In this document: in pieces, positions 1 through 64,000 of the stretch
How the letters are laid out: each line of letters opens with the position of its first letter
How positions within the stretch are numbered: the first letter of the stretch is position 1
NCBI RefSeq assembly: GCF_050624435.1
Contig: NC_134546.1
Span: 17,817,001 to 17,881,000, forward strand
DNA from: Tenrec ecaudatus
Taxonomy: Eukaryota; Chordata; Mammalia; Afrosoricida; Tenrecidae
DNA: 64,000 bases
Direction: 5' to 3'
The notes under the pieces: generated by a model
What the model saw: only the letters and a program-made list of their open reading frames with translations
The model's database searches: none
Told to the model about the DNA's origin: nothing
Program-made: the position numbers and the translations under genes

Positions 1-35
1 TTAACCACACCCTAAAGGCGCATCCCTGGAACACC

Positions 36-187
36 ACTGCCATTGAGTGGGTTCCAATTCACAGCGACCCTAAATAGGGTTCCTGAGGCTGTACATTTTT
101 GAGACAAGATAGCCTCATCGTCCCCCAATGGAGTGACTAGCGGGTTTGAACTGCTGACCTTGCAGTTAGCAGCCTACCCCTTACTGG
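36..187 (-). repeat. AfroSINE, reverse
   Basis: Reads as the reverse complement of the tRNA-derived AfroSINE: the 3' segment (ccattgagtgggttccaatt) comes first, followed by the internal part ending in the tRNA B-box region (gggtttgaactgctgacc). Confidence 0.8.
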
Positions 188-245
188 ACTCAATCAGTAG
201 AGAATGAATTCAAGGCATTATGATACCTCCTTGATTTTGTAGCTG

Positions 246-1100
246 CTAGATGCCATCAATTAAGTTCCAACTCACTGGATCCTGTATACAACAGAGCCAG
301 CCCATGCCCGTCGGTCCGGCACCATTCTCAGAATTGTTATTGTGTTTTGAGCCCATTGTTGCAGCCACTGTGTCCATCCATCTCATTGGGCGTCTTCCTC
401 TTTTTCCGTGACCCTCTACTGTACCAGGCATAGGTTTTCTTTTCCTTGACTAGTCTCTCCTGATAACATATCCAAAGTACCCAAGGCAGTCTCACCATCC
501 TTGTTTCTAAGGAACATTCTGGATGTACTTCCTCCAACACAGGTGGGCTTGTTCTTCGGGGAGTTCCTGGTACTTTCACGGTTCTCCGCCAACACCATCC
601 TTCAAAGGCGTCAGCTCTTCGCTGGTCTTCCTTCATTGTCCAGCTTTCCCATGCACATGAGATGATTGGGTCAGGTGCCCCTTAGTCCGTGAAGTGACCT
701 CTCTGCTCTTTACTACATTAAAGAGGTCTTGAGCAGCAGATGTGCCCAGTGCAATTTGTCCTTTATCACCTGACTGCTGGTTCCATAACCGCTGATTGTG
801 AATCTGAGTCAGGGATCCTCAAACTTTTTAAACATGGGGCCAGTTCACTGACCCTCAGAGCTGTAGGAGGACCAGACTATAGTTTTAAAAAAAAAGATGA
901 ACAAATTCCTATGCACACTGCACATATCTTATTTTGAATTAAAAAAACAAATGGGGCAAAAACACCCAGCGGGCCAGATACATGTTCTCGGCGGGCCGCA
1001 TGTGGCCCGCGGGCCGTAGTTTGAGGACGCCTGAAAGTAAAACGAAGTACTTGACAGCTTCAGTCTCTTCTCCACTCATCATGGTGTTGGTCCAATGATG
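246..1100 (-). mobile_element. RTE (BovB-like) fragment, reverse, interrupted by a hAT element
   Basis: The reverse strand matches the 3' part of ORF2 of the afrotherian BovB-like RTE retrotransposon (RTE1 type). Landmarks are cagccactgtgtccatccat near 363, the file of short matches through 660, and cttgacagcttcagtctctt near 1050. The element is cut at 810-1033 by a nonautonomous hAT transposon. Coding capacity is destroyed by stops and frameshifts. Confidence 0.75.
810..1033 (+). mobile_element. Nonautonomous hAT element, OC1/OposCharlie-like
   Basis: A 224-bp element with terminal inverted repeats: it opens with CAGGGATCCTCAAACT and ends with AGTTTGAGGACGCCTG, whose reverse complement matches 14 of 16 bases. 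The internal GC-rich tract around 968-1018 (gcgggccgcatgtggcccgc) is typical of this group. It has no transposase frame. It lies inside an RTE copy, so it is younger than that RTE. A clean 8-bp target duplication is not evident. The OC1 assignment is from memory; a related hAT family is possible. Confidence 0.7.
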
Positions 1101-1179
1101 CATGCTTACCAAGAAATATTAAAGAAGATAAGGCACTGATTGCTGTTATACTCTGATACAGGTTCTTGTGCACGGTTAC

Positions 1180-1300
1180 TTCATCAGTGTCTTCCTCTCC
1201 CAACAGACAACAGTCTCCCTGAGGGCAGGCTGTCTTCTCTCTCCTGGGCACCTAGAACAGGGGCAGGGCAAGCCAGGTGTGCCCGGTGGCTGGAAAGAAG
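1180..1300 (+). repeat. L2 3' end fragment
   Basis: Contains ccctgagggcaggctgtc followed by gggcacctagaacaggggc, the diverged signature of the 3' end of the ancient LINE L2. Confidence 0.5.
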
Positions 1301-1381
1301 CCAGGAAGGAATGAAGAGAAAGAGGGTCAGTGAATATACTCATCATTATCAGTTGCTGTTACAAAAGGACCAATCTTATAT

Positions 1382-1580
1382 GAGCCCACCCTGGTGGTGT
1401 CATGGGTTATCCACTGCGCTGCTGACCACAAGGCCAGAAGTTCAAAGCCACCAGGTACTCCACAGGAGTACGAGGAGGCTTTTTACTCCCATCAGGAGTT
1501 ACAGTCTTGGAAACCCACAGGAGCTGTTGTGCACTATCCCAAGGTTCACTATGAATCAGAATCAACTCGATGATAGTGGG
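1382..1580 (+). repeat. AfroSINE, forward
   Basis: Opens with gcccaccctggtggtgtcat, continues through the B-box-like aagttcaaagccacca and ends in gaatcagaatcaactcgatg, the RTE-like 3' tail of AfroSINEs. Confidence 0.85.
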
Positions 1581-1599
1581 TGATTATGAAACATATAGC

Positions 1600-1836
1600 A
1601 TAGGAGGGTCCATAGGACAGAAAGTGAATTTGAGGTCACCAGGTCCAGCGTGAAGGGAGGAATGACAGCTGATGAGTAGGGGGTACAGAGTTTCTGTTTA
1701 AGGTAACGAAAACCTTCTGGAAGCAAAGAGCAGTCAAGGCTACACAACATGGTGACTGTCATTCGTGCCACCACATTGTACATTTTTAAAATGGCTAGGA
1801 TGAGAAATTGAATGTCATGCACGTTACCGCAGTTTG
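1600..1836 (+). repeat. Old L1 3' UTR fragment
   Basis: Resembles diverged mammalian L1M 3' UTR: ggaatgacagctgatgagta, then gtggtgac-like text, cacattgtacatttttaaaa and a decayed end. Confidence 0.45.
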
Positions 1837-3129
1837 AAAGAACAGCATCAAACAGAGCACATTGTTCTGACCCAGAACAGGTCTGTGGTCTGTGTCCCCC
1901 AAGTGGAAGAAAACGGTGCCAAGAGACACAGAACGTGTGCTGGCCCTGATGCAGCCCATTGTGTAGCACACCATCTGCGCCTGCGTCTACACAGCCCGTG
2001 GGAGGACGCACAAGGCCACGACAGTGCCGGGGTGTGGGAGAGAGGCCTGGCGACAGGGCACTATGTATATGGTTTTCCATAGTGATGGTGTACAGGAAGT
2101 GCCGACGCACTGATGCACTCCCTTCAGACTGGCTAGGTTTCTGTGCGTCTTACTGTAACGAGCAGACACAACACAGGATGGCAGCCTTTTATCAGGAATT
2201 TGCTGGCGCTGTCATTCACAGGTATCCACTCCACGATGCTGAGGTGTGACGCTGCCACCCCCAGAGACCAGTAGAGATCAGGTTGATAACAATACTGACA
2301 ATAAAAGGCAATAATGACAATCATGGACAGAGATAGGCTATTTGGGCCAGAAGTGGCTTATGAGGGGGTCACTGGGACTGGGTCTGTTTGAGCAGATGAA
2401 GCAGTCACTGGACAGCCCTGGCTGGCTCGGGGCACCCTCTTGAGAACTCAAGGACAGGGTCACCTCTGGCTTGTGTTCTCAAGCGGGTCCCTGGATGCAG
2501 TGCCTGTAACAAAAGCACAGCGTGCAGGCTCGGAGACAGAATGCATGGCCCATTCCAAAGAGAACCCCCCCTGAAGCCAGGCAGTGGGATGTGCAATGAC
2601 TGGCCATGAAGAAACGGCATCTCCTATATTTCTCCCTTGCGTCACTTTTATTCAGGGGAAATTTTGGCATAAATCTTAGAGAATGCAAGTTCCTTCCTTC
2701 CTCTCCTCCTTCCTGCAGCCGGTACCAATTAGGCACGCAGGGTGGGCAGGTGCCTTTAGAGGACATCGGGCCTATCGGAAGCCGGGGACGCCAGTTGGTT
2801 CTTTCCTGAAGGAAGAACCTGCGGGACCCTGAGCTCCCGTGGTCTGTAGGGACAAGGAGAGTCTAGTGATGCCTTGCCCTCTGTAACTACAGAGGAGGGA
2901 CGAGGAGACTCAGGACCCTGCTGTCCAGTTGATGGCCTCACGCAGAGCATCTGTTCTCTTCCACCATGTGTGCTGGTGTCTGGTGGACATGTTTCCATTG
3001 CAGGGACTGTGGCAGACAGGCTCTAGAGAGGCTCCTGTGATTTCTGACTCCTGGCGTGCTTGCCTGTGTGTTGTCCCCTTGCCACCAGCTTGGGTGAGAC
3101 TCAGGACTTGCTTCTAACAGCATGCAGCA

Positions 3130-3336
3130 CAGGGATGGCGGGTCCCTCCTGGGAGTCCCTTACATATCGGAGATTGGCTTGCTGGCAGATTCAATCGAGA
3201 GACTCCCTAAGAAAATGGTGCACCTATCTAGAATTGATTGTAGTGAGGACTGTATAACTCTTCTTGATATGATTGGATTATTGAATTGCATGACATGTGG
3301 ATGAAGCGACAATAAAACTTTTTTTTAAAAAAAGGA
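3130..3336 (+). repeat. LINE 3' end with A-rich tail
   Basis: A segment ending in gaagcgacaataaaact followed by a T/A-rich tail. Structure fits an afrotherian LINE 3' end with AATAAA; the exact family is not certain. Confidence 0.4.
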
Positions 3337-3580
3337 ATTTGTGCATATAAATACCATTCATTTTTTTTCCTCCTTTAAGTTTGCTTTAAAATAGCATCTC
3401 GTGTTCCTCCCTTCCTTGGGCACCTTTGTTCCTGTCCTTCATGTTCCAGGAAGCCACAAGTAACTTAGAAAATGTGCTCTTTTCTACTAGTGTAGAATTC
3501 TCTGTTGTGGGGTGTGCGTGGTTTTTGTTCATGGGTACATGAGTTTTTATTCTTATGTTCTAGGTGGACTTGGAGTAATC

Positions 3581-3757
3581 GCTCATTGCCACCGAGTCAA
3601 TGCTGCCTCGCAGCCTTCTCCCCTGTGGGTTTCCAAGACTAACTGTCGATGGCAGTAGAGAGCCCAGTCTTTCTCCCTAGGAGCTGCTGGGGGTTTCAAA
3701 CTGTTGACCATGCAGATCACAGCTCAGTGCACAGTCACCACACCACCAGGGCTCCTG
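3581..3757 (-). repeat. AfroSINE, reverse
   Basis: Starts with ctcattgccaccgagtcaat and ends with caccaccagggctcctgg, the reverse complement of the AfroSINE 5' end. Confidence 0.85.
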
Positions 3758-4119
3758 GTAGAGACTTGAGACTCTTAGAGGGAGGGATTGTATAGTTCTC
3801 ATTTTGAACCGAATCCTCAAGGACAGCAAGGGCCCCCCGATTGGTAGTAGTACTCATATGCAACGGAAGTGAGGTGACATACAGGTTTGCCAGACGAAAG
3901 GTAGATGCTGTGTGAACCGTATGGACCAGAAAAGGAGACCTCAGCATGGGGAGGGGGGCGTGTGGAGGGGGGAAGAGACTGCCCAGGAGATAAACCTGAT
4001 TCCGACTTGCCTTGTTCACTTCTATCTGTGTAAGGGTACCAGGAACATGCGGGCTTTTATCCAGATTTTACCCCGGTGTGGCTGTGGATTCGTACTGAAG
4101 GCTAGAAAGCATAGTGCAT

Positions 4120-4297
4120 GGAGGTGCCTTGAGTGGAGCATGTGGTTAATGCACTCAGTTGCGAATGGGGAGGTGAGAGGTTCAGGCTCTTCCAGAGGTG
4201 CTCAGAGAAGGGCGTGTTCTCAGTGTGAAAATTCAGTCATTGAAAACCCTGAGAAGCACAGGTCTCTGACGCGCGGGAGGTCGCCAGGAGTCAGGAA
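4120..4297 (+). repeat. AfroSINE (second subfamily), forward
   Basis: Contains gtggttaatgcactcagttg, then ccagaggtgctcagagaag and cagtcattgaaaaccctgag, as in the AfroSINE variant with a second internal block common in elephants. The 3' tail is ggtcgccaggagtcaggaat. Confidence 0.75.
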
Positions 4298-4321
4298 TGG
4301 CCACTCTTAAAGAACCAAACC

Positions 4322-4484
4322 GAACTCACTGCCATAGAGTCAATGCTGACTCACAGCGCCCACTGTGCGCTTCCAAAACCATCACTATTTATCGGAGTAG
4401 AAAGCCCAATCTCTCCCTCAGAGCTGCTGGTGGTTTTGAACTGCTGACCACGCAGAACTGGGCCCGCTGTACCACCAGGGGTCC
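4322..4484 (-). repeat. AfroSINE, reverse
   Basis: Begins actcactgccatagagtcaa and ends accaccaggggtcc. It lies head-to-tail inverted 25 bp from the preceding forward SINE, so the two can form a hairpin. Confidence 0.85.
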
Positions 4485-4842
4485 ATACGTTATAAGGAAA
4501 GTAGTAAACATGATCTTGAAATCACACAACCTGCAGACGCCCACCATCACCTTTTGCCAGCCTTGTCTCGAGTCCCACTATGCAGACACACACACATCCA
4601 TTCTGCCTGCTCTGTTGACAGTTTTCCATCTTTTTCAACAGTATGGCTTTTCTTCTTCCTCTTCCTCCTCTCCTCTCTCCTCCTCTCCAAGGACATCCCT
4701 CCTCCTCACCTGCAGGTCATCTGTGTAACAAACCATGGAAGCAAACTGGGGTGTGCCCACTCACACAGGTCATTGTGTACAAATATATTATGCACAAATA
4801 ACAATAATATATTGTGTATCAATACGTATACATCTGTTCATT

Positions 4843-6225
4843 TAAAAAATAATTTTATTAGGGGCTCATATAATTCTTATCACAATCCATACATACATCA
4901 ATTGTATAAAGCACATTTGTACATTTATTGCCTTCATCATTCTCAAAATATTTGCTCTACACTTAAGCCCCTGGCATCAGGTCCTCATTTTTCCCCTTCC
5001 TCCCTGCTCCCCACTCCCTCATGAACCCTTGATAATTTATAAATTATATTTTTGTCATATCTTGCCCTGTCCAATGCTTCCCTTCACCCACTTTTCTGTT
5101 GTCTTGCCCCAGGGAGGAGGTCACATGTAGATCCTTGTAATTGGTTCCCCCTTTCCAACCCACCCTCCCTCCACCCTCCCAGTAACGCTGCTCACACTAC
5201 TGGTCCTGAAGGGATCATCCATCCTGGATTCCTTGTGTTTCCAGTTCCTATCTGTACCAGTGTCCATCATCTGGTCTGGCCAGACTTTCAAGGTAGAATT
5301 GGGATCATGATCGTGGGGGTGGGGAGGAAGCATTTAGGAACTAGAGGAAAGTTGTATTTTTCATCGTTGCTACATCGCACCCTGACTGACTCGTCTCCTC
5401 CCCCCAACCCTTCTGTAAGGGGATGCCCAGTGGCCTACAGATGGGCTTTGGGTCTCTACTCCATACTCACCCTCATTCACAATGATATGATTTTTTGTTC
5501 TGATGATTCCTTATACCTGAATCCTTCGATACCTTGTGATCACACCGGCTGGTGTGCTTCTTCCATGTGGGCTTTGTTGCTTCTGAGCTAGATGGTCACT
5601 TGGTTACCTTTAAGCCTTTAAGACCCCAGACGCTATATCTTTTGATAGCTGGGCACCATCAGCTTTCTTCACCACATTTGCTTATTCATCCACTTTGTCT
5701 TCAGTGGTTGTGTCGGGAAGGTGAGCATCATAGAATGCCAATTTAATAGAAGAAAGTATTCTTGCATTGAGGGAGTACTTGAGTGGGGGGCCCAATGTCC
5801 TTCTGCTACCTTAATACTAAACCTATAAATATATGCACATAGATCTATTTCCCATCCTCATATATAAATATATTTGCATATATATATATATATAATCTTT
5901 ACCTAGACCTCTATAAATGCCCTTTGCCTCCCAGCTCTTTCCTCTATTTCCTTTTACTTTACTCTTGTCCCACTATCATGCTCAGTCTTCCTTTGAGTTT
6001 CAGCAATTCCTCTTGGTTACATTGCCCTTGATCATGCCCTACCAGGCCTCCCACACCCTCTTCACCAGCGATTTGAATCACTTGTTGTTCCCTTGTCCCT
6101 GGGTTTGTTAACACCACTATCTTTCCCCCTACCTCCCCCTCTCCCATGTCCCCCTGGAACTGTTGGTCCCATTGTTTTCTCCTCCAGATTGTTCATCCAG
6201 CCTATCTTATTTAGACAGATCTGCG
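4843..6225 (-). mobile_element. 5'-truncated L1 (afrotherian 3' UTR), reverse, with 13-bp target duplication
   Basis: The reverse complement is an afrotherian L1 3' UTR: the polyadenylation signal and end correspond to aataattttattaggggctc at the left. The 13-bp sequence acatctgttcatt is repeated exactly at 4830-4842 and 6226-6238, which marks a normal target-primed insertion of about 1.38 kb. No ORF2 coding sequence is retained. The long frames seen here (for example 5052-5591) are chance openings in the UTR antisense. Confidence 0.9.
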
Positions 6226-6684
6226 ACATCTGTTCATTCTTACCAAAATGGAATCCTACTCTGTGTATGAGTGTCACACATTAAAGTATTAGATTTCGTT
6301 CATCTATCTTTTTCTGCAATTAGCCGTTCTTAAACTTATTACTGTTGAAAATAGCAGGAGGTCATTTGATAGAGACTAGCTTTATTTATTTATTTTTAAT
6401 TCACCGTATGCCATGGCCCTGGCCATTCCACAGTGGAGTCACCTTTCATGCCCCGTCCAGTGTTGTGCTTGTCGGAGCTTTGGCCCCCAGCAATGCTTTG
6501 AGGTGTCTGGAACGTGTCACCATCGGCTGCAGTGCTTGGAGTTCTGCAGGCAGCCCACAGTGTAGTCGCTGAGTCAGCAGACCAATACAGACAGTTTTCC
6601 ACCAGGACCTAATAATCCAACCACTATCAACCCAGTGAGTCCGGAATAACTCTAGAATTTGTACCAGTTTGATGGATGTAAAGT

Positions 6685-6783
6685 GAGTTCGGCGGTTGAG
6701 TGCTCACTTTCCCATGCTGGAGACCCAGGTTTGACTCCCACCCAGAGCACCTCCCGTGCAATCTCACAAGGGCTCCTTTGGGG
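6685..6783 (+). repeat. tRNA-derived SINE fragment
   Basis: Contains ggcggttgagtgctcac and the B-box-like aggtttgactcccac, followed by cagagcacctcccgtgcaat. Related to the fuller copy at 16341-16628. Confidence 0.6.
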
Positions 6784-6835
6784 CCTAATTAGAGGAGACA
6801 TATTTAGACAACTTCCTTATCATTACCATTTAAAA

Positions 6836-7155
6836 CAGTGGTTCTCAACCTTCCTCATGCCGCGACCCTTGAATACAGTTCCTCATGTGGTGGTGACCCC
6901 CAACCATAACATTATTTCTGTTGCTACTTCATCACTGTTGTTTTGCTACTGTGATGAATCATCACGTAAATATCTGATATGCGGGATATATTTTCATTGT
7001 TATAAATGAAACATAATTAAAGCATCGTGATGAATCATAGAATAATGTCATTAGATATTGTGAAATATTTGTGTTTTCCAATGGTCTTAGGCAACCCCTG
7101 GGAATGGGTCATTTGACCCCTAAAGGGGTCACGACCCACAGGTTGAGAAGTGCTG
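6836..7155 (-). mobile_element. SPIN-like hAT element, 320 bp
   Basis: Termini are CAGTGGTTCTCAACC at the left and GGTTGAGAAGTGCTG at the right. The interior has the SPIN landmarks cctcatgtggtggtgacccc and ggggtcacgacccacaggtt. Flanks are atttaaaa (6828-6835) and ctctaaag (7156-7163), a diverged 8-bp duplication resembling the NTCTAGAN preference recalled for SPIN. No transposase is present. Orientation is opposite to the copies at 35.6 and 50.2 kb. Confidence 0.85.
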
Positions 7156-7212
7156 CTCTAAAGCCTTTGCAAGCCATAACCTGTGTCTGTTTATTGTATT
7201 GCCCTGTAGCTT

Positions 7213-7328
7213 AAACTCACTGGGTTCCCTCGTCTCAGAGTCTCATCTTTCTCCTCCCGAGTGACTGATGGACTCGAACTGCTGACCTTTCAGTTCACAG
7301 CCCCGCATGTAATCCACTCTGCCGTCAC
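7213..7328 (-). repeat. AfroSINE fragment, reverse
   Basis: Partial copy with aaactcactgggttccctcg at the left and tcgaactgctgacctttcag near 7275. Confidence 0.7.
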
Positions 7329-7355
7329 AGCTGTGTGGGTTAGGGCAAACAGAGC

Positions 7356-7562
7356 AAAGCCCATCGCCATCGAGTTGATTCTGACTCATAGCCAGCGTGG
7401 AAGTGTAGGACAGTGTGGAAGTGTTCCCTAGTGCTCTCAGTCTGTACTTTTGTCATGAAAGCAGAATGCTCTGTCTTTCTCCCCGTGAGTGCCTGGTGGG
7501 TTTGAACTGCCGACCTTTTGATCTGTAGCTGAATGCTTAGCTGATGCCCCCAGGGCTCCTCG
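7356..7562 (-). repeat. AfroSINE, reverse
   Basis: Begins cccatcgccatcgagttgat and ends atgcccccagggctcctcg. Confidence 0.85.
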
Positions 7563-8894
7563 TGAGTTAGAGCACCATACGCAAATTTATCATTTGAGTC
7601 TATCAGCATAAGACTCCATAAAGTGGCATCCTTAAGTTAAAAGTTAATGTTATTACCTCAGCTTTTATTGATGTTTGCTATTATATTAAAAATAGCCGTT
7701 GGAAAAAATATTTCTGCCCATCTTGCAAAGCCGCAGCCAAATAGATTGCTCATCTTCCAGTAAACCTGCAAAGTTCCTCTGAGACAGTTTATCTACACAC
7801 AGAGCAGCCTGCTTCCTCAAAACAGTCTGTCTGAAATGTTGGTTTTGAGTGGCAGGTTGTGTGGAAGGGAGCAAGAAATGCCGAGGCTTCAAAGGCTTTC
7901 CTTGTGGGTGGATCTGACTCCCTGTTAGCCAACAAGAAGTGTCTTCCTTTCCGAATCTGGTGTCCCCTTGGCTTTAACTGCCAGAAGCTATACAGCGCCT
8001 GTAAATGTCATTCCTACTAAATGTTAACCTCTTTAAAAAATGTTTCCTTTAAGAGTCTTCTTTTAAATGTACTTCTGCTGTTGTTTCTAAATCGACTTTG
8101 TTCAGACTTAATTTCCATAAAAGAAGCACAATGGTTTTTATCATTAAGTGTACATTTAATGTTGTGACAAATATATGAAGGGGTACGCCCCACCCCCCAA
8201 AAAAAACCCGAAAAGAGCTCCGGTGGGCAGAGCTTTCTTAGTGTGCATGTTTCCTGCTAGGTTAGCAAAGAGCAACTCGCTCTGAGTTAGTGCACCCAGC
8301 GGTGTCACCTGGGAAAGTTCTCTCTGGACACAGTGCATTTTTCTGTAAAAGAGTGTCTCTTGAACCGCGTTTTTTTTGGAGGGCTGATTTAAGAGAACAG
8401 CATGGGGCTGTTAAAAATTATTTCCTGCTTGGGAAAAATGCTGCAGAAGCTGTTGTGATGTTGAATACAACTTACAAGGACAGTGCTGTGGGAAAAACTC
8501 AAGTGTACAAGTAGTTTTCTTATTCCAAAAAAAGATGAAATGTCTATTGATGACAAACCTCATTCTGGATGTCTGTCAACTTCCCCAATGGACGAAAATG
8601 TCAACTTGTAGTGCATTTGGAGTTCATTCCACTGGGGCAGACTGTTAATCAGCTTTCTATTTAGAGGTCCTGAAAAGATAGCCTAACAGTGTGCGACAAG
8701 AAGGCCTGATTTCACTGCCCAGCACCTCAGCATCCCCATAGTAATAAGTGCTTTGCTGTCGCTTGTCTTGTGGCGCATCGTCTTGAGCAGCTGGCTGCTG
8801 CTGGGCCTGCTATATACTTTGTATATACACTTTGTATGTAACAAGGAAACTTTGTGATCTTCAGAGTCACTGATACATTTGGGTTCACTCTTGT

Positions 8895-9220
8895 AGTCAT
8901 TGTGTCGATCCATCTCCTGGAGGACTTCCCTCATTTTGCCAACTCTGAACTACGATGTCATTTTCTAGCAATTAAGTCTCTCCTGGAGACATGTGCAAAG
9001 TCAACAAGCCAAGGAGACCTCACCGTGTTAGCTGCTAGGGAGCATCCTGGCTGTACTTTGTCCTCCGCCTGATTTGTTGGCCCTCCTTGCAGACCTCAGC
9101 ACATCCATCTTTCTTCACCAGTCCCGCTTCGCCTTGTTCATTGTCCATCTTTCACATGCATAGGAGGGGATGGGACCTTAGTGGTGACAATGACATCTTT
9201 GTACAGCAGTCTTTTCTACA
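8895..9220 (-). repeat. RTE (BovB-like) fragment, reverse
   Basis: Reverse-strand match to the RTE ORF2 3' region: gtgtcgatccatctcctgga at 8902, gggagcatcctggctgtact, and gtccatctttcacatgcata. Confidence 0.7.
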
Positions 9221-9234
9221 GCAACGCGGACACA

Positions 9235-9660
9235 TGTCACAAGGATTCCTGGCAGCACTGCTCCCAATAGCCGAGAGGAGGAAAGGACGGAAATGTCCCG
9301 GAACTGATGAACAAAAGGCAGCCCATGCCCAACCGTGGGCTACTTACTGCTCAGCCTGAAAGAGAAATGAAGGCCTGATGCAGCATGGAGGAACCTGGAA
9401 AGCATCATGCTGAATGGAATACGTTAATCACAAAAAGACAAGTGTTACATGATCACACTTAGATGGAATATCAAGAACTGGCAGATGTATAGGAACCAAG
9501 ATTTATCCATGATTACCAGGGTCAGGGGGAGTGGGGCAGAGGGATCGGTTGTTTGGGAAGCAGTGGGGTGGTTGGTTGTGGTGATGGAGAAGTTGACCAT
9601 GATCCATGATGGATGGGTAACATGATCATTGTCGTCAATGGTGCTGAAGTGCGGGTGCCG
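9235..9660 (+). repeat. Old L1 (ORF2 end/3' UTR) remnant
   Basis: Resembles L1M text: aggaacctggaaagcatcat, gctgaatggaatacgttaat, cacaaaaagacaagtgttac and a GT-rich end. Heavily decayed. Confidence 0.5.
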
Positions 9661-9864
9661 AAGTGCGGGTGTCTGTATCTCACTCTCGTCAAGTCAATTC
9701 TGACTCATAGCAACTTTAGTATTTGTTAATTCCATTTTCCCACAATATTTTTGAAGTCTTGGAGACCTGTAAACTTTTCCAATGAACTTTTGAAGCCCCC
9801 TCTTGAAAATAGGGCAATTCACAAAGGAAAAGAAACCGATAGATCTTGAGACGCAGAGAAGTCT

Positions 9865-9985
9865 TCGGCAGAAAATTTGCCCAGTGCAGTGCGTGGTGTA
9901 CGCTCTCTGGGATGTTGCTCGCAGGGGCATTTAGTGTTGATCCAAATAGAATGAAATCCCTGCTGGTCTTTTCCCAGCCTATCCA
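9865..9985 (-). repeat. RTE (BovB-like) fragment, reverse
   Basis: Contains ttcggcagaaaatttgccca and tagtgttgatccaaatagaa, matching the RTE 3' region on the reverse strand. A short AfroSINE/RTE tail (caagtcaattctgactcata) lies nearby at 9690. Confidence 0.6.
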
Positions 9986-10240
9986 TACAGATGAGTGTTT
10001 CTTCACCAGGGACCAGTTTACTCCTAGGGGACATTTGGCAATGCTTGGAGACATTTGCTTTCTTTCAATTAAATTATGAAGCTGGCCAGGTGCTAATGGT
10101 ATCCAGTAAGAAGAGTTCTAGATGGCACCAAACATTTTAAAACGCACAGAGCAGTCCCCTAAAACAAAGACTCATCCAACCAAAAGTTTCAGTCGTGCCA
10201 AGATCGAGGATCCCTGCTGTGGGGGCATCAAATAGAAAAC

Positions 10241-10380
10241 CTGACCAGTTGCTGTACGGTCAATTCCAACTCTTGACAACCCCGCCCGCTGAGCACAGCA
10301 TTGCGGCCCACAGGACTTTCATGGTCATGGCTTTGTGGAAACAGACCACCAGACCTGCTGGCTGACTCTAACCCCCATAC
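10241..10380 (-). repeat. AfroSINE fragment, reverse
   Basis: Starts near tgaccagttgctgtacggtc. Diverged 3' half of an AfroSINE. Confidence 0.6.
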
Positions 10381-10441
10381 CTGTTTTTGTTTGAGAGAGC
10401 CCATAAGCAAAGAGTGATTTTTACAATAAAAAAAACCTTTT

Positions 10442-10627
10442 TGCTCACTGCTATCTAGTCCATTCTGATGCATGGTGACTCTGCAGGACAGGGTAGACCT
10501 GTCCCTGTGAGTTTCTGAGATTAACTCTTGACGGGCGTGTAGAAAGCTGCTTCTTCCTTTCACAGAGAAGCTGGGGGGCTCACACTGCCAACCACAAGGT
10601 CGTATCTCCCACTGTGCCACAGGAGCT
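10442..10627 (-). repeat. AfroSINE, reverse
   Basis: Starts tgctcactgctatctagtcc and ends in ccactgtgccacaggagct. Confidence 0.8.
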
Positions 10628-10959
10628 AAATGGATGAAGAGAAGTCATGTTCATACATTTTTATTAGTATGTGACCACACCAGCTCATTCACCCGGCACC
10701 CACGGCGGCTTTCATGGGACAGCAGTGGAGCTGAATATTTGCAACAGAATATTTGCCATATTTGGTTCATAAACTCTAAAATGTTTACTCTCGAGCCCGT
10801 TAAACGATATAGTTTATTTTAGAAAGATCAGCACAAAGCTGGTTCCTGTAGGCAAAGGTGAAAGATGTACCAATGTCCAACTTCTCCACACTGCTGTAGC
10901 TATCATCTCTCATCTCTGACATTAATCACCTCCCCTTTCCTCAGAACTCTCTCACCTGT

Positions 10960-12015
10960 CTTTGAGTTCAGTAACTCACTGCAACATCTGTCTTGATTAC
11001 TGCACTGTATAGTCAATCTTGAAATCAGGTAGTATACTTCTTCTAACTAAAATTAGCTTTTCTATTCTAGATTCTGTCATGTAAATTTTAGAATAACTTA
11101 ATCAATATTTATGTTAAAAACCTATTGAGATTTTTATTGAGGCTGTATGATGAATGTGTAAATCAAATTGAGAATTTCTGTCTATGCTAAACAATATTCT
11201 GTCTTCTAATCCATGAACATGGTATATCTCTTCATTTATTTAGTTCTTTTTTTAGTTTCTCTCAAAAATGTTTTTTGGTTTTCTTTTCTTTTTTTAATAA
11301 ATCATTTTATTGGGGGCTCATACAACTCTTATCACAATCCATACATCCATCCATTGTGTCAAGCACATTTGTACATTTGTTGCCATCATCATTCTCAAAA
11401 CATTTTCTTTCTACTTGAGCCCTTGGTATCAGCTCCACATTTTTGCCCTCCCTCTTTCACCCTCTCTCCCTCACAAACCCTTGATAATTTATAAATTATT
11501 ATTTATTCATGTTTTACAATGTCTGATGGCTCCCTTCACCCACTTTTCTGTTGTCTGTCCCCCAGGGAGGGGTTATATGTAAGTCATTGTGATCAGTTCC
11601 CTTTCTCCCCCGACCTTTCCGCTACCCTCCTGGTATCACTACCCTCATTATTGGTCCTGAGGGGTTTATCTGTCCTGGATTCCCTGTGTTTCCAGCTCTT
11701 TTCTGTACCAGTGTGCATGCTCTGGTCTAACCAGATTTATAAGATAGAATTGGGATCATGATAGTGGGGGGGGGGAGGAAGCATTAAAGAACTAGAGGAA
11801 AGTTGTATGTTTCATCAGTGTTATACTACACCCTGACTGGCTCTCTCCTCCCCATGACCCTTCTGTAAGGGGATGTCCAGTTGACTACAGATGGGCTTTG
11901 GGTCTCCACACTCCCCCTCATTCACAATGATTTCATTGTACAGGTTTTATACACATTTTGTTAAATTATATTTTTGTGCTATGATAAATGCTAAAAGTAC
12001 ATTTAATACTATGAG
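10960..12015 (-). repeat. Old L1 ORF2 remnant, reverse, split by a younger L1
   Basis: Antisense L1 text includes cttgaaatcaggtagtatac at 11017, then ctaatccatgaacatggtat, and resumes after the younger insertion with ttcattgtacaggttttata at 11933. The interruption spans about 11291-11930. No intact reading frame. Confidence 0.65.
11291..11930 (-). mobile_element. L1 3' UTR, reverse, nested in an older L1
   Basis: Begins with the antisense of the L1 end (aataaatcattttattgggg near 11297) preceded by a T-rich run. It ends near 11930, where the older L1 reading continues. It shares diagnostic variants (gcattaaagaactagaggaa, tgtccagttg) with the copy at 13417-14345. Confidence 0.8.
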
Positions 12016-13416
12016 TTGCCTCAAATTTGCCAATTTTCAGAGCAATAACGAATCATGTATTAACTGAAACAGAATAAGTTAGATTGGGAAGAGCCGAACT
12101 ATATGAAGTGGAGAAGGGGTAGGGAAACTACCTGACCACATCTTTAGTCCACCAGGCAGAACACCCCTGATGGCAGAGACCACAGCTAGTCAGTAGCCTA
12201 GGCAACCATTGGACATGAAAGTAGCCAGGTACAGACAGAGGCAGGCATAGAAAGAGGTGGTGGAGGGAGGCAAGCAGTTGGTGTCAGGAGCGTGTGCCAA
12301 ACAGTGGAGGGTCCTCAGACATAGGCAGGCTCTCTGGACAAGGTGATAAGAAAGAAAGACAAGCATTGTGCCATGCTACAGGGAATCCAATACTAGGCCC
12401 TTTCTCCAACAAGGCGTGGGCACAGGGGACTGACAACTGGACAGGGAGTATGGGATCTAGCCCTCAGGCACAGAGGAATGAGCTTCTCCAGTACAGGGTT
12501 TCCTAACTTGAGTCTCAGTATGTTGGATTCTAACTCTTAAAATTTGCCTTTTGGTCTTGGTCTTTGTCCTCAGATGGGGTGGCCTGGAGTGAGGTGACGC
12601 GGGAGAGTGAGGTCCAGGGAACTGGGGAGAGGGAGGACTGGGAGACTGCCCTCTGGGAAGTAGGAGGCGGTAGATTCTAAGTAAAAGAATGTGAGACTCG
12701 CTGTCTGTGGTCGTCAGTTTGGGTCTGCAGCTCTCTTGGGGCAGGTGCAGGTAAAGGAGAAGAAAAGGGAATGTGGCACTCAGAGGAGACGTGGATGGGT
12801 AGACACCCAGACTTCCCATGGCTCAGAGCAGCTCGGCTTTCAAGAGCTATAGTCCGACATGCCTTGGGTAGTAGTAACTCGGCAGGTGCTCCGCAGCCCG
12901 GCTTTGCCTAGGTGATGTGGTACCTCCACTTTCTCAGGCTCAACCACCAGGGAAAGCCTTTTTGTACCTAAGGCAGCAACCACGTGGGCAGGGTACCCAC
13001 CGGAGAAGACCACAGGCGTGGTCCTGGGACAGGAGGCGGAAGGACAGACTAGAGGGAGGGGATTTGCTGTCACCGCCATCCACTTGTCCTTTTCTCTCAT
13101 CATTGAAGATGGTGCGCTTGCTCCTGGCTGGGTCCCAGGAGGAGGGGATTGTCCTTCACTGTGATGGGGATCCTGGAAGACAGAGATTGGAGACATAGCT
13201 AGCAAGGCTTAGTTTTAGATGTGGTGCTTTTGAAGAGCCAACAGGATGCCAAAGCGGAGGGATCCAGGAGGCTGTTCTATGTACAGATGAGTGATGGTCA
13301 CATCAATGTGCCAGACATGTTAGCTGGCTAGTGAATCTGCCTGCTCAGTCACAGACGTCCTCTGAGTGGGCCCCTTGGCTGCTGCCCCATGGCCAGGGCT
13401 ACTTTTGATTCCAGAT

Positions 13417-14345
13417 TGTCATGATAGTGGGGAAGAGGAAGCATTAAAGAACTAGAGGAATGTTGTATGTTTCATCTGTACTATACTGCACCCTGGCTGG
13501 CTTGTCCCTTCCTTGTGACCCTTCTGTGAGGGGATGTCCAGTTGTCTACAGATGGGCTTTGGGTCTTCACTCTGGCCCTCCTCATTCACATCAGTATGAT
13601 TGTTTGTTTTGAGTCTTCTTATACGCCTGATCTTGTCAACACCTCATGATCACACAGGCTGGTGTGCTTTTTCCACTTAGGATTTGTTGCTTCCCAACTA
13701 GATGGCCATTTGCTTATCTTCAAGCCTTTAAGACCCCAGATGCTATATCTTTTAATAGCCGGGCACCATCAGCTATCTTCACCACATTTGCTTATGCACA
13801 CATTTTGTCTTCAGCGATAGTGTTGGGAAGGTGAGCATCACAAAATGCCAGGTTATTAGAACAAAGTGTTCTTGAGTTGAGGGAGGACTTAAGTAGAGGC
13901 CCAAGGTCCATCTGATACCTTAATACTTAACATATAAATATATGTACATAGCCCTCTATCCCTATCGTTATATATAAATATATTTACATATGGATGTGCC
14001 ATATTTATACCTCTAAATGTCTTTTGCCTTCTAGTTCTTTCCTCTACTTCCTTTTACTTTCCTCCCGTCCTACTATCATGTTCAACCTTCATTCGACTCT
14101 CAATAATTCCTCTTGATTACATTGCATTTGATCAAGCCCCACCAGGCATTCTATGCTCTCCTCATCATCGATTTTAGATCTCTTGTCCCTTTGTCCCTGG
14201 GCTTGTTGGCTCCCCCTCCTCCTTTCCCCCACCTCCCCTTCTCCCCTGCCCTGCTCCCCCACCTGAACTGTTGATCCTGTTTTCTCCTCGGAATTGTTTA
14301 TCCTGCCTAGCTTATATAGATAGACATAAAACAAAAGAAAAAGCC
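13417..14345 (-). mobile_element. L1 3' UTR fragment, reverse, lacking its 3' end
   Basis: Starts internally at gtcatgatagtggggaagag with no poly-T, then follows the same UTR through gacgctatatc-like text and the AT-rich tract near 13940. The missing 3' end suggests truncation by recombination or by the 12015-13417 segment. Confidence 0.8.
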
Positions 14346-14505
14346 TATTAATAGATCCAGGTCTGTCTGTTGACCGGCTGTACTTCTTCTGAAGCAAATT
14401 TGTTTGTTCTTTTGGCAGTTTATCTCAGAGATAACTAATTGTTAATTGGTAAACAACCTTCCCAGTGTTTTGTGCAAAAAGCTCATTTACATATATATTT
14501 TTTAA

Positions 14506-14687
14506 AACTGCCATTGAGTCCTCACCAACTTATAGCAACAGGATAGGGCAGGGTCAAGCTGCCGCGGTGAGTTTCTGAGACTGTAATCCTTTACGGGAAG
14601 CCCCGTCTTCCTCCCTCAGAAGAGCTGGTGGTTTCCAACTGCTGACCTGACGGGTAGCAGCCCAGCTGGCAACCACTGTCCACTCAC
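14506..14687 (-). repeat. AfroSINE, reverse
   Basis: Starts aaaactgccattgagtcctc and ends ggcaaccactgtcc. Confidence 0.8.
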
Positions 14688-14729
14688 AAGTCAGCGTTAG
14701 CACATAAGTGAGCGATGCTATCGAGACAC

Positions 14730-15830
14730 ACATGTACCTCTCCTGGTGCGCACACCACGGGCCTGCTCCTCCGCTTAGTTACTGTGTCCTGGATAAATGC
14801 CCATGGCAATGCTTCGAGCCCCATCTAGTCTTCTAGCGTGTGGATCTACCATCACTGATTTAAGCAGCCTTCCCAATGATGGGCCTTGAGCTTGTTCCCA
14901 GAATACCGCTTGTCCTTCTAAACAGCAAGTCAGTGAAACACCTGCAGAAATGCTTCTCAATTCATTGGTCCAATTATGTCCTCAGAAGGAATTCTCGGGT
15001 GTGAAATGCGCATTTTAAATATGTATGCAGATTTTTCCGACTCCCTCCTGGGACGCTTGGACCAATCTGAGCTCCTCCCAGCAGGGGATGAGAGTGAGTG
15101 CCTTGCTGTCTCATTCTGGGTGATGCTCTCTGGCATGTGGGCCATCGTGATAGGTGGAAACTGCCTTATCATCCTTTCCATTTGCATTTCTTTGATTATT
15201 AATAAAGATGAGCATCCTTTCATTTGCTTATTAGCCATTTAAGCCTTTCTTCGCATGTGAATTGCCTATTCAGATAATGTGCCTATTTTTTCTCTCTCTT
15301 AAAAATCTGTAAGTGCCTTTACATATTAAAGATATTAATCCTTGGTTGTATGCTGCAAACATGTCAGAACCAATTTTGATGGGTCATTACTGAGAATAAT
15401 TTGTTATATCGTTTGTTACTTCAACAGGAGGTCTGGTGGCATAGTGGCTATGCATTGGACTGCTAGCTAACTGTAAGGGCAGCAGTTCAAAACCACCACC
15501 CACTCTGAGGGAGAACAATGGGGCTTTCTACTCCCATAAAGAATTACAATCTTGCAAACTCACAGGGGCGGTTTTATAGGGTTGCTATGAAATGGCATTG
15601 TCCACTCAATGGCAGTGAGGTTTTGTGTGTTTGTTTGTTGTTTTGCTATATCAAATTGTTTCCACTCTTCCCAAGTCTTAGCTACAGCAATCTACTACTA
15701 CTGTTGCTGCTGCTGTGGATATTTTGGCTTTGGATTATGCTTAGAAAAGTTTAACACACACACACACACCAAAGTTTATAAGACATGTCCTTCTATGTTT
15801 CTTGTACTTTGTGCTTTTCTGTTTGATGTG
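14730..15830 (-). repeat. Old L1M remnant, reverse, split by an AfroSINE
   Basis: Antisense L1M landmarks: catttgcatttctttgatta at 15178, tgagcatcctttcatttgct, and ttggctttggattatgctta at 15722 after the SINE. The 5' edge is vague. Confidence 0.5.
15426..15625 (+). repeat. AfroSINE, forward
   Basis: Opens aggaggtctggtggcatagt, contains cagcagttcaaaaccacca and ends cactcaatggcagtgaggtt. Inserted within an L1M remnant. Confidence 0.85.
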
Positions 15831-16340
15831 ACTCGAGATAGCGGCAGGCTTTCTCCCGGCATTCAGCGGCCAGCTCACACTCCTGGACGCTGAGCCTGCC
15901 CAGCCTTAGACCATCCAGCCCCTGCCCGCCGCCGCCTTGTGCATTAAGTTCATCAGCCATCCTGCATGCACCAAGCTAGTTCTGTCTGGAAGGCCTTGGT
16001 GCAAATGCGCCCTCCCCCCACATACACACCACCACCACCTACCACCCACGAGCTACTGAGGAGACTCACCTCAAACACCCCTTTCTGAGCTGCAGCCCCC
16101 GATCCAAGGCTGAGTGATACCATTCTCTACCCCTCTCGCCCCTTCCAGCCACTGAGCTCATATTGAAAGGACTCCGGAGCTCCACAGGTCGTCTTCAGTT
16201 CAGTTCCTTGGCGCTGATCACCGTGCCACGTGGTAGGTGCCAGCCCTGCCTCTGGGAGCTTATTCACGTGTGAGCAAGCTTCTTATGCTAGTCCAGGAAA
16301 GACGGCCTCCGCAGAGGGACCTGTAGCAGTTCAGCTGGAG

Positions 16341-16628
16341 GGCTGCTGGTGGGACAGTCAGCGGTAGCATCTCACCCACCGTGCAGGAGGCCCGGGTTCC
16401 ATCCCCAGCCAGTGCAGCTCATGCAAAGCTACTTCCATCTGTCTGCGGAGGCTGGAGAGCTGAACCGGTTCGGCAGAGTCCCTGGACTAAAACGATACAC
16501 CCCTTATGATCTAGTTCCAAAACAAGAAAAAGAAATTAGCCAGTGCAAACCCTCTGGATGCCTTGTACAACAGCCTGAGTCTGCTGTGAGTCAGGGGCGA
16601 ACTCCACGGCAGCTGGCGACAACCCGGA
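16341..16628 (+). repeat. tRNA-derived SINE, near full length
   Basis: The tRNA-like head contains ggtgggacagtcagcggtag and the B-box-like cgggttccatccccag. The body includes ttagccagtgcaaaccctct. The 3' end (gaactccacggcagctggcg) is RTE-like, as in AfroSINEs. Confidence 0.7.
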
Positions 16629-16630
16629 CT

Positions 16631-16817
16631 CATTGCCTTTGAGTCAGTTCCTGGTGACCCGACAGGGTGGAGTGGACCTGTCCCTGCGGGTTTCCAGGCC
16701 TGTCATCTTTATGGGAGCAGATGGTCACATCGTCCTGCCCTAGAGCAGCTGGTTGATTCGAACTGCCGACCTTTTGATTAGCAGCTGATCCCTTAACTGG
16801 GACATCACCAGGGCTCC
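16631..16817 (-). repeat. AfroSINE, reverse
   Basis: Starts cattgcctttgagtcagttc and ends catcaccagggctcc, abutting the tail of the preceding forward SINE. Confidence 0.8.
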
Positions 16818-17409
16818 CTCACAACCCAGTGGCCCCGGACTTGAGGGTCTGGCCTGAGAAGGAAGGAGGACTGAGAAACCAACCCCACAGCTGGAACCAA
16901 TGGGACCTGAGGACACTGTAGTTCTGGGGCTCTCTCTTAATAGACTCCCCAGGAGCACAGGCCCAACCTGCTGAGTCTCCAGAGGTTTGGTTTCAGAATG
17001 ACACTTATGCCTTGCCCCCAGGGCTATGGTTGGCCTCCCTGTGCAATCCACTGCAAAATGGGGGTGGAGGAGGCAATTGTGAGACCCTGGCGCTGGACAC
17101 AGCAGTGCTCGGAGAAGGTTGGTTTCCTGGTCCTTTCCCTCCTTAGCTTGGGGGCTTGGACTGGTGGTCATCCGCTGACTGATCTGACCTGTTCCTGGAG
17201 AGACACGCTCCACTCAGCTGTTGTGTTTGTGTTTCCACAGCTGTGTCCCACCTGTCCAAGCCAGCTCGCTGCCCTGCTGTTTGTACAGCCTGAGGCCTTG
17301 TGGTCCCAGCCACTCCACACCCAGAGAGCCTCCTGGCTTCCAGCCCTTTACTGCCAACTCTTTACTGCCTAATTATCCCCCCTAACATCTTCATGCCTGG
17401 AATCTTTGG

Positions 17410-17490
17410 GTGGTGTGAATGGTTTACATGCTCAGCTGCTAAGCCAAAGTCCGAGGTTTGAATCTTAGAGCCGTGGGAACCCTTTGGGGG
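17410..17490 (+). repeat. SINE 5' fragment, forward
   Basis: Contains gtttacatgctcagctgcta and the B-box-like gaggtttgaatcttagag. Only the tRNA-related head remains; a run of G follows at about 17508. Confidence 0.55.
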
Positions 17491-18109
17491 AATGCCGCTT
17501 CCTTGCGGGGGGGGGGGTCACAGGGAGTGATTCAATTACAGTGGGCTTGGGTGGCTGTTAGCTACTGTTCTGAGGTGCCTCGGGTGAGAGGCCCAGCAGT
17601 CTACTTCTGGACGATCAGCCCCTGGAAAACCCGGGGCGCACATGTCTCTGACATGCAGGGCAGGGGACTTCTCCGTGAGTTGGAATCCAGGGGCTGGCGG
17701 AGGATCGAGGAGCATCCTCCTGCCGGGCACACTGCAGCTACTCCCTTCCCTTCCTCCAGTCAGCCCCTTCCTTGCGAAGGAGTAGGGATACAGGCCCCTC
17801 CGAAAGAGGTGTCATCCCTGGACCACATTCAGGACCCTCCAGGTCTTCTTGTGACTCCAGGTCTGGTGGGAACCGTAGCCTCTGTGTGTTCCTTCTCCCT
17901 CTCCGAGCTGCATCCTTAGCCATTCTGGCCCCTCGGCTCTAAGGCCGCTAACCAGCCAGCACTTGCTATGTGCACAGTGCTTCCTTCTGGATCTCATCCC
18001 ATCCACACAGAGGCCCTTTATCTCGCCCCGCTGCAGCCCGCCTCTAAGGGGTCCTCTGTGTGCCAGGCCCGTTAGGAGGACAAGATAGGGCGTTGACCCT
18101 ACTCTCAGG

Positions 18110-18205
18110 GGCTCTGGTCTAATAGGGAGGGATTCCAGCTCGCAGTTTCCTTGCCCATATACAGTGGGGATAAGGCTGCGTGGTTGTAAGATTTATCTGG
18201 AATCC
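18110..18205 (+). repeat. MIR-like fragment
   Basis: Contains gcagtttccttgcccatata and cagtggggataaggctgc, the core of the ancient SINE MIR. Confidence 0.5.
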
Positions 18206-18216
18206 TGTGTGAGCCT

Positions 18217-18237
18217 GACAGACAGACAGACAGACAG
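18217..18237. repeat. (GACA)n microsatellite
   Basis: Five uninterrupted GACA units. Confidence 0.95.
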
Positions 18238-18659
18238 TCTGGTAAGAGAGGGGTGGGTGGGGAAGGAGCCCTGGGCCAACGCAGACCCGCACAGCCCCTC
18301 TGCATCTCCACTACAAGCCCCGCCTTCCAGGAGACTCCCAGGGTGGCGGGTGGTGGCCAGCCTTCCTGAAAAGATGTGGGAAAAGCCTTTCACTTTCTTT
18401 CAAACAATTTCTCAAGCCCTATAAAAGTGTTGCTGTGTCTTTCAAGTGCACTGTTTGTTTTTTAATGATCAGAGCCATGTAAGACATGGAAAGTTTGGAA
18501 AACCAGAGGGAAATCACCTGAAATTCTCCACTGCAAAGCTCACTGTTCATTCTCGGCTTTCTTGGCGTCGTCTTGGGCTGTTCCAATTCTCGGAAGCATA
18601 TTTTTATATTCCACATGCAGTCCTTCTAAAGTCTTGGAACATGCCAACATGGAATTCCT

Positions 18660-18900
18660 ACAGGAAGTGCAAGGACCCTCTAATAATATCTTGAAATAAA
18701 ATGCCAGTATAGCCCCCGCCCAGATGACCAATGAAATCGTTTGCCGCTCTTGAGACCCCCCAACTATATCCCCAAACACAGCCCCTCCTCCCATGGGTAA
18801 CCATCATCCTGAACTTAGGGATACTTATTTCTCTGCTTCTCTTTATGGTTTTAGCATGGTGTCTAAACAATCTAATTTTGCCCCTTTTTGTTCTGCCCAT
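18660..18900 (-). repeat. Possible old L1 fragment, reverse
   Basis: Text such as gggtaaccatcatcctgaac and ctctttatggttttagcatg resembles a common mammalian L1M antisense segment. Weak. Confidence 0.3.
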
Positions 18901-18902
18901 AA

Positions 18903-18997
18903 AAGGATGCCTGGTGGCCTCACAGTGACACTCTCGCCTGCGAGCCAGAAAGTGGGTGTTTTGCACCCACCCAGGGGCTCCATGGGCCAAAGACGTG
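18903..18997 (+). repeat. AfroSINE-like 5' fragment, forward
   Basis: Contains gcctggtggcctcacagtga and a degenerate body; diverged. Confidence 0.4.
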
Positions 18998-19294
18998 ACT
19001 GAGCCAGGCTCCTCTGTGTCCCCAGACAGGTTGAAGCCAAGAGCCCCCAACTTCTACTCTGTCCCGGACGAGGACGACGGAATCCTTCCGTTCCTCTTAT
19101 GTGTCCTCTTGCTCCGCCCCCTCGGGATTGTCTGTGAGGCGCTGTGCGTGGCAGCAGTTTATCCATCCTCATATTCCGTTTAAACGAGAGAAAACCAGGA
19201 GTTTTCTTTTCTTGCTCAGTTTCTGTCCCAGATGGAGGCGTGGTCAGGAAGTCGGGTTAAGGACACCTTTATAGACAGGAAAGCCTCTTCTTCG

Positions 19295-19430
19295 TCTCCT
19301 GGTGGCATGGTGGGTTAAGAGTCGGCTTGCTAGCCGCAAGGTGAGGGAGGAAGGTGAGACAGCCTGCCTCGGAAAGATGGGCAGCATCAGAAACTCCAAG
19401 GAATGGGGTCGGTGAGTCAGAAAGACTGGA
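19295..19430 (+). repeat. AfroSINE fragment, forward
   Basis: Contains tcctggtggcatggtgggtt, gcttgctagccgcaaggtga and the tail gggtcggtgagtcagaaaga, with the middle shortened. Confidence 0.6.
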
Positions 19431-21828
19431 CCCTTACCTGGGCGGCGGGTCTGAACCTGTGAAACATCTGTCATTGTGGGGGCCCCCGCAGCCCTGGGGC
19501 TGCAGCTGCTGGAATTACTTCTGTGGCCTGGGGACAGCTGGAGGAGCCGAGGAATCTGCCAAGCTGCGGCCGGGCAGGGAGGACTGCGGTGGTGATGGGG
19601 ACAGGCCTGCCCTTCTCTGGGCAAAGCCTGGTCAGGCGCCGCCAGCCCTGTGCCCTGTGCCCTGGAGCTTGTGGAAGCGGGATATTCCATTTACTCTGGT
19701 TCCAGTTGCTGAATTCAGGAGCACCTGGAAGGAGGCAGGGGTCTCCGCGTGGGGCCGTGGTTCAGTGCCTGGGGACTAGCTGGAAAGGTGGCAGTCCCCA
19801 TCACACCTGGAGGGCTCTCTGAAAACAAAACCCGGTGATTCAAGTGCTTCCCTGTCCCTAAGGGATCTCCACAAGGGAGTAGCTACTCGTTTAGCAGTGA
19901 GTGGTCAGGCTTGGATGTTTAACACCAGGTCAGTGTCTGTCCACAGCTAGGATAGACACGCAGGTGTGGAGACACAGTTCAGCCTCATGTCCCTCCAACA
20001 GCACACGCACCCTGCTTCGGCGGCCAACCACCACCTGTTGCACCGACTCCTCCCAGCTAATCGTGTCGCACAGGTGGTCTGCAGCTCCGTTCCTTACACA
20101 CTCTCACAGCGAATCCCCTGGCATGTAGCTGCTGCCGTCTCCCCACTGGTGGCGTGGACTCATTAAGTCCGGGCCAGCCGCTTCAGACTGCGAGCTTGGG
20201 GGGGTCCAGCTACAACCCCACAGAGTCAAACCTCTTTCTTGACTGTCTCCTGCTAACGGCTCACCCTCTTGGATTCACACACACCTTCCCAGAACGATGT
20301 TCCCTTCGACTCTTGGTTTCCATGTGCCCGAGAGATAGGGACCACCTATCCGGCACAGCTGTGGCAGCTCCTTAAGTGTTCTCAAGTAAAAACCCTTGCT
20401 CACTATTTTTTTTAATTCCTTATACAGTGACAGGCTTGGCCATGGGCCTCTCCCCTTTCTCCCTTCTGTTGAAGAAGCCAAATCCCAGCTGGCTCTGATC
20501 CGCAGTCCCGTATTCCTTCTCTCTTTGTCTCATCAGCAAGGATGGCAGCGGCCATCTTCCAAGGGCAGACACCTCCCGGTCCCCAACTTGGAAGTAGCCT
20601 TCTAGCCTTACTTACTCCAAAGGTCACCAGCCACCAAGAGGCCTGATCGCTCCCCGTGGACATAGGGCCTCGTGGAGCATTAAGAAGCCTTCAGGAATGT
20701 CGTATAGGTTCAGAAATAGTTTGTCTTCAGTGAGTATCGGGGTAGATGTCACCTTGGTCCCAATCTCTCTGTCTAGCCTTTACTAGCATGGGCTCTCCTA
20801 CTCCCAGACTGGACCTTTTTCCTGTCCAGGTCCCTGGTGCCCAGGTTCCCACTAATCCTTGGAGAAAGCTAAAATCCACCAGAATTCCAGCTGAAAGGTA
20901 GAGGATTTGCCTCTTTCAACAATCCAGGGCTGGGTTCTTGCTCTAGGATCCCTCAAATATTTCACTCAACTCCTGTTGTTGTTGTTGAGTCAGTTCCCAC
21001 CCACAGTGATGCTGTGTACAGCATAACAAACATTGTGCATTCTCATAACCACTGCTCTGTTTAAACCCACTCTTGCCCAGTCTCTGCCACTCCACTCATT
21101 GAGGAGCTGCTGCTTTTGTGATGACCCTCGTTTTCCCAAACATGATCTCCAGGAACTACACCACCACCACCCGCCCCCCAGATGATAGACCCAGTGTACA
21201 CGAGACGAAGTCTCACCATCTTGATCCTAAAGAGCATTCCGGCTGTGCTTCTTCCAAGTCAGAATTGTTCATTCTTCCGGCAGCACTCTCCTTTCAGTTT
21301 CACCACCAGCATCGTCAGTCACATGCTCCCGTTCATCTCCGGTCTCCCTTACTCACTGCCCCACTATCACAGGCATGAAAGGCAGGTGAAAACACCACGG
21401 GGCACATCAAGTGCACCTCAGTCCTCCACGAGCCATCTTTGCTCTGGGACACTTCAAAGAAATGGTGGGCAGCCCATTTGCCCAACGCAGGAGGTTGTTT
21501 GACTTCTTGGCTGCCGTTCCCACGCACACAGATTGTGGATCCCAGTAAATTAAATCCTTGACAAGTTCAGTCTTTTGTCTGTTTTCATGGTGTCTACTGG
21601 CTCCGTTGTGAGGATTGTGGTTTTCTTATGTTGAGGTGTAATCCGCTCTGTAATCTTTGATCTTCATCAGTGCGTGCTTCAAGCCCTCACTGTCACGTTC
21701 AGCAAGCAAGGTTGTGCCATCTGCATTGCCCAGGTTGCTCATGAGCTTTCCTGCCATCCCGATGTCACAGTCTTCATATATAGCCCAGCTCCTCATAACA
21801 TTTTCTCGGCATACAGATTGAGTAATTA

Positions 21829-22598
21829 TTATTTTTTAAATCATTTTATTAGGGGCTCATACAACTCTTATCACAATCCATACATACATCCATTGTGTAA
21901 AGCACATCTGTACATTCATTGCCCTCATCATTCTCAAAACATTTGCTCCCCGCCTAAGCCCCTGGCATCAGCTGCTCATTTTTCCCCTCCCTCCCCACTC
22001 CCCTTACCTCATGAATCCTAGATAATTTATAAATTATTATTTTGCCATATCTTGTCCTGTCCAACGTCTCCCTTCACCCACTTCTCTGTTGGCTGTCCCC
22101 CAGGGAGGAGGTCACATGTAGACCTTTGTAATCGGTTCCCCCCTCCAACCCACCCTCCCTCCACCCTCCCAGTATCACTGCTCACACCACTGGTCCTGAA
22201 GGGGTCATCCACCCTGGATTCCCTGTGTTTCCAGTTCCTATCTGTACCAGTGTCCATCCTCTGGTCTAGCCAGACTTGCAAGGGAGAATTGGGGTCATGA
22301 TAGTGGGGGTGGGGTGGGGGAGGAAGCATTTAGGAACTAGAGGAAAATTGTATGCTTCATCATTGCTACATTGCACCCTGACTGGCTCATCTCCTCCCTG
22401 AGACCCTTCTGTAAGGGGATGTCCAATGGCCTACAAATGGGCTTTGTGTCTCCACGCCACACTCCCCCACTCATTCACTATAAGATTTTTTTGTTCTGAT
22501 GATGCCTGATCCCTTCAACACCTCATGATCGCACAGGCTGGTGTGCTTCTTCCATGTGGGCTTTGTTGCTTCTGAGCTAGATGGCCGCTTGTTTACCT
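21829..22598 (-). mobile_element. L1 3' UTR, reverse, inserted in the RTE
   Basis: The insertion carries the usual L1 3' UTR beginning ttttttaaatcattttatta. The 8-bp sequence agtaatta flanks it at 21821-21828 and 22599-22606, a short target duplication. The RTE text resumes immediately after the right copy. Confidence 0.85.
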
Positions 22599-23523
22599 AG
22601 TAATTACAATGAAAAAAATAGAATCCTGACAAAACACCTTTCCTGTTTTTAAAATGTGCAAACTTCTTTATTCACTTTGAACAACTGCCTCTTGATCTAG
22701 GTGCAGATTCCACCTGAGCACAAGTCAGTGTTCTGAAATTTCGGTTCTTCACAATGTTAGCTACTTTTTCTTGTGCTCCGCACAGCTGAATGTCTCCGTG
22801 TAGTCAACAAGACACAAGCAGGTCTCTTTCTGGTGTTCTCTGCGTTCAGCCAAGATCCGTCTGACATCCGCTGTGACATCCGCTGTGACATCCCTTGAAT
22901 TTCCCGCGGTTCCCTGTCAATGTTCTGTTGTAATTGTTTTCATGATCTCCAGCAAATTATCACTAGTGTGTGCTGCTATTACTGAAATCATTCAATCATT
23001 TCTACATTCTGTTGGGCCACCTTTCTTTGGATTGGGCCCGAATATGGATCTCTGCTGGTTAGGAACCAGGTAGCTGTCTTTTAAACTTCTTGACATGGCG
23101 AGTGAGCACTGCCAGCTTCGTATCCGTTTGTTGAAACACATCTCCAGGTATTATTTCAATTCCTGCTGCCTTGCTTTTCACTGTTGCCCTCTGTGCAGCT
23201 CGGGCTTCTTACAATCCCATAGGTTCTTGATCATAGGCTACCTCCTTATATGACTGACTGATGACCAATTCTTTTTGGTACAGTGATTCTGTATTTGCTT
23301 AAAAGTTAAAAACAAACAAACAAACTCTAGTTTCTTCAACATGGGCTTCAGTGGTTGGTGGGTCCATTTGAATAATAGCGGTATCAGTCACTGTTTCTCG
23401 TTGCATGTGGACTCTGACCAAGTTGTACTTCCAGGTAGATCACAGAACGCTCTTTGGGCTGATGAAGGCAAGGCTCTATTTTCCCAGCTTGTCCTTCCCA
23501 CTGTAGACGGTCCAATTCAAAAT

Positions 23524-23614
23524 GACCCGTTCCAGTCTATTCCATTTCACTTTTTATAGCTTCCACAAAACGACCCGTTCCAGTCTATTCCATTTCACTT
23601 TTTATAGCTTCCAC
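23524..23614. repeat. Tandem duplication, 43-bp identical units at 48-bp spacing
   Basis: The unit starting gacccgttccagtctattcc and ending tatagcttccac occurs at 23524-23566 and again, identical, at 23572-23614. Confidence 0.95.
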
Positions 23615-23845
23615 TTCTTCGTAGATCCCACCTTCTGGCTATTAGTGGCTGTTTGTAGCTGTTGCTTCTCCTTTTGAGTCCCGGCTTCAGTAGCTGAGGG
23701 TCCTGGCAGCTTAACTCCACCCCTGTCGGTAAGGGCAAGTCCACTTGGAGGAGACAGCTCTTCCCCAGTTGACTCTTCCAACAAGGGGCTCATCATCTGG
23801 CAGTACAGTGCTTGCTGCTATTCGCAAGGTTTTAACCAGCCACTT

Positions 23846-23864
23846 TAATAATAATAATAATAAA
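23846..23864. repeat. (AAT)n microsatellite
   Basis: Six uninterrupted AAT-type units inside the RTE. Confidence 0.9.
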
Positions 23865-24263
23865 GTAATAAGAAAGTAGACCTCTGGGAGTAATTCCTCG
23901 CTCCTCATCAGTGTCCGTCTGGTCTCTGCTGAAACCTGTCCACCCCGGGTGACTCTGCTGGCACTTGAACCCCCGGCAGCACAGCTCCCAGCAGCATGGC
24001 AGTGTGCCAGCCAGCCCAGTATGACAGACTGACAGCGAGTGCTGGCGGTACAGAACAGGCTTTCAGATGCCTGCCTGCCCGGGAACGTCAGAACTGAATG
24101 GTGAAGACATCCGTTAGAGGGAAGGTGACGTTGCCTTATTGGGTGGACGTGGCCATCTTTCGTTCTACTTGTCATCTAATTGTTAGTTATGTCACACAGT
24201 AGTGAGTTCCTCGGCGTCTGTGGCTTGATTAATGCCTATGTGTATTTCACATCTACTCATTAA

Positions 24264-24468
24264 ACGCAAACCCACTGCCACAGAGTGGACTCTGACTCAG
24301 TGGCTCCAGGACAGAGTAGAACGGCCCCAGAGAAAAACAGTAGGACTGCTTCGGAGACAGTAAATCTTCGCAGGGACAGCCTCGTCTTTCTCCCTTGAAG
24401 CTGCTGATAGGTTTGAACTTCTGACCTTCTGGTTAGCAGCCTAATGCTTCACCCATTATGCAGATTCT
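24264..24468 (-). repeat. AfroSINE, reverse
   Basis: Starts aaacccactgccacagagtg and ends near ctaatgcttcacccattatg, with about 30 extra bases in the middle. Confidence 0.8.
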
Positions 24469-24879
24469 GACATTAGGGCTAAAATCAGGCTGTTTTAATA
24501 TTGAGAATCGTTTAGCAGTTAACTATTGAAGAAGTCATTTGCCTCCCCGTCCCCCCTTTGATGAACTTAAACCTGCAGCATCCCCTTAAACGTCCCTTTT
24601 TGGCTGTTGTGCTCCAAGAGAACTGTCCCGTCTGAACCCTGGCTGCTGTTGGCATGGGCGCTTTTAAGGATGGCTCTCCAGAGGGCGGGGAGGCTACAAA
24701 GTACCACCCCATGGTGCCTCCTCCCCTGGGGCCAATCAGAAGAGGAAAAATAGCTGCATGCTCTCTTTTCATTTCCAAATCCCTGCCACAGCTGGCCCAG
24801 GACCCCTTAGCAGGTGAATCTGCTTGCAGAGCCTGGCCATTCTGTTCAGTGACCTGAGCTGCCTTCACCTCCCCCTCTG

Positions 24880-25315
24880 GGTTAATTAGATGATTTTATG
24901 TCAACTACACACTCCTGGCTAGGGGCGGAGTCAAACCCATCAATCAGGTCACAGCTTGATTGATGCTCTTGGGGGTGGCCTCCTCATAAGGAGGACCCTG
25001 AGAACCTTCTTCTCACTCTGCCACTTCAGCCTTCCTGTGGCTGGGACTCTGGTGGCCACCCGGAGAGCTGCAGGCGCCCTGCCCTGTTTCCACCAACCTT
25101 GGATCCACAGGACTCTGCACATACCGGCCTGTGACCTTCCTGCATTCTGCATCAGTGCATGTGGCGGCTGAGTCTGAAGAGGGACTCGTGGACTGGTACT
25201 GGACTTACGGACTTTCAACTGAGCTGGGCTGCCTCCTTGATATATAATTACTTCTTGAGATCAAGCTCTTTCTTGTACATGAATGTTGCGGGATTTGTCT
25301 AGACACCCCGGCCTG
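24880..25315 (+). repeat. Unclassified eutherian interspersed repeat
   Basis: Contains ttaattagatgattttatgt at the left and ttgtctagacaccccggcct near the right end, the reverse of the style seen in the 29.2 and 53.9 kb copies. Family not named with certainty; it may be LTR- or MER-derived. Confidence 0.4.
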
Positions 25316-25379
25316 ACACACCCTCCGATCAGGACCTGGATTGGCCGGTGTATGGTTAGCAGCCATCAACTTGATTCAC

Positions 25380-25685
25380 GCAGCCCTGCTGCAGCTCTGA
25401 CTTTTTTATTCCATAAGGTCTTCACTGGTTTTCAGGAGTACATCTTCAGAATTTTCTTCCTGGTCACTCTTCTCAGACGCATCTTTTATTGCGCCTTAGG
25501 TGGGGGTGAGTCTTCCTAGTCTCACATCATCTGGATGCTGTACTGAAGCCCATTCAGTGACACAGCAACACACAAACCACACCTGGCAGAGGAATGGTGA
25601 CTGCACATGAGCCGCATTGGCGGGGACTTGAACTCAAGTCCCCTGGATGGAAGGCAAGGATGCTACCATGGAGCGACCACTGTCC
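25380..25685 (-). repeat. RTE (BovB-like) 5' region fragment, reverse
   Basis: Contains cttcactggttttcaggagt at 25421 and gcccattcagtgacacagca near 25550, matching the 5' part of the RTE on the reverse strand. Confidence 0.55.
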
Positions 25686-26850
25686 TGTAAGCCCTCCTGT
25701 CCCAGGGCGGTTTTGTAGCTCCCCTCTTGCCTGCTTCTTGATACCATAATGAACCACGATCAGTAAGTTGACACAATAGTGTGGGGATTCTGCCAAGAAA
25801 GGGCGTGCATGTCTGAAACCAGCATTTGTCCCAACGACACTATGCGCTTCATGGTTCTTATGCAAGAAGTGTCCCTTCTGCACCATCTGGCCCCAAAGCC
25901 TCCAGAGTCCTCCAGCCGAGCTGCTGCTGGCAGGGGGCAGCTGTGTGGCACAGGCTGAGCAGGCTCCCCTCGTCTGGCACCTCCCAGCAGGGACAGGGAG
26001 CCTGGGAAGGTGATGACAGGAACAGACTTCCACAGCCCAGCGCCGGGGCTGGCATTTCCTTGGCAGGATGGAGGCTGCTGCACGCCTGGAGCGGTGGAGT
26101 GTGTGTGCTTTTCAAGAACAAGGAAAGCAGTTGCTGTAACCTGGACTGTCCACTCCACAAGGGGTACCTGAGCAGTGCTCTCTGGGGACTGTCCAGCAGC
26201 AGTGCCCAAAAGAAGGCAGGGGGGGTGGGGGCGGAGGAAAAAAAATCTCTGTTACTCAGATAAACAGTTCTTGGAATGCAGTAATTATTACTATTTTAAT
26301 CATGACAGAGTACACTCTTTAGCTATAGCCTTCCCCACCCCCTGCCCTCCCCTCCAGCAGTCCCTGCGTCCCTAGCTTACCCCCCACCAGACCTTTAATC
26401 CATTACAGTTCAGGACCACGAGGGATCCATGTCACAGAATCAGACAGCTGAGGGCACAAGCTGTGTTCGGTTGGCTGCGCTTCGGCACCTCAAAGGTACC
26501 CACCCTCTTATCCTGAGAGGTGCCAGTGCTTCCAGGAATACATTGTGACTTTCAGGCTCCCTGTCTTTTTCCCTGTGTGGCACGGCCCCTCTCGTCCTGG
26601 GGCTGGTTCCCTTCGGGTGAGGCTCCCTGTGGGGAAGGCGGATTGGGTGAGGACCAGGAGGCAGGTCACATCGACTCGATGTCTGCTGCCCTAGAATTCT
26701 CCACTAGAATCTGTTCTTCCTAGTAGCTCTTCAGGGTCTGGCCTTTTTCCCATTTCTGCCTGCGAGGCCAGACATGTGTTTTGGATTATTTTCATTTGCA
26801 TAGACAAAATAGCTGCATGTTCCGGATTTTGGGATTAAACATATGGTTCT

Positions 26851-26869
26851 GGGGGGGTGGGGGTGGGGG
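26851..26869 (+). other. G-quadruplex-prone tract
   Basis: Nineteen bases of G runs separated by single T residues (runs of 7, 5 and 5), enough for four stacked G triplets. Confidence 0.7.
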
Positions 26870-26930
26870 TAGCCAGCCGTCTTCACAGGCGGTCACATTT
26901 ATTTTAGGGTCCAGATGTCACTGGATGACA

Positions 26931-27104
26931 AAGGGGGCCCGTAGTGGTTACATGCTGGGCTGCTGATTGCAAGGCCGGCAGTTCGAAACCCCCAGCCCCT
27001 CTGTGGGAGAAAGAGGAGGCTTTGTACTCCTGTGAAGAATTACAGGTCCACCCCGTCCTACAGGCTTGCTGTGAGTCGGTATCGGCTCAGTGGCAGTGAG
27101 TGTG
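26931..27104 (+). repeat. AfroSINE, forward
   Basis: Contains gcccgtagtggttacatgct, the B-box-like ggcagttcgaaacccccag and the tail gagtcggtatcggctcagtg. Confidence 0.85.
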
Positions 27105-27970
27105 ATGTGGGGCTTGGTGGTGTAGTGGGGGGCTCTCTCTAAAGAGGCCCGTGGGATACACCCACCCACTCCGCTGCCCCCTGTCCCATTGGGCTCCCAC
27201 ACTCAGACGCATACAGAGACCACAGGAAGCGAGTGAGTGGAGGGAGGAGAAAAAAATCTATCAGCCACCTCTTTGGTTGTTTCTTTCATCAAGACAAACA
27301 GGAAAGCCAGCCAGAGTGAGGTGCTAAGAGGTTCCCGGGGAGGTGAGAAGCAAGCATAATGAATGTCAAGTCAGCATGGAGGGGCAGGAGGCTTGTAGAC
27401 AACCTGGAGATGTACAAGTGCAGGGTGGGGAGGGGGGAGAGATGTTTGTGTTGAGAGGCATTCCTGCCCCCACCAAGCGGCTAGGCTGCACCCGCTCCCA
27501 GCTCTCGCTGAAGCACGGCGAGAGACATCCAATATGGCGGTAGTTTCCGTCCTTGTTCTGGTTGGGGGCAAGAAGCGACCCCCTTTTCAGACTAATCCGC
27601 AGCTGCAGTGGCCTGTGTCTCTCTGGCCCATTGGATCTGGCTTCCTGAGAGTGGCCCTGGGAAGGAGAGGGAAGGAGAGCGCTAAGCATCAGGCTGGGAT
27701 GATGTCCCCAGCAGAAGGGAAACAGCGCCGAGCCTGCCCTGTGCTCACACATTCCTTCCGCGAGCATGGATCTTGGAGCCAAGTAAAATGAAGTCCTGGC
27801 ACCTGCCATGTTTTCTGGTTTTCATGATGTTGCCTCTCGATTTGGTTGTGAAGGTTGGGGTTCCCTTTACGGCCCAGTGCAAGCCGTGCTGAAGACTGCT
27901 GTCTTTGATGAAAAGGACAGTGTCAGTCAAGAACGTGGTGTGTAATGCACACGGCTAAGGATAAACAAAC

Positions 27971-28052
27971 CCAAAGCCAAGCTCACTGCCATCGAGTCAA
28001 TTCCGACTCATAGCAACCCTGTAGGACAGGGCAGAACTAACCCTGTAAGATG
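27971..28052 (-). repeat. AfroSINE 3' fragment, reverse
   Basis: Contains gctcactgccatcgagtcaa and ttccgactcatagcaaccct; one of the least diverged SINE tails here. It stops at a CA microsatellite. Confidence 0.8.
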
Positions 28053-28054
28053 CA

Positions 28055-28072
28055 GACACACACACACACACC
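28055..28072. repeat. (CA)n microsatellite
   Basis: Short uninterrupted CA run after the SINE tail. Confidence 0.9.
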
Positions 28073-28099
28073 CCAAAAAAGATGGTGCTAAGCGTTCAT

Positions 28100-28995
28100 C
28101 ATAACTAGAATTGATGGTAAGTTGGGGCCTGCCTGTAATATGCTTAGCAAAGGACCCTAACGATGGGCATCCAGACCCCTCCATTGTGCTCAGGTAGAAC
28201 CTGCCCATCAACCAAGAGGCAGTGGTTTTAATAGAACCAGGGGTGCTGCATGGTTTAAAATCAGGAACAGTGTGTGTCAGGGTTGTGACCTGTCACCATT
28301 CTCGTTCCATCTGTACACTGAACAAATAAATCTGAAAGGCTGGACGCCGTGAAGAAGAACGCGGCACCTGGGTTAGAGGAGGGCTCGTGATCAACCTGCG
28401 ATATGCACATGGCACAACTTAACCTGCTGGAAACAAAGGACTCGAAGCACCGGCTGATGAAGATCCAAGAGGAGAGCCGCCCCATGGACTGCAACTCCAT
28501 GTCCAGAAAACCCAGACCCTCCCAGCTGGGCCACAGACAGCATCACGACCCATGGAGACATGCCTGATGTTGAAAGGATTTCGTTTGACTCGGATCCATA
28601 ACCCATGCTTCTGGAAGCCGCCGCCAAGAAATCAAGTGGATACGGTCCCTCGCCTCATGCATGTGAAAGTCGGACAACGAATAAGAAAGACGGCAGAGGA
28701 ACTGATGCATGTGAGTTACTGCCAAAAGAACAAGCAAGGCGTGCTGGAAATACGAGCATGCACCTTGCCAGCGTGCTTTGCACACGTTATCCGAAAGGCC
28801 CAGTCCCTGGAGGAGTTCATCAGCTCTGATAAATGTAAGAGAGGAAGAGTCTCAGCTACCCAGATGGACACAGTGGCCGCAACAGGGGACTGCCGCAGAG
28901 CACTCGTGCGGGTGGCGCAGGACCGCGGAGTGCTTTGTTCTTGGTACACAGGCGTGCTGTGAGTCGGAGCCAACTTGACGGCCCCTCACCACAAT
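28100..28995 (+). mobile_element. RTE (BovB-like) ORF2 C-terminal fragment, forward
   Basis: Sense-strand RTE: tgcatggtttaaaatcagga at 28249, cagggttgtgacctgtcacc, tgatgaagatccaagaggag, aatcaagtggatacggtccc, and the end cagtggccgcaacagggg and gtgagtcggagccaacttga. It covers the end of the reverse transcriptase and the 3' end. The frame at 28552-28962 is a decayed piece of it, not a gene. Confidence 0.75.
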
Positions 28996-29152
28996 GCCAT
29001 GACTAGGGTCCTAGGAGGTCCCTCTAAAGTAGGCCTAGAACTCAGTCCAGCCTGGCTTTCTAGGACGAGCCCACGTCTGGGTGATTGGGTCTCCAAGTTA
29101 GCTGCCCAAAGGACTCCCTTGATCTGCAGAATTGGCTTACCACAGATGTTGT

Positions 29153-29650
29153 GTTAGGGACAGGGTGGACTAGAGAAACAGATTCATAGACACGTGTATA
29201 AGAAAGAGCTTTCTATTAAAGAGCAATTGTACATTAAGAAAACATCCCAGCCCACTCCAGATCAAGTCCATAAGTCTTATATTACCCCCATATGTCTATC
29301 CTAGTCCATAAATTCTTCTTCAGACTCACGCAGCCATGCAGTGATGCTGAATGCAGGAAGATCAAGGGCCAGTGGGTGGAAGTCTTGTGGATCCAGTGGC
29401 AGCGGAAGCATCTCTGTGCTGGCAGGGGTCCCCACGTGGCTCCTGCAGCTCCAGGGCTCTGCCTCCCTCAGCTTGGTTCCCTGTGCCTTGTCAGCAGGAA
29501 TGCATGGCAGAATGTGTATCTGGCCTCCAGAGAGCTGTTTTTCTCCTTCGGGTGGTCAAGCTGCGACCTGATTAACAGGCTAGACTCCACCCTTCACAAG
29601 TTGACTGGAGATTCTGTAACTGCCACAGATGTTTTGTTTACTTGTGTTGT
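29153..29650 (-). repeat. Unclassified eutherian interspersed repeat, reverse
   Basis: Starts tgtgttagggacagggtgga, contains agaaaacatcccagcccact and ctgtgctggcaggggtcccc. It shares this order of blocks with 53873-54390, so the two are copies of one family. Confidence 0.55.
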
Positions 29651-29687
29651 GGAAGCAAACCACAAAACCAGACGCCACCTCAACCAT

Positions 29688-29760
29688 AGCTACAAGTGTG
29701 AACTGCTGACCTTGCAGTTGGCAGACCAATTCGTAACCCCTCCACCACCCACAATACCAC
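29688..29760 (-). repeat. AfroSINE fragment, reverse
   Basis: Contains gtgaactgctgaccttgcag and ttcgtaacccctccaccacc. Confidence 0.6.
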
Positions 29761-30617
29761 ATGGATGTTTTTCATAAGCTCTTGATGAACTTAGTTTACG
29801 GGGGTAAGTAGAATATTGCCACACTATCATAAAAACCCTCATTCAATAAAAATATCAAAATGTGAAGCCGTTGCTCCCAACGCGTCTTCTCTCTAGGTCT
29901 AGCCACTTCCGAAGCTGGCATTTCCCTCTCTCTAACCTTTCCTGGCAAACGGCTGTGCTCTTTGATCTACACTCTGAGAAAATGACCGTGGGGGAGTCCT
30001 CCAGGGGCTCCAAGTGCTCCTCTTCAACGTTCTTTGATCCTTGGGAACAAAAGGAAGTAAAGGAATTCAGAAGGGGAAGGTCAGGCTGTGAGGTGGGCGG
30101 GCTGAGGTTTCCCAATTAAACCCTCCTAGACCAGCCCACAGCTGTGTCCAGGCCTGTGGCCAGTGCATTGTCCTGGTGGGGGGACATTCTTTGGGCGAAA
30201 CTTTCCTGGCTTTTTCTCATCAAGGCAGTTTTCGTTTTTTTTCTGAAAAACGTCTTCACAGAAAAGCCCCTGCCAAAAAGAAAAAGAAATCCATGGGGGC
30301 GTGAGATGGGAAAAAAAGAGCTGACACCAAGGGCTCAAGTAGAAAACTAATATTTTAAAAATGACGATGGCAACACGTGCACAAGTATGCTTGATAGGCT
30401 TGGTTTATGGATTGTTATATTATCTGTAAGAGTCCCGAGTAAGATGATTTCAAACAAACCAAATAATAATGTGTCAAGATTACCCCTTTGGAGTCCCCAA
30501 AACAGTTGCCTCAGTACTCTGAGCTGACTTCTCTGCCTGGGATTTACCTGACCTGGCAGGTCCCTTCGGAAACCACTGCTTTGACTAGACCTCTTTATGG
30601 TTGTGTTTTTAAGGCAC

Positions 30618-30834
30618 TAAAGGAGCCCTGGTGGCAGCGTAGTGGTTACGCTTTGGGCTGCAATCCGCAAGGTCAGCAGTTTGAAACCACCAGTCGCTCC
30701 ACAGGAGAAAGATGGGGCTTTCCACTCCTCAAAGAGTTGCCGTCTCTGAAGCCCTCCAGGGAAGTTCTCCCCTGCCCTATAGGGTTGCCGTGAGTTGGGA
30801 TCCACTCGGTCGATGGCAGTGTGTTGAGTGGAGT
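30618..30834 (+). repeat. AfroSINE, forward
   Basis: Opens aaggagccctggtggcagcg and ends atccactcggtcgatggcag; near full length. Confidence 0.9.
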
Positions 30835-30929
30835 TGATTGGGAGAACTTGTCCGCTGCCATCTACTGACCACGGGGACATATTTCAACACAGGCATCATT
30901 TGGGATAAACTTGGACCTATGGCAATACT

Positions 30930-31345
30930 TTTTAGCATATTTGTTTGTTTATTAACAGTTTTGTCAGCACTTCATCCACATATCATAAAATAAAACAGAT
31001 CAAGAAGAGTTGTACAATTGTCACCACCGTCAATCCTAGAACATTTTCTTCCTTGTACTCATTGTTAGTCATGTAATTTTGTTTTCTAATTGTGTCCCAA
31101 ATCTACACAACAAAACATTCTCCAATTGCTACATGTCTGATTCAGTGCCACTGAGTACACTCTTCATGTTGTGCAACCATTAATGACAGCTTTTTCCACA
31201 TTCTTCCATCACCATTAACATAAACTCAATATCCCCTAAGCAACCACTTTCTCCTCCTCCCATTGGTCAAGTTTGGCTTCTTTTTTTAAAAAATTAATTT
31301 TCTTAATACAGTGTTCACATATCATACACTTCCATGACTACATCA
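30930..31345 (-). repeat. Old L1 fragment, reverse
   Basis: Contains tgtgcaaccattaatgacag, acattttcttccttgtactc and a second degenerate start near 31290. Typical L1M antisense text. Confidence 0.5.
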
Positions 31346-32049
31346 CTTTTAGAAAGCTGCATATAGCAATACTTTCTTACCGACTCGTATAAGCAGATGT
31401 GGAGCCTGTGTTCATCGTGGACCTCTGGGGGGATCTGGGAGGATGGACTGAGGCAGTCTATCTGGAGGATGCAATGCATGAAGCAGCTGAGCACTGAGAG
31501 AGAGTGTGCTCTCTGAGACACGCCCAGCACAGGAGCCTGTTGTATCGTCCAGGGGTGTAGTGTAGACAGAGCTCCCGGCTGGAGCCAACATCGACACCTG
31601 GCTGCTCCCTGAAAGGCTGCTTTGAACCCACTGAGAGGGACCTCAGGAGAAAGGCCTCACTTTTGAAAAATCAGCCTTGAGACCCATCTGGGGCACGGTT
31701 CTATTCTGATATCCACGGGTCCCCCTGAGTCTGGGCCAACTTGCCAGTGGATCAGTGGTCGTGGCGGGACATCCAGAACATCTGGGTGAGACTGGGCTAC
31801 CAAGGGGCCACTAGTTCCTCACTGCTTCCGGTGTTTCCTCAGTGAAGTGGGGCGCCTCAGCTTTGGGGGGATAAAGTGAGGTAGTGGATACAAAGTACAA
31901 GGGACCTGGTATCTGAGACCCAATGTCACCTTTACTGCCGAGGCCAGCGGGGCACGGGTGACCCCTTTGCTGGTCAGCTCCATCCTCACTGGGGAGGAAC
32001 TCCCCCCCCCCCACCACTTACTCTGCTGCCGGAGGAGAAACGCCACCAG

Positions 32050-32340
32050 TGTTTAAAGGCTTTAAGGGACAGAGATGTATTCTCACTCCCTTCTGAAGGC
32101 TAGAAGTTCAAATCCGAGTCTTGCCAGGCCATCAGGGCAGTCTTTTGTTCCTGGGCTTGTAAACTGAGAGTCGCAGGCCAGCTGTCTTTGCCCCCCATGG
32201 GTCCGGCTGTGTCTAATTTGCTCCTTTTAACAACTCAGAAAGCTGATGAGCCCCAAACCCACCCTGATTAGAGCACGCTGTAATTAACCTCACAAAGCAA
32301 TGCCTATTCCAAACCGGATTACAATCACTGAGGCCAGGGG
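32050..32340 (-). repeat. Possible MER/LTR-type repeat upstream of the first coding exon
   Basis: Contains gaaggctagaagttcaaatc and ccccaaacccaccctgatta, features shared by common eutherian repeats. Family not certain. It ends about 140 bp before the exon. Confidence 0.35.
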
Positions 32341-32477
32341 TGGGGTTGGGGTAGGGATGCGGTTTCCTGGGTAACACTGCTGCTGGTACTGGGGCTCTTC
32401 TAGGCAAGGGGCGGGGCCTCGGTGACCGTGAGGAAGGGCATGGCGGTGACCAGCGCATCCCTCCCCCACTCCCGTAG

Positions 32478-32742
32478 GAACATGCTTGCCAACGCAGCCA
32501 GCGTGCGGATCCTCATCAAGGGAGGCAAGGTGGTGAACGATGACTGCACCCACGAGGCTGACGTCTACATTGAGAATGGCATCATCCAGCAGGTGGGCCG
32601 GGAGCTCATGATCCCCGGCGGGGCCAAGGTGATCGACGCCACCGGGAAACTGGTGATCCCCGGGGGGATCGACACCAGCACCCACTTCCACCAGACCTTC
32701 ATGAACGCCACGTGCGTGGATGACTTCTACCACGGTACCAAG
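32478..32742 (+). CDS. DPYSL5: DPYSL5 (CRMP5) coding exon 1, residues 1-87
   Basis: DPYSL5 is a cytosolic member of the collapsin response mediator family, neuronal adaptors that bind tubulin and related partners and shape neurite growth. The exon starts after a pyrimidine-rich tract and AG at 32476-32477; four UTR bases precede the ATG at 32482, which has A at -3. It ends in AAG at 32742 before GTAATG, phase 0. The short N-terminus (MLANAASVRILIKGGK) identifies DPYSL5, since DPYSL1-4 begin MSYQGKK or MSFQGKK. Residues 12-87 form the start of the amidohydrolase-like fold. At 61-69 (GGIDTSTHF) the enzyme family's HxH metal motif is SxH: Ser66 replaces the first histidine and His68 remains, as expected for a non-enzymatic CRMP. 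An in-frame ATG at 32422 lies in the intron and is not used. Family function is known; identity comes from sequence recognition. Confidence 0.97.
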
Positions 32743-32839
32743 GTAATGCCTGTGTGGGCCCGGCGGGCTTTCCTCGCTGACCTCGCGGGTCTGGTTCTCT
32801 GGGGAAGAGGGCTCCCTGCTCTGCTGCTCAGGAGTCATG

Positions 32840-33025
32840 AGGGTGGGAGCAGGGGAGAGGGAGGGGACAAAAGAGGAGCTGATACCAAGGGCTCCGATAG
32901 GAAGTAAATGTTTAGAAAAGGATGATGGCTACCTATGTACAACTACCTTCGATACAATCGATGCACGGAATGCTGTAAGAGCCGTAAAAGTCCCCAATAA
33001 AATGTTCTGGGGGGAAAAAAAAACA
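32840..33025 (+). mobile_element. L1 3' end, forward, short
   Basis: Contains gagctgataccaagggctcc, aaaggatgatggctacctat and the end agtccccaataaaatgttct followed by an A-rich tail. It lies about 100 bp after the first coding exon, in the gene's sense orientation, and brings an AATAAA signal. Confidence 0.85.
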
Positions 33026-33095
33026 AAGAAAAAGAGCAGGCATGTCCAGTCTCAAGCGTTTCCCTGCTGATGGAAAGGGAAACAGCGAGGGCCTC

Positions 33096-33255
33096 TTGCT
33101 AAGCCCTCATGGCAGAGTGGTTATGCGTTGAGCTGCTATCTGCAAGGCCAGTGGTTTGAAACCCCCCACCACTCTGAGGGAGGAAGAGGAGGTTTTCTAC
33201 TCCCGGGCTCATGATGAGTCGGTATCGACTCGATGGCAGTGAGTTTAGTTTGGAA
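33096..33255 (+). repeat. AfroSINE, forward
   Basis: Contains agccctcatggcagagtggt and ends gtatcgactcgatggcagtg. The middle is shortened. Confidence 0.85.
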
Positions 33256-33388
33256 TTTTTGCTCATCACTTACCCACGTGCCCAGGCTCGGAACAGGTTT
33301 ATATTTTAAATGTTGGCATCCTATGATAGAGGCCTGGAGGAAGAAGAGGAGTCCCTGGTGGAGTAGGTGACTGTGGGGCGGGGCGAAG

Positions 33389-33390
<2 letters not shown>

Positions 33391-33443
<53 letters not shown>

Positions 33444-33444
33444 C
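33391..33444. repeat. (GT)n followed by (GC)n
   Basis: About 22 GT units run directly into GCGCGCGCGC, giving more than 50 bases of strict purine-pyrimidine alternation. Confidence 0.95.
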
Positions 33445-33487
33445 CTGAGTGTGTGGTCTGATGCCCTCTTCTATGAATGAGAAACAA

Positions 33488-33680
33488 ACAGAAAACTCCC
33501 TGCCATCCACTCAATTTCAACTCATGGCCACTTTTTAAGTCAGAATAAACTAGCCCTTTGGGGTTTCTAAGACTTTATATCTTAACAGTAGACTCCTCAT
33601 CTTTCTCCCAAGGAGCATCCAGTGGCTTCAATCCATTGACCTTGTGAGAGTTCTATGCATAACACACTGTGCCCCTGAGG
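33488..33680 (-). repeat. AfroSINE, reverse
   Basis: Starts aaaactccctgccatccact and ends acacactgtgcccctgagg. Confidence 0.8.
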
Positions 33681-35225
33681 CTGCTTTGTGTCTGAAAAAC
33701 TAAATAAACGCCACCCCCACTGTGGGAGACACGCTGCCCCTTCCGGACAGTTTTAAGGACAGGGGGTATCAAGCAGGTGCAGTGGCATCTCCTGGGATCT
33801 TGCCCGCCTCGTTCCTCTTTTTAAAAGCAGCCGAGAAGGATACGGGTGCGGGTGTTTGCATCATGAGTTCCTCTGAGTAGTGAGGGACTGTGAGCAGTCA
33901 CCTCAAGCTTCCTGAGCCACGCTGTACGTGCCTTGGTGCAAAATACAAAAGTCCATCCCACTGAAGACATCCTGTCCTGAGGGGGATGGGGGTGGTTATG
34001 AAGGGGTCCTCTCCCCTTCCTCTCTGCTCCAGAAACCCCTGTCACTGCTGTTGTCCCCTGAAACTGGCTTCCCCTTTACATGCCAGCCACGCCCTGGACA
34101 GGGGCTGTGGGCTGCGTAAGGACCACACCCGGGCATGTGCCACCGTGTCCCAGAGCCGGGCACTGGCCTGGCCCAGCGGCAGCTCCCAGTCAGTGTTTGT
34201 TGGATGAGTAAATGGCTGGTGCTGTCCCACGGGGGTCGCTGCACCCAGACGTGCGACAGCTTCATCTAGGAAGAGCTTGTTTTGTTTTTAATGCAAAATT
34301 GAATCAGAAGCTCAGGGGTCACAGGTTCCCATCGTGGCAACAGCTCTTTTGACTGTCAGATGCACTGAGTGGAAGAGATTTGCCCGCTCCTGGCCCAACA
34401 CAGCCTGTAACCCCCAATGGTCCTGAGCCCTAAAATCAAACCTCAACCTGCGCCCAGGCTCTCGGGGAGACCTTTCCCCTTGCTCACGTTCTCCTCTGGG
34501 GTCCATGTTCCTGGGGGCTCAAGTGCTCCTGCAGAAGCAGCTCACACCCACCCCTGAGGTGCCTGGCTGGGACTGCTGTGCTGACAGAGGCTGGCCTGGG
34601 CTGTGCCATGTGCTCTGTGGGCCAGCCCACCGCTGCACAGGATCCTCAAGTTATGTCCGAAGCTGGGCCCTCTAGGAGCTGTGGCCCAGAGCTGTGAGGA
34701 GTCCCAGTAGCCAGAGCCCAGGTTGTGTGAGCAGGGGAGGCTCTTCCCAATGTGGGGCCATTGCTGATCACTCCGGCCAAGACCAAGGAGGAGACAAGGA
34801 AGCAGGTCCCCTACTTTTTTCTCTGAGAAATCCCCCAAGCCTTGCAGGTGAGACTTCGCTAATAGGGCAAGGGATTCTGTTCCCTAAGCCCGGGGGCCCC
34901 TCTCCATAGCAAATAAAGGATTCTGATATCTCCCTGCATCATGGGCCCCAGGGCCGTGAGTCAGGCCAGCCCCGGATTGTTTACGGTGTTCATGTTGTTT
35001 TCAGTCCTGTCCAACACATGCATAGCTGAGTGCACACTAACAAGTATGTAGAATCTTCAGACTGACCACACCCTGTGTGGAACCAGCACCCAGACACCCT
35101 CTTAATGCCCCCACCAGTGGCAGCAGCTCTCCTGACATCTAAGCCCAGAGCGTGGCTTTCAGGAGAAGCAATTCATGTACCACACAGCTCACCTCCCACA
35201 AGTGCGCATTCCGTGGTTTTTAGTA

Positions 35226-35407
35226 CAAACTCACTGCCAACCAGCGATGCCGACTCAGAGCGGCCCCCTATGAGTTTCCAAGACGGTAACTGTTTACGGG
35301 AGTTGAAAGCCCAGTCTTTCTTCCCCCATGGGGCAGCTGGTGGTTTAGAACTGCCGGCCTTCCAGATCACAGCCCGACTCATAACCACTACTCCCCCCGG
35401 GCTCCAC
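35226..35407 (-). repeat. AfroSINE, reverse
   Basis: Starts caaactcactgccaaccagc and ends actccccccgggctcca. Confidence 0.85.
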
Positions 35408-35567
35408 ATTTTTAATGCAAGGGTAAGTACAAAAGTACTTCTGTGAGGGACCCCTTGCACGTGTACACAGGTCGACCCCGAACAAAATATGTTAGGAAAT
35501 GCTTTGTTGACCATTGATGGTGGCAGACAGTTCTCTCCACGACACGCTTGTCTTAGACTCATTAGGG

Positions 35568-35765
35568 AAGTGGTTTTCAACCTGTGGGTCGCGACCCCTT
35601 TGGGGGGTTGTCGAATGACCCTTTCAATAGGGTCGTCCAATTCATCGCAGTGACAAAATAACAGTGATGAAGTAGCAACAAAAATGATTTTATGGTTGGG
35701 AGGGTCACCACAGCATGAGGAAGTGTATGAAAGGGTCGCAGTATGAGGAAGGTTGAGAACCACTG
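35568..35765 (+). mobile_element. SPIN-like hAT element, 198 bp, perfect 8-bp target duplication
   Basis: Termini AAGTGGTTTTCAACC and GGTTGAGAACCACTG are inverted repeats (13 of 15). The flanking octamer cattaggg occurs at 35560-35567 and 35766-35773 without mismatch, the exact duplication size of hAT transposons. Internal landmarks are gtgggtcgcgacccctttgg and ggttgagaaccactg. No coding sequence. The frame at 35173-35763 is antisense read-through of this and the adjoining SINE. Confidence 0.92.
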
Positions 35766-36289
35766 CATTAGGGAGAGCTGCCGAGGGGATCTGCTGGGTC
35801 AGCTATGCTCCAGGCAGAACGGTCAGCTCAGGAGGTCATGGTAAGTGATTCTCAGAGACCTCCAAGGACACAAGATGCTCACTGGAGCTGATCACAGAGA
35901 AGAAATACGGAAACTGAGGGCTGCTTTTGTTGGTGAGAAAAGGCGGGCAAGGTTGTGGCTTGAGGATCTTTTCCCATCGAAATGGCGTCCGTGCTCATTC
36001 CTGAAGGATGCCGCCCCGGGAGAACCTCACTCAGAGCCTTACCCCATCCACCTTCCAGCCTGGATCTTGCCCGAGACTTTTTGTTCCCCAAACTCAAAGA
36101 ACATTTCAAAGGCACGTGATGTGAGTCCTTTGAGGATGTGCCAACTACCGCGTTGGTGTGTAAATCAAAGATGGCAGGATCATGGGGGGGAGTGGGGGCC
36201 CTAGAGACATGGAAACCCTGTCCTCAGAAGTGTGTAGACCTAGACAGAGGACGTGTCAAGAGGCCATAGCTTTGCAGTCTGGTAGTTTT

Positions 36290-36780
36290 GTTTAATAAGG
36301 GCTTCCATGTCTGTATAGCAATCGTTGGGGCTCACCCTTGTAGATTCACCGGGTATTGGTTATGACAGGTTTTCCTTCACAGGTAAGTGAAATCAAGCAT
36401 GTGTACATTTGAATTGGTTTCCTTTTGCTCGGTATTATTTATGTGAAGCCATTCGTGTTGCTGCCTATGATAGGTCATTCCCTGTTGCTGTATAGTATTC
36501 CATTGGATGCTACACCGCATAGCATTTACCCATTCTACCAGAATGGGTGTTTGGGCAGTTGCTAGTTCGGGGGGTAGGGGTGGGGGCTAGCGCTGTGAGC
36601 CATCTTCTCTATACCTTCTGGAATGCATTTTGTTCAGGTATACCTCTAGCAGTGCAGTATCACTTACGAAGGTTCAACTCACGGGTCTGCAGACGGTTTT
36701 CTAAACTGGTTTTGACCATTTCGGCTCCCAACAGTAGTGGACAAGGACCGGGCCACGGGAGTTCGCATCAGCATCTCTGT
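36290..36780 (-). repeat. Old L1M fragment, reverse
   Basis: Antisense L1M landmarks: gtatagtattccattggatg at 36492, agcatttacccattctacca, aggtatacctctagcagtgc near 36637, and agacggttttctaaactgg. Confidence 0.65.
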
Positions 36781-36784
36781 GATG

Positions 36785-37180
36785 GCCATCAAGCCGGTCC
36801 AAGCTGAGGACCACTCTGCTGTGTGCAAAAGCGTAGCTCACTGGTAACTGCCCCTGCTCTGCCCGACTGCCCCTCCATGTTACCAAGCATGAAGTCCTCC
36901 TTCAGGGACTGGTTCCTCCTGGTAACAAAGTAGATAAGGCAAAGCCTCACCATCCCCATGGCGAAGGAGCATTCTGGGTACAGTTTTTCCCCAGGAGAGA
37001 TTGATTTGTTCTCCCAGCTGCCCGTGGTGTTTTCCACAGCCGTCGCCAGCACCTTCCTTCAAAGGCCCCGGTTCTCCTGCTGTCTTCCTGAGGCACTGTC
37101 CAGCGTGACATGGACATGAGGTCATGGGAAATACCAAGGCCTGGGTCAGGTGCTCCTTAGTCCTCAGAGTCACATCTGCC
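36785..37180 (-). repeat. RTE (BovB-like) fragment, reverse
   Basis: Contains gttaccaagcatgaagtcct, ggagcattctgggtacagtt, ccagcaccttccttcaaagg and tcaggtgctccttagtcctc, all reverse-strand RTE ORF2 end. Confidence 0.8.
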
Positions 37181-37559
37181 CCTGCTTAGGAAACCTTCCA
37201 TCCAGGACCAAAGGCCACACTGTCACCATGCGGCCTGCCAGCCCCTCGGAGGATAGGGTGGCCTTTGTCTTATCTTCCACACTGCCCTCTGCGGGGCCTC
37301 GTTGAGCACCAGTGAAGGGTCTTTCCTGAGAACCTGCAGCTATTCCTAGCTGAGAGACCTGCTCTGCACTCTGCACGCTCACGTTGTGGGCTGACGACTC
37401 TGATCACCACGCCCCGCCACCCCCAGTGATCAGTGGAGGTAGCTGCCCAGGGAAACACTAAAAAGCCCCCAGGGCAGGCCCTGCAGATGTAGTGCAGCCT
37501 CGGGGCATCCCACCATGCCCAATCCTAGTCAGGTAGAATTTAAGATGTCACTTAACTGC

Positions 37560-37755
37560 TAGGAACCCTTGTGGCTTAGTGGTTATGCATTGGGCTGCTA
37601 ACCACAAGGTCAGCAGTTTGAAACCACCAGCCGCTCCTCAGGAGATTTCTACTTCCTGTAGAGAATTACAGTCTCAGAAACCCCCAGCGGTAATTCTCCC
37701 CTCCCCTTATAGGGTCGCTATGAGCCCGGCATCGACTCGTGCAGTGAGTTTGGTT
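37560..37755 (+). repeat. AfroSINE, forward
   Basis: Opens aggaacccttgtggcttagt, contains ggtcagcagtttgaaaccac and ends near ggcatcgactcgtgcagtga. Confidence 0.9.
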
Positions 37756-37817
37756 TGTTCTGGGAAAACTCTTTTTTCTTTTCTTTTGAGTTACTTATCC
37801 GCTTGTTATCAAACCAA

Positions 37818-37925
37818 AAGGCCCAAAGCCATTGCTGTCAAGTCCATTCGGACTCGGCTCTGCCGTGTGCTACAGGGTCAGCTGCCCCATAGGGAGGGTC
37901 TCCTTAGCTGTGAACTTTAGACGTC
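37818..37925 (-). repeat. AfroSINE 3' fragment, reverse
   Basis: Contains aaagccattgctgtcaagtc and gtcagctgccccatagggag. Confidence 0.65.
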
Positions 37926-38189
37926 TATGGGCATGTCTCCCACCATGCTGTTGGAACCTTTCAAAGTTCCAAGGTTTAGATTAGTCTCCGAGCCTAAGCC
38001 CTATGCACACACAGGGCTTGTTAGACTCATCCCCTAAACAATGATGAACCACGTGTAACTTTGTGATGGTCACTTACTCAGCCCCACGTCCTCCTATCTG
38101 ACCCTCTCTCTGGGAGGACCTGCCCCTGGAGCCCCCACCCCCCAGCACTCCCGGATTTCCCCAGGCATTGCTCCTCCCTGGGCCCCTGC

Positions 38190-38830
38190 AGGTGTGCTGG
38201 GGAGAGGCAGCACGCTCTCTCTCCGCTGGCCTGGCGCAGTGCTGGCCCGGTGCGGTGCCAGAGCCCGTGCGGAGGGTTTCATGGTTCACACCCGCTGTCC
38301 TGTCGCCCTGGCGCAGGCTGTGCGACCGGGTGAAGCGCCCCGGCACCGACTTTGTACACGCGAAGAAAGGCAGGAGGGCGGTTCACTGGAAGCACCTGGT
38401 TGATCACAGAGTACTAATCCTGAGCAAAGGCTCACCTGCATCAGCCAGGTGCGCAGGAGAGCGCGCGAGATCAAGTTACACCTTTTTGTTTTTGTCAGAC
38501 CCCTGAGCCTTGAACCCCCCCCACCCCCACCCCCGCCAGCCGCCACATGCTCATCGATTTGGCAGCAGCCGCCAGAGCTGGAAAAACAAAACCAATGAAA
38601 GCCAGGCTTCTCTGGGAGCATCTGGGCCTCCATTGTGCGCGCTCTGAAGGATTCCTCTCTGCGCCTGCTTCAGCCCTACGTCTGGGAGAGGGGCGGCAGG
38701 CTCGGCCTCGCTCCCCCAGCTCACAGCCACTCAGCCCTCCCTGCTGGCTGCCAGGACCACCTGCTTGTTGATGACAGTGCAGACCCCTTCCCGGGAGGGA
38801 TGTCTCGCCCAAGGGGGAGGGGAGGGTCCA
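38190..38830. promoter_or_regulatory. GC- and CpG-rich intronic patch, possible regulatory element
   Basis: By eye this stretch is far richer in CpG than its surroundings, mainly at 38190-38480 (for example gcgaccgggtgaagcgcccc and agagcgcgcgagatc). A C-rich run at 38514-38537 gives a minus-strand G-quadruplex motif. I see no start codon context or repeat match. It could be an internal CpG island, an alternative promoter or simply GC-rich intron. Regulatory function is inference only. Confidence 0.3.
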
Positions 38831-38999
38831 AGCACCGTCTGCAGTGTTAGTACGGTTCTAGGATTTCAGTTTGGTTATGGGCTTTATTAATATTATTAAT
38901 ATTGTGCTTTGCATGCATGTTTGCTGCTGTTGCTAGGTCCTGTGGAGCCCATTTAGACTCACAGGGACTGCATATGACCCAGTACAGCTGCCCATGGGC

Positions 39000-39256
39000 T
39001 GATGTCGCAGTTAAAACATTGGGCTGCTAACTGCAAGGTCAGCAGTTTGAAACCACCAGCTGCTCTGAGGGAGAAAGATGAGACTTTCTGCTCCCATAAA
39101 GAGTAACCGTCTCAAAAAAATAATTAATTACAATGCATGGTTAGAGACTAGGGGAAAAAAGAAGCATTACCGACTGGGAAATCCACAGGGGCAGCGTTAC
39201 CCTGTCCTGTAGGGTCGCTCTGAGCCGGCATCAACTCGGTGGCAGTGAGTCTGTTT
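39000..39256 (+). repeat. AfroSINE, forward, with an internal insert
   Basis: Opens near tgatgtcgcagttaaaacat, contains aaggtcagcagtttgaaacc and ends gcatcaactcggtggcagtg. About 60 A/T-rich bases (39117-39176) interrupt the body after accgtctc. Confidence 0.85.
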
Positions 39257-39269
39257 TTAGAAATCTTGA

Positions 39270-39376
39270 CAGAAGCAGGCAGGGAGGGCTTCCTCCCATG
39301 GAGTCACTAGATGGGCTTGAACTTCCAACCTTTGGGGTAGCTGCCGAGCCCTTAAGCATTGTGGCCCCAGAGCTCC
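39270..39376 (-). repeat. AfroSINE 5'-half fragment, reverse
   Basis: Contains ggagtcactagatgggcttg and ggccccagagctcc. Confidence 0.6.
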
Positions 39377-39395
39377 TTCACCTAACTTACATTAG

Positions 39396-39484
39396 AAACA
39401 AACTCACTGCCATCAACTAGATCCCAACTCCTACGGACCCTAGAGGATGAGGTCGAACTGCCCCTGTGGGTTTCTGAGACATAG
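39396..39484 (-). repeat. AfroSINE 3'-half fragment, reverse
   Basis: Contains caaactcactgccatcaact and gaactgcccctgtgggtttc. Its order relative to the preceding fragment shows they are separate insertions. Confidence 0.7.
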
Positions 39485-39504
39485 GTAGATATAAAGTTAA
39501 CGTT

Positions 39505-39960
39505 ATTCTTGCTTTTTTTTTTTTCACTGTTTGTTGTGAATTGTGTGAAGGTTACAGATGCCTTTTCTGTGTGACAACTCCTGTACATTGTGTCTCGCAC
39601 TATTGCAACCTCGGCAACGTAAGATCACACACTCCCCTCCCTCCACATGCCGCCTCCTTTCCCAAACCTTCCAAAGCTTCCCTTGGGTAACGGCAACCCT
39701 TTGATCACAAACAGCTGATCATTCAAGGAGTGTGTGCCCCTCTCTGCAACTGTTGCCCTGAGAAACCCATCTGTCCTTGGCCTGAGAGATGAGCCCTGGG
39801 GGTGAGTTCCCTTCCAGACCTGAAGGGTGACCACAACCCCACTGTCACCTCCCAGGTTGTTTCCTGGACTGAGCTGCGATTGCATTGTGCACAACCTGCT
39901 TGTCTCTCCCAGGCCTGGCCTTCCACTCTGGCCCCTCTTTGCTGGCCGTGGTCAGCAGAT
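39505..39960 (-). repeat. Probable afrotherian L1 3' UTR remnant, reverse
   Basis: A T-run followed by cactgtttgttgtgaattgt and a low-complexity UTR-like body; resembles the older afrotherian L1 at 40465. Boundaries are vague. Confidence 0.4.
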
Positions 39961-40464
39961 CAGCACTGTCGGCCTCCTCCTTCCCCACTTGTGTGACTCA
40001 CCGCACCAGTGAGCCAGCAGTGCCTGATGAAGTGGCTTCTCCTTCTGAATCATCCTGGACCATGACCTTGCTCCGAAGTCTCCCTGGTCAAGGGTGTACT
40101 AGCTTCGTATGCCTGCAAAACAAACCCCACTGAAAGGATACCCATTTGTCCGTTCACAGTTCTGTTAGTCCGAAGGCTGGGCATGTGCTCATCTGCTTAG
40201 TCTCACAAGGTTTCCACCAAGGCATCAATGGCTGTGTTCTCATCTGGAACTAAGGGGTCCTCCTCCTAGCTCACGTGACTGTGGCAGAACGGGGTTCTTG
40301 CAGCGGGCAGCCTGAGCCACTGTTGCTCCTAGAAACCTCCGGTCTTCCCTTCAAAGCCATCTCCTGCTTCAAATCTCTCCAACTTCCAATCTCTTACACT
40401 AGGAAGCGCTGCATCTTTTAAAGGCTCGCCTCATTAAGTCCTACCCACCAAGAATCATGCCCCT

Positions 40465-40985
40465 TTCTTTTTTAACTTTTTATTATAAATTAGATGTAGG
40501 TTTACAAAGTGGATTATCCTTTTTCATTCAACGATTCATACACCTTCTGATTCCAGTCATCCTTTGCAGTCCCCATCGTGGACCACCACTTATCCTGTGT
40601 TTCCTGTTTCCGTTCCTCCTCCTGCCCTAACTGGGTGTACTTTGTCCTTGGGTAGATGCTGCCCCTTTGAGCTTAAATGGAGGTGAGTTCAGTTCCAGAA
40701 GCTGGAGGGTAAGGGCCATTCTCTTGGGGTCACACCAGTCTGTGGCCAATCGCCTGGTCTCTTGTATAACTTTAGGTTCTGTCCCACCTTGCTCTCCCAC
40801 TCTACCCAGGACTTTCTAATGTGGTTCTTTACAGAGCAGTTGGTGGTGGTCGCCGGGCACCATCTAGTTCTTCTGGTCTCAGAGTTGTCGAGGCTGATAC
40901 CTGTGTGGCCCATTAGTCCAACAGACTATGTCCGTATGTCATCTCGTATTTCAATAGATGGTGAGATACCAATAGTTACTTATCT
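40465..40985 (-). repeat. Older afrotherian L1 3' UTR, reverse
   Basis: Contains tttaactttttattataaat, ccttgggtagatgctgcccc, and gagcagttggtggtggtcgc followed by cgggcaccatctagttcttc. This is the form recalled from elephant-type L1 3' UTRs. Confidence 0.65.
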
Positions 40986-41760
40986 GGCCACTGACTAGCC
41001 TTTTTTAAAAATCATTTTATTGGGGGCTCATACAACTCTTATCACAATCCATACATACATCAATTGTATAAAGCACATTTGTACATTCGTTATCCTCATA
41101 ATTCTCAAAATATTTGCTCTCCACGACAATGCTTCTTTAAAAAAAAATCTATTCTGCCACTCTGTGACTTTTTTTTTTTTTAGCACATTTGTACATTCAT
41201 TTCCCTCATCATTCTCAAAACATTTGCTCTCCACTTAAGCCCCTGGCATCAGTTCCTCATTTTTCCCCTCCCTTCCCACTCCCCCTCCCTCATGAGCCCT
41301 TGATAATTTATAAATTATTATTGTGTCGTATCTTTCCCTGTCCGACATCTCCCTTCACCCACTTTTCTGTTGTCCATCCCCCAGGGAGGAAATTATATGT
41401 AGATCCTTGTAATCGGTTCCCCTTTCCAGCCCACCCTCCCTCCACTCTCCCAGAATCGTCACTCACACCACTGGTCCTGAAGGGATCATCCGCCCTGGAT
41501 TCCCTGTGTTTCCAGTTCCTATCTGTACCAGTGAACATCCTCTGGTCTAGCCAGATTTGTAAGGTAGAATTGGGATCATGATAGTGGGGATGGGGTGGGG
41601 GAGGAAGCATTTAAGAACTAAAGGAAAGTTGTATGTTCCATCGTTGCTACATCGCACTCTGACTGGCTTGTCTCCTCCCAGAGATCCTTCCGTAAGGGGA
41701 TGTCCAGTGGCCTACAAATGGGCTTTGGGTCGCCACTCCGCACTCCCCCACCCCATTCAT

Positions 41761-42240
41761 AATGATATGATTTTTTGTTCTGATGATGCCTGATACCTGA
41801 TCCCTTTGACACCTTGTGATTGCACAGGCTTATGTGCTTCTTCCATGTGGGCTTCGTTGCTTCTGAGCTAGATGGCTGCTTGTTTACCTTCAAGCCTTTA
41901 AGACCCCAGACGCTATATCTTTTGATAGCCCGGCACCATCAGCTTTCTTAGCCACATTTGTTTATGCACCCATTTGTCTTCAGCGATCATATCAGGGAGG
42001 TGAGCACACAATGATATGATTTTTTGTTCATTGATGCCTGAGAACTGATCCCTTCGGCACCTCATGATCACACAGGCTGGTGTGCTTCTTCCATGTGGGC
42101 TTTGTTGCTTCTGAGCTAGATGGCCACTTGTTTACCTTCAAGCCTTTAAGACCCCAGCCGCTATATCTTTTGATAGCCGAACACCATCAGCTTTCTTTAC
42201 CACATTTGATTATTCACCCGCTTTGTCTTCCTCAATTGTG
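41761..42240. repeat. Tandem duplication (about 249-bp period) in L1 3' UTR
   Basis: The segment starting aatgatatgattttttgttc occurs at 41761 and again at 42010, and both copies continue through ttcaagcctttaagacccca. The other L1 copies here (for example near 5481-5735) have it once. Confidence 0.85.
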
Positions 42241-42341
42241 TTGAGAAGGTGAGCATCATATAATGTCAATTTAATAGAAGAAAGTATTCTTGCATTGAGG
42301 AAGTACTTGAGTGGAGGCCCAATGTCCATCTGCTACCTTAA

Positions 42342-42546
42342 CCTCCCTGGCAGTCTAATGATGTCAGTAATTTTGTAACCCAAACGGTACATTATTTTGC
42401 ATAACATTTGTTGTTTTATATTGTAGGCCTGTAAGTCTTAAGAAATTACTCATTTTAATCTCTCTAGTAGACAGTCCAGGTATGATAAGCTTTAATACAC
42501 AGTTAACATTTACCCTGAACCACTCTTGGGATTACCATCAGGGAGG
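42342..42546 (+). mobile_element. piggyBac-type MITE, 205 bp, TTAA-flanked
   Basis: Flanked on both sides by TTAA (42338-42341 and 42547-42550). It opens CCTCCCTGGCAGT and ends in a sequence whose reverse complement is CCTCCCTGATGGT, so the first 8 bases are perfect inverted repeats. Internal text includes gttttatattgtaggcctgt. The L1 copy at 5802-5850 shows the empty site ctaccttaatactaaacc, which proves precise insertion at TTAA. It has no transposase. TTAA targeting and CCY termini are established traits of the piggyBac superfamily. Confidence 0.85.
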
Positions 42547-43551
42547 TTAATACTAAACTTATAAATATATGCACATAGATCTTTTTCCCCATCCTCATAT
42601 ATAAATGTATTTATATATGTACATGCCTTTATTTAGACCTCTATAAATGCCCTTTGCCTCCCAGCTCTTTCCTCTATTTCCCTTGACCTTCTTCCTGTCC
42701 CATTATCATGCTCAGTCTCCACCTGGATTTCAGCAATTCCTCTTGGTTACATTACCCTTGATCACACCCTACCAGGCCTCTTACACCCTCCTCATCACCA
42801 ATTTGGATCACTTGTTGTTCCCTTGTACTGGGTTTGTTAACACCGCTACCTTTCCCCCCACCTCCCCCTCTCCCATGTCCCCCCAGAACTCTCAGTCCCG
42901 TTGTTTTCTCCTCCAGATTGTTCATCCAGCCTATCTTATTTAGACAGACCTGCGGAGATACTAACATGCACAAAAACAAGACAGCAAAACCAAGCAACAA
43001 TATACAACAAAACAACAACAAACAATGACAAAAAAACTAAACAAAACACAACAAGAAAGAAGAGCTTATAGTTAGTTCAAGGACTGTTTGTTGGCCTTTA
43101 GCAGTGTTTTCCGGTCCAGTCTGTTGGGGCACCACGCCCTGGCCCCAAAGTCCACCTTCAGCACTCCCTGGGGACCTTGCCGCTCCGTTCCCTTGCTGTT
43201 CTATTGCACCCCCTTAGTGTTTTGCCTCCTTGTGGCGGGATCAGATCGGGTGCAATTCCCACACTGTGTCTCCGATGTTGTTCCCTGTAGGGCTATGGGT
43301 CAGTGAGGATGACTGACTAGCTTCTAAAACCCCAGTTACTACTCACAAAATTATTAAGTGGAACATTGCTGTTGTGAACCTTGTTGTGCCAGTTGACCAT
43401 GTGATCTCTGAGACTATGATCATGCCCCTGTATTAAAGTCAGCTGCTCCATAGAGCATAACCTTGTCACATTCCCAATTCATGTGGAGGGGACCCTACAA
43501 GAGTGTGGATCACCGGGAGTCGCCTTCGAGTTCGACCATAAGAGAAGATGC

Positions 43552-43780
43552 AAACTCACTGCCATCGCGTCGCTTCTGATTCATAGTGACCATTTAAAAC
43601 CATTCACTCCCATTGGATCAATGCTGGCTCACAGCAGCCCTATAAGAGCAGGTTAGAAAGGCCCTTGTGAGTCTCTAAGACTGTAAATTTTCATGGGAGT
43701 AGAAAGCCCCATCTTTCTCCCAAGGAGCGGCTAGTGGTTTTGAACTGCTGACCCTGTGGTTAGCAGCCCAAGGCTCCTTC
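43552..43780 (-). repeat. AfroSINE, reverse, with repeated 3' tail
   Basis: Begins caaactcactgccatcgcgt; a second tail-like start (cccattggatcaatgctggc) follows at about 43612, then the body ends with tggttagcagcccaaggctc. Confidence 0.8.
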
Positions 43781-43877
43781 ATATCAACCCTAGTCACATG
43801 CAAATGTATACCTTCCTGTAAACACTTTTCTGAGGACATCTCCACAACATCAACTTTACTTCAACTATGTAAGCCTA

Positions 43878-44010
43878 TTAAAAAAGTTTTTAATCATTGT
43901 ATTGGGGGCTCTTACAGCTCTTATCACAATCCATACATCCATCCATTTTGTCAAGCACATCTGTACATTATGTTGCTGTCATCATTTTCATAACAGTTTC
44001 TATTAAAATT
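43878..44010 (-). mobile_element. L1 3' end, reverse, short
   Basis: Contains aatcattgtattgggggctc, cttatcacaatccatacatc and gtacattatgttgctgtcat. Confidence 0.8.
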
Positions 44011-44184
44011 TTTATAACTCATCCTTAACACCACAGGTGTTTTGCTTCATGTCATGTCCCTGCTTGAGAAGCCGCCATCATGCTCTTGTCCTCTTCTCTG
44101 CATCCTGGGCCCTCCCAGGCCGTCTTCCCCTCCCCACCCAACCCGCATTCCCAGCTGCACTTGAGCACGTGCCCCTACAGCTGA

Positions 44185-44400
44185 AGACAGGTCTTTTAAA
44201 TACCGTTTTATTGACAATATGGTTTAAATATTTTACACTTTGATTGCTCAGTCGTGTTAGTAAAAGTTGTACAATCATCACTACGATCAGTTCCAGAACA
44301 TTTTCTTCCCTCTTGTATTTATTATTAGCTCCCCATTTCCCTCCAGCTCCCCCTGTCCCCACCAAGCCAAGCCCCCAGTAAGCACCTAATCCAGTTACTA
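44185..44400 (-). repeat. Old L1 fragment, reverse
   Basis: Contains aaaagttgtacaatcatcac and cagttccagaacattttctt. Confidence 0.5.
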
Positions 44401-44474
44401 TCTCTCTACTTCTCCCATCCCCGTCTTCATACCCTGGAAAACATACACACACAAAAAGACCAGCACTAACACAT

Positions 44475-44712
44475 GAGTGAAGGGAGACAGTGATCGGTGT
44501 AAAATATGAAAATAATAATTTATAAATTATCAAGGGTTCACAAGGGAGGGTGGGAGGAAAAGATAATGAGCTGATACCAAGGGCTCAAGTAGAAAGAAAA
44601 TGTTTTGAAAAGGATGATGGCAACCAATGTACAAATGTGCTTGACACAATGGATGCATGGATTGTTGTAAGAGCTGTAAGAGCCCCCAATAAAATGATTA
44701 ACTAAAAATATA
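44475..44712 (+). mobile_element. L1 3' end, forward
   Basis: Contains aataatttataaattatcaa, aagggctcaagtagaaagaa and the clean end agagcccccaataaaatgat. It is one of the least decayed ends here and faces the reverse copy at 43878-44010. Confidence 0.85.
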
Positions 44713-45331
44713 AATAAACCACGCACACAATAACAAAATAAACCAGAGGGAAAAGCAGGGATTATTGAACACTAGAACAAATCTAAAATGGGTCAAAAGG
44801 AAGATCAAATAGCCAGATATCACATTCAAACCTAATTAGATCTGCCATGGTCGCCTTTACGATAGTCTCTGTCTGATAGCAAGGCTTTCCACGTCCCTCA
44901 ACAATGTCTGGCCAGAGGCTTAACCCACGTAGGGCCTCCGCAGATGGGTTTTGGTTCCCACTGCCATCCGTTCCGTCCTGCAAATTGGCTGTTCACAATG
45001 GAAGCTGTGATACCATTCCTGCCTTTGTATTTGGATTTTATTATTTATCAACCTTGGATCACACGGGTTGGCATGCTTTGAGGACAGTTTTCTCAGCCGA
45101 CCCCTCATGAGCACACCATGCTCCCTCCTGACCCCTCCCACCCAGTCCACCGAAGCCTTCTTTCAAAGCCTTCCTCCACGAGTTCTGCTTTCTTCTCCCC
45201 CTCTGAAGGAATTTGTCCTGCTGTGGTTTTCAAATGGTTTCCCGTGTGAGCCTGTTCTCTCTGTGAGATGGAAGCTCCTTGAAGAGCAGACACTGTGCTT
45301 TAGATGGAAGGTGTGACTCCCTACGCTCAAC

Positions 45332-45518
45332 TAGGAGCTTTGGTGGTGCAAGTGTTAAAGCACTCGGGTCAAAGGTTAGAAGCCCCCTAGCAGCTACACA
45401 GGAAGAAAGACGTAGCCATCGGCTCCTATAGATGACCTGGAAGACCTCATGACACAGACTGCACCATCCTAACGGATCACTGTGGTTTGGAAGCCACCTG
45501 AGGGCACACGGCAACAAC
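45332..45518 (+). repeat. AfroSINE variant, forward
   Basis: Opens aggagctttggtggtgcaag and contains tagcagctacacaggaagaa; its tail is rearranged. Confidence 0.7.
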
Positions 45519-45586
45519 ACTGCTCACATAGCTCTCAGCATGTAGCCGCTAAAACCCTGTATTAGCTTAATCTGCATCAGAATCAG

Positions 45587-45683
45587 TGTCCCTCCTTGGT
45601 CTTCTGACTTCTGAGTTCCAAAATGGGAGTGAGGCAGGACTGCTGGCAAGCCTGTCTATTTTAAGTTCAGCCTTTGGGAGCCC
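45587..45683. repeat. Local duplicate A (partner at 48220-48312)
   Basis: A 97-bp segment starting tgtccctccttggtcttctg that recurs with one substitution and a short indel 2.6 kb downstream. Confidence 0.9.
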
Positions 45684-46854
45684 GGGCTCATTAAGTTACT
45701 CTTTATGAAGAACTTAACATAGTTCATAGTACTTGGTGTTTGTTATATGAGTGTTTATTAAATAGGTCATTATTTAAGCCCGATGCCTTGAACATAAATC
45801 GGTATGGTTTCCTTAGGAGCAAACATGTTCGGCTGTTAGCCTGGTCCCCCACAACTTACCTGTCCAGGTGTTGGACTGTGGTGGCGTGCGTGCTGATGCC
45901 ATGCTGAAGGCTACGTCATCGGTGTTTCAAATACCAGCAGGGTCACTTAGGGTCACGGGTTTCAGCAGAGCGTCCAGCGTGAAACAGACTAGGAAGAAGG
46001 AAGAGGTCGTCCACTCCTGAAACCTCAGCTAGTGAAGACTCTATGACTACCTGGCGCACCGTCTGACATGGTGCCAGCACACAAGTGTGTTAGGTTGGAA
46101 GGCACTCAGAATACGGTTCGGGAAGAGCTGCCTCCTCAAACCAGCATCCATCTGGATGACGTGGATGGAATTTAGTTTTTCGGAACTTCATTTAAAGATG
46201 TAGCATGACTCAACATTGGGGGGGGGGCGGGGAAGCAGCTGCAAATACCCATTCATAATCATATAGAAAATCCAGGAATCGATTAGACAATATCTAGGGA
46301 AAGCAATGATGGAAAAGAACAATGTCTTCCATCAGAACAAGGCCGGGAGCCGAGCGCAGAACAGACCATCAGTTGCTCATAGAAACCTTTTCCTGGTTGC
46401 AAATTCCAACCACTGAGCATCTACCCTCCTCATTGCTGGCTCACCATTCTTCCGGGATCCTTGTTTCCTCCAGGTTTGGGCTGGGGGATCATAGTCTCTG
46501 GTTTCACCCCAACTTTCATGCTGTGAGGCTTAAGACACTACAAGTTAGGTCTGAGGGGGCACCCCATCTCGGGTGACTTCAGACCCTCTGGTTCCAAATC
46601 CCTGAGCCCTAGGCTTGATAGCCCATCACAAAGCATGGTTCTTGCTGCCACATGGAAAACACAGGTCGGTGTTCAGAATGAAGTTTTCCCAGCCTCGGAT
46701 GGCTGCACAGTCCCAGCATCCTGGGTGACATCCGGCACCACGTGGCTCTCCTGTAGTTTAGCTTCCAGTTGCAACTCTCTCTCCTGTTGCATTCGGGAAG
46801 CACCGGAGCTGACATGCCTGGACCTCTGGCCCACTTTGGCATCTATTACACATT

Positions 46855-46975
46855 CGTTGTGATCTTCACAGTCTCCATCAGGCAGGTGTTACTATCTTTA
46901 CCACCCGGGTGGAGAAACTGGGTCTCAGAGAGGTGGCACAACTTGCCAAGCTAACAGGGCACACACAGTCTGTCA
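46855..46975 (-). repeat. MIR fragment, reverse
   Basis: Contains gtggagaaactgggtctcag and gtggcacaacttgccaagct, the antisense MIR core. Confidence 0.7.
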
Positions 46976-47734
46976 GTCTGACTGCCAGCCTTGGACCAGC
47001 TGCCCCCATTCCACGACAGCGTGTATTCAGGGAGGCCTTGCGGCAGCCTTCCCAGATGCTCAGTGGCATGGTCACCCTTGAACTCTGGATTGAAAGGCCA
47101 ACACGGCCAACACTGGAGTAGCCCCGGGGAGGAGTGCAGGTGGGATTGCATTTCTGGGTTGTGGACACATCCCCTTCTCTTTGGCGTCATGGGGGCAGCG
47201 GGGCCTGCTTGCTCGCAAACTTTCGCGCTTTCAGGTTAGAAAGGGCCGCGTCAAGCAGGTGGGCCACAAAGGGCCCCTCTGTGCGGCTCATTTTAGGATG
47301 GTTTCCACAGGCCCCCGGGCTTCCCGCTAGCTGGCAGCCACATTCCCACTGCCACATAACTCCCTTTGAGGATCATCTCCAGTCTCCATGGTAACTGCGT
47401 GTGGGGGAGCCAGCCTGCTCCAGGCTGCGGCTTTGTATGGAACACAGTGAATTTAAATTGGGTGTTCGGCAGTGAGGGCAACCGCTCTGGATTAGAGAGA
47501 AGCCTGGAGCTTCGCGTTTCATCCCGGTGATTCAGGTCAAGCCACACCGGTCCCTTCTGTTTGTAAGCTGCGGTTTGTCAGGCCCTGTTCGCTTGGCCTC
47601 TTCTCCCATCTCGGAGGCACCTGGGAGCTAGGGAGCCTGTCTGTCAGGCCGGGCTGCCCCGAGCTCTAGAAGGGGTGGCAGGATGGGAAGGACACTGGGG
47701 TCTTGAGTCCGGTTGGCTCTAGGGAGTCTGAGGT

Positions 47735-47850
47735 GCGGCTTCCATTTCCTCTGAGTCTCTGCTTCCTTGGTCACGAAATGAGAAGCGGAACCTCTCTGCT
47801 GCAGACATGCGGAGGCGCGAATGACATGATGTGTGTAAGAGCACGTTCAT
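47735..47850 (+). repeat. MIR-like fragment, forward
   Basis: Contains ctgagtctctgcttccttgg and cacgaaatgagaagcggaac; diverged. Confidence 0.45.
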
Positions 47851-47885
47851 CACAGACTCTGCCGATGTTCCGTTCTTGCTATATC

Positions 47886-48071
47886 CCTCTTGGGGTTTGC
47901 TATCAAGTCGATTCCAACTCAGAGTGGCCCGGCAGAACGTGCCCTGTGGATTTCCAAGGATGTACGTTTTCATGGGAGGAGACAACTTCATCTTTCCCCC
48001 GGCAGGGTCCAACAGCTGCCTCTGGAGCACAAACCAGCGCCTAGCCCTCTGTGCCACCACGGTGCTGGTGG
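47886..48071 (-). repeat. AfroSINE, reverse
   Basis: Starts tttgctatcaagtcgattcc and ends tgtgccaccacggtgctgg. Confidence 0.85.
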
Positions 48072-48219
48072 GGAGGTGATACAATGGTGTCACTCAGTGC
48101 TGGCCGGCCGCTTCTGGATCCCTGGCACAGGCCCGTCGGCCAGGGCTCGGGGGTCACACGCTTTGTTCCAGGCTCTCAAGGAAGATCCCACAGGAAAAGC
48201 CAGACATGGTGTACAACTC

Positions 48220-48312
48220 TGTCCCTCCTTAGTCTTCTGACTTCTGAGTTCCAAAATGGGAGTGAGGCAGGACTGCAAGGCTGTCTATTTTAAGTTCAGC
48301 CTTTGGGAGCCC
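48220..48312. repeat. Local duplicate B (partner at 45587-45683)
   Basis: Starts tgtccctccttagtcttctg and ends cctttgggagccc; the two copies share almost all bases in the same orientation. Confidence 0.9.
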
Positions 48313-48786
48313 CAGAAACAAGGGGTGGGGGAGCCTCAGGCTCCGAGGCTCTCTGCTTAGCAGTGTCACACCGTGCTTCAGTAGTGTTTGCAAGAGTGGG
48401 GGCTTGCAAGTGAATGTCCCCGGACCCCAGTCTGAGCTCAGTACCGGCACACAGGACATGCAAGTGTCTGCTGCGGTAGGCGCGTGGTGGTGGCGGCGAA
48501 GCCTGGCCTAGAGGGGTCTGTGCTGAGAAAAGGCTGGCTCATTCCTGGGCAGGAAGACACCTGGCCCAGGGCGGGTTTGCAGCTTCCAGGAGATTCCCTC
48601 TGGTCTCGCTTCACCCCAAAGTCTGTACAGTGCTGGTGATGCCCGGACCCTCCAGGGGAGAATCCTAGGAGCTCTCTTTCCTTGGGGTCCTCTGAAATGA
48701 GCCTTTCCAGCCTTGACCAGGCAAGTGGTTGTGCTGCCAGGACTGGCCCAGAGCAGCTCTGGAGGAGGCACCACCCCCACCCCCAA

Positions 48787-49044
48787 AAAAGCCATACTCA
48801 CTGCCACCAAGTCAACTCCAACTCAGCGTGACCATGTAGGACAGACAGGGTGGGGTCCTGCCCCTATGTATTCCCAAACTATGACTCTTTATGGGAGTAG
48901 AAGGCCTCCCCTTCCTTTCTCCCCGCAAGGTCAGCAGTTCAAAACCACCAGCCAGCTTTGCGGGGAGAAAGGAAGGGAAGGCCTTCTACTCCCATAAAGA
49001 GTCATAGTTTGGGAACCTATAACCACTCTGCCACCAGTGCTCCT
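48787..49044 (-). repeat. AfroSINE rearranged into a 58-bp-arm inverted repeat
   Basis: The element begins as a reverse AfroSINE (actcactgccaccaagtcaa) and ends as one (taaccactctgccaccagtg). In between, 48871-48928 is matched as reverse complement by 48958-49015 with one mismatch. The 29-bp spacer 48929-48957 (ggtcagcagttcaaaaccac) is in forward SINE orientation. Confidence 0.95.
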
Positions 49045-49119
49045 TTGGAGAGAGCGGGTGCCTCGTTTATTAAGATTGTACCACCACGGGCAGGGGAAGG
49101 GGTCTTACACAGCCTCATT

Positions 49120-49245
49120 CTCACCCGCAGGGGCATTTCTACCTTATAGGGTAGACTTCCAAGGAGTGGCAGAGTTGTATTCTATTCATCCTAGAGGGTC
49201 CCAATGAGACAGAATCAACTCTACAGCAGTGAGTTGTTTGTTTTG
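49120..49245 (+). repeat. AfroSINE 3' part, forward
   Basis: Contains caggggcatttctaccttat and the tail aatcaactctacagcagtga. Confidence 0.65.
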
Positions 49246-50241
49246 TTTTTTTGGGTGGGGGGGCAGGTACCTCTCACCAAGCCTTTTGCCCTGCTGGTGG
49301 GCTGATGTTTGAGGGTGGGAAGTGTGTCCAGTGCATGCCAGGCCTGGTTCTAAGTGCTTGTCCGTGTCTCCACTCACTTGCAAGGCTGAGTCTTTCTGTT
49401 GGGCCCTTGCTCCCGGTGGGCTGAGTGGCCAAGCAGAGGGCTACCAGTCAGCAGCATCCTGCTGGCAGAGGAAGTTACCCAGAGCAAAGAATGCAAAGCA
49501 CCCTGTCTTTTGGGGGTTGGTTGGGTTTTTCTATTGTTGTTGATTTTCTTTTTTTCCTCGTGCTTTGGGAGGCTCTGAATAAGCGAGATCATTTAAATAT
49601 GAAAAGAAGGAAGCGATTCAGCAATTCCCAGCAAAGCTGATCCCATTGGAACAAGTGGTTTTCCTGACTGCGCTAAGGGTGGCTGAGATGTGGCTTTGCT
49701 CTCACTGGTTGCTTGTTTTGTTGTTGTTTCTTTCTGGTTTACAGAGCACGTCCACACAGGCAGCATTTAATTCTTAGTCAGCTGTAGTGGAAGCAATTTC
49801 AGGAAGCAACCCCAGATTTTCTGTTTCCATCACCCCCTCTCCATGTCTCCTGTATAAATGGTGAGGCCAGGGGCATCCAACCTCCTTCAGCTTCACAAGG
49901 GCCAGAGAACTGCTGCCAGCCCTGGTCCAAGGTGACCACCAACCCTTTCGCCAATTCAGACACCAGGCATTCCTTTCGGGCACACTCCGCTGTTCTGCTG
50001 GATTCAGTCCTTTGCTGCAAAGGCCACACCGAACTGGCAGACCATGCTCGCAAGTATGGGCTTTATTTGGGAAGTCACAGGTTACAATTCAGACTCAGAA
50101 ACCGCTCAGGATACAGTTCTTCCATGTGAACAGCCTTTCAGCCATGCAGCAGGCAGGCTTTTTCTGTTCTTCCGCCCCTAAACCCAGCCTTTGCCCTGCT
50201 CAGGCAGGTGTTACAAAGGCTTTGTCAGTAAGTGCCTAGAG

Positions 50242-50775
50242 CAGCATTTCTCAACCTGTGGGTCAAGACCCCTTTGGGGGTTGAATGACCCTTTCACAGG
50301 AGTCGCCCAAGACCATTGGAAAACATATTTCTGATGGTCTTAGGAACCAAGACACCACTCCTCTGGGTCCGCCCACATGCAGATATGCTGATCTGGTGAG
50401 AAAAGCTATCTCAACCTTCACACTGATGTTGGCATTTTACGCATCCTGTCGTAAAATGGAGCAATGTTGTTTACTGTTATATTAAGACTGTTACCCATGT
50501 TACACCATGCTTCAAGACAATATTTCATTTATTTGTCATTAGAAATATTTCACAATATATAATTACATATTGTTTTGTGATTAATCACTATGCTTTAATT
50601 ATGTTCAATTTGCAACAATGAAAATGCATCCTGCACATCAGATATTTACATGACAATTCATAACAGTAGCAAAATTACAGTTATTAAGTAGCAATGAAGA
50701 TAATTTTACGGTTGGGGTCACCACATGAGGAACTGTATGAACGGGTCTCGGCATGAGGAAGGTTGAGAACCACTG
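50242..50775 (+). mobile_element. SPIN-like hAT element, 534 bp
   Basis: Begins CAGCATTTCTCAACCTG and ends GGTTGAGAACCACTG. Flanks gcctagag (50234-50241) and gcctggag (50776-50783) are an 8-bp duplication with one mismatch. Landmarks: agacccctttgggggttgaa, tttctgatggtcttaggaac, tttacatgacaattcataac. It is the longest of the three copies and shares its interior, inverted, with the 6836-7155 copy. No transposase frame remains. Confidence 0.92.
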
Positions 50776-52732
50776 GCCTGGAGGCACCCCATTCAGCCAG
50801 TAATCCTCCAATGAAAGGACTCGCCTCTTAGCTCCATTTGCCAGGAAGCCCACCTGGCGGCCTCTTGCTGCCTCTTGGTTCTGCTGCCACCATTTCTCTG
50901 CTGCTGCAGTTGCTACTGCTCTGCCATCTCTCCTGTCTGTCTGCTGGATCCAGGAGGTTCTCAGCACAGGGACCTCAGGCCCAAAGGACATATTCTCTCC
51001 TGACAGCAGTTTCTGGGTAGTAGTGAATGCCCCCTTTCTGCCTCTGGGGTGGCTCATTGGAAGCCTAGCTGGATGACAAAACTGACCAGACCCCTTGTAA
51101 GGGTTTCCTATGTCTTATTTGCATAATATTTATTCTGCCAACCCTCTGGGGAGGGCACAAGTACCCCATTTTCTTAGCCCTCCCTCATCATTTGGTGGGA
51201 GATACAAAGAACATAGTTTAAGGGCGTAATCCACTGTGCATCCATATATACATCAGCTCTAGCCAGTCCCGTCGCCAAAGGAAGGCTCCACAGTTTAGCC
51301 GGCCCAAGTGTCTTCCGAACAGCCGGGCACCAAGAGTGCAGAGAGGTGCCGTGGCCTGATGGTCTTTGGCTCGGAGTGAGGGACCCGCATACTAACCGTG
51401 AATGTGGCTGTGGACCCTTCTCCGGAGACAGCAAAAACCTGACCGGAACTGCAACAAAGTAGACAACGGCGAGAGAATCAGCTCTCCTAAGAAACCAGGA
51501 AGGGCCAATGCACCCTCGCCCCAAACTGTGAAGCCACCAAATTAGTGATGTCTGCGTGGGCCACGTGAGCTGAAGTTTCTTTACAATTTAAGGAGCAGTT
51601 GGGAAATAAAGGCCATCCCTACGTAACCGCCCACCCCCAAAAAAAACAACCCACGATGGTCTAGGAACTTCTGAAGCATAACGATAAAGGTTGTATCGTT
51701 TTGAAAGGCGTGGGCTGTATTGTAAGGTGTGGGTTGTGTTACAAAGTTGCGGATGAGCTCTAGCGCAAGTGCCTGTTAGGTCCCTCTCCTGGAGAGATCT
51801 ACCTCCGTCCTTGGCTTCTCAAGAGAAAGAATTGACGCCAAAGCCTGGTGTGTGATCCAAGTGAGTTGTATAAAGGTGAGACGCAGTTTCAGCTCCTACA
51901 GTAAATGGAACACAAGCCAGGCAGAGTGCAAAGCACAGTTGCTCGGGACTGTGGCTCGGCTGTGCTGGGCTGCAGCCCCACTTGCAGGACTGTGGCTGCA
52001 CTGTGTGGGAGAGCACCAGAGAAACACCTCTGGCTTCTCAGCTCCTCCCCTCATTGGGAGGTGTGGCCGATGATACTGGTTAACCCCATTGGCTGAGTTA
52101 AATTCACCTGGTCTAGATGGAGCCCCACCCAGGTGTACCGGCTTCCTGTCTCAAAGACCTGAATGTGAGCATGTCCTCCCGCCTTAAGCAGCTTCCGATT
52201 CTCATGGGGGGGGGGGGGAGGTTTGGGCATGTAGAATTACAAGCCTCTAGGTACCGAACACCTGCTCTTTGCCAAATGTGTGCCTGGATATACACCCATA
52301 AAGTGGATCTCCTTCAAGCCTTGGGGGTTTTCAAAGAGCCAAACGGAGGTGACATTGTGGGGCATCAAACAGACCCAGATTGACCCCACTGTGCGTATCC
52401 TCGACGTCAAACACAGAACACTGGGAGGCCTTTTGAAACTGAGAAATCCTGGTTTTTGTCCCCTTCCGCATGTGTGCCAAGGTGCTGTGTCTGAGTGGGG
52501 AAACAAATGGTCCTCATGCCCAGATTAATTTAAGAGCAAATTCCGACATCCAGGGTGAAAACAGATGCCCCCACACAGGGTGGGCAGTGCCAACTGCCTG
52601 GCGGTTTATATGGAAAACAGGGCTTGGGCTGTTGAATGAGCAGGTCCGGTTAGGTACCAGGAGCAAGGTGGCCCTAGTGGATCCAGTGTGGCCCGGTAAC
52701 GTTGGAGGGGTGCACGTCCCAGCCTAAAACCA

Positions 52733-52930
52733 TCCAAACCCCACCATGTAGAGTCAATTCCAACTCAGAACGCTGCTGCAGGAGAGGATAGAGCTGCTCC
52801 CTAGGGCACCCCAGGCTGTAGCCTTTATGGAAACAGACATCCGCTTCTTTCACCTGCAAGCCACTGGAGGGTTCGAACCGCTGGCCTTTCTGTCAACAGC
52901 CACGTGCTTAAGCACTGCACCAGCAGAGTC
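52733..52930 (-). repeat. AfroSINE, reverse
   Basis: Starts aaaccccaccatgtagagtc and ends gcactgcaccagcagagtcc. Confidence 0.8.
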
Positions 52931-53299
52931 CCAGCAAACACCCCATAGGCCTGCCGTTCCGCTCCTTGGCGGTGCACACCTGGAGCACAGGGGCTGCTCC
53001 TCCGGGCAAAGGGGACTTGCAGGAGGATGCTGTGGTACCACTTGGTAGTAGAAAACGTTCTTGTAACTGAATGCAGACGGGAACGGGCAGCTCTGTCCAT
53101 GAACCGCACATCAAGCTGAGCAAACGAAGCCAGCAGCTAAAGGCTGAGAACAGTTTTCAGATAGAACAAAAGCCTCTAAGCATGAAAGGGAGGAGTTTAC
53201 CTCAGCTGAAGCTGGAGACATGGGAAGGGATTGGGAGGGTGTCTTAAAAGGGGGATCTGTCAGTCACACCCACTGCTGTCATCCACCCCGCCCCCCTGG

Positions 53300-53695
53300 A
53301 GAGAGGTGTATGGTTATGTGTCCATCATTGCGATCAGTTCCCCCTTTCTCCCTTCACCTCCCCCACATCCCCCTATCCTTCTGGTATCACTAGTCCCACT
53401 CCTGTTGCTGGATTCTGTATGTTGTGCATGCCCATCCCTTTCTGTACCTGTGTACATGTTCCAGTCTAGTCTGAATTGAGAAAGACGAAAGTACTAACAA
53501 TGTGAAAGCTATCAGAGGGTTGTGAGGGGGGAGGGGAGAGGGGGACAAGAGTTGAAACCAAGGGCTCAACAGAAAGTCAATGTCTAGAAAAGAATGAAGG
53601 CAACCTATGTACAAACATGCCCGATTCAACTGATGTATGGATTGTGATAAGGTTGTACCAGCCCCCAATAAAATGATTAAAAATAAAATTAAAAA
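53300..53695 (+). mobile_element. L1 3' end with inverted 5' segment (twin priming)
   Basis: The right part (53530-53695) is a forward L1 end: acaagagttgaaaccaaggg and accagcccccaataaaatga. The left part (about 53300-53480) reads as the antisense of a more 5' section of the same UTR (cattgcgatcagttccccct; ctttctgtacctgtgtacat). This is the pattern left by twin priming; two independent insertions are the alternative. Confidence 0.7.
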
Positions 53696-53872
53696 GGGAT
53701 CTGAAAAAAAAAGCGAGGGGGTGTTTGAGTTAAACAGGGCCAACCATTTGTTCAATCTGGAGAACGGGTGCGTGAGTGCACGTTGCCTTCTTTGCCGCAC
53801 TTGCACTGTGCGCTTCAAAGTAAAGTACTCTAGCCGCGTACCCAAACCCAACCCAGCCCACCCGGCAAGTCT

Positions 53873-54390
53873 GTTGTGTTAGACTGGGTGCTGTAGAGAA
53901 ACAAATCTACAGAAACGCATGTATAAGAGAGAGTTTTATATAAAGGTTACGTGCACATCAAGAAAACATCCCAACCCAGTGCTGCCCAAGCCCACAAGTC
54001 CAACATTAGCCCATATGTCCAACACCAATCCACAAAGTTCTCCTCCATCTCACAAAACAGACGCAATGATGCCAACTGCAGGAGGAAAGCTGAGTCAGTG
54101 AATGTGTAAGCATCTCAGCACTGGCAGGGGTCTCCACACAGCTGTTCCAGCACCCAGGGCTGCATCAGGGTAGGTCCATGCAGCTTCTCCTTGGGGATGT
54201 CTTGCAGAAAGTGAGCCTTGCCAGCTGAAGCAGGGAACTGGTTAAGGCAGCTGCACCCAGGTCCGACCATCACAAAGCAAGAGACCTGAGAACTTCAAAG
54301 GGCTAGGCTCACGGAGCCATTTATCCCTCTGCCCTTCAATTAACCCCATATGTGTTTATCGGCCAGTTTGGCACAATAAACTAACTACCC
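53873..54390 (-). repeat. Unclassified eutherian interspersed repeat, reverse
   Basis: Starts tgtgttagactgggtgctgt, contains agaaaacatcccaacccagt and cagcactggcaggggtctcc, and ends ttggcacaataaactaacta. Same family as 29153-29650. Confidence 0.55.
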
Positions 54391-54543
54391 CATCTGTTCT
54401 GACTCACTGACGCTGTAGGACAGCGGAGAACTGCCCCCAAAGCTGCACATCTTTGGGAGCAGGCGGCCTCTCCTTTGTCCTGCTGAGCACCACAGTTACC
54501 GTTAGTAGCCCTGTGCCTAACTCACCGCACCACCAGGCGTCCT
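54388..54543 (-). repeat. AfroSINE, reverse
   Basis: Starts ccatctgttctgactcactg and ends accgcaccaccaggcgtcc. Confidence 0.75.
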
Positions 54544-54570
54544 TTAAACACAGCAGCATGCTTGATTCGA

Positions 54571-54718
54571 TTTTTTAAAGACTCATTTAATTGGGGGCTC
54601 TCAGAGCGCTGATCCCCATTCCCGCGTCCACTGTGTCAAGCACATTTGTACATAGGTTGCCATCATCCTTTTCAAAACATATTCTTTCTACTTGAGCCCT
54701 TGATATCAGCCCCTCAAC
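54571..54718 (-). mobile_element. L1 3' end, reverse, short
   Basis: Contains agactcatttaattgggggc, gtgtcaagcacatttgtaca and ctttctacttgagcccttga. Confidence 0.8.
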
Positions 54719-54859
54719 TGGATTCAATGTTTAAGCTGTGTCAGCTTCCTCTCAAATCTGTTCTAAAGGTGTCTGTTCCGAGCAGCGAGGTCCTCCCGCT
54801 GCATGCCACATAGCAACAACAGTGTAAGAAACGATGTTTTCTGTTGACATGTTGGACAG

Positions 54860-55045
54860 GTTGTTGTGAGGTGCCGCCCAGCCCGTTCCGACTCTCAGCG
54901 CCCCTGTGCACAACAGAGCCACACTCCGCCCGGTCCCGTGCCGTCCTCAGCATTGGTCTCAGGTGGGGCCATTGTGGCCGCCATGGGGCCGATCCATCTT
55001 ATTGAGGGCCTTCCTCTTTCTGTGCTGCCTTTCAGAAAAGTAAGA
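54860..55045 (-). repeat. RTE (BovB-like) 3' fragment, reverse
   Basis: Contains ttgtgaggtgccgcccagcc, tgtgcacaacagagccacac and gatccatcttattgagggcc. Confidence 0.75.
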
Positions 55046-56134
55046 ACAGCAAATGATCAATCCCTTCATCTGAAGATGCTTCTTGCTAGCGTGTGCCCCG
55101 CGGTGGGTGGGGCTGCACCTGTTTCAGCACATCTGGAAGCATCTCGTGTGCTTGTGTTGAGTTCGGCTTTTTCTTACCCAGGAGAGCATCACCCCGCTGC
55201 CATGCCATGACTGAGATAGACTTTGCGAAGGTCGTTTTGAATGACCTTCATGAGAGAGCTTTCTAACCAACACTGTTCTGGGGTCCCTCCAGCTCTGCCC
55301 ACTCCACACTCACATGGTCATGTATTCTTAAACATTCTTCTCCTCCAAGGCCTGGGCATGGGATCGGGTTGAGTCCTGCTGTTGATTTTGACAAGGCTGT
55401 TTCTGCGAGGAATGGATGAAAAGAGGCCTGTCATGTCTGTCATATCACACTCATGGGCAGACTGAGCTTGTCAATATCTACCCAGTAGGGAGGAAATAGA
55501 CATGTTTAAGAAGCCAGCTCTCTGGATCTTGCCTGGGAGGAAACCCGGGCTCAGATTCGCCAGTGTCTGGTGTGGACGCCGTGCCTGCAGCCGGGGAAGT
55601 ATTTGCTGACCCCATTACATTCTGGTTTATCTCCAAGATGCATGTGCCCCTTTTCAGCTCTCTCGAGTGCCATCTGGTCCCCTCGAGGACCCTGAGCAGG
55701 GGGCACACAGGGCGTCCAGGAAGTGGGGGAAAGTCAGGCTCACTACGGGTGCTCTGGCTCCGACTCTACTTTCCCACCCTCTGCCCAGACTCTAAACTTT
55801 AGAGGGCTCTGCTCTGACCACACGCTGCATCCCTGAAAGTCCCAGACCACATGGCCCTGAGCACTTCCAGGACCTAGCCTAGCCTGGCTATGTTCTGAGG
55901 ATGCCAGGCACCAGGTCATGGGCAGCCAAGGGGCAGGCACAGCTCTGACCTGTGGGCCGCAGAATTGAAGCCAGGGTTGGGGGTGAGCTGAGGGCAAGGA
56001 GCCCGGAAATTCTAAATTGCAGCCTGGCCTTTTGGTGCTCGTGAAGGTGCATTTGGCAGAGGAGGGGGTTAGAAGTCTTTTGTTCAGTGGTTTGTTACTT
56101 TTAAGTAATTAGAGACCTGGCACGTAGACCCTCC

Positions 56135-56300
56135 TCTTCTACTCACCTCCATCGAGTCGTGGTCACCCCGCAGCGACCTGACAGGCCAGGAGGGAACTGC
56201 CCTGAGGGTTCCCGAGACTGTGACTCTTCTTCCTAGGAGCGGGCAGCCTCATCTTTCCCCAACAGAGGCTGGTGGCTTCCAACCTTGTGGCGAGCAGCCC
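56135..56300 (-). repeat. AfroSINE, reverse
   Basis: Starts near ctcacctccatcgagtcgtg and ends ttgtggcgagcagccc. Confidence 0.75.
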
Positions 56301-57094
56301 ACTCATCCCCCTTCGCTGCGCCTCTCTTGCCCCGGGACCACAAGGACACGGAATGGCTCTGTCTCTCCTCCTCACACTGTTTGCAGTGCCCCCTTTTCCG
56401 CCCCAGGCTACCCACGTACCAAGGGGGTGCCAAGGGAAGCTGTCTACCACAGAAGAAAACAATTGTGTGTAAATCCCCAGTGTAGCAGACTCCCCCACGC
56501 TCCTATGCACAGGGGGGTGGGGCTTCAAGTCAAAATAGAGTACCACCACCTGCCGTTTGGATGCACCCCCGGGCTGCAGCCTGCAGAGTCAGAAATAGAA
56601 GCCAAGCTTGTAAGGCTACAATCTGCACTGCTTTGCCTCCTTCCAGTCCTCCCGCCCCTCCACCACTGTTCCTGCATGTGTACCACACACCTACCGCCCT
56701 CTGTTGGCTGCCCGGAGACCCGCAGGAAGTCAGACGCCAGTAATAATTGTTGCTGCTGAATTTCCCATGAAGATCCCCACCGGCCCAGCCACGGTCATGG
56801 GGTGGGGTGAAAATCAAGCTCGAAAGATTTTTCATTTTAATGGTTGTTTGGCCACAGAACGGATTTTTCTTTCCAGCCCCCTTCTTCCGCAGCAATATTT
56901 CCGATTGGGGATCGAGGCGTTAGCTGAATAGAGAAGCGTGAGAATCACTTGAGACCAGGTCCTTGTGCTCAGTCCTCTCTTCCACAGAAGTCGCCAGCTA
57001 ACAGCTAGATTTTGCGTAATTAAACACGCACATCCGGACAATGGGTTACCCAGTCCGCTCGGGAGATGATGGTGGCCCTTGACCACCAGCCAAC

Positions 57095-57240
57095 AAGGAA
57101 GGCATCCTCACTGTGTGCCAGCTGGCGTCTGGATCGCAGGTGAAGCCACCTGGGTGAGGTCGTCCACTTGGGAGGCGGCAGAGCTGGGACTCCAACCCAC
57201 AGCTTGGATTCCTAATTGCTGCAAGGATGCAAATAGAAGG
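57095..57240 (-). repeat. MIR-like fragment, reverse
   Basis: Contains ggcggcagagctgggactcc followed by aacccacagcttggattcct. Confidence 0.5.
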
Positions 57241-57439
57241 AATGATTTTGTCCAAATGTGTGCCTCGGAAAAGGGGATCCCTTACAACCTCTCCCGCCTA
57301 TGTGGCCCTCTCAGTCATTCAATGAGAGTGTGTGTGTGGAATCACATATTAGCCTGGAATGCCCTCTGACAGATACCTGCTTGGGAAGGTCATGGGAATC
57401 ACCTGAGCCAATGGTTTGGTTTGGTTTTTACAGGGGGGA

Positions 57440-57680
57440 GCGTTTGTGTTCCTATCTTGCTGCACCCTCTCCAGCGTTGTTGTTTTCTGGAGGGTTTGTA
57501 ATTGGTTGTCATTGGGGGCATTTGCAGATGGTAGCTGGTCATGGTTTGGATTTGCACCTCCTGGATGAGCATTTTTTCATGAATATCTTTTTTTTGGTGA
57601 ACTCTCTGTTTGTGTCCTTCGTTCATGTTCTGATTGGATGATTGTTTTTGTGTTTTCTTGGTGAGGTCTTGCAGGGGTCC
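57440..57680 (-). repeat. Old L1 fragment, reverse
   Basis: Contains gctgcaccctctccagcgtt, tttggatttgcacctcctgg and gatgagcattttttcatgaa, antisense L1 text. Confidence 0.65.
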
Positions 57681-57778
57681 GCAGAGTTTAGAGATGTGTC
57701 CTTGCTCAACCTGGTGCCATCCCTGAAGATCCCCCCGCCACCCCCCATATCGCCCGCCTGCGGGCTTTTGCTTTACTG

Positions 57779-57950
57779 AGAGGGGGAAGCTTTTAATACA
57801 GATTTTGTAATTAATCCTGGGAGCATACCTTGCAATTACAAATGAGGCTTTTAAACAATTCTTCTTCTTTTTAAGTAGCTCTGGCGTGGGAACTGTAAAT
57901 GAAGTAATATTTTCATTGATGGATCTCACATGGATAGAGACCTTGCTGAA
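57779..57950. promoter_or_regulatory. AT-rich repeat-free block, candidate enhancer
   Basis: About 170 bases without repeat resemblance, holding clustered homeodomain-type cores (tgtaattaatcc at about 57806; gcaattac at about 57833) within 700-900 bp of the next exon. Function is only inferred from composition and motif density. Confidence 0.2.
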
Positions 57951-58112
57951 TCTCACTCACAGAGCTGAATGGGACTTGGAGATGGTGTGCTGGGGGTGGG
58001 GTGGGGACAACAGGTTCGAATAGGACTGTTTCATGAAAAGTGAGAGAATCAAACATTTTATCCAAAATAACTTTTTTGTATATTATGATCTAAATGGGCA
58101 AGCCACACCAAA

Positions 58113-58294
58113 ACTAAACCCACTGACATTGAGTCAATTCCGACTCATAGCGACCCTACAGGACAAAGTAGAACTGCCCCTGAGGGCTTCTGAGACAGTG
58201 AATCTTTCCCAGAGCAGAAAGCCTCATCTTTCTCTCGTGGAGCAGCTGGTGGTTTCAAACTGCCGACCCCATGGTCACCTTGCTGCAGAGCTCC
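58113..58294 (-). repeat. AfroSINE, reverse
   Basis: Starts ctaaacccactgacattgag, contains tgccgaccccatgg and ends ttgctgcagagctcc. Confidence 0.9.
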
Positions 58295-58661
58295 CCAAAT
58301 AGAGAGATAAGACTTAATTAGTAAATATCATAAACAGACCTTTGGTTTTGTCATCCCTGAGGGTTTATACATCCTAGTTGGCCTGAGAGGTATTGTCATA
58401 GGGAAAAATCAGGGTTGACCCAATTAAGCAGCAACCCAAAGTGCTGAGCCGGAAACCCCAAGATGGGGAGGAAGCAGGTTCAAGTACCACCTCATGATGG
58501 TGAAGAGCCCGCTCCTCCGGACAGCTGCACAGAGGCCAGCAGTTGTCCTCACCGCCTCTCGGGAGGTCCGATCTGTGGCCATCCTGAATGTCCACCCGGG
58601 GCACCTGAGTCAGCACGTCAAGCGCAGGTGTGACGAGACTGCCTCTCCTACCCCCCTGCAG

Positions 58662-58820
58662 GCAGCACTGGTTGGAGGCACTACCATGATCCTGGGTCAC
58701 GTCCTGCCCGACAAGGAGACCTCCCTTGTGGAAGCCTATGAGAAGTGTCGGAGTCTGGCTGACCCCAAAGTCTGCTGTGACTACGCCCTCCATGTGGGGA
58801 TCACCTGGTGGGCACCCAAG
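58662..58820 (+). CDS. DPYSL5: DPYSL5 coding exon 2, residues 88-140
   Basis: A 159-base, 53-codon exon of the collapsin response mediator protein DPYSL5. It follows the acceptor CCCCCCTGCAG at 58661 and ends in AAG at 58820 before GTAACA. It opens [17 protein letters not shown] and closes [13 protein letters not shown]; the GGTTM and CCDYALHV stretches are family hallmarks. It adds part of the barrel of the amidohydrolase-like domain. Both ends are phase 0, so it joins the flanking exons without frame change. The TTMILGH variant and the TWWAPK end separate it from DPYSL1-4. Frame continues open upstream of the acceptor by chance and is not coding. Confidence 0.97.
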
Positions 58821-59498
58821 GTAACAGTGCTGGCTGGGAGGCAAAGAGAAGGCACAGCAGGCTCTCTTAGGCTGAGAGTCATTTGAGCCGAACCAGGGTG
58901 CATGGGGCTCTAGTGCACGTCTAGGACACCTTTCTTACTTCCTAACTCTCCCAAGCACCCCCCACCCACCAAAGAGAAAAAACACTTAAAATCGCAAGAG
59001 TGGGCTGGCCTCATCTGCTTAACATAATGGAGTTAAGAGCCGGTTTCCAGCAGACACAGGCTCTAAGAAGTTTCCTACGGCAGGAGGGTCTTGCTCTGGC
59101 CATGACTCTAGCTCCCTCTGCATTAGGTGTTGCTGGCACAGTGCTGCTGAGCAGGGCGCTGAGCAGGCTTGGGATCAGGGGTCGCTTCCTGTTTGTGCTG
59201 AGAGGCAATAGCTTCCAGCTGACCTCTCTCAGATTGCCTGGGAGGCCTGGAGCCCAGTGAGCTTCTTGCTGCTGGGTCCCGCTCCCCCTCTGGCCTGTGG
59301 CTCAGCCTGGCTTCTTCCCTGCCTCAAGCCTTCCCTCTGTACCCACTTTGTGCCTGTGCCCTGTGCCGGGTTGGGGAAGGTGAGCAAGAGGGAGATTGCC
59401 AATGTCCTTGGGGTGCCTCCATTGCTCCCCTAGCACCTGCCCATCTGCCTCTTGGAAATCGGGAATCCCAGAATGTTTCCTTTGCATGCTCCTTCCAG
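58821..59498 (+). other. DPYSL5: DPYSL5 intron, 678 bp
   Basis: GT donor at 58821 and acceptor TGCTCCTTCCAG ending 59498. No repeat or gene recognised inside. Confidence 0.95.
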
Positions 59499-59678
59499 GT
59501 GAAAGCGGAAATGGAGACCCTGGTGAGGGAGAAGGGTGTCAACTCGTTCCAGATGTTCATGGCCTACAAGGACCTGTACATGCTCCGAGACAGCGAGCTC
59601 TACCAAGTCTTGCGTGCCTGCAGGGACATTGGAGCGATCGCCAGAGTCCATGCTGAAAACGGGGAGCTCGTGGCCGAG
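59499..59678 (+). CDS. DPYSL5: DPYSL5 coding exon 3, residues 141-200
   Basis: A 180-base, 60-codon phase-0 exon. It starts at GTG (Val141) after AG at 59498 and ends at GAG (Glu200). Key motifs are [10 protein letters not shown], where Lys164 sits at the position of the carboxylated metal-bridging lysine of dihydropyrimidinase, and [11 protein letters not shown], where His191 is a former metal ligand. Together with Ser66 in the first exon, this shows a domain that kept part of the metal site but lost one ligand, fitting the known lack of enzyme activity in CRMPs. The donor is GC (GAG|GCAAGT), not GT. A GT four bases further (59683) would add four bases and break the frame with the next exon, so the GC site is the right one. 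Confidence 0.96.
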
Positions 59679-60657
59679 GCAAGTATGTGGTAGGGAATGT
59701 GGTAGGGAGTGGGCAGAGCTCCTGACCACCCACCGTTCAGACCAAACAAGTTGAAAAAGGTCAAGTGAGTTGAAAAAGGTCAAGGAAAGGGTCAGAAAAT
59801 CCAAATGATTCTACTCTCCATTGGGTGAGGGTGGGGGGTGGAATCTCTCTTTATAGCCCCCAAAGATTTCCAAGTTAGCTCCCCCGGGTTTATTTCTAAT
59901 GCCACTTAGCCCATGTGGCTGCCACGCTAACAAGCGCTTGAAGCAGCCCTTTGGAACGATTTGAATGAAATCTGGCATGGAGACTAAAGAACATTGTAGG
60001 TCTCCACTTTGCCGTCCCTCCTCCGAGGAGCTGAGATATGACAGGGACCTCTTCACCGGCACCCAGAAAGAGCACCCGCATTGGACACCTACATCCTAAC
60101 TAGGACACCTGGGTGAGAGTTAGTCTGGGAGCTGCTGAAGGATTGATTTGTCGAGATTCTCATGGCGGAAATTCTGACTTTCCTATCAACAAAAGACTAC
60201 ATTGCTTTGGTGTCCCAGGCCGATTGGCTAAGCCCTGAACTGTATTTGTTAGGATGAAAGGCTTTGTTGAGTCACTTTTTAAAGTGACCATCCGGGAATT
60301 TCCCTACAAGGGACCCGTGGTTGTCATGCCCATTCCAATAGGGAATGTGGAGCAGAGTAGAATCATTCTGTAGCGTTTCCAGCATTGGAAGCGGACGGCC
60401 CCCCAGCTTTCTCCTGAGGAGTGGCTGGCGAGCTCACGCAGACCTTGGGACAGTAGCCAAGTGGCCTCCGCTGCCCCAGCAGGGTTCCCTACGATGGCCG
60501 CTGATGGCTAGGACAGAGGCAAGCCCAACCACAAGCCTACAGGAGGGAAGGGGCCGTGTCTCACCAATTTCTTGTCTTGCCGATTTCGTCGCCGTCCCTT
60601 CGGCTCTGCGTTTCCCTTCCCTTCCGTGATTCCACCTTTTCTTTTACCGCCGGGCAG
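59679..60657 (+). other. DPYSL5: DPYSL5 GC-AG intron, 979 bp
   Basis: Begins GCAAGT at 59679 and ends CCGGGCAG at 60657 after a pyrimidine-rich tract. A 16-base unit (gttgaaaaaggtcaag) is repeated near 59751 and 59770. Nothing else recognised. Confidence 0.9.
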
Positions 60658-60726
60658 GGTGCAAAGGAGGCGCTGGACTTGGGCATCACCGGCCCAGAAG
60701 GGATCGAGATCAGCCGTCCAGAGGAG
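60658..60726 (+). CDS. DPYSL5: DPYSL5 coding exon 4, residues 201-223
   Basis: A 69-base, 23-codon phase-0 exon. It starts GGT GCA AAG (GAKEALDLG) after AG at 60657 and ends GAG GAG (SRPEE) before GTGAGG at 60727. The LGITGPEGIEISRPEE stretch is the conserved TGPEG motif of dihydropyrimidinase-like proteins; the variant IEISRPEE is that of DPYSL5, where other CRMPs have HVLSRPEE or HALSRPEE. Joined to the preceding exon it reads VAE-GAKE without interruption, which confirms the GC donor choice. The small size makes it easy for gene finders to miss. Confidence 0.96.
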
Positions 60727-62384
60727 GTGAGGAGGACTTCCTGTGGCCCTGGTCAACCTCTTTCGCGTAGCTTTAGAGAGCCGCTTCAACCGGAAGAGGC
60801 ATCCATAAATATAAGTCATTTTGAGCTCTCCTGGAGTGAAATTCCCCTTGGGGATGCTCCTGGCAAGCAGCGCCCTCCCAGAGGAAGCAGGCTCAGCTTT
60901 GAGCTTCGCTGGGAGAGACCATGGAGAGATCGGTCCGCCCATCAGATTCTGATTTCAAAGATCTGAGGAAGAGAATGACCATTCTCCTCCGATGGCTTGG
61001 CCCCAAACGGAACTGGGAGAGGAAAGACGGCCTGCAAAGGCCCTCGGGTGTCCGAAGGTCCGAAGGCATTCCAGCCATAAGCTCAGTGCCATGGGGGTGA
61101 CACCCCTTGGAGCATCTGAGGAAAGCTTGGGACCCTTCCCACCAGAGACCGGGTGTACACACATGCCCACGCCCTTTACTCTCTTTACCCCCTGAAATGC
61201 CCTTCTGTCCCTTAGTTTAGCCTGGATACACTTTTCAAGGTACCACCACGAGTCTCCATAGCACTCCTGCTGAAGGACTCTGTTCTGGAGGGTGCACGTT
61301 AGACTAGTGTCTTCTGAGCCTGTGATCCTGATCATCTGTCAGGGGGAATGGTCTCTTTTATTTCTTCAACTCCTTAAATGTACCGTGGCGGGTGGATGCC
61401 CATGAAGGGTGGGCGGGGAGGTGTCGAGAGACCAAGAGAAGCCCGGAAGGTGAGGGTAGTCATCATCGTAGAGGAACCGGCTGGACCCCACAGGGGGTCA
61501 CCTGGGGAGTCCTGTTGCTCTCCTGGCCTGGATCTGTCCCTGCCTGTTGCACCCTTGAACGCAGGTCCTGTTTTGGCGTGTCAGAATGGGTAGAAAGAGC
61601 CCCAGATCCAACAAAGCACGTATTCTAAGGGCATGCCTAGAACAGGGATGGCGTCAGGATGGGAGAGAGAGAGCAAAACATGACCGTGCCCGGCCTATGA
61701 GTAATCATCACCATCCTCATCTCCTGACATTGCTAGTCCAGCCCTGGGTTCCCTATCACCGCTTGTCTTATCAACTAGGGCGGACCGGGGACCCCGGAGA
61801 TGTTTGTCAGTGTCGAGAGATCTTTGGGGTCATCACATTGGAAGAGGCACTGCTACCGGCCCCAGTGGATAAAGGCTCAAGAGGCTGTTAAACATCCCAT
61901 GGTGTATAAGACAGCCCCTCCATCTCCCCCCACCCAAACACACAATCACCTGGCACCAAATGCCAACCCAGACCGAGGTGGAATCCCAGCTTGGCATCTG
62001 CCGACAGGGCTCCGGGACACAGTGCTGAAGCTGCTGTGCAGACAGGGCACCCAAAGCCGAGAGAGGTGTGACTGTGGGGCGGGTTCATTGGCTCAGTACC
62101 ATGTACTGTGGTCTGGGCCCCTTGAGCAGCACCTAGCAAGAATCCGTGAGGTGTAACAAGCCCTAGGATTGTCTCCCGGCATCAGCCCAGAGGGCTGGAG
62201 TTTGGAGTCCTTTCCGGGGATGTGGCCCCGAACCACCCCCACCCCATCCCCGTGAATGCAGCCGTCCCCGCCCGCTCTGCGTCAGATTGTCCAGCGGCTT
62301 CCGTCCCGCGCGTTCTTGGGCACGTGTGGGCTTCCCTGGGGAAGTGGGTGAAGCTCGCTTCTGCCCCCCCTTTGTTTCTGACAG
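60727..62384 (+). other. DPYSL5: DPYSL5 intron, 1658 bp
   Basis: GT donor at 60727, acceptor TTTGTTTCTGACAG at 62384. No repeat or other gene recognised. Confidence 0.93.
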
Positions 62385-62429
62385 CTGGAAGCGGAAGCCA
62401 CTCACCGCGTCATCACCATCGCAAACAGG
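62385..62429 (+). CDS. DPYSL5: DPYSL5 coding exon 5, residues 224-238
   Basis: A 45-base, 15-codon exon that reads LEAEATHRVITIANR, phase 0 at both ends. It follows ACAG at 62384 and precedes the strong donor GTAAGT at 62430. After SRPEE of the preceding exon it gives PEELEAEATHRVITIANR, as in DPYSL5; other CRMPs have EAEAVxRAITIA here. The gene's next expected residues (THCPIY) were not found before 64000, so the rest of the amidohydrolase-like domain and the C-terminal regulatory tail, including its phosphorylation region, lie beyond the window. Confidence 0.95.
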
Positions 62430-62711
62430 GTAAGTAGGCCCCGCCCACCCGACATTTGGGTTCCACTCTAGGCTCAGAAATAAACGCACCTCGAGAGTGG
62501 GCCTCCTGCAGCACGTGCCTGGCTCACAGGCCCCCGGAACTGTGTGCTGAGGGAGCGCTGTGATGCCCAGAGACCTGGCATGACCCCTTCATCACCCCCC
62601 TTCCCCCCATCGGACCAGCTGAAGCCCCAAATGCGTGGCCTCCAATGAGGTGGGAGAAGATGTGGGGGTGGAGGGGGGGCGGACCTCGGAGCCTCACTGC
62701 CCAACCCGGGG

Positions 62712-62866
62712 CAGCCGCCGTGGAGTCAACTCCAAAGCATGGCAGTGCCCTGTGTGTCCGAACTGAACGGTTGTGAGAGCTTTCGGTGGCTGATTTATCA
62801 GCAGTCCGTCATCAGGCCTTTTTCCCGAGGTGCCTCAGCGCTCCAGCCTTTTGGCAGACCAGCGCC
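62712..62866 (-). repeat. AfroSINE-type fragment, reverse
   Basis: Contains gccgccgtggagtcaactcc and ends with agccttttggcagacc; diverged. Confidence 0.55.
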
Positions 62867-63069
62867 ATGTCTGTGGGCACCACCCAGGGACCCCGTTTAT
62901 CTTAGAGGAAGTGCAGCTTCCTGCCGCTGCCGTGAGGAGCCCTCAAGTCCCTAGGCACAGCGGGAGGAAGCCTGGCCGGGCCCTGTGCCATCTCACCATG
63001 AGGGTGCTGCCTGCGCCCATGGGTGCAGCCACGTCAATCCTGCCCCTCAAGGGCCTCCCTCCTGCCCCC

Positions 63070-63455
63070 CTCTCTTACCAAACTTGATGTCCTTCCCGAG
63101 AACTTGTCCCGTGTATGGCCATCCTTGCTCCCAAGGAGCAGTCTGGCCGTACTTCTGAGATAGATTCCTTCTCCTGGCAGTCTGTCCCCTGGTCTCCTCC
63201 AGCACCGTAAGTCAAGGGCATCCACTCGTCTTCAGTCTTCCTCATTCCACGTCCAACTTCCCCACGCACAGAAGACGACTGGTGACCCCACAGCTGGGGA
63301 CAGGCCACCTTAGTCCTCAGTGACACCCGCTCTTTCCCCTGAAAGAGGGCTTCTGCAGCGGATTTACCCAACGCACGACATCCTTTGAGTTCTTGACAGC
63401 TGCTCCCAGGAATATTGAGTATGGGTCCAAGCAAAATGAGTCTTGACTCCTCCGA
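63070..63455 (-). repeat. RTE (BovB-like) fragment, reverse
   Basis: Contains accaaacttgatgtccttcc, ggccatccttgctcccaagg, aggccaccttagtcctcagt and ttgagtatgggtccaagcaa. Confidence 0.75.
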
Positions 63456-63624
63456 TCCGAAAGCACCATCGTTCAAATTTACGAACCCCTCCGTACCCCC
63501 ACTCCCGTTCATGGTTTCATAATGCTTTCTCCAGTCAGGGTAACGAGGGGCAAGGGCAGGGTGGAGTCAGCGGTTCTCACTTAGGTCGTAACCTAATATA
63601 AGTTTCTCCATCATATGCGAGTCA

Positions 63625-63765
63625 CCTCTGGGAGACTATTTTATAATTTGTAAAATTAGACTGGGAATATTATTCACTTCGCCCCAGACAGTTGTGAGGC
63701 TCAAAGAAACCGTGGGAGGGCCGGCACATTGTAAAGAGTAGAGCGTGTACAAAGGTTATTCCGCC
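63625..63765 (+). repeat. MIR-like fragment, forward
   Basis: Contains ttataatttgtaaaattaga and cagttgtgaggctcaaagaa, degenerate MIR core text. Confidence 0.5.
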
Positions 63766-63814
63766 TTGCACATGGAGACTTCCTGGTCTGAGTGGCTGAG
63801 ACCACCTGAACCAC

Positions 63815-63995
63815 TCCCTCCGGAACACGGTCCCTGGACCAGCCGCATCAGCATCACTTGTTAGAAATAGAAACCTGCCAGAGGTAAATTCTCAGGCTCC
63901 TGGAAGACCCACTGAAGCCCAGACGGGTCAGCAATCTGTGCCTCAACCTGCCTTCTAGAAGTTTCAGGTGGACACTAACGTAGAGAACCTCTCCT
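63815..63995 (-). mobile_element. MER5A (old hAT-Charlie MITE), reverse
   Basis: Contains ggaccagccgcatcagcatc, cttgttagaaatagaaacct and cagcaatctgtgcctcaacc, then cgtagagaacctc at the end. This is an ancient element shared by eutherians, unlike the SPIN copies. Confidence 0.75.
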
Positions 63996-64000
63996 CTAGG

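Follow-up and report, generated by a model that had tools for sequence, protein, structure and literature searches.

piggyBac transposons and their short non-autonomous derivatives are the closest described systems for the element analysed here, and piggyBac MITEs with parents are a kind already known. For the transposase, two PDB entries serve as reference points: piggyBat (9c0f), whose host we take to be the bat Myotis lucifugus, and the piggyBac of 6x67, presumably that of Trichoplusia ni, in which D268, D346 and D447 are assumed to be the catalytic residues. Young piggyBac activity in mammals is described for mouse lemur and vesper bats in the part of a review available to us (PMC5857283), and for Miniopterus in the accessible text of PMC4971623, which gives 1.35–7.58% divergence for nPiggyBac-1 to -3_MNa and 577 copies for one of them. 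Likened by description, the element reported here shares with these families its non-autonomous nature, TTAA duplications, low copy number and young age, and differs in host, theirs being the bat Miniopterus natalensis (PMC4971623, same text). The tenrec itself also carries Chapaev3/Conan, likewise a recent DNA transposon, for which the portion of PMC4079192 used here reports a 3- to 4-bp target duplication and CAC ends, as opposed to the TTAA and CCT ends of our element; a Chapaev identity is ruled out by the wrong ends and the wrong target duplication. Among the matches listed in a literature search of titles and abstract openings, a tenrec piggyBac was not named, and the tenrec MITE family may already have a name in Repbase or Dfam.

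The window, that is, the whole 64,000-nucleotide stretch of tenrec DNA under analysis, contains a piggyBac MITE of 205 bp at 42342–42546, on the plus strand and thus opposite to the transposase frame of its parent. A TTAA lies on each side (42338–42341 and 42547–42550, plus strand), placed in both cases by sequence, end pairing and empty-site alignment, so that the copy including both TTAA spans 42338–42550, starting with TTAA-CCTCCCTGG and ending with CAGGGAGG-TTAA. The terminal inverted repeats of this copy, CCTCCCTG on the left (42342–42349, plus strand) and CAGGGAGG on the right (42539–42546, minus strand), form together with TTAA a 12-bp end repeat of 100% complementarity, whose arms are separated by 189 nt. 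In the consensus, the left repeat is 13 bp long (CCTCCCTGGCGGT; right, ACCGCCAGGGAGG), and the terminal inverted repeats of the MITE and parent consensus reach 17 bp including TTAA. Allowing up to two mismatches, CCTCCCTGGCAGT was found four times in the 64-kb window against 3.73 expected, and TTAACCTCCCTGG three times against 2.58, neither being above chance. The case for the element therefore rests on its paired ends flanked by TTAA, on the sites without an insertion and on a family found throughout the genome. Rfam at gathering scores gave no match in the window, single-stranded DNA folding was not unusual (z = -0.15), and a bacterial promoter and terminator scan, which has no bearing on a MITE, found nothing.

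When the MITE was cut out together with one TTAA, its flanks aligned through the insertion point to two other places in the window, 5572–6067 (87.7%) and 13683–14167 (80.1%), both copies of the same repeat on the minus strand and each with a single TTAA. Six more copies elsewhere in the genome (6/6) have the same uninterrupted site with a single TTAA, at 88.7–90.7% over approximately 300 bp, which brings the aligned uninterrupted sites to eight; they are unoccupied paralogues of the repeat, not excision products. Copies in the L118–L120 stretches likewise align through the insertion point, at 77–85%, and stand outside the eight-copy alignment. A 450-bp query from the host repeat returned 6238 first-look candidates in the genome, and all 40 that were scored matched over nearly the whole query, the best of them, self excluded, at 91–92% identity. 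The frame scan for L1 domains covered one of six fetched long copies, L123, in which fragments of L1 ORF1 (PF02994, E = 3.1e-19; PF17490, E = 1.7e-15) and of the endonuclease (PF03372, E = 1.4e-7) lie upstream of the site on the expected strand. From this one long copy elsewhere, we infer that the host repeat is an L1, antisense in the window, where its 3′ part would occupy at least 41001–43000 on the minus strand (left limit from self-comparison, right limit the end of the genome query). Within this 3′ region, approximately 250 bp are tandemly duplicated (41758–42023 and 42007–42272; 83% identity over a 267-position alignment).

These alignments bear out the account of the locus given in the earlier note, which had described a 205-bp element between two TTAA, inserted precisely into an L1 of which other copies in the window keep a single TTAA at the insertion point. 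That note had also called the MITE younger than its host, which follows because the MITE interrupts the L1 copy. Both lie between two exons of DPYSL5 (CRMP5) identified by PDB match to 4b91 (32482–32742 and 58662–58823, plus strand): the frame stops at 32742, at residue 88, and resumes at 58662, at residue 89. Two further plus-strand segments, 59505–59570 and 60658–60726, were placed by string match only and are candidate exons that we presume to belong to the same gene.

Genome-wide, we searched the window's own assembly (3.918 Gb, 2140 contigs). The MITE query yielded 983 first-look candidates, and all 40 that were scored matched, comprising the query itself and copies at 90–92% identity, with the full 213 positions matched in 19 of the 40. 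For a 28-bp pattern spanning the internal junction, two mismatches being allowed, the genome has 172 matches (69 forward, 103 reverse), whereas the control gave 0; by binomial arithmetic from these 172 matches, and not by direct count, approximately 210–225 copies of the MITE carry this junction. Copies measured 212–214 bp as cut; where an alignment had stopped short, the copy was lengthened to match the full query. The element is thus short, multi-copy, uniform in length and free of a transposase frame, as expected of a MITE. Two of the copies (L019 and L031), 34 kb from each other, are identical in their immediate flanks; they represent a single insertion within a duplicated segment, and enter the copy counts as two. 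In three others (L083, L101 and L105), the left end is three bases shorter (TTAACCCTGG), and it is therefore variable or slipped more than once.

An exactly placed TTAA flanks both ends of 19 of 40 copies in the set nearest to the query and of 9 of 40 in the set sampled by the junction; with a tolerance of a few bases for end changes, these numbers rose to 25/40 and 19/40. Target-site duplication of TTAA, a feature of piggyBac, is seen at the window copy, against the eight empty sites and in these copies. Arithmetic at 5% divergence predicts that all eight flanking bases stay unmutated in approximately two thirds of copies, so decay and truncation explain most of the missing TTAA pairs. In five copies, the two flanking tetramers agree with each other without being TTAA (ATAT in L034 and L117, CTAA in L032 and L087, TTAG in L088), a pattern that suggests sporadic insertion at off-consensus sites more than decay.

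We identified the parent of the MITE by searching the genome for the transposase domain PF13843, which gave 118 matches, every one listed being above the curated cut-off. When the best 30 of these 118 loci were fetched, 17 matched the family at the DNA level and 13 did not. Both MITE ends are present in 13 long copies, twelve of which span 2283–2522 bp, the remaining one (L074) being internally deleted to 1587 bp; two of the 13 (L054 and L067) have damaged left ends. The left end matched at 15 loci, and the parent consensus was built from the 13 of these that have both ends, leaving out four family loci that each lack one end (L065, L071, L075 and L077). This majority consensus is 2409 bp long. 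Positions 1–164 of the MITE consensus are identical to parent consensus 1–164 (164/164), and MITE consensus positions 162–213 correspond to parent consensus 2358–2409 (51/52 identical), the two blocks overlapping by the 3 bp ACA. In the window copy, the left block, TTAA included, occupies 42338–42501, the right block 42499–42550 and the deletion junction with the shared ACA 42499–42501, all on the plus strand. On this sequence comparison, the MITE is a derivative of the autonomous parent by internal deletion. The transposase frame lies on the opposite strand of the parent, at approximately 276–2009 of the consensus, and thus outside both MITE blocks. Near the right end of the parent and internal to it, at consensus 2310–2346, the right-end segment recurs in inverted form (31 matching positions among 37 aligned, with a single gap), a stretch that the MITE has lost.

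The consensus frame encodes a 577-aa transposase in which PF13843 (DDE_Tnp_1_7) is matched over its entire profile (1–349 of 349, E = 9.2e-91) and the C-terminal cysteine-rich domain matches the PF13842 zinc finger (E = 3.8e-6). Of the PDB proteins, piggyBat (9c0f) matched at E = 2.5e-68 and 233.9 bits, and 6x67 at E = 8.8e-31 and 109.9 bits. The tenrec transposase and piggyBat share the transposase family, the DDD triad, the C-terminal cysteine-rich tail and nearly the same length (577 and 578 aa), although the sequence similarity, which extends over most of the length, is no more than moderate (233.9 bits), and the comparison concerns the transposases. With 6x67, the tenrec transposase shares the PF13843 core and D268, D346 and D447, all three of which face aspartates in the consensus transposase as counted by hand on the alignment; this match is much weaker than that to piggyBat, and the alignment ends before the C-terminal tail. 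All 13 long copies are broken, their longest ATG frames being 108–286 aa. As no long copy has an ATG frame above 286 aa, present activity is not supported.

Ends, TTAA, family and a parent with piggyBac transposase domains thus agree with the earlier identification of the element as a piggyBac-type MITE. The check suggested at the time, a search for an autonomous partner, led to the 13 long copies with MITE ends and their 577-aa consensus transposase, and the concern that the element might be single-copy without TTAA-flanked relatives is answered by the junction matches and by the TTAA pairs in both sets of copies.

To date the spread, we calculated non-CpG K2P divergence from a consensus built from the 40 copies nearest to the query. 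The mean was 4.2% for these 40 copies and 3.6% for the same copies in a second alignment without TTAA; this set is biased to low divergence, as samples chosen by similarity date young. A junction sample comprised 40 of the 42 zero-mismatch places outside the first set, among 100 listed of the 172 matches, and its 36 near-full copies had a mean of 4.8%, four truncated copies being left out. The 13 long parent copies had a mean of 5.4% to their consensus, and the window copy itself is 6.1% from the MITE consensus. Calendar ages depend on a published rate, and at the tenrec rate of 2.9173e-9 given in the available part of PMC4079192 the mean divergences would correspond to 12–19 million years. 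A slower rate, 1e-9 substitutions per site per year, would place the four means at 36–54 million years. Mean pairwise divergence divided by mean divergence to the consensus was 1.81 (73 of 80 copies), a star-like pattern, and variants present in at least 8 of the 73 copies fell at CpG sites or within 7 bases of the ends, with the exception of C91T (8/73). The simplest reading of these alignments is that the MITE copies would go back to one source sequence.

Taken together, the element is almost certainly a non-autonomous piggyBac transposon that derived from the approximately 2.4-kb parent and spread in a star-like burst. In the history that we propose, a piggyBac of this size, with its 577-aa DDD transposase between short inverted ends, would have been active in the tenrec lineage. 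One copy would have lost approximately 2.2 kb between two ACA trinucleotides, keeping 164 bp and 52 bp of the ends. The parent transposase could then have bound the ends of the short form and moved it in trans, by cut-and-paste through hairpin ends with insertion at TTAA and duplication of the TTAA; end binding, hairpin cut-and-paste and trans-mobilisation are taken here from established piggyBac biology. The short form may have multiplied to some 200 copies or more in a single star-like burst approximately 12–19 million years ago, and the window copy would have inserted into an older L1, in its 3′ region, within a DPYSL5 intron.

As to where the family came from, a horizontal transfer to the tenrec lineage from another vertebrate, whether from a frog- or reptile-like donor or by way of a shared vector, is probable and adds to the best explanation. 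The young, single-source, star-like burst of this family fits a transferred transposon. The earlier note had pointed to frogs, and MITEs of frogs and other vertebrates with CCTCCCTGGCGGT ends and a TATTGTAGGCCTGT core may share these features with the tenrec MITE; a text search of the literature for the end and core strings gave nothing relevant. Precedents are available: in the consulted part of the 2018 review, hAT and SPIN elements are recorded as having been transferred to the tenrec, and piggyBac elements to mouse lemur and vesper bats (PMC5857283), and the 2014 paper, in the text available, dates the entry of Chapaev (Conan) into tenrec to 26–36 million years ago (PMC4079192). Against this reading, fewer than 3% of the transfers detected in a 2020 vertebrate-wide survey were in mammals and birds, according to the part of that paper used here (PMC7070016). 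Searches of prokaryote genome contigs (exact 24-mer and 22-mer) and viral contigs (three patterns and one transposase search) found no relative, in collections that contain no animal genomes, so that this result carries little weight.

A vertically inherited mammalian piggyBac lineage that was reactivated, with a late burst in its tenrec host, would dispense with transfer, and the genome does contain other PF13843 sequences, namely the 13 of 30 loci that do not match the family DNA, some of which may be domesticated host genes. However, these 13 are distant, at 24–36% amino acid identity over alignments of more than 50 residues, with two short pieces at 42–45%, and no close older relative appeared among the best 30 of the 118 PF13843 matches, which makes reactivation an unlikely source of the family. 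Far less probable still is an old element common to placental mammals: nothing was found for it, and copies 4–5% from their consensus, or approximately 12–19 million years old, argue against inheritance from a placental ancestor. Even the rate of 1e-9 yields no more than the 36–54 million years given above, and the split from elephants is older than that. A chance palindrome with flanking TTAA, to which the chance-level frequency of the short end motif in the window might lend itself, is refuted for practical purposes by the 172 matches to the junction, for which the control gave 0, by the eight empty sites and by the parent with identical ends.

The genome also holds other piggyBac sequences. 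Seven loci (L052, L057, L059, L062, L063, L072 and L073) form a second family, with ends that by eye read TTAACACATTGC.../...AATGTGTTAA and with approximately 82–92% DNA identity among copies in alignments of more than 1 kb. The transposase of L052 is 34% identical to that of the first family and has an uninterrupted frame of 619 aa from stop to stop, or 596 from the first methionine. Two further PF13843 matches without stops and without MITE ends (L050 and L053) lie 0.77 Mb apart on one contig, are 83% identical over 1742 aligned positions and are possibly duplicated domesticated genes.

Returning to transfer, we lean slightly towards a fuller account in which an undescribed, frog-like piggyBac family was transferred less than approximately 20 million years ago, gave rise to the MITE by one deletion, reached a few hundred copies and then died. 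If that is true, the second piggyBac family would mean that no fewer than two piggyBac lineages have entered tenrecs. Since MITE and transposase are both in hand, a test of the transfer is straightforward. A young family with its parent in tenrec would add another mammal group to those with young piggyBac activity, and the MITE insertions offer presence/absence markers for tenrec relationships.
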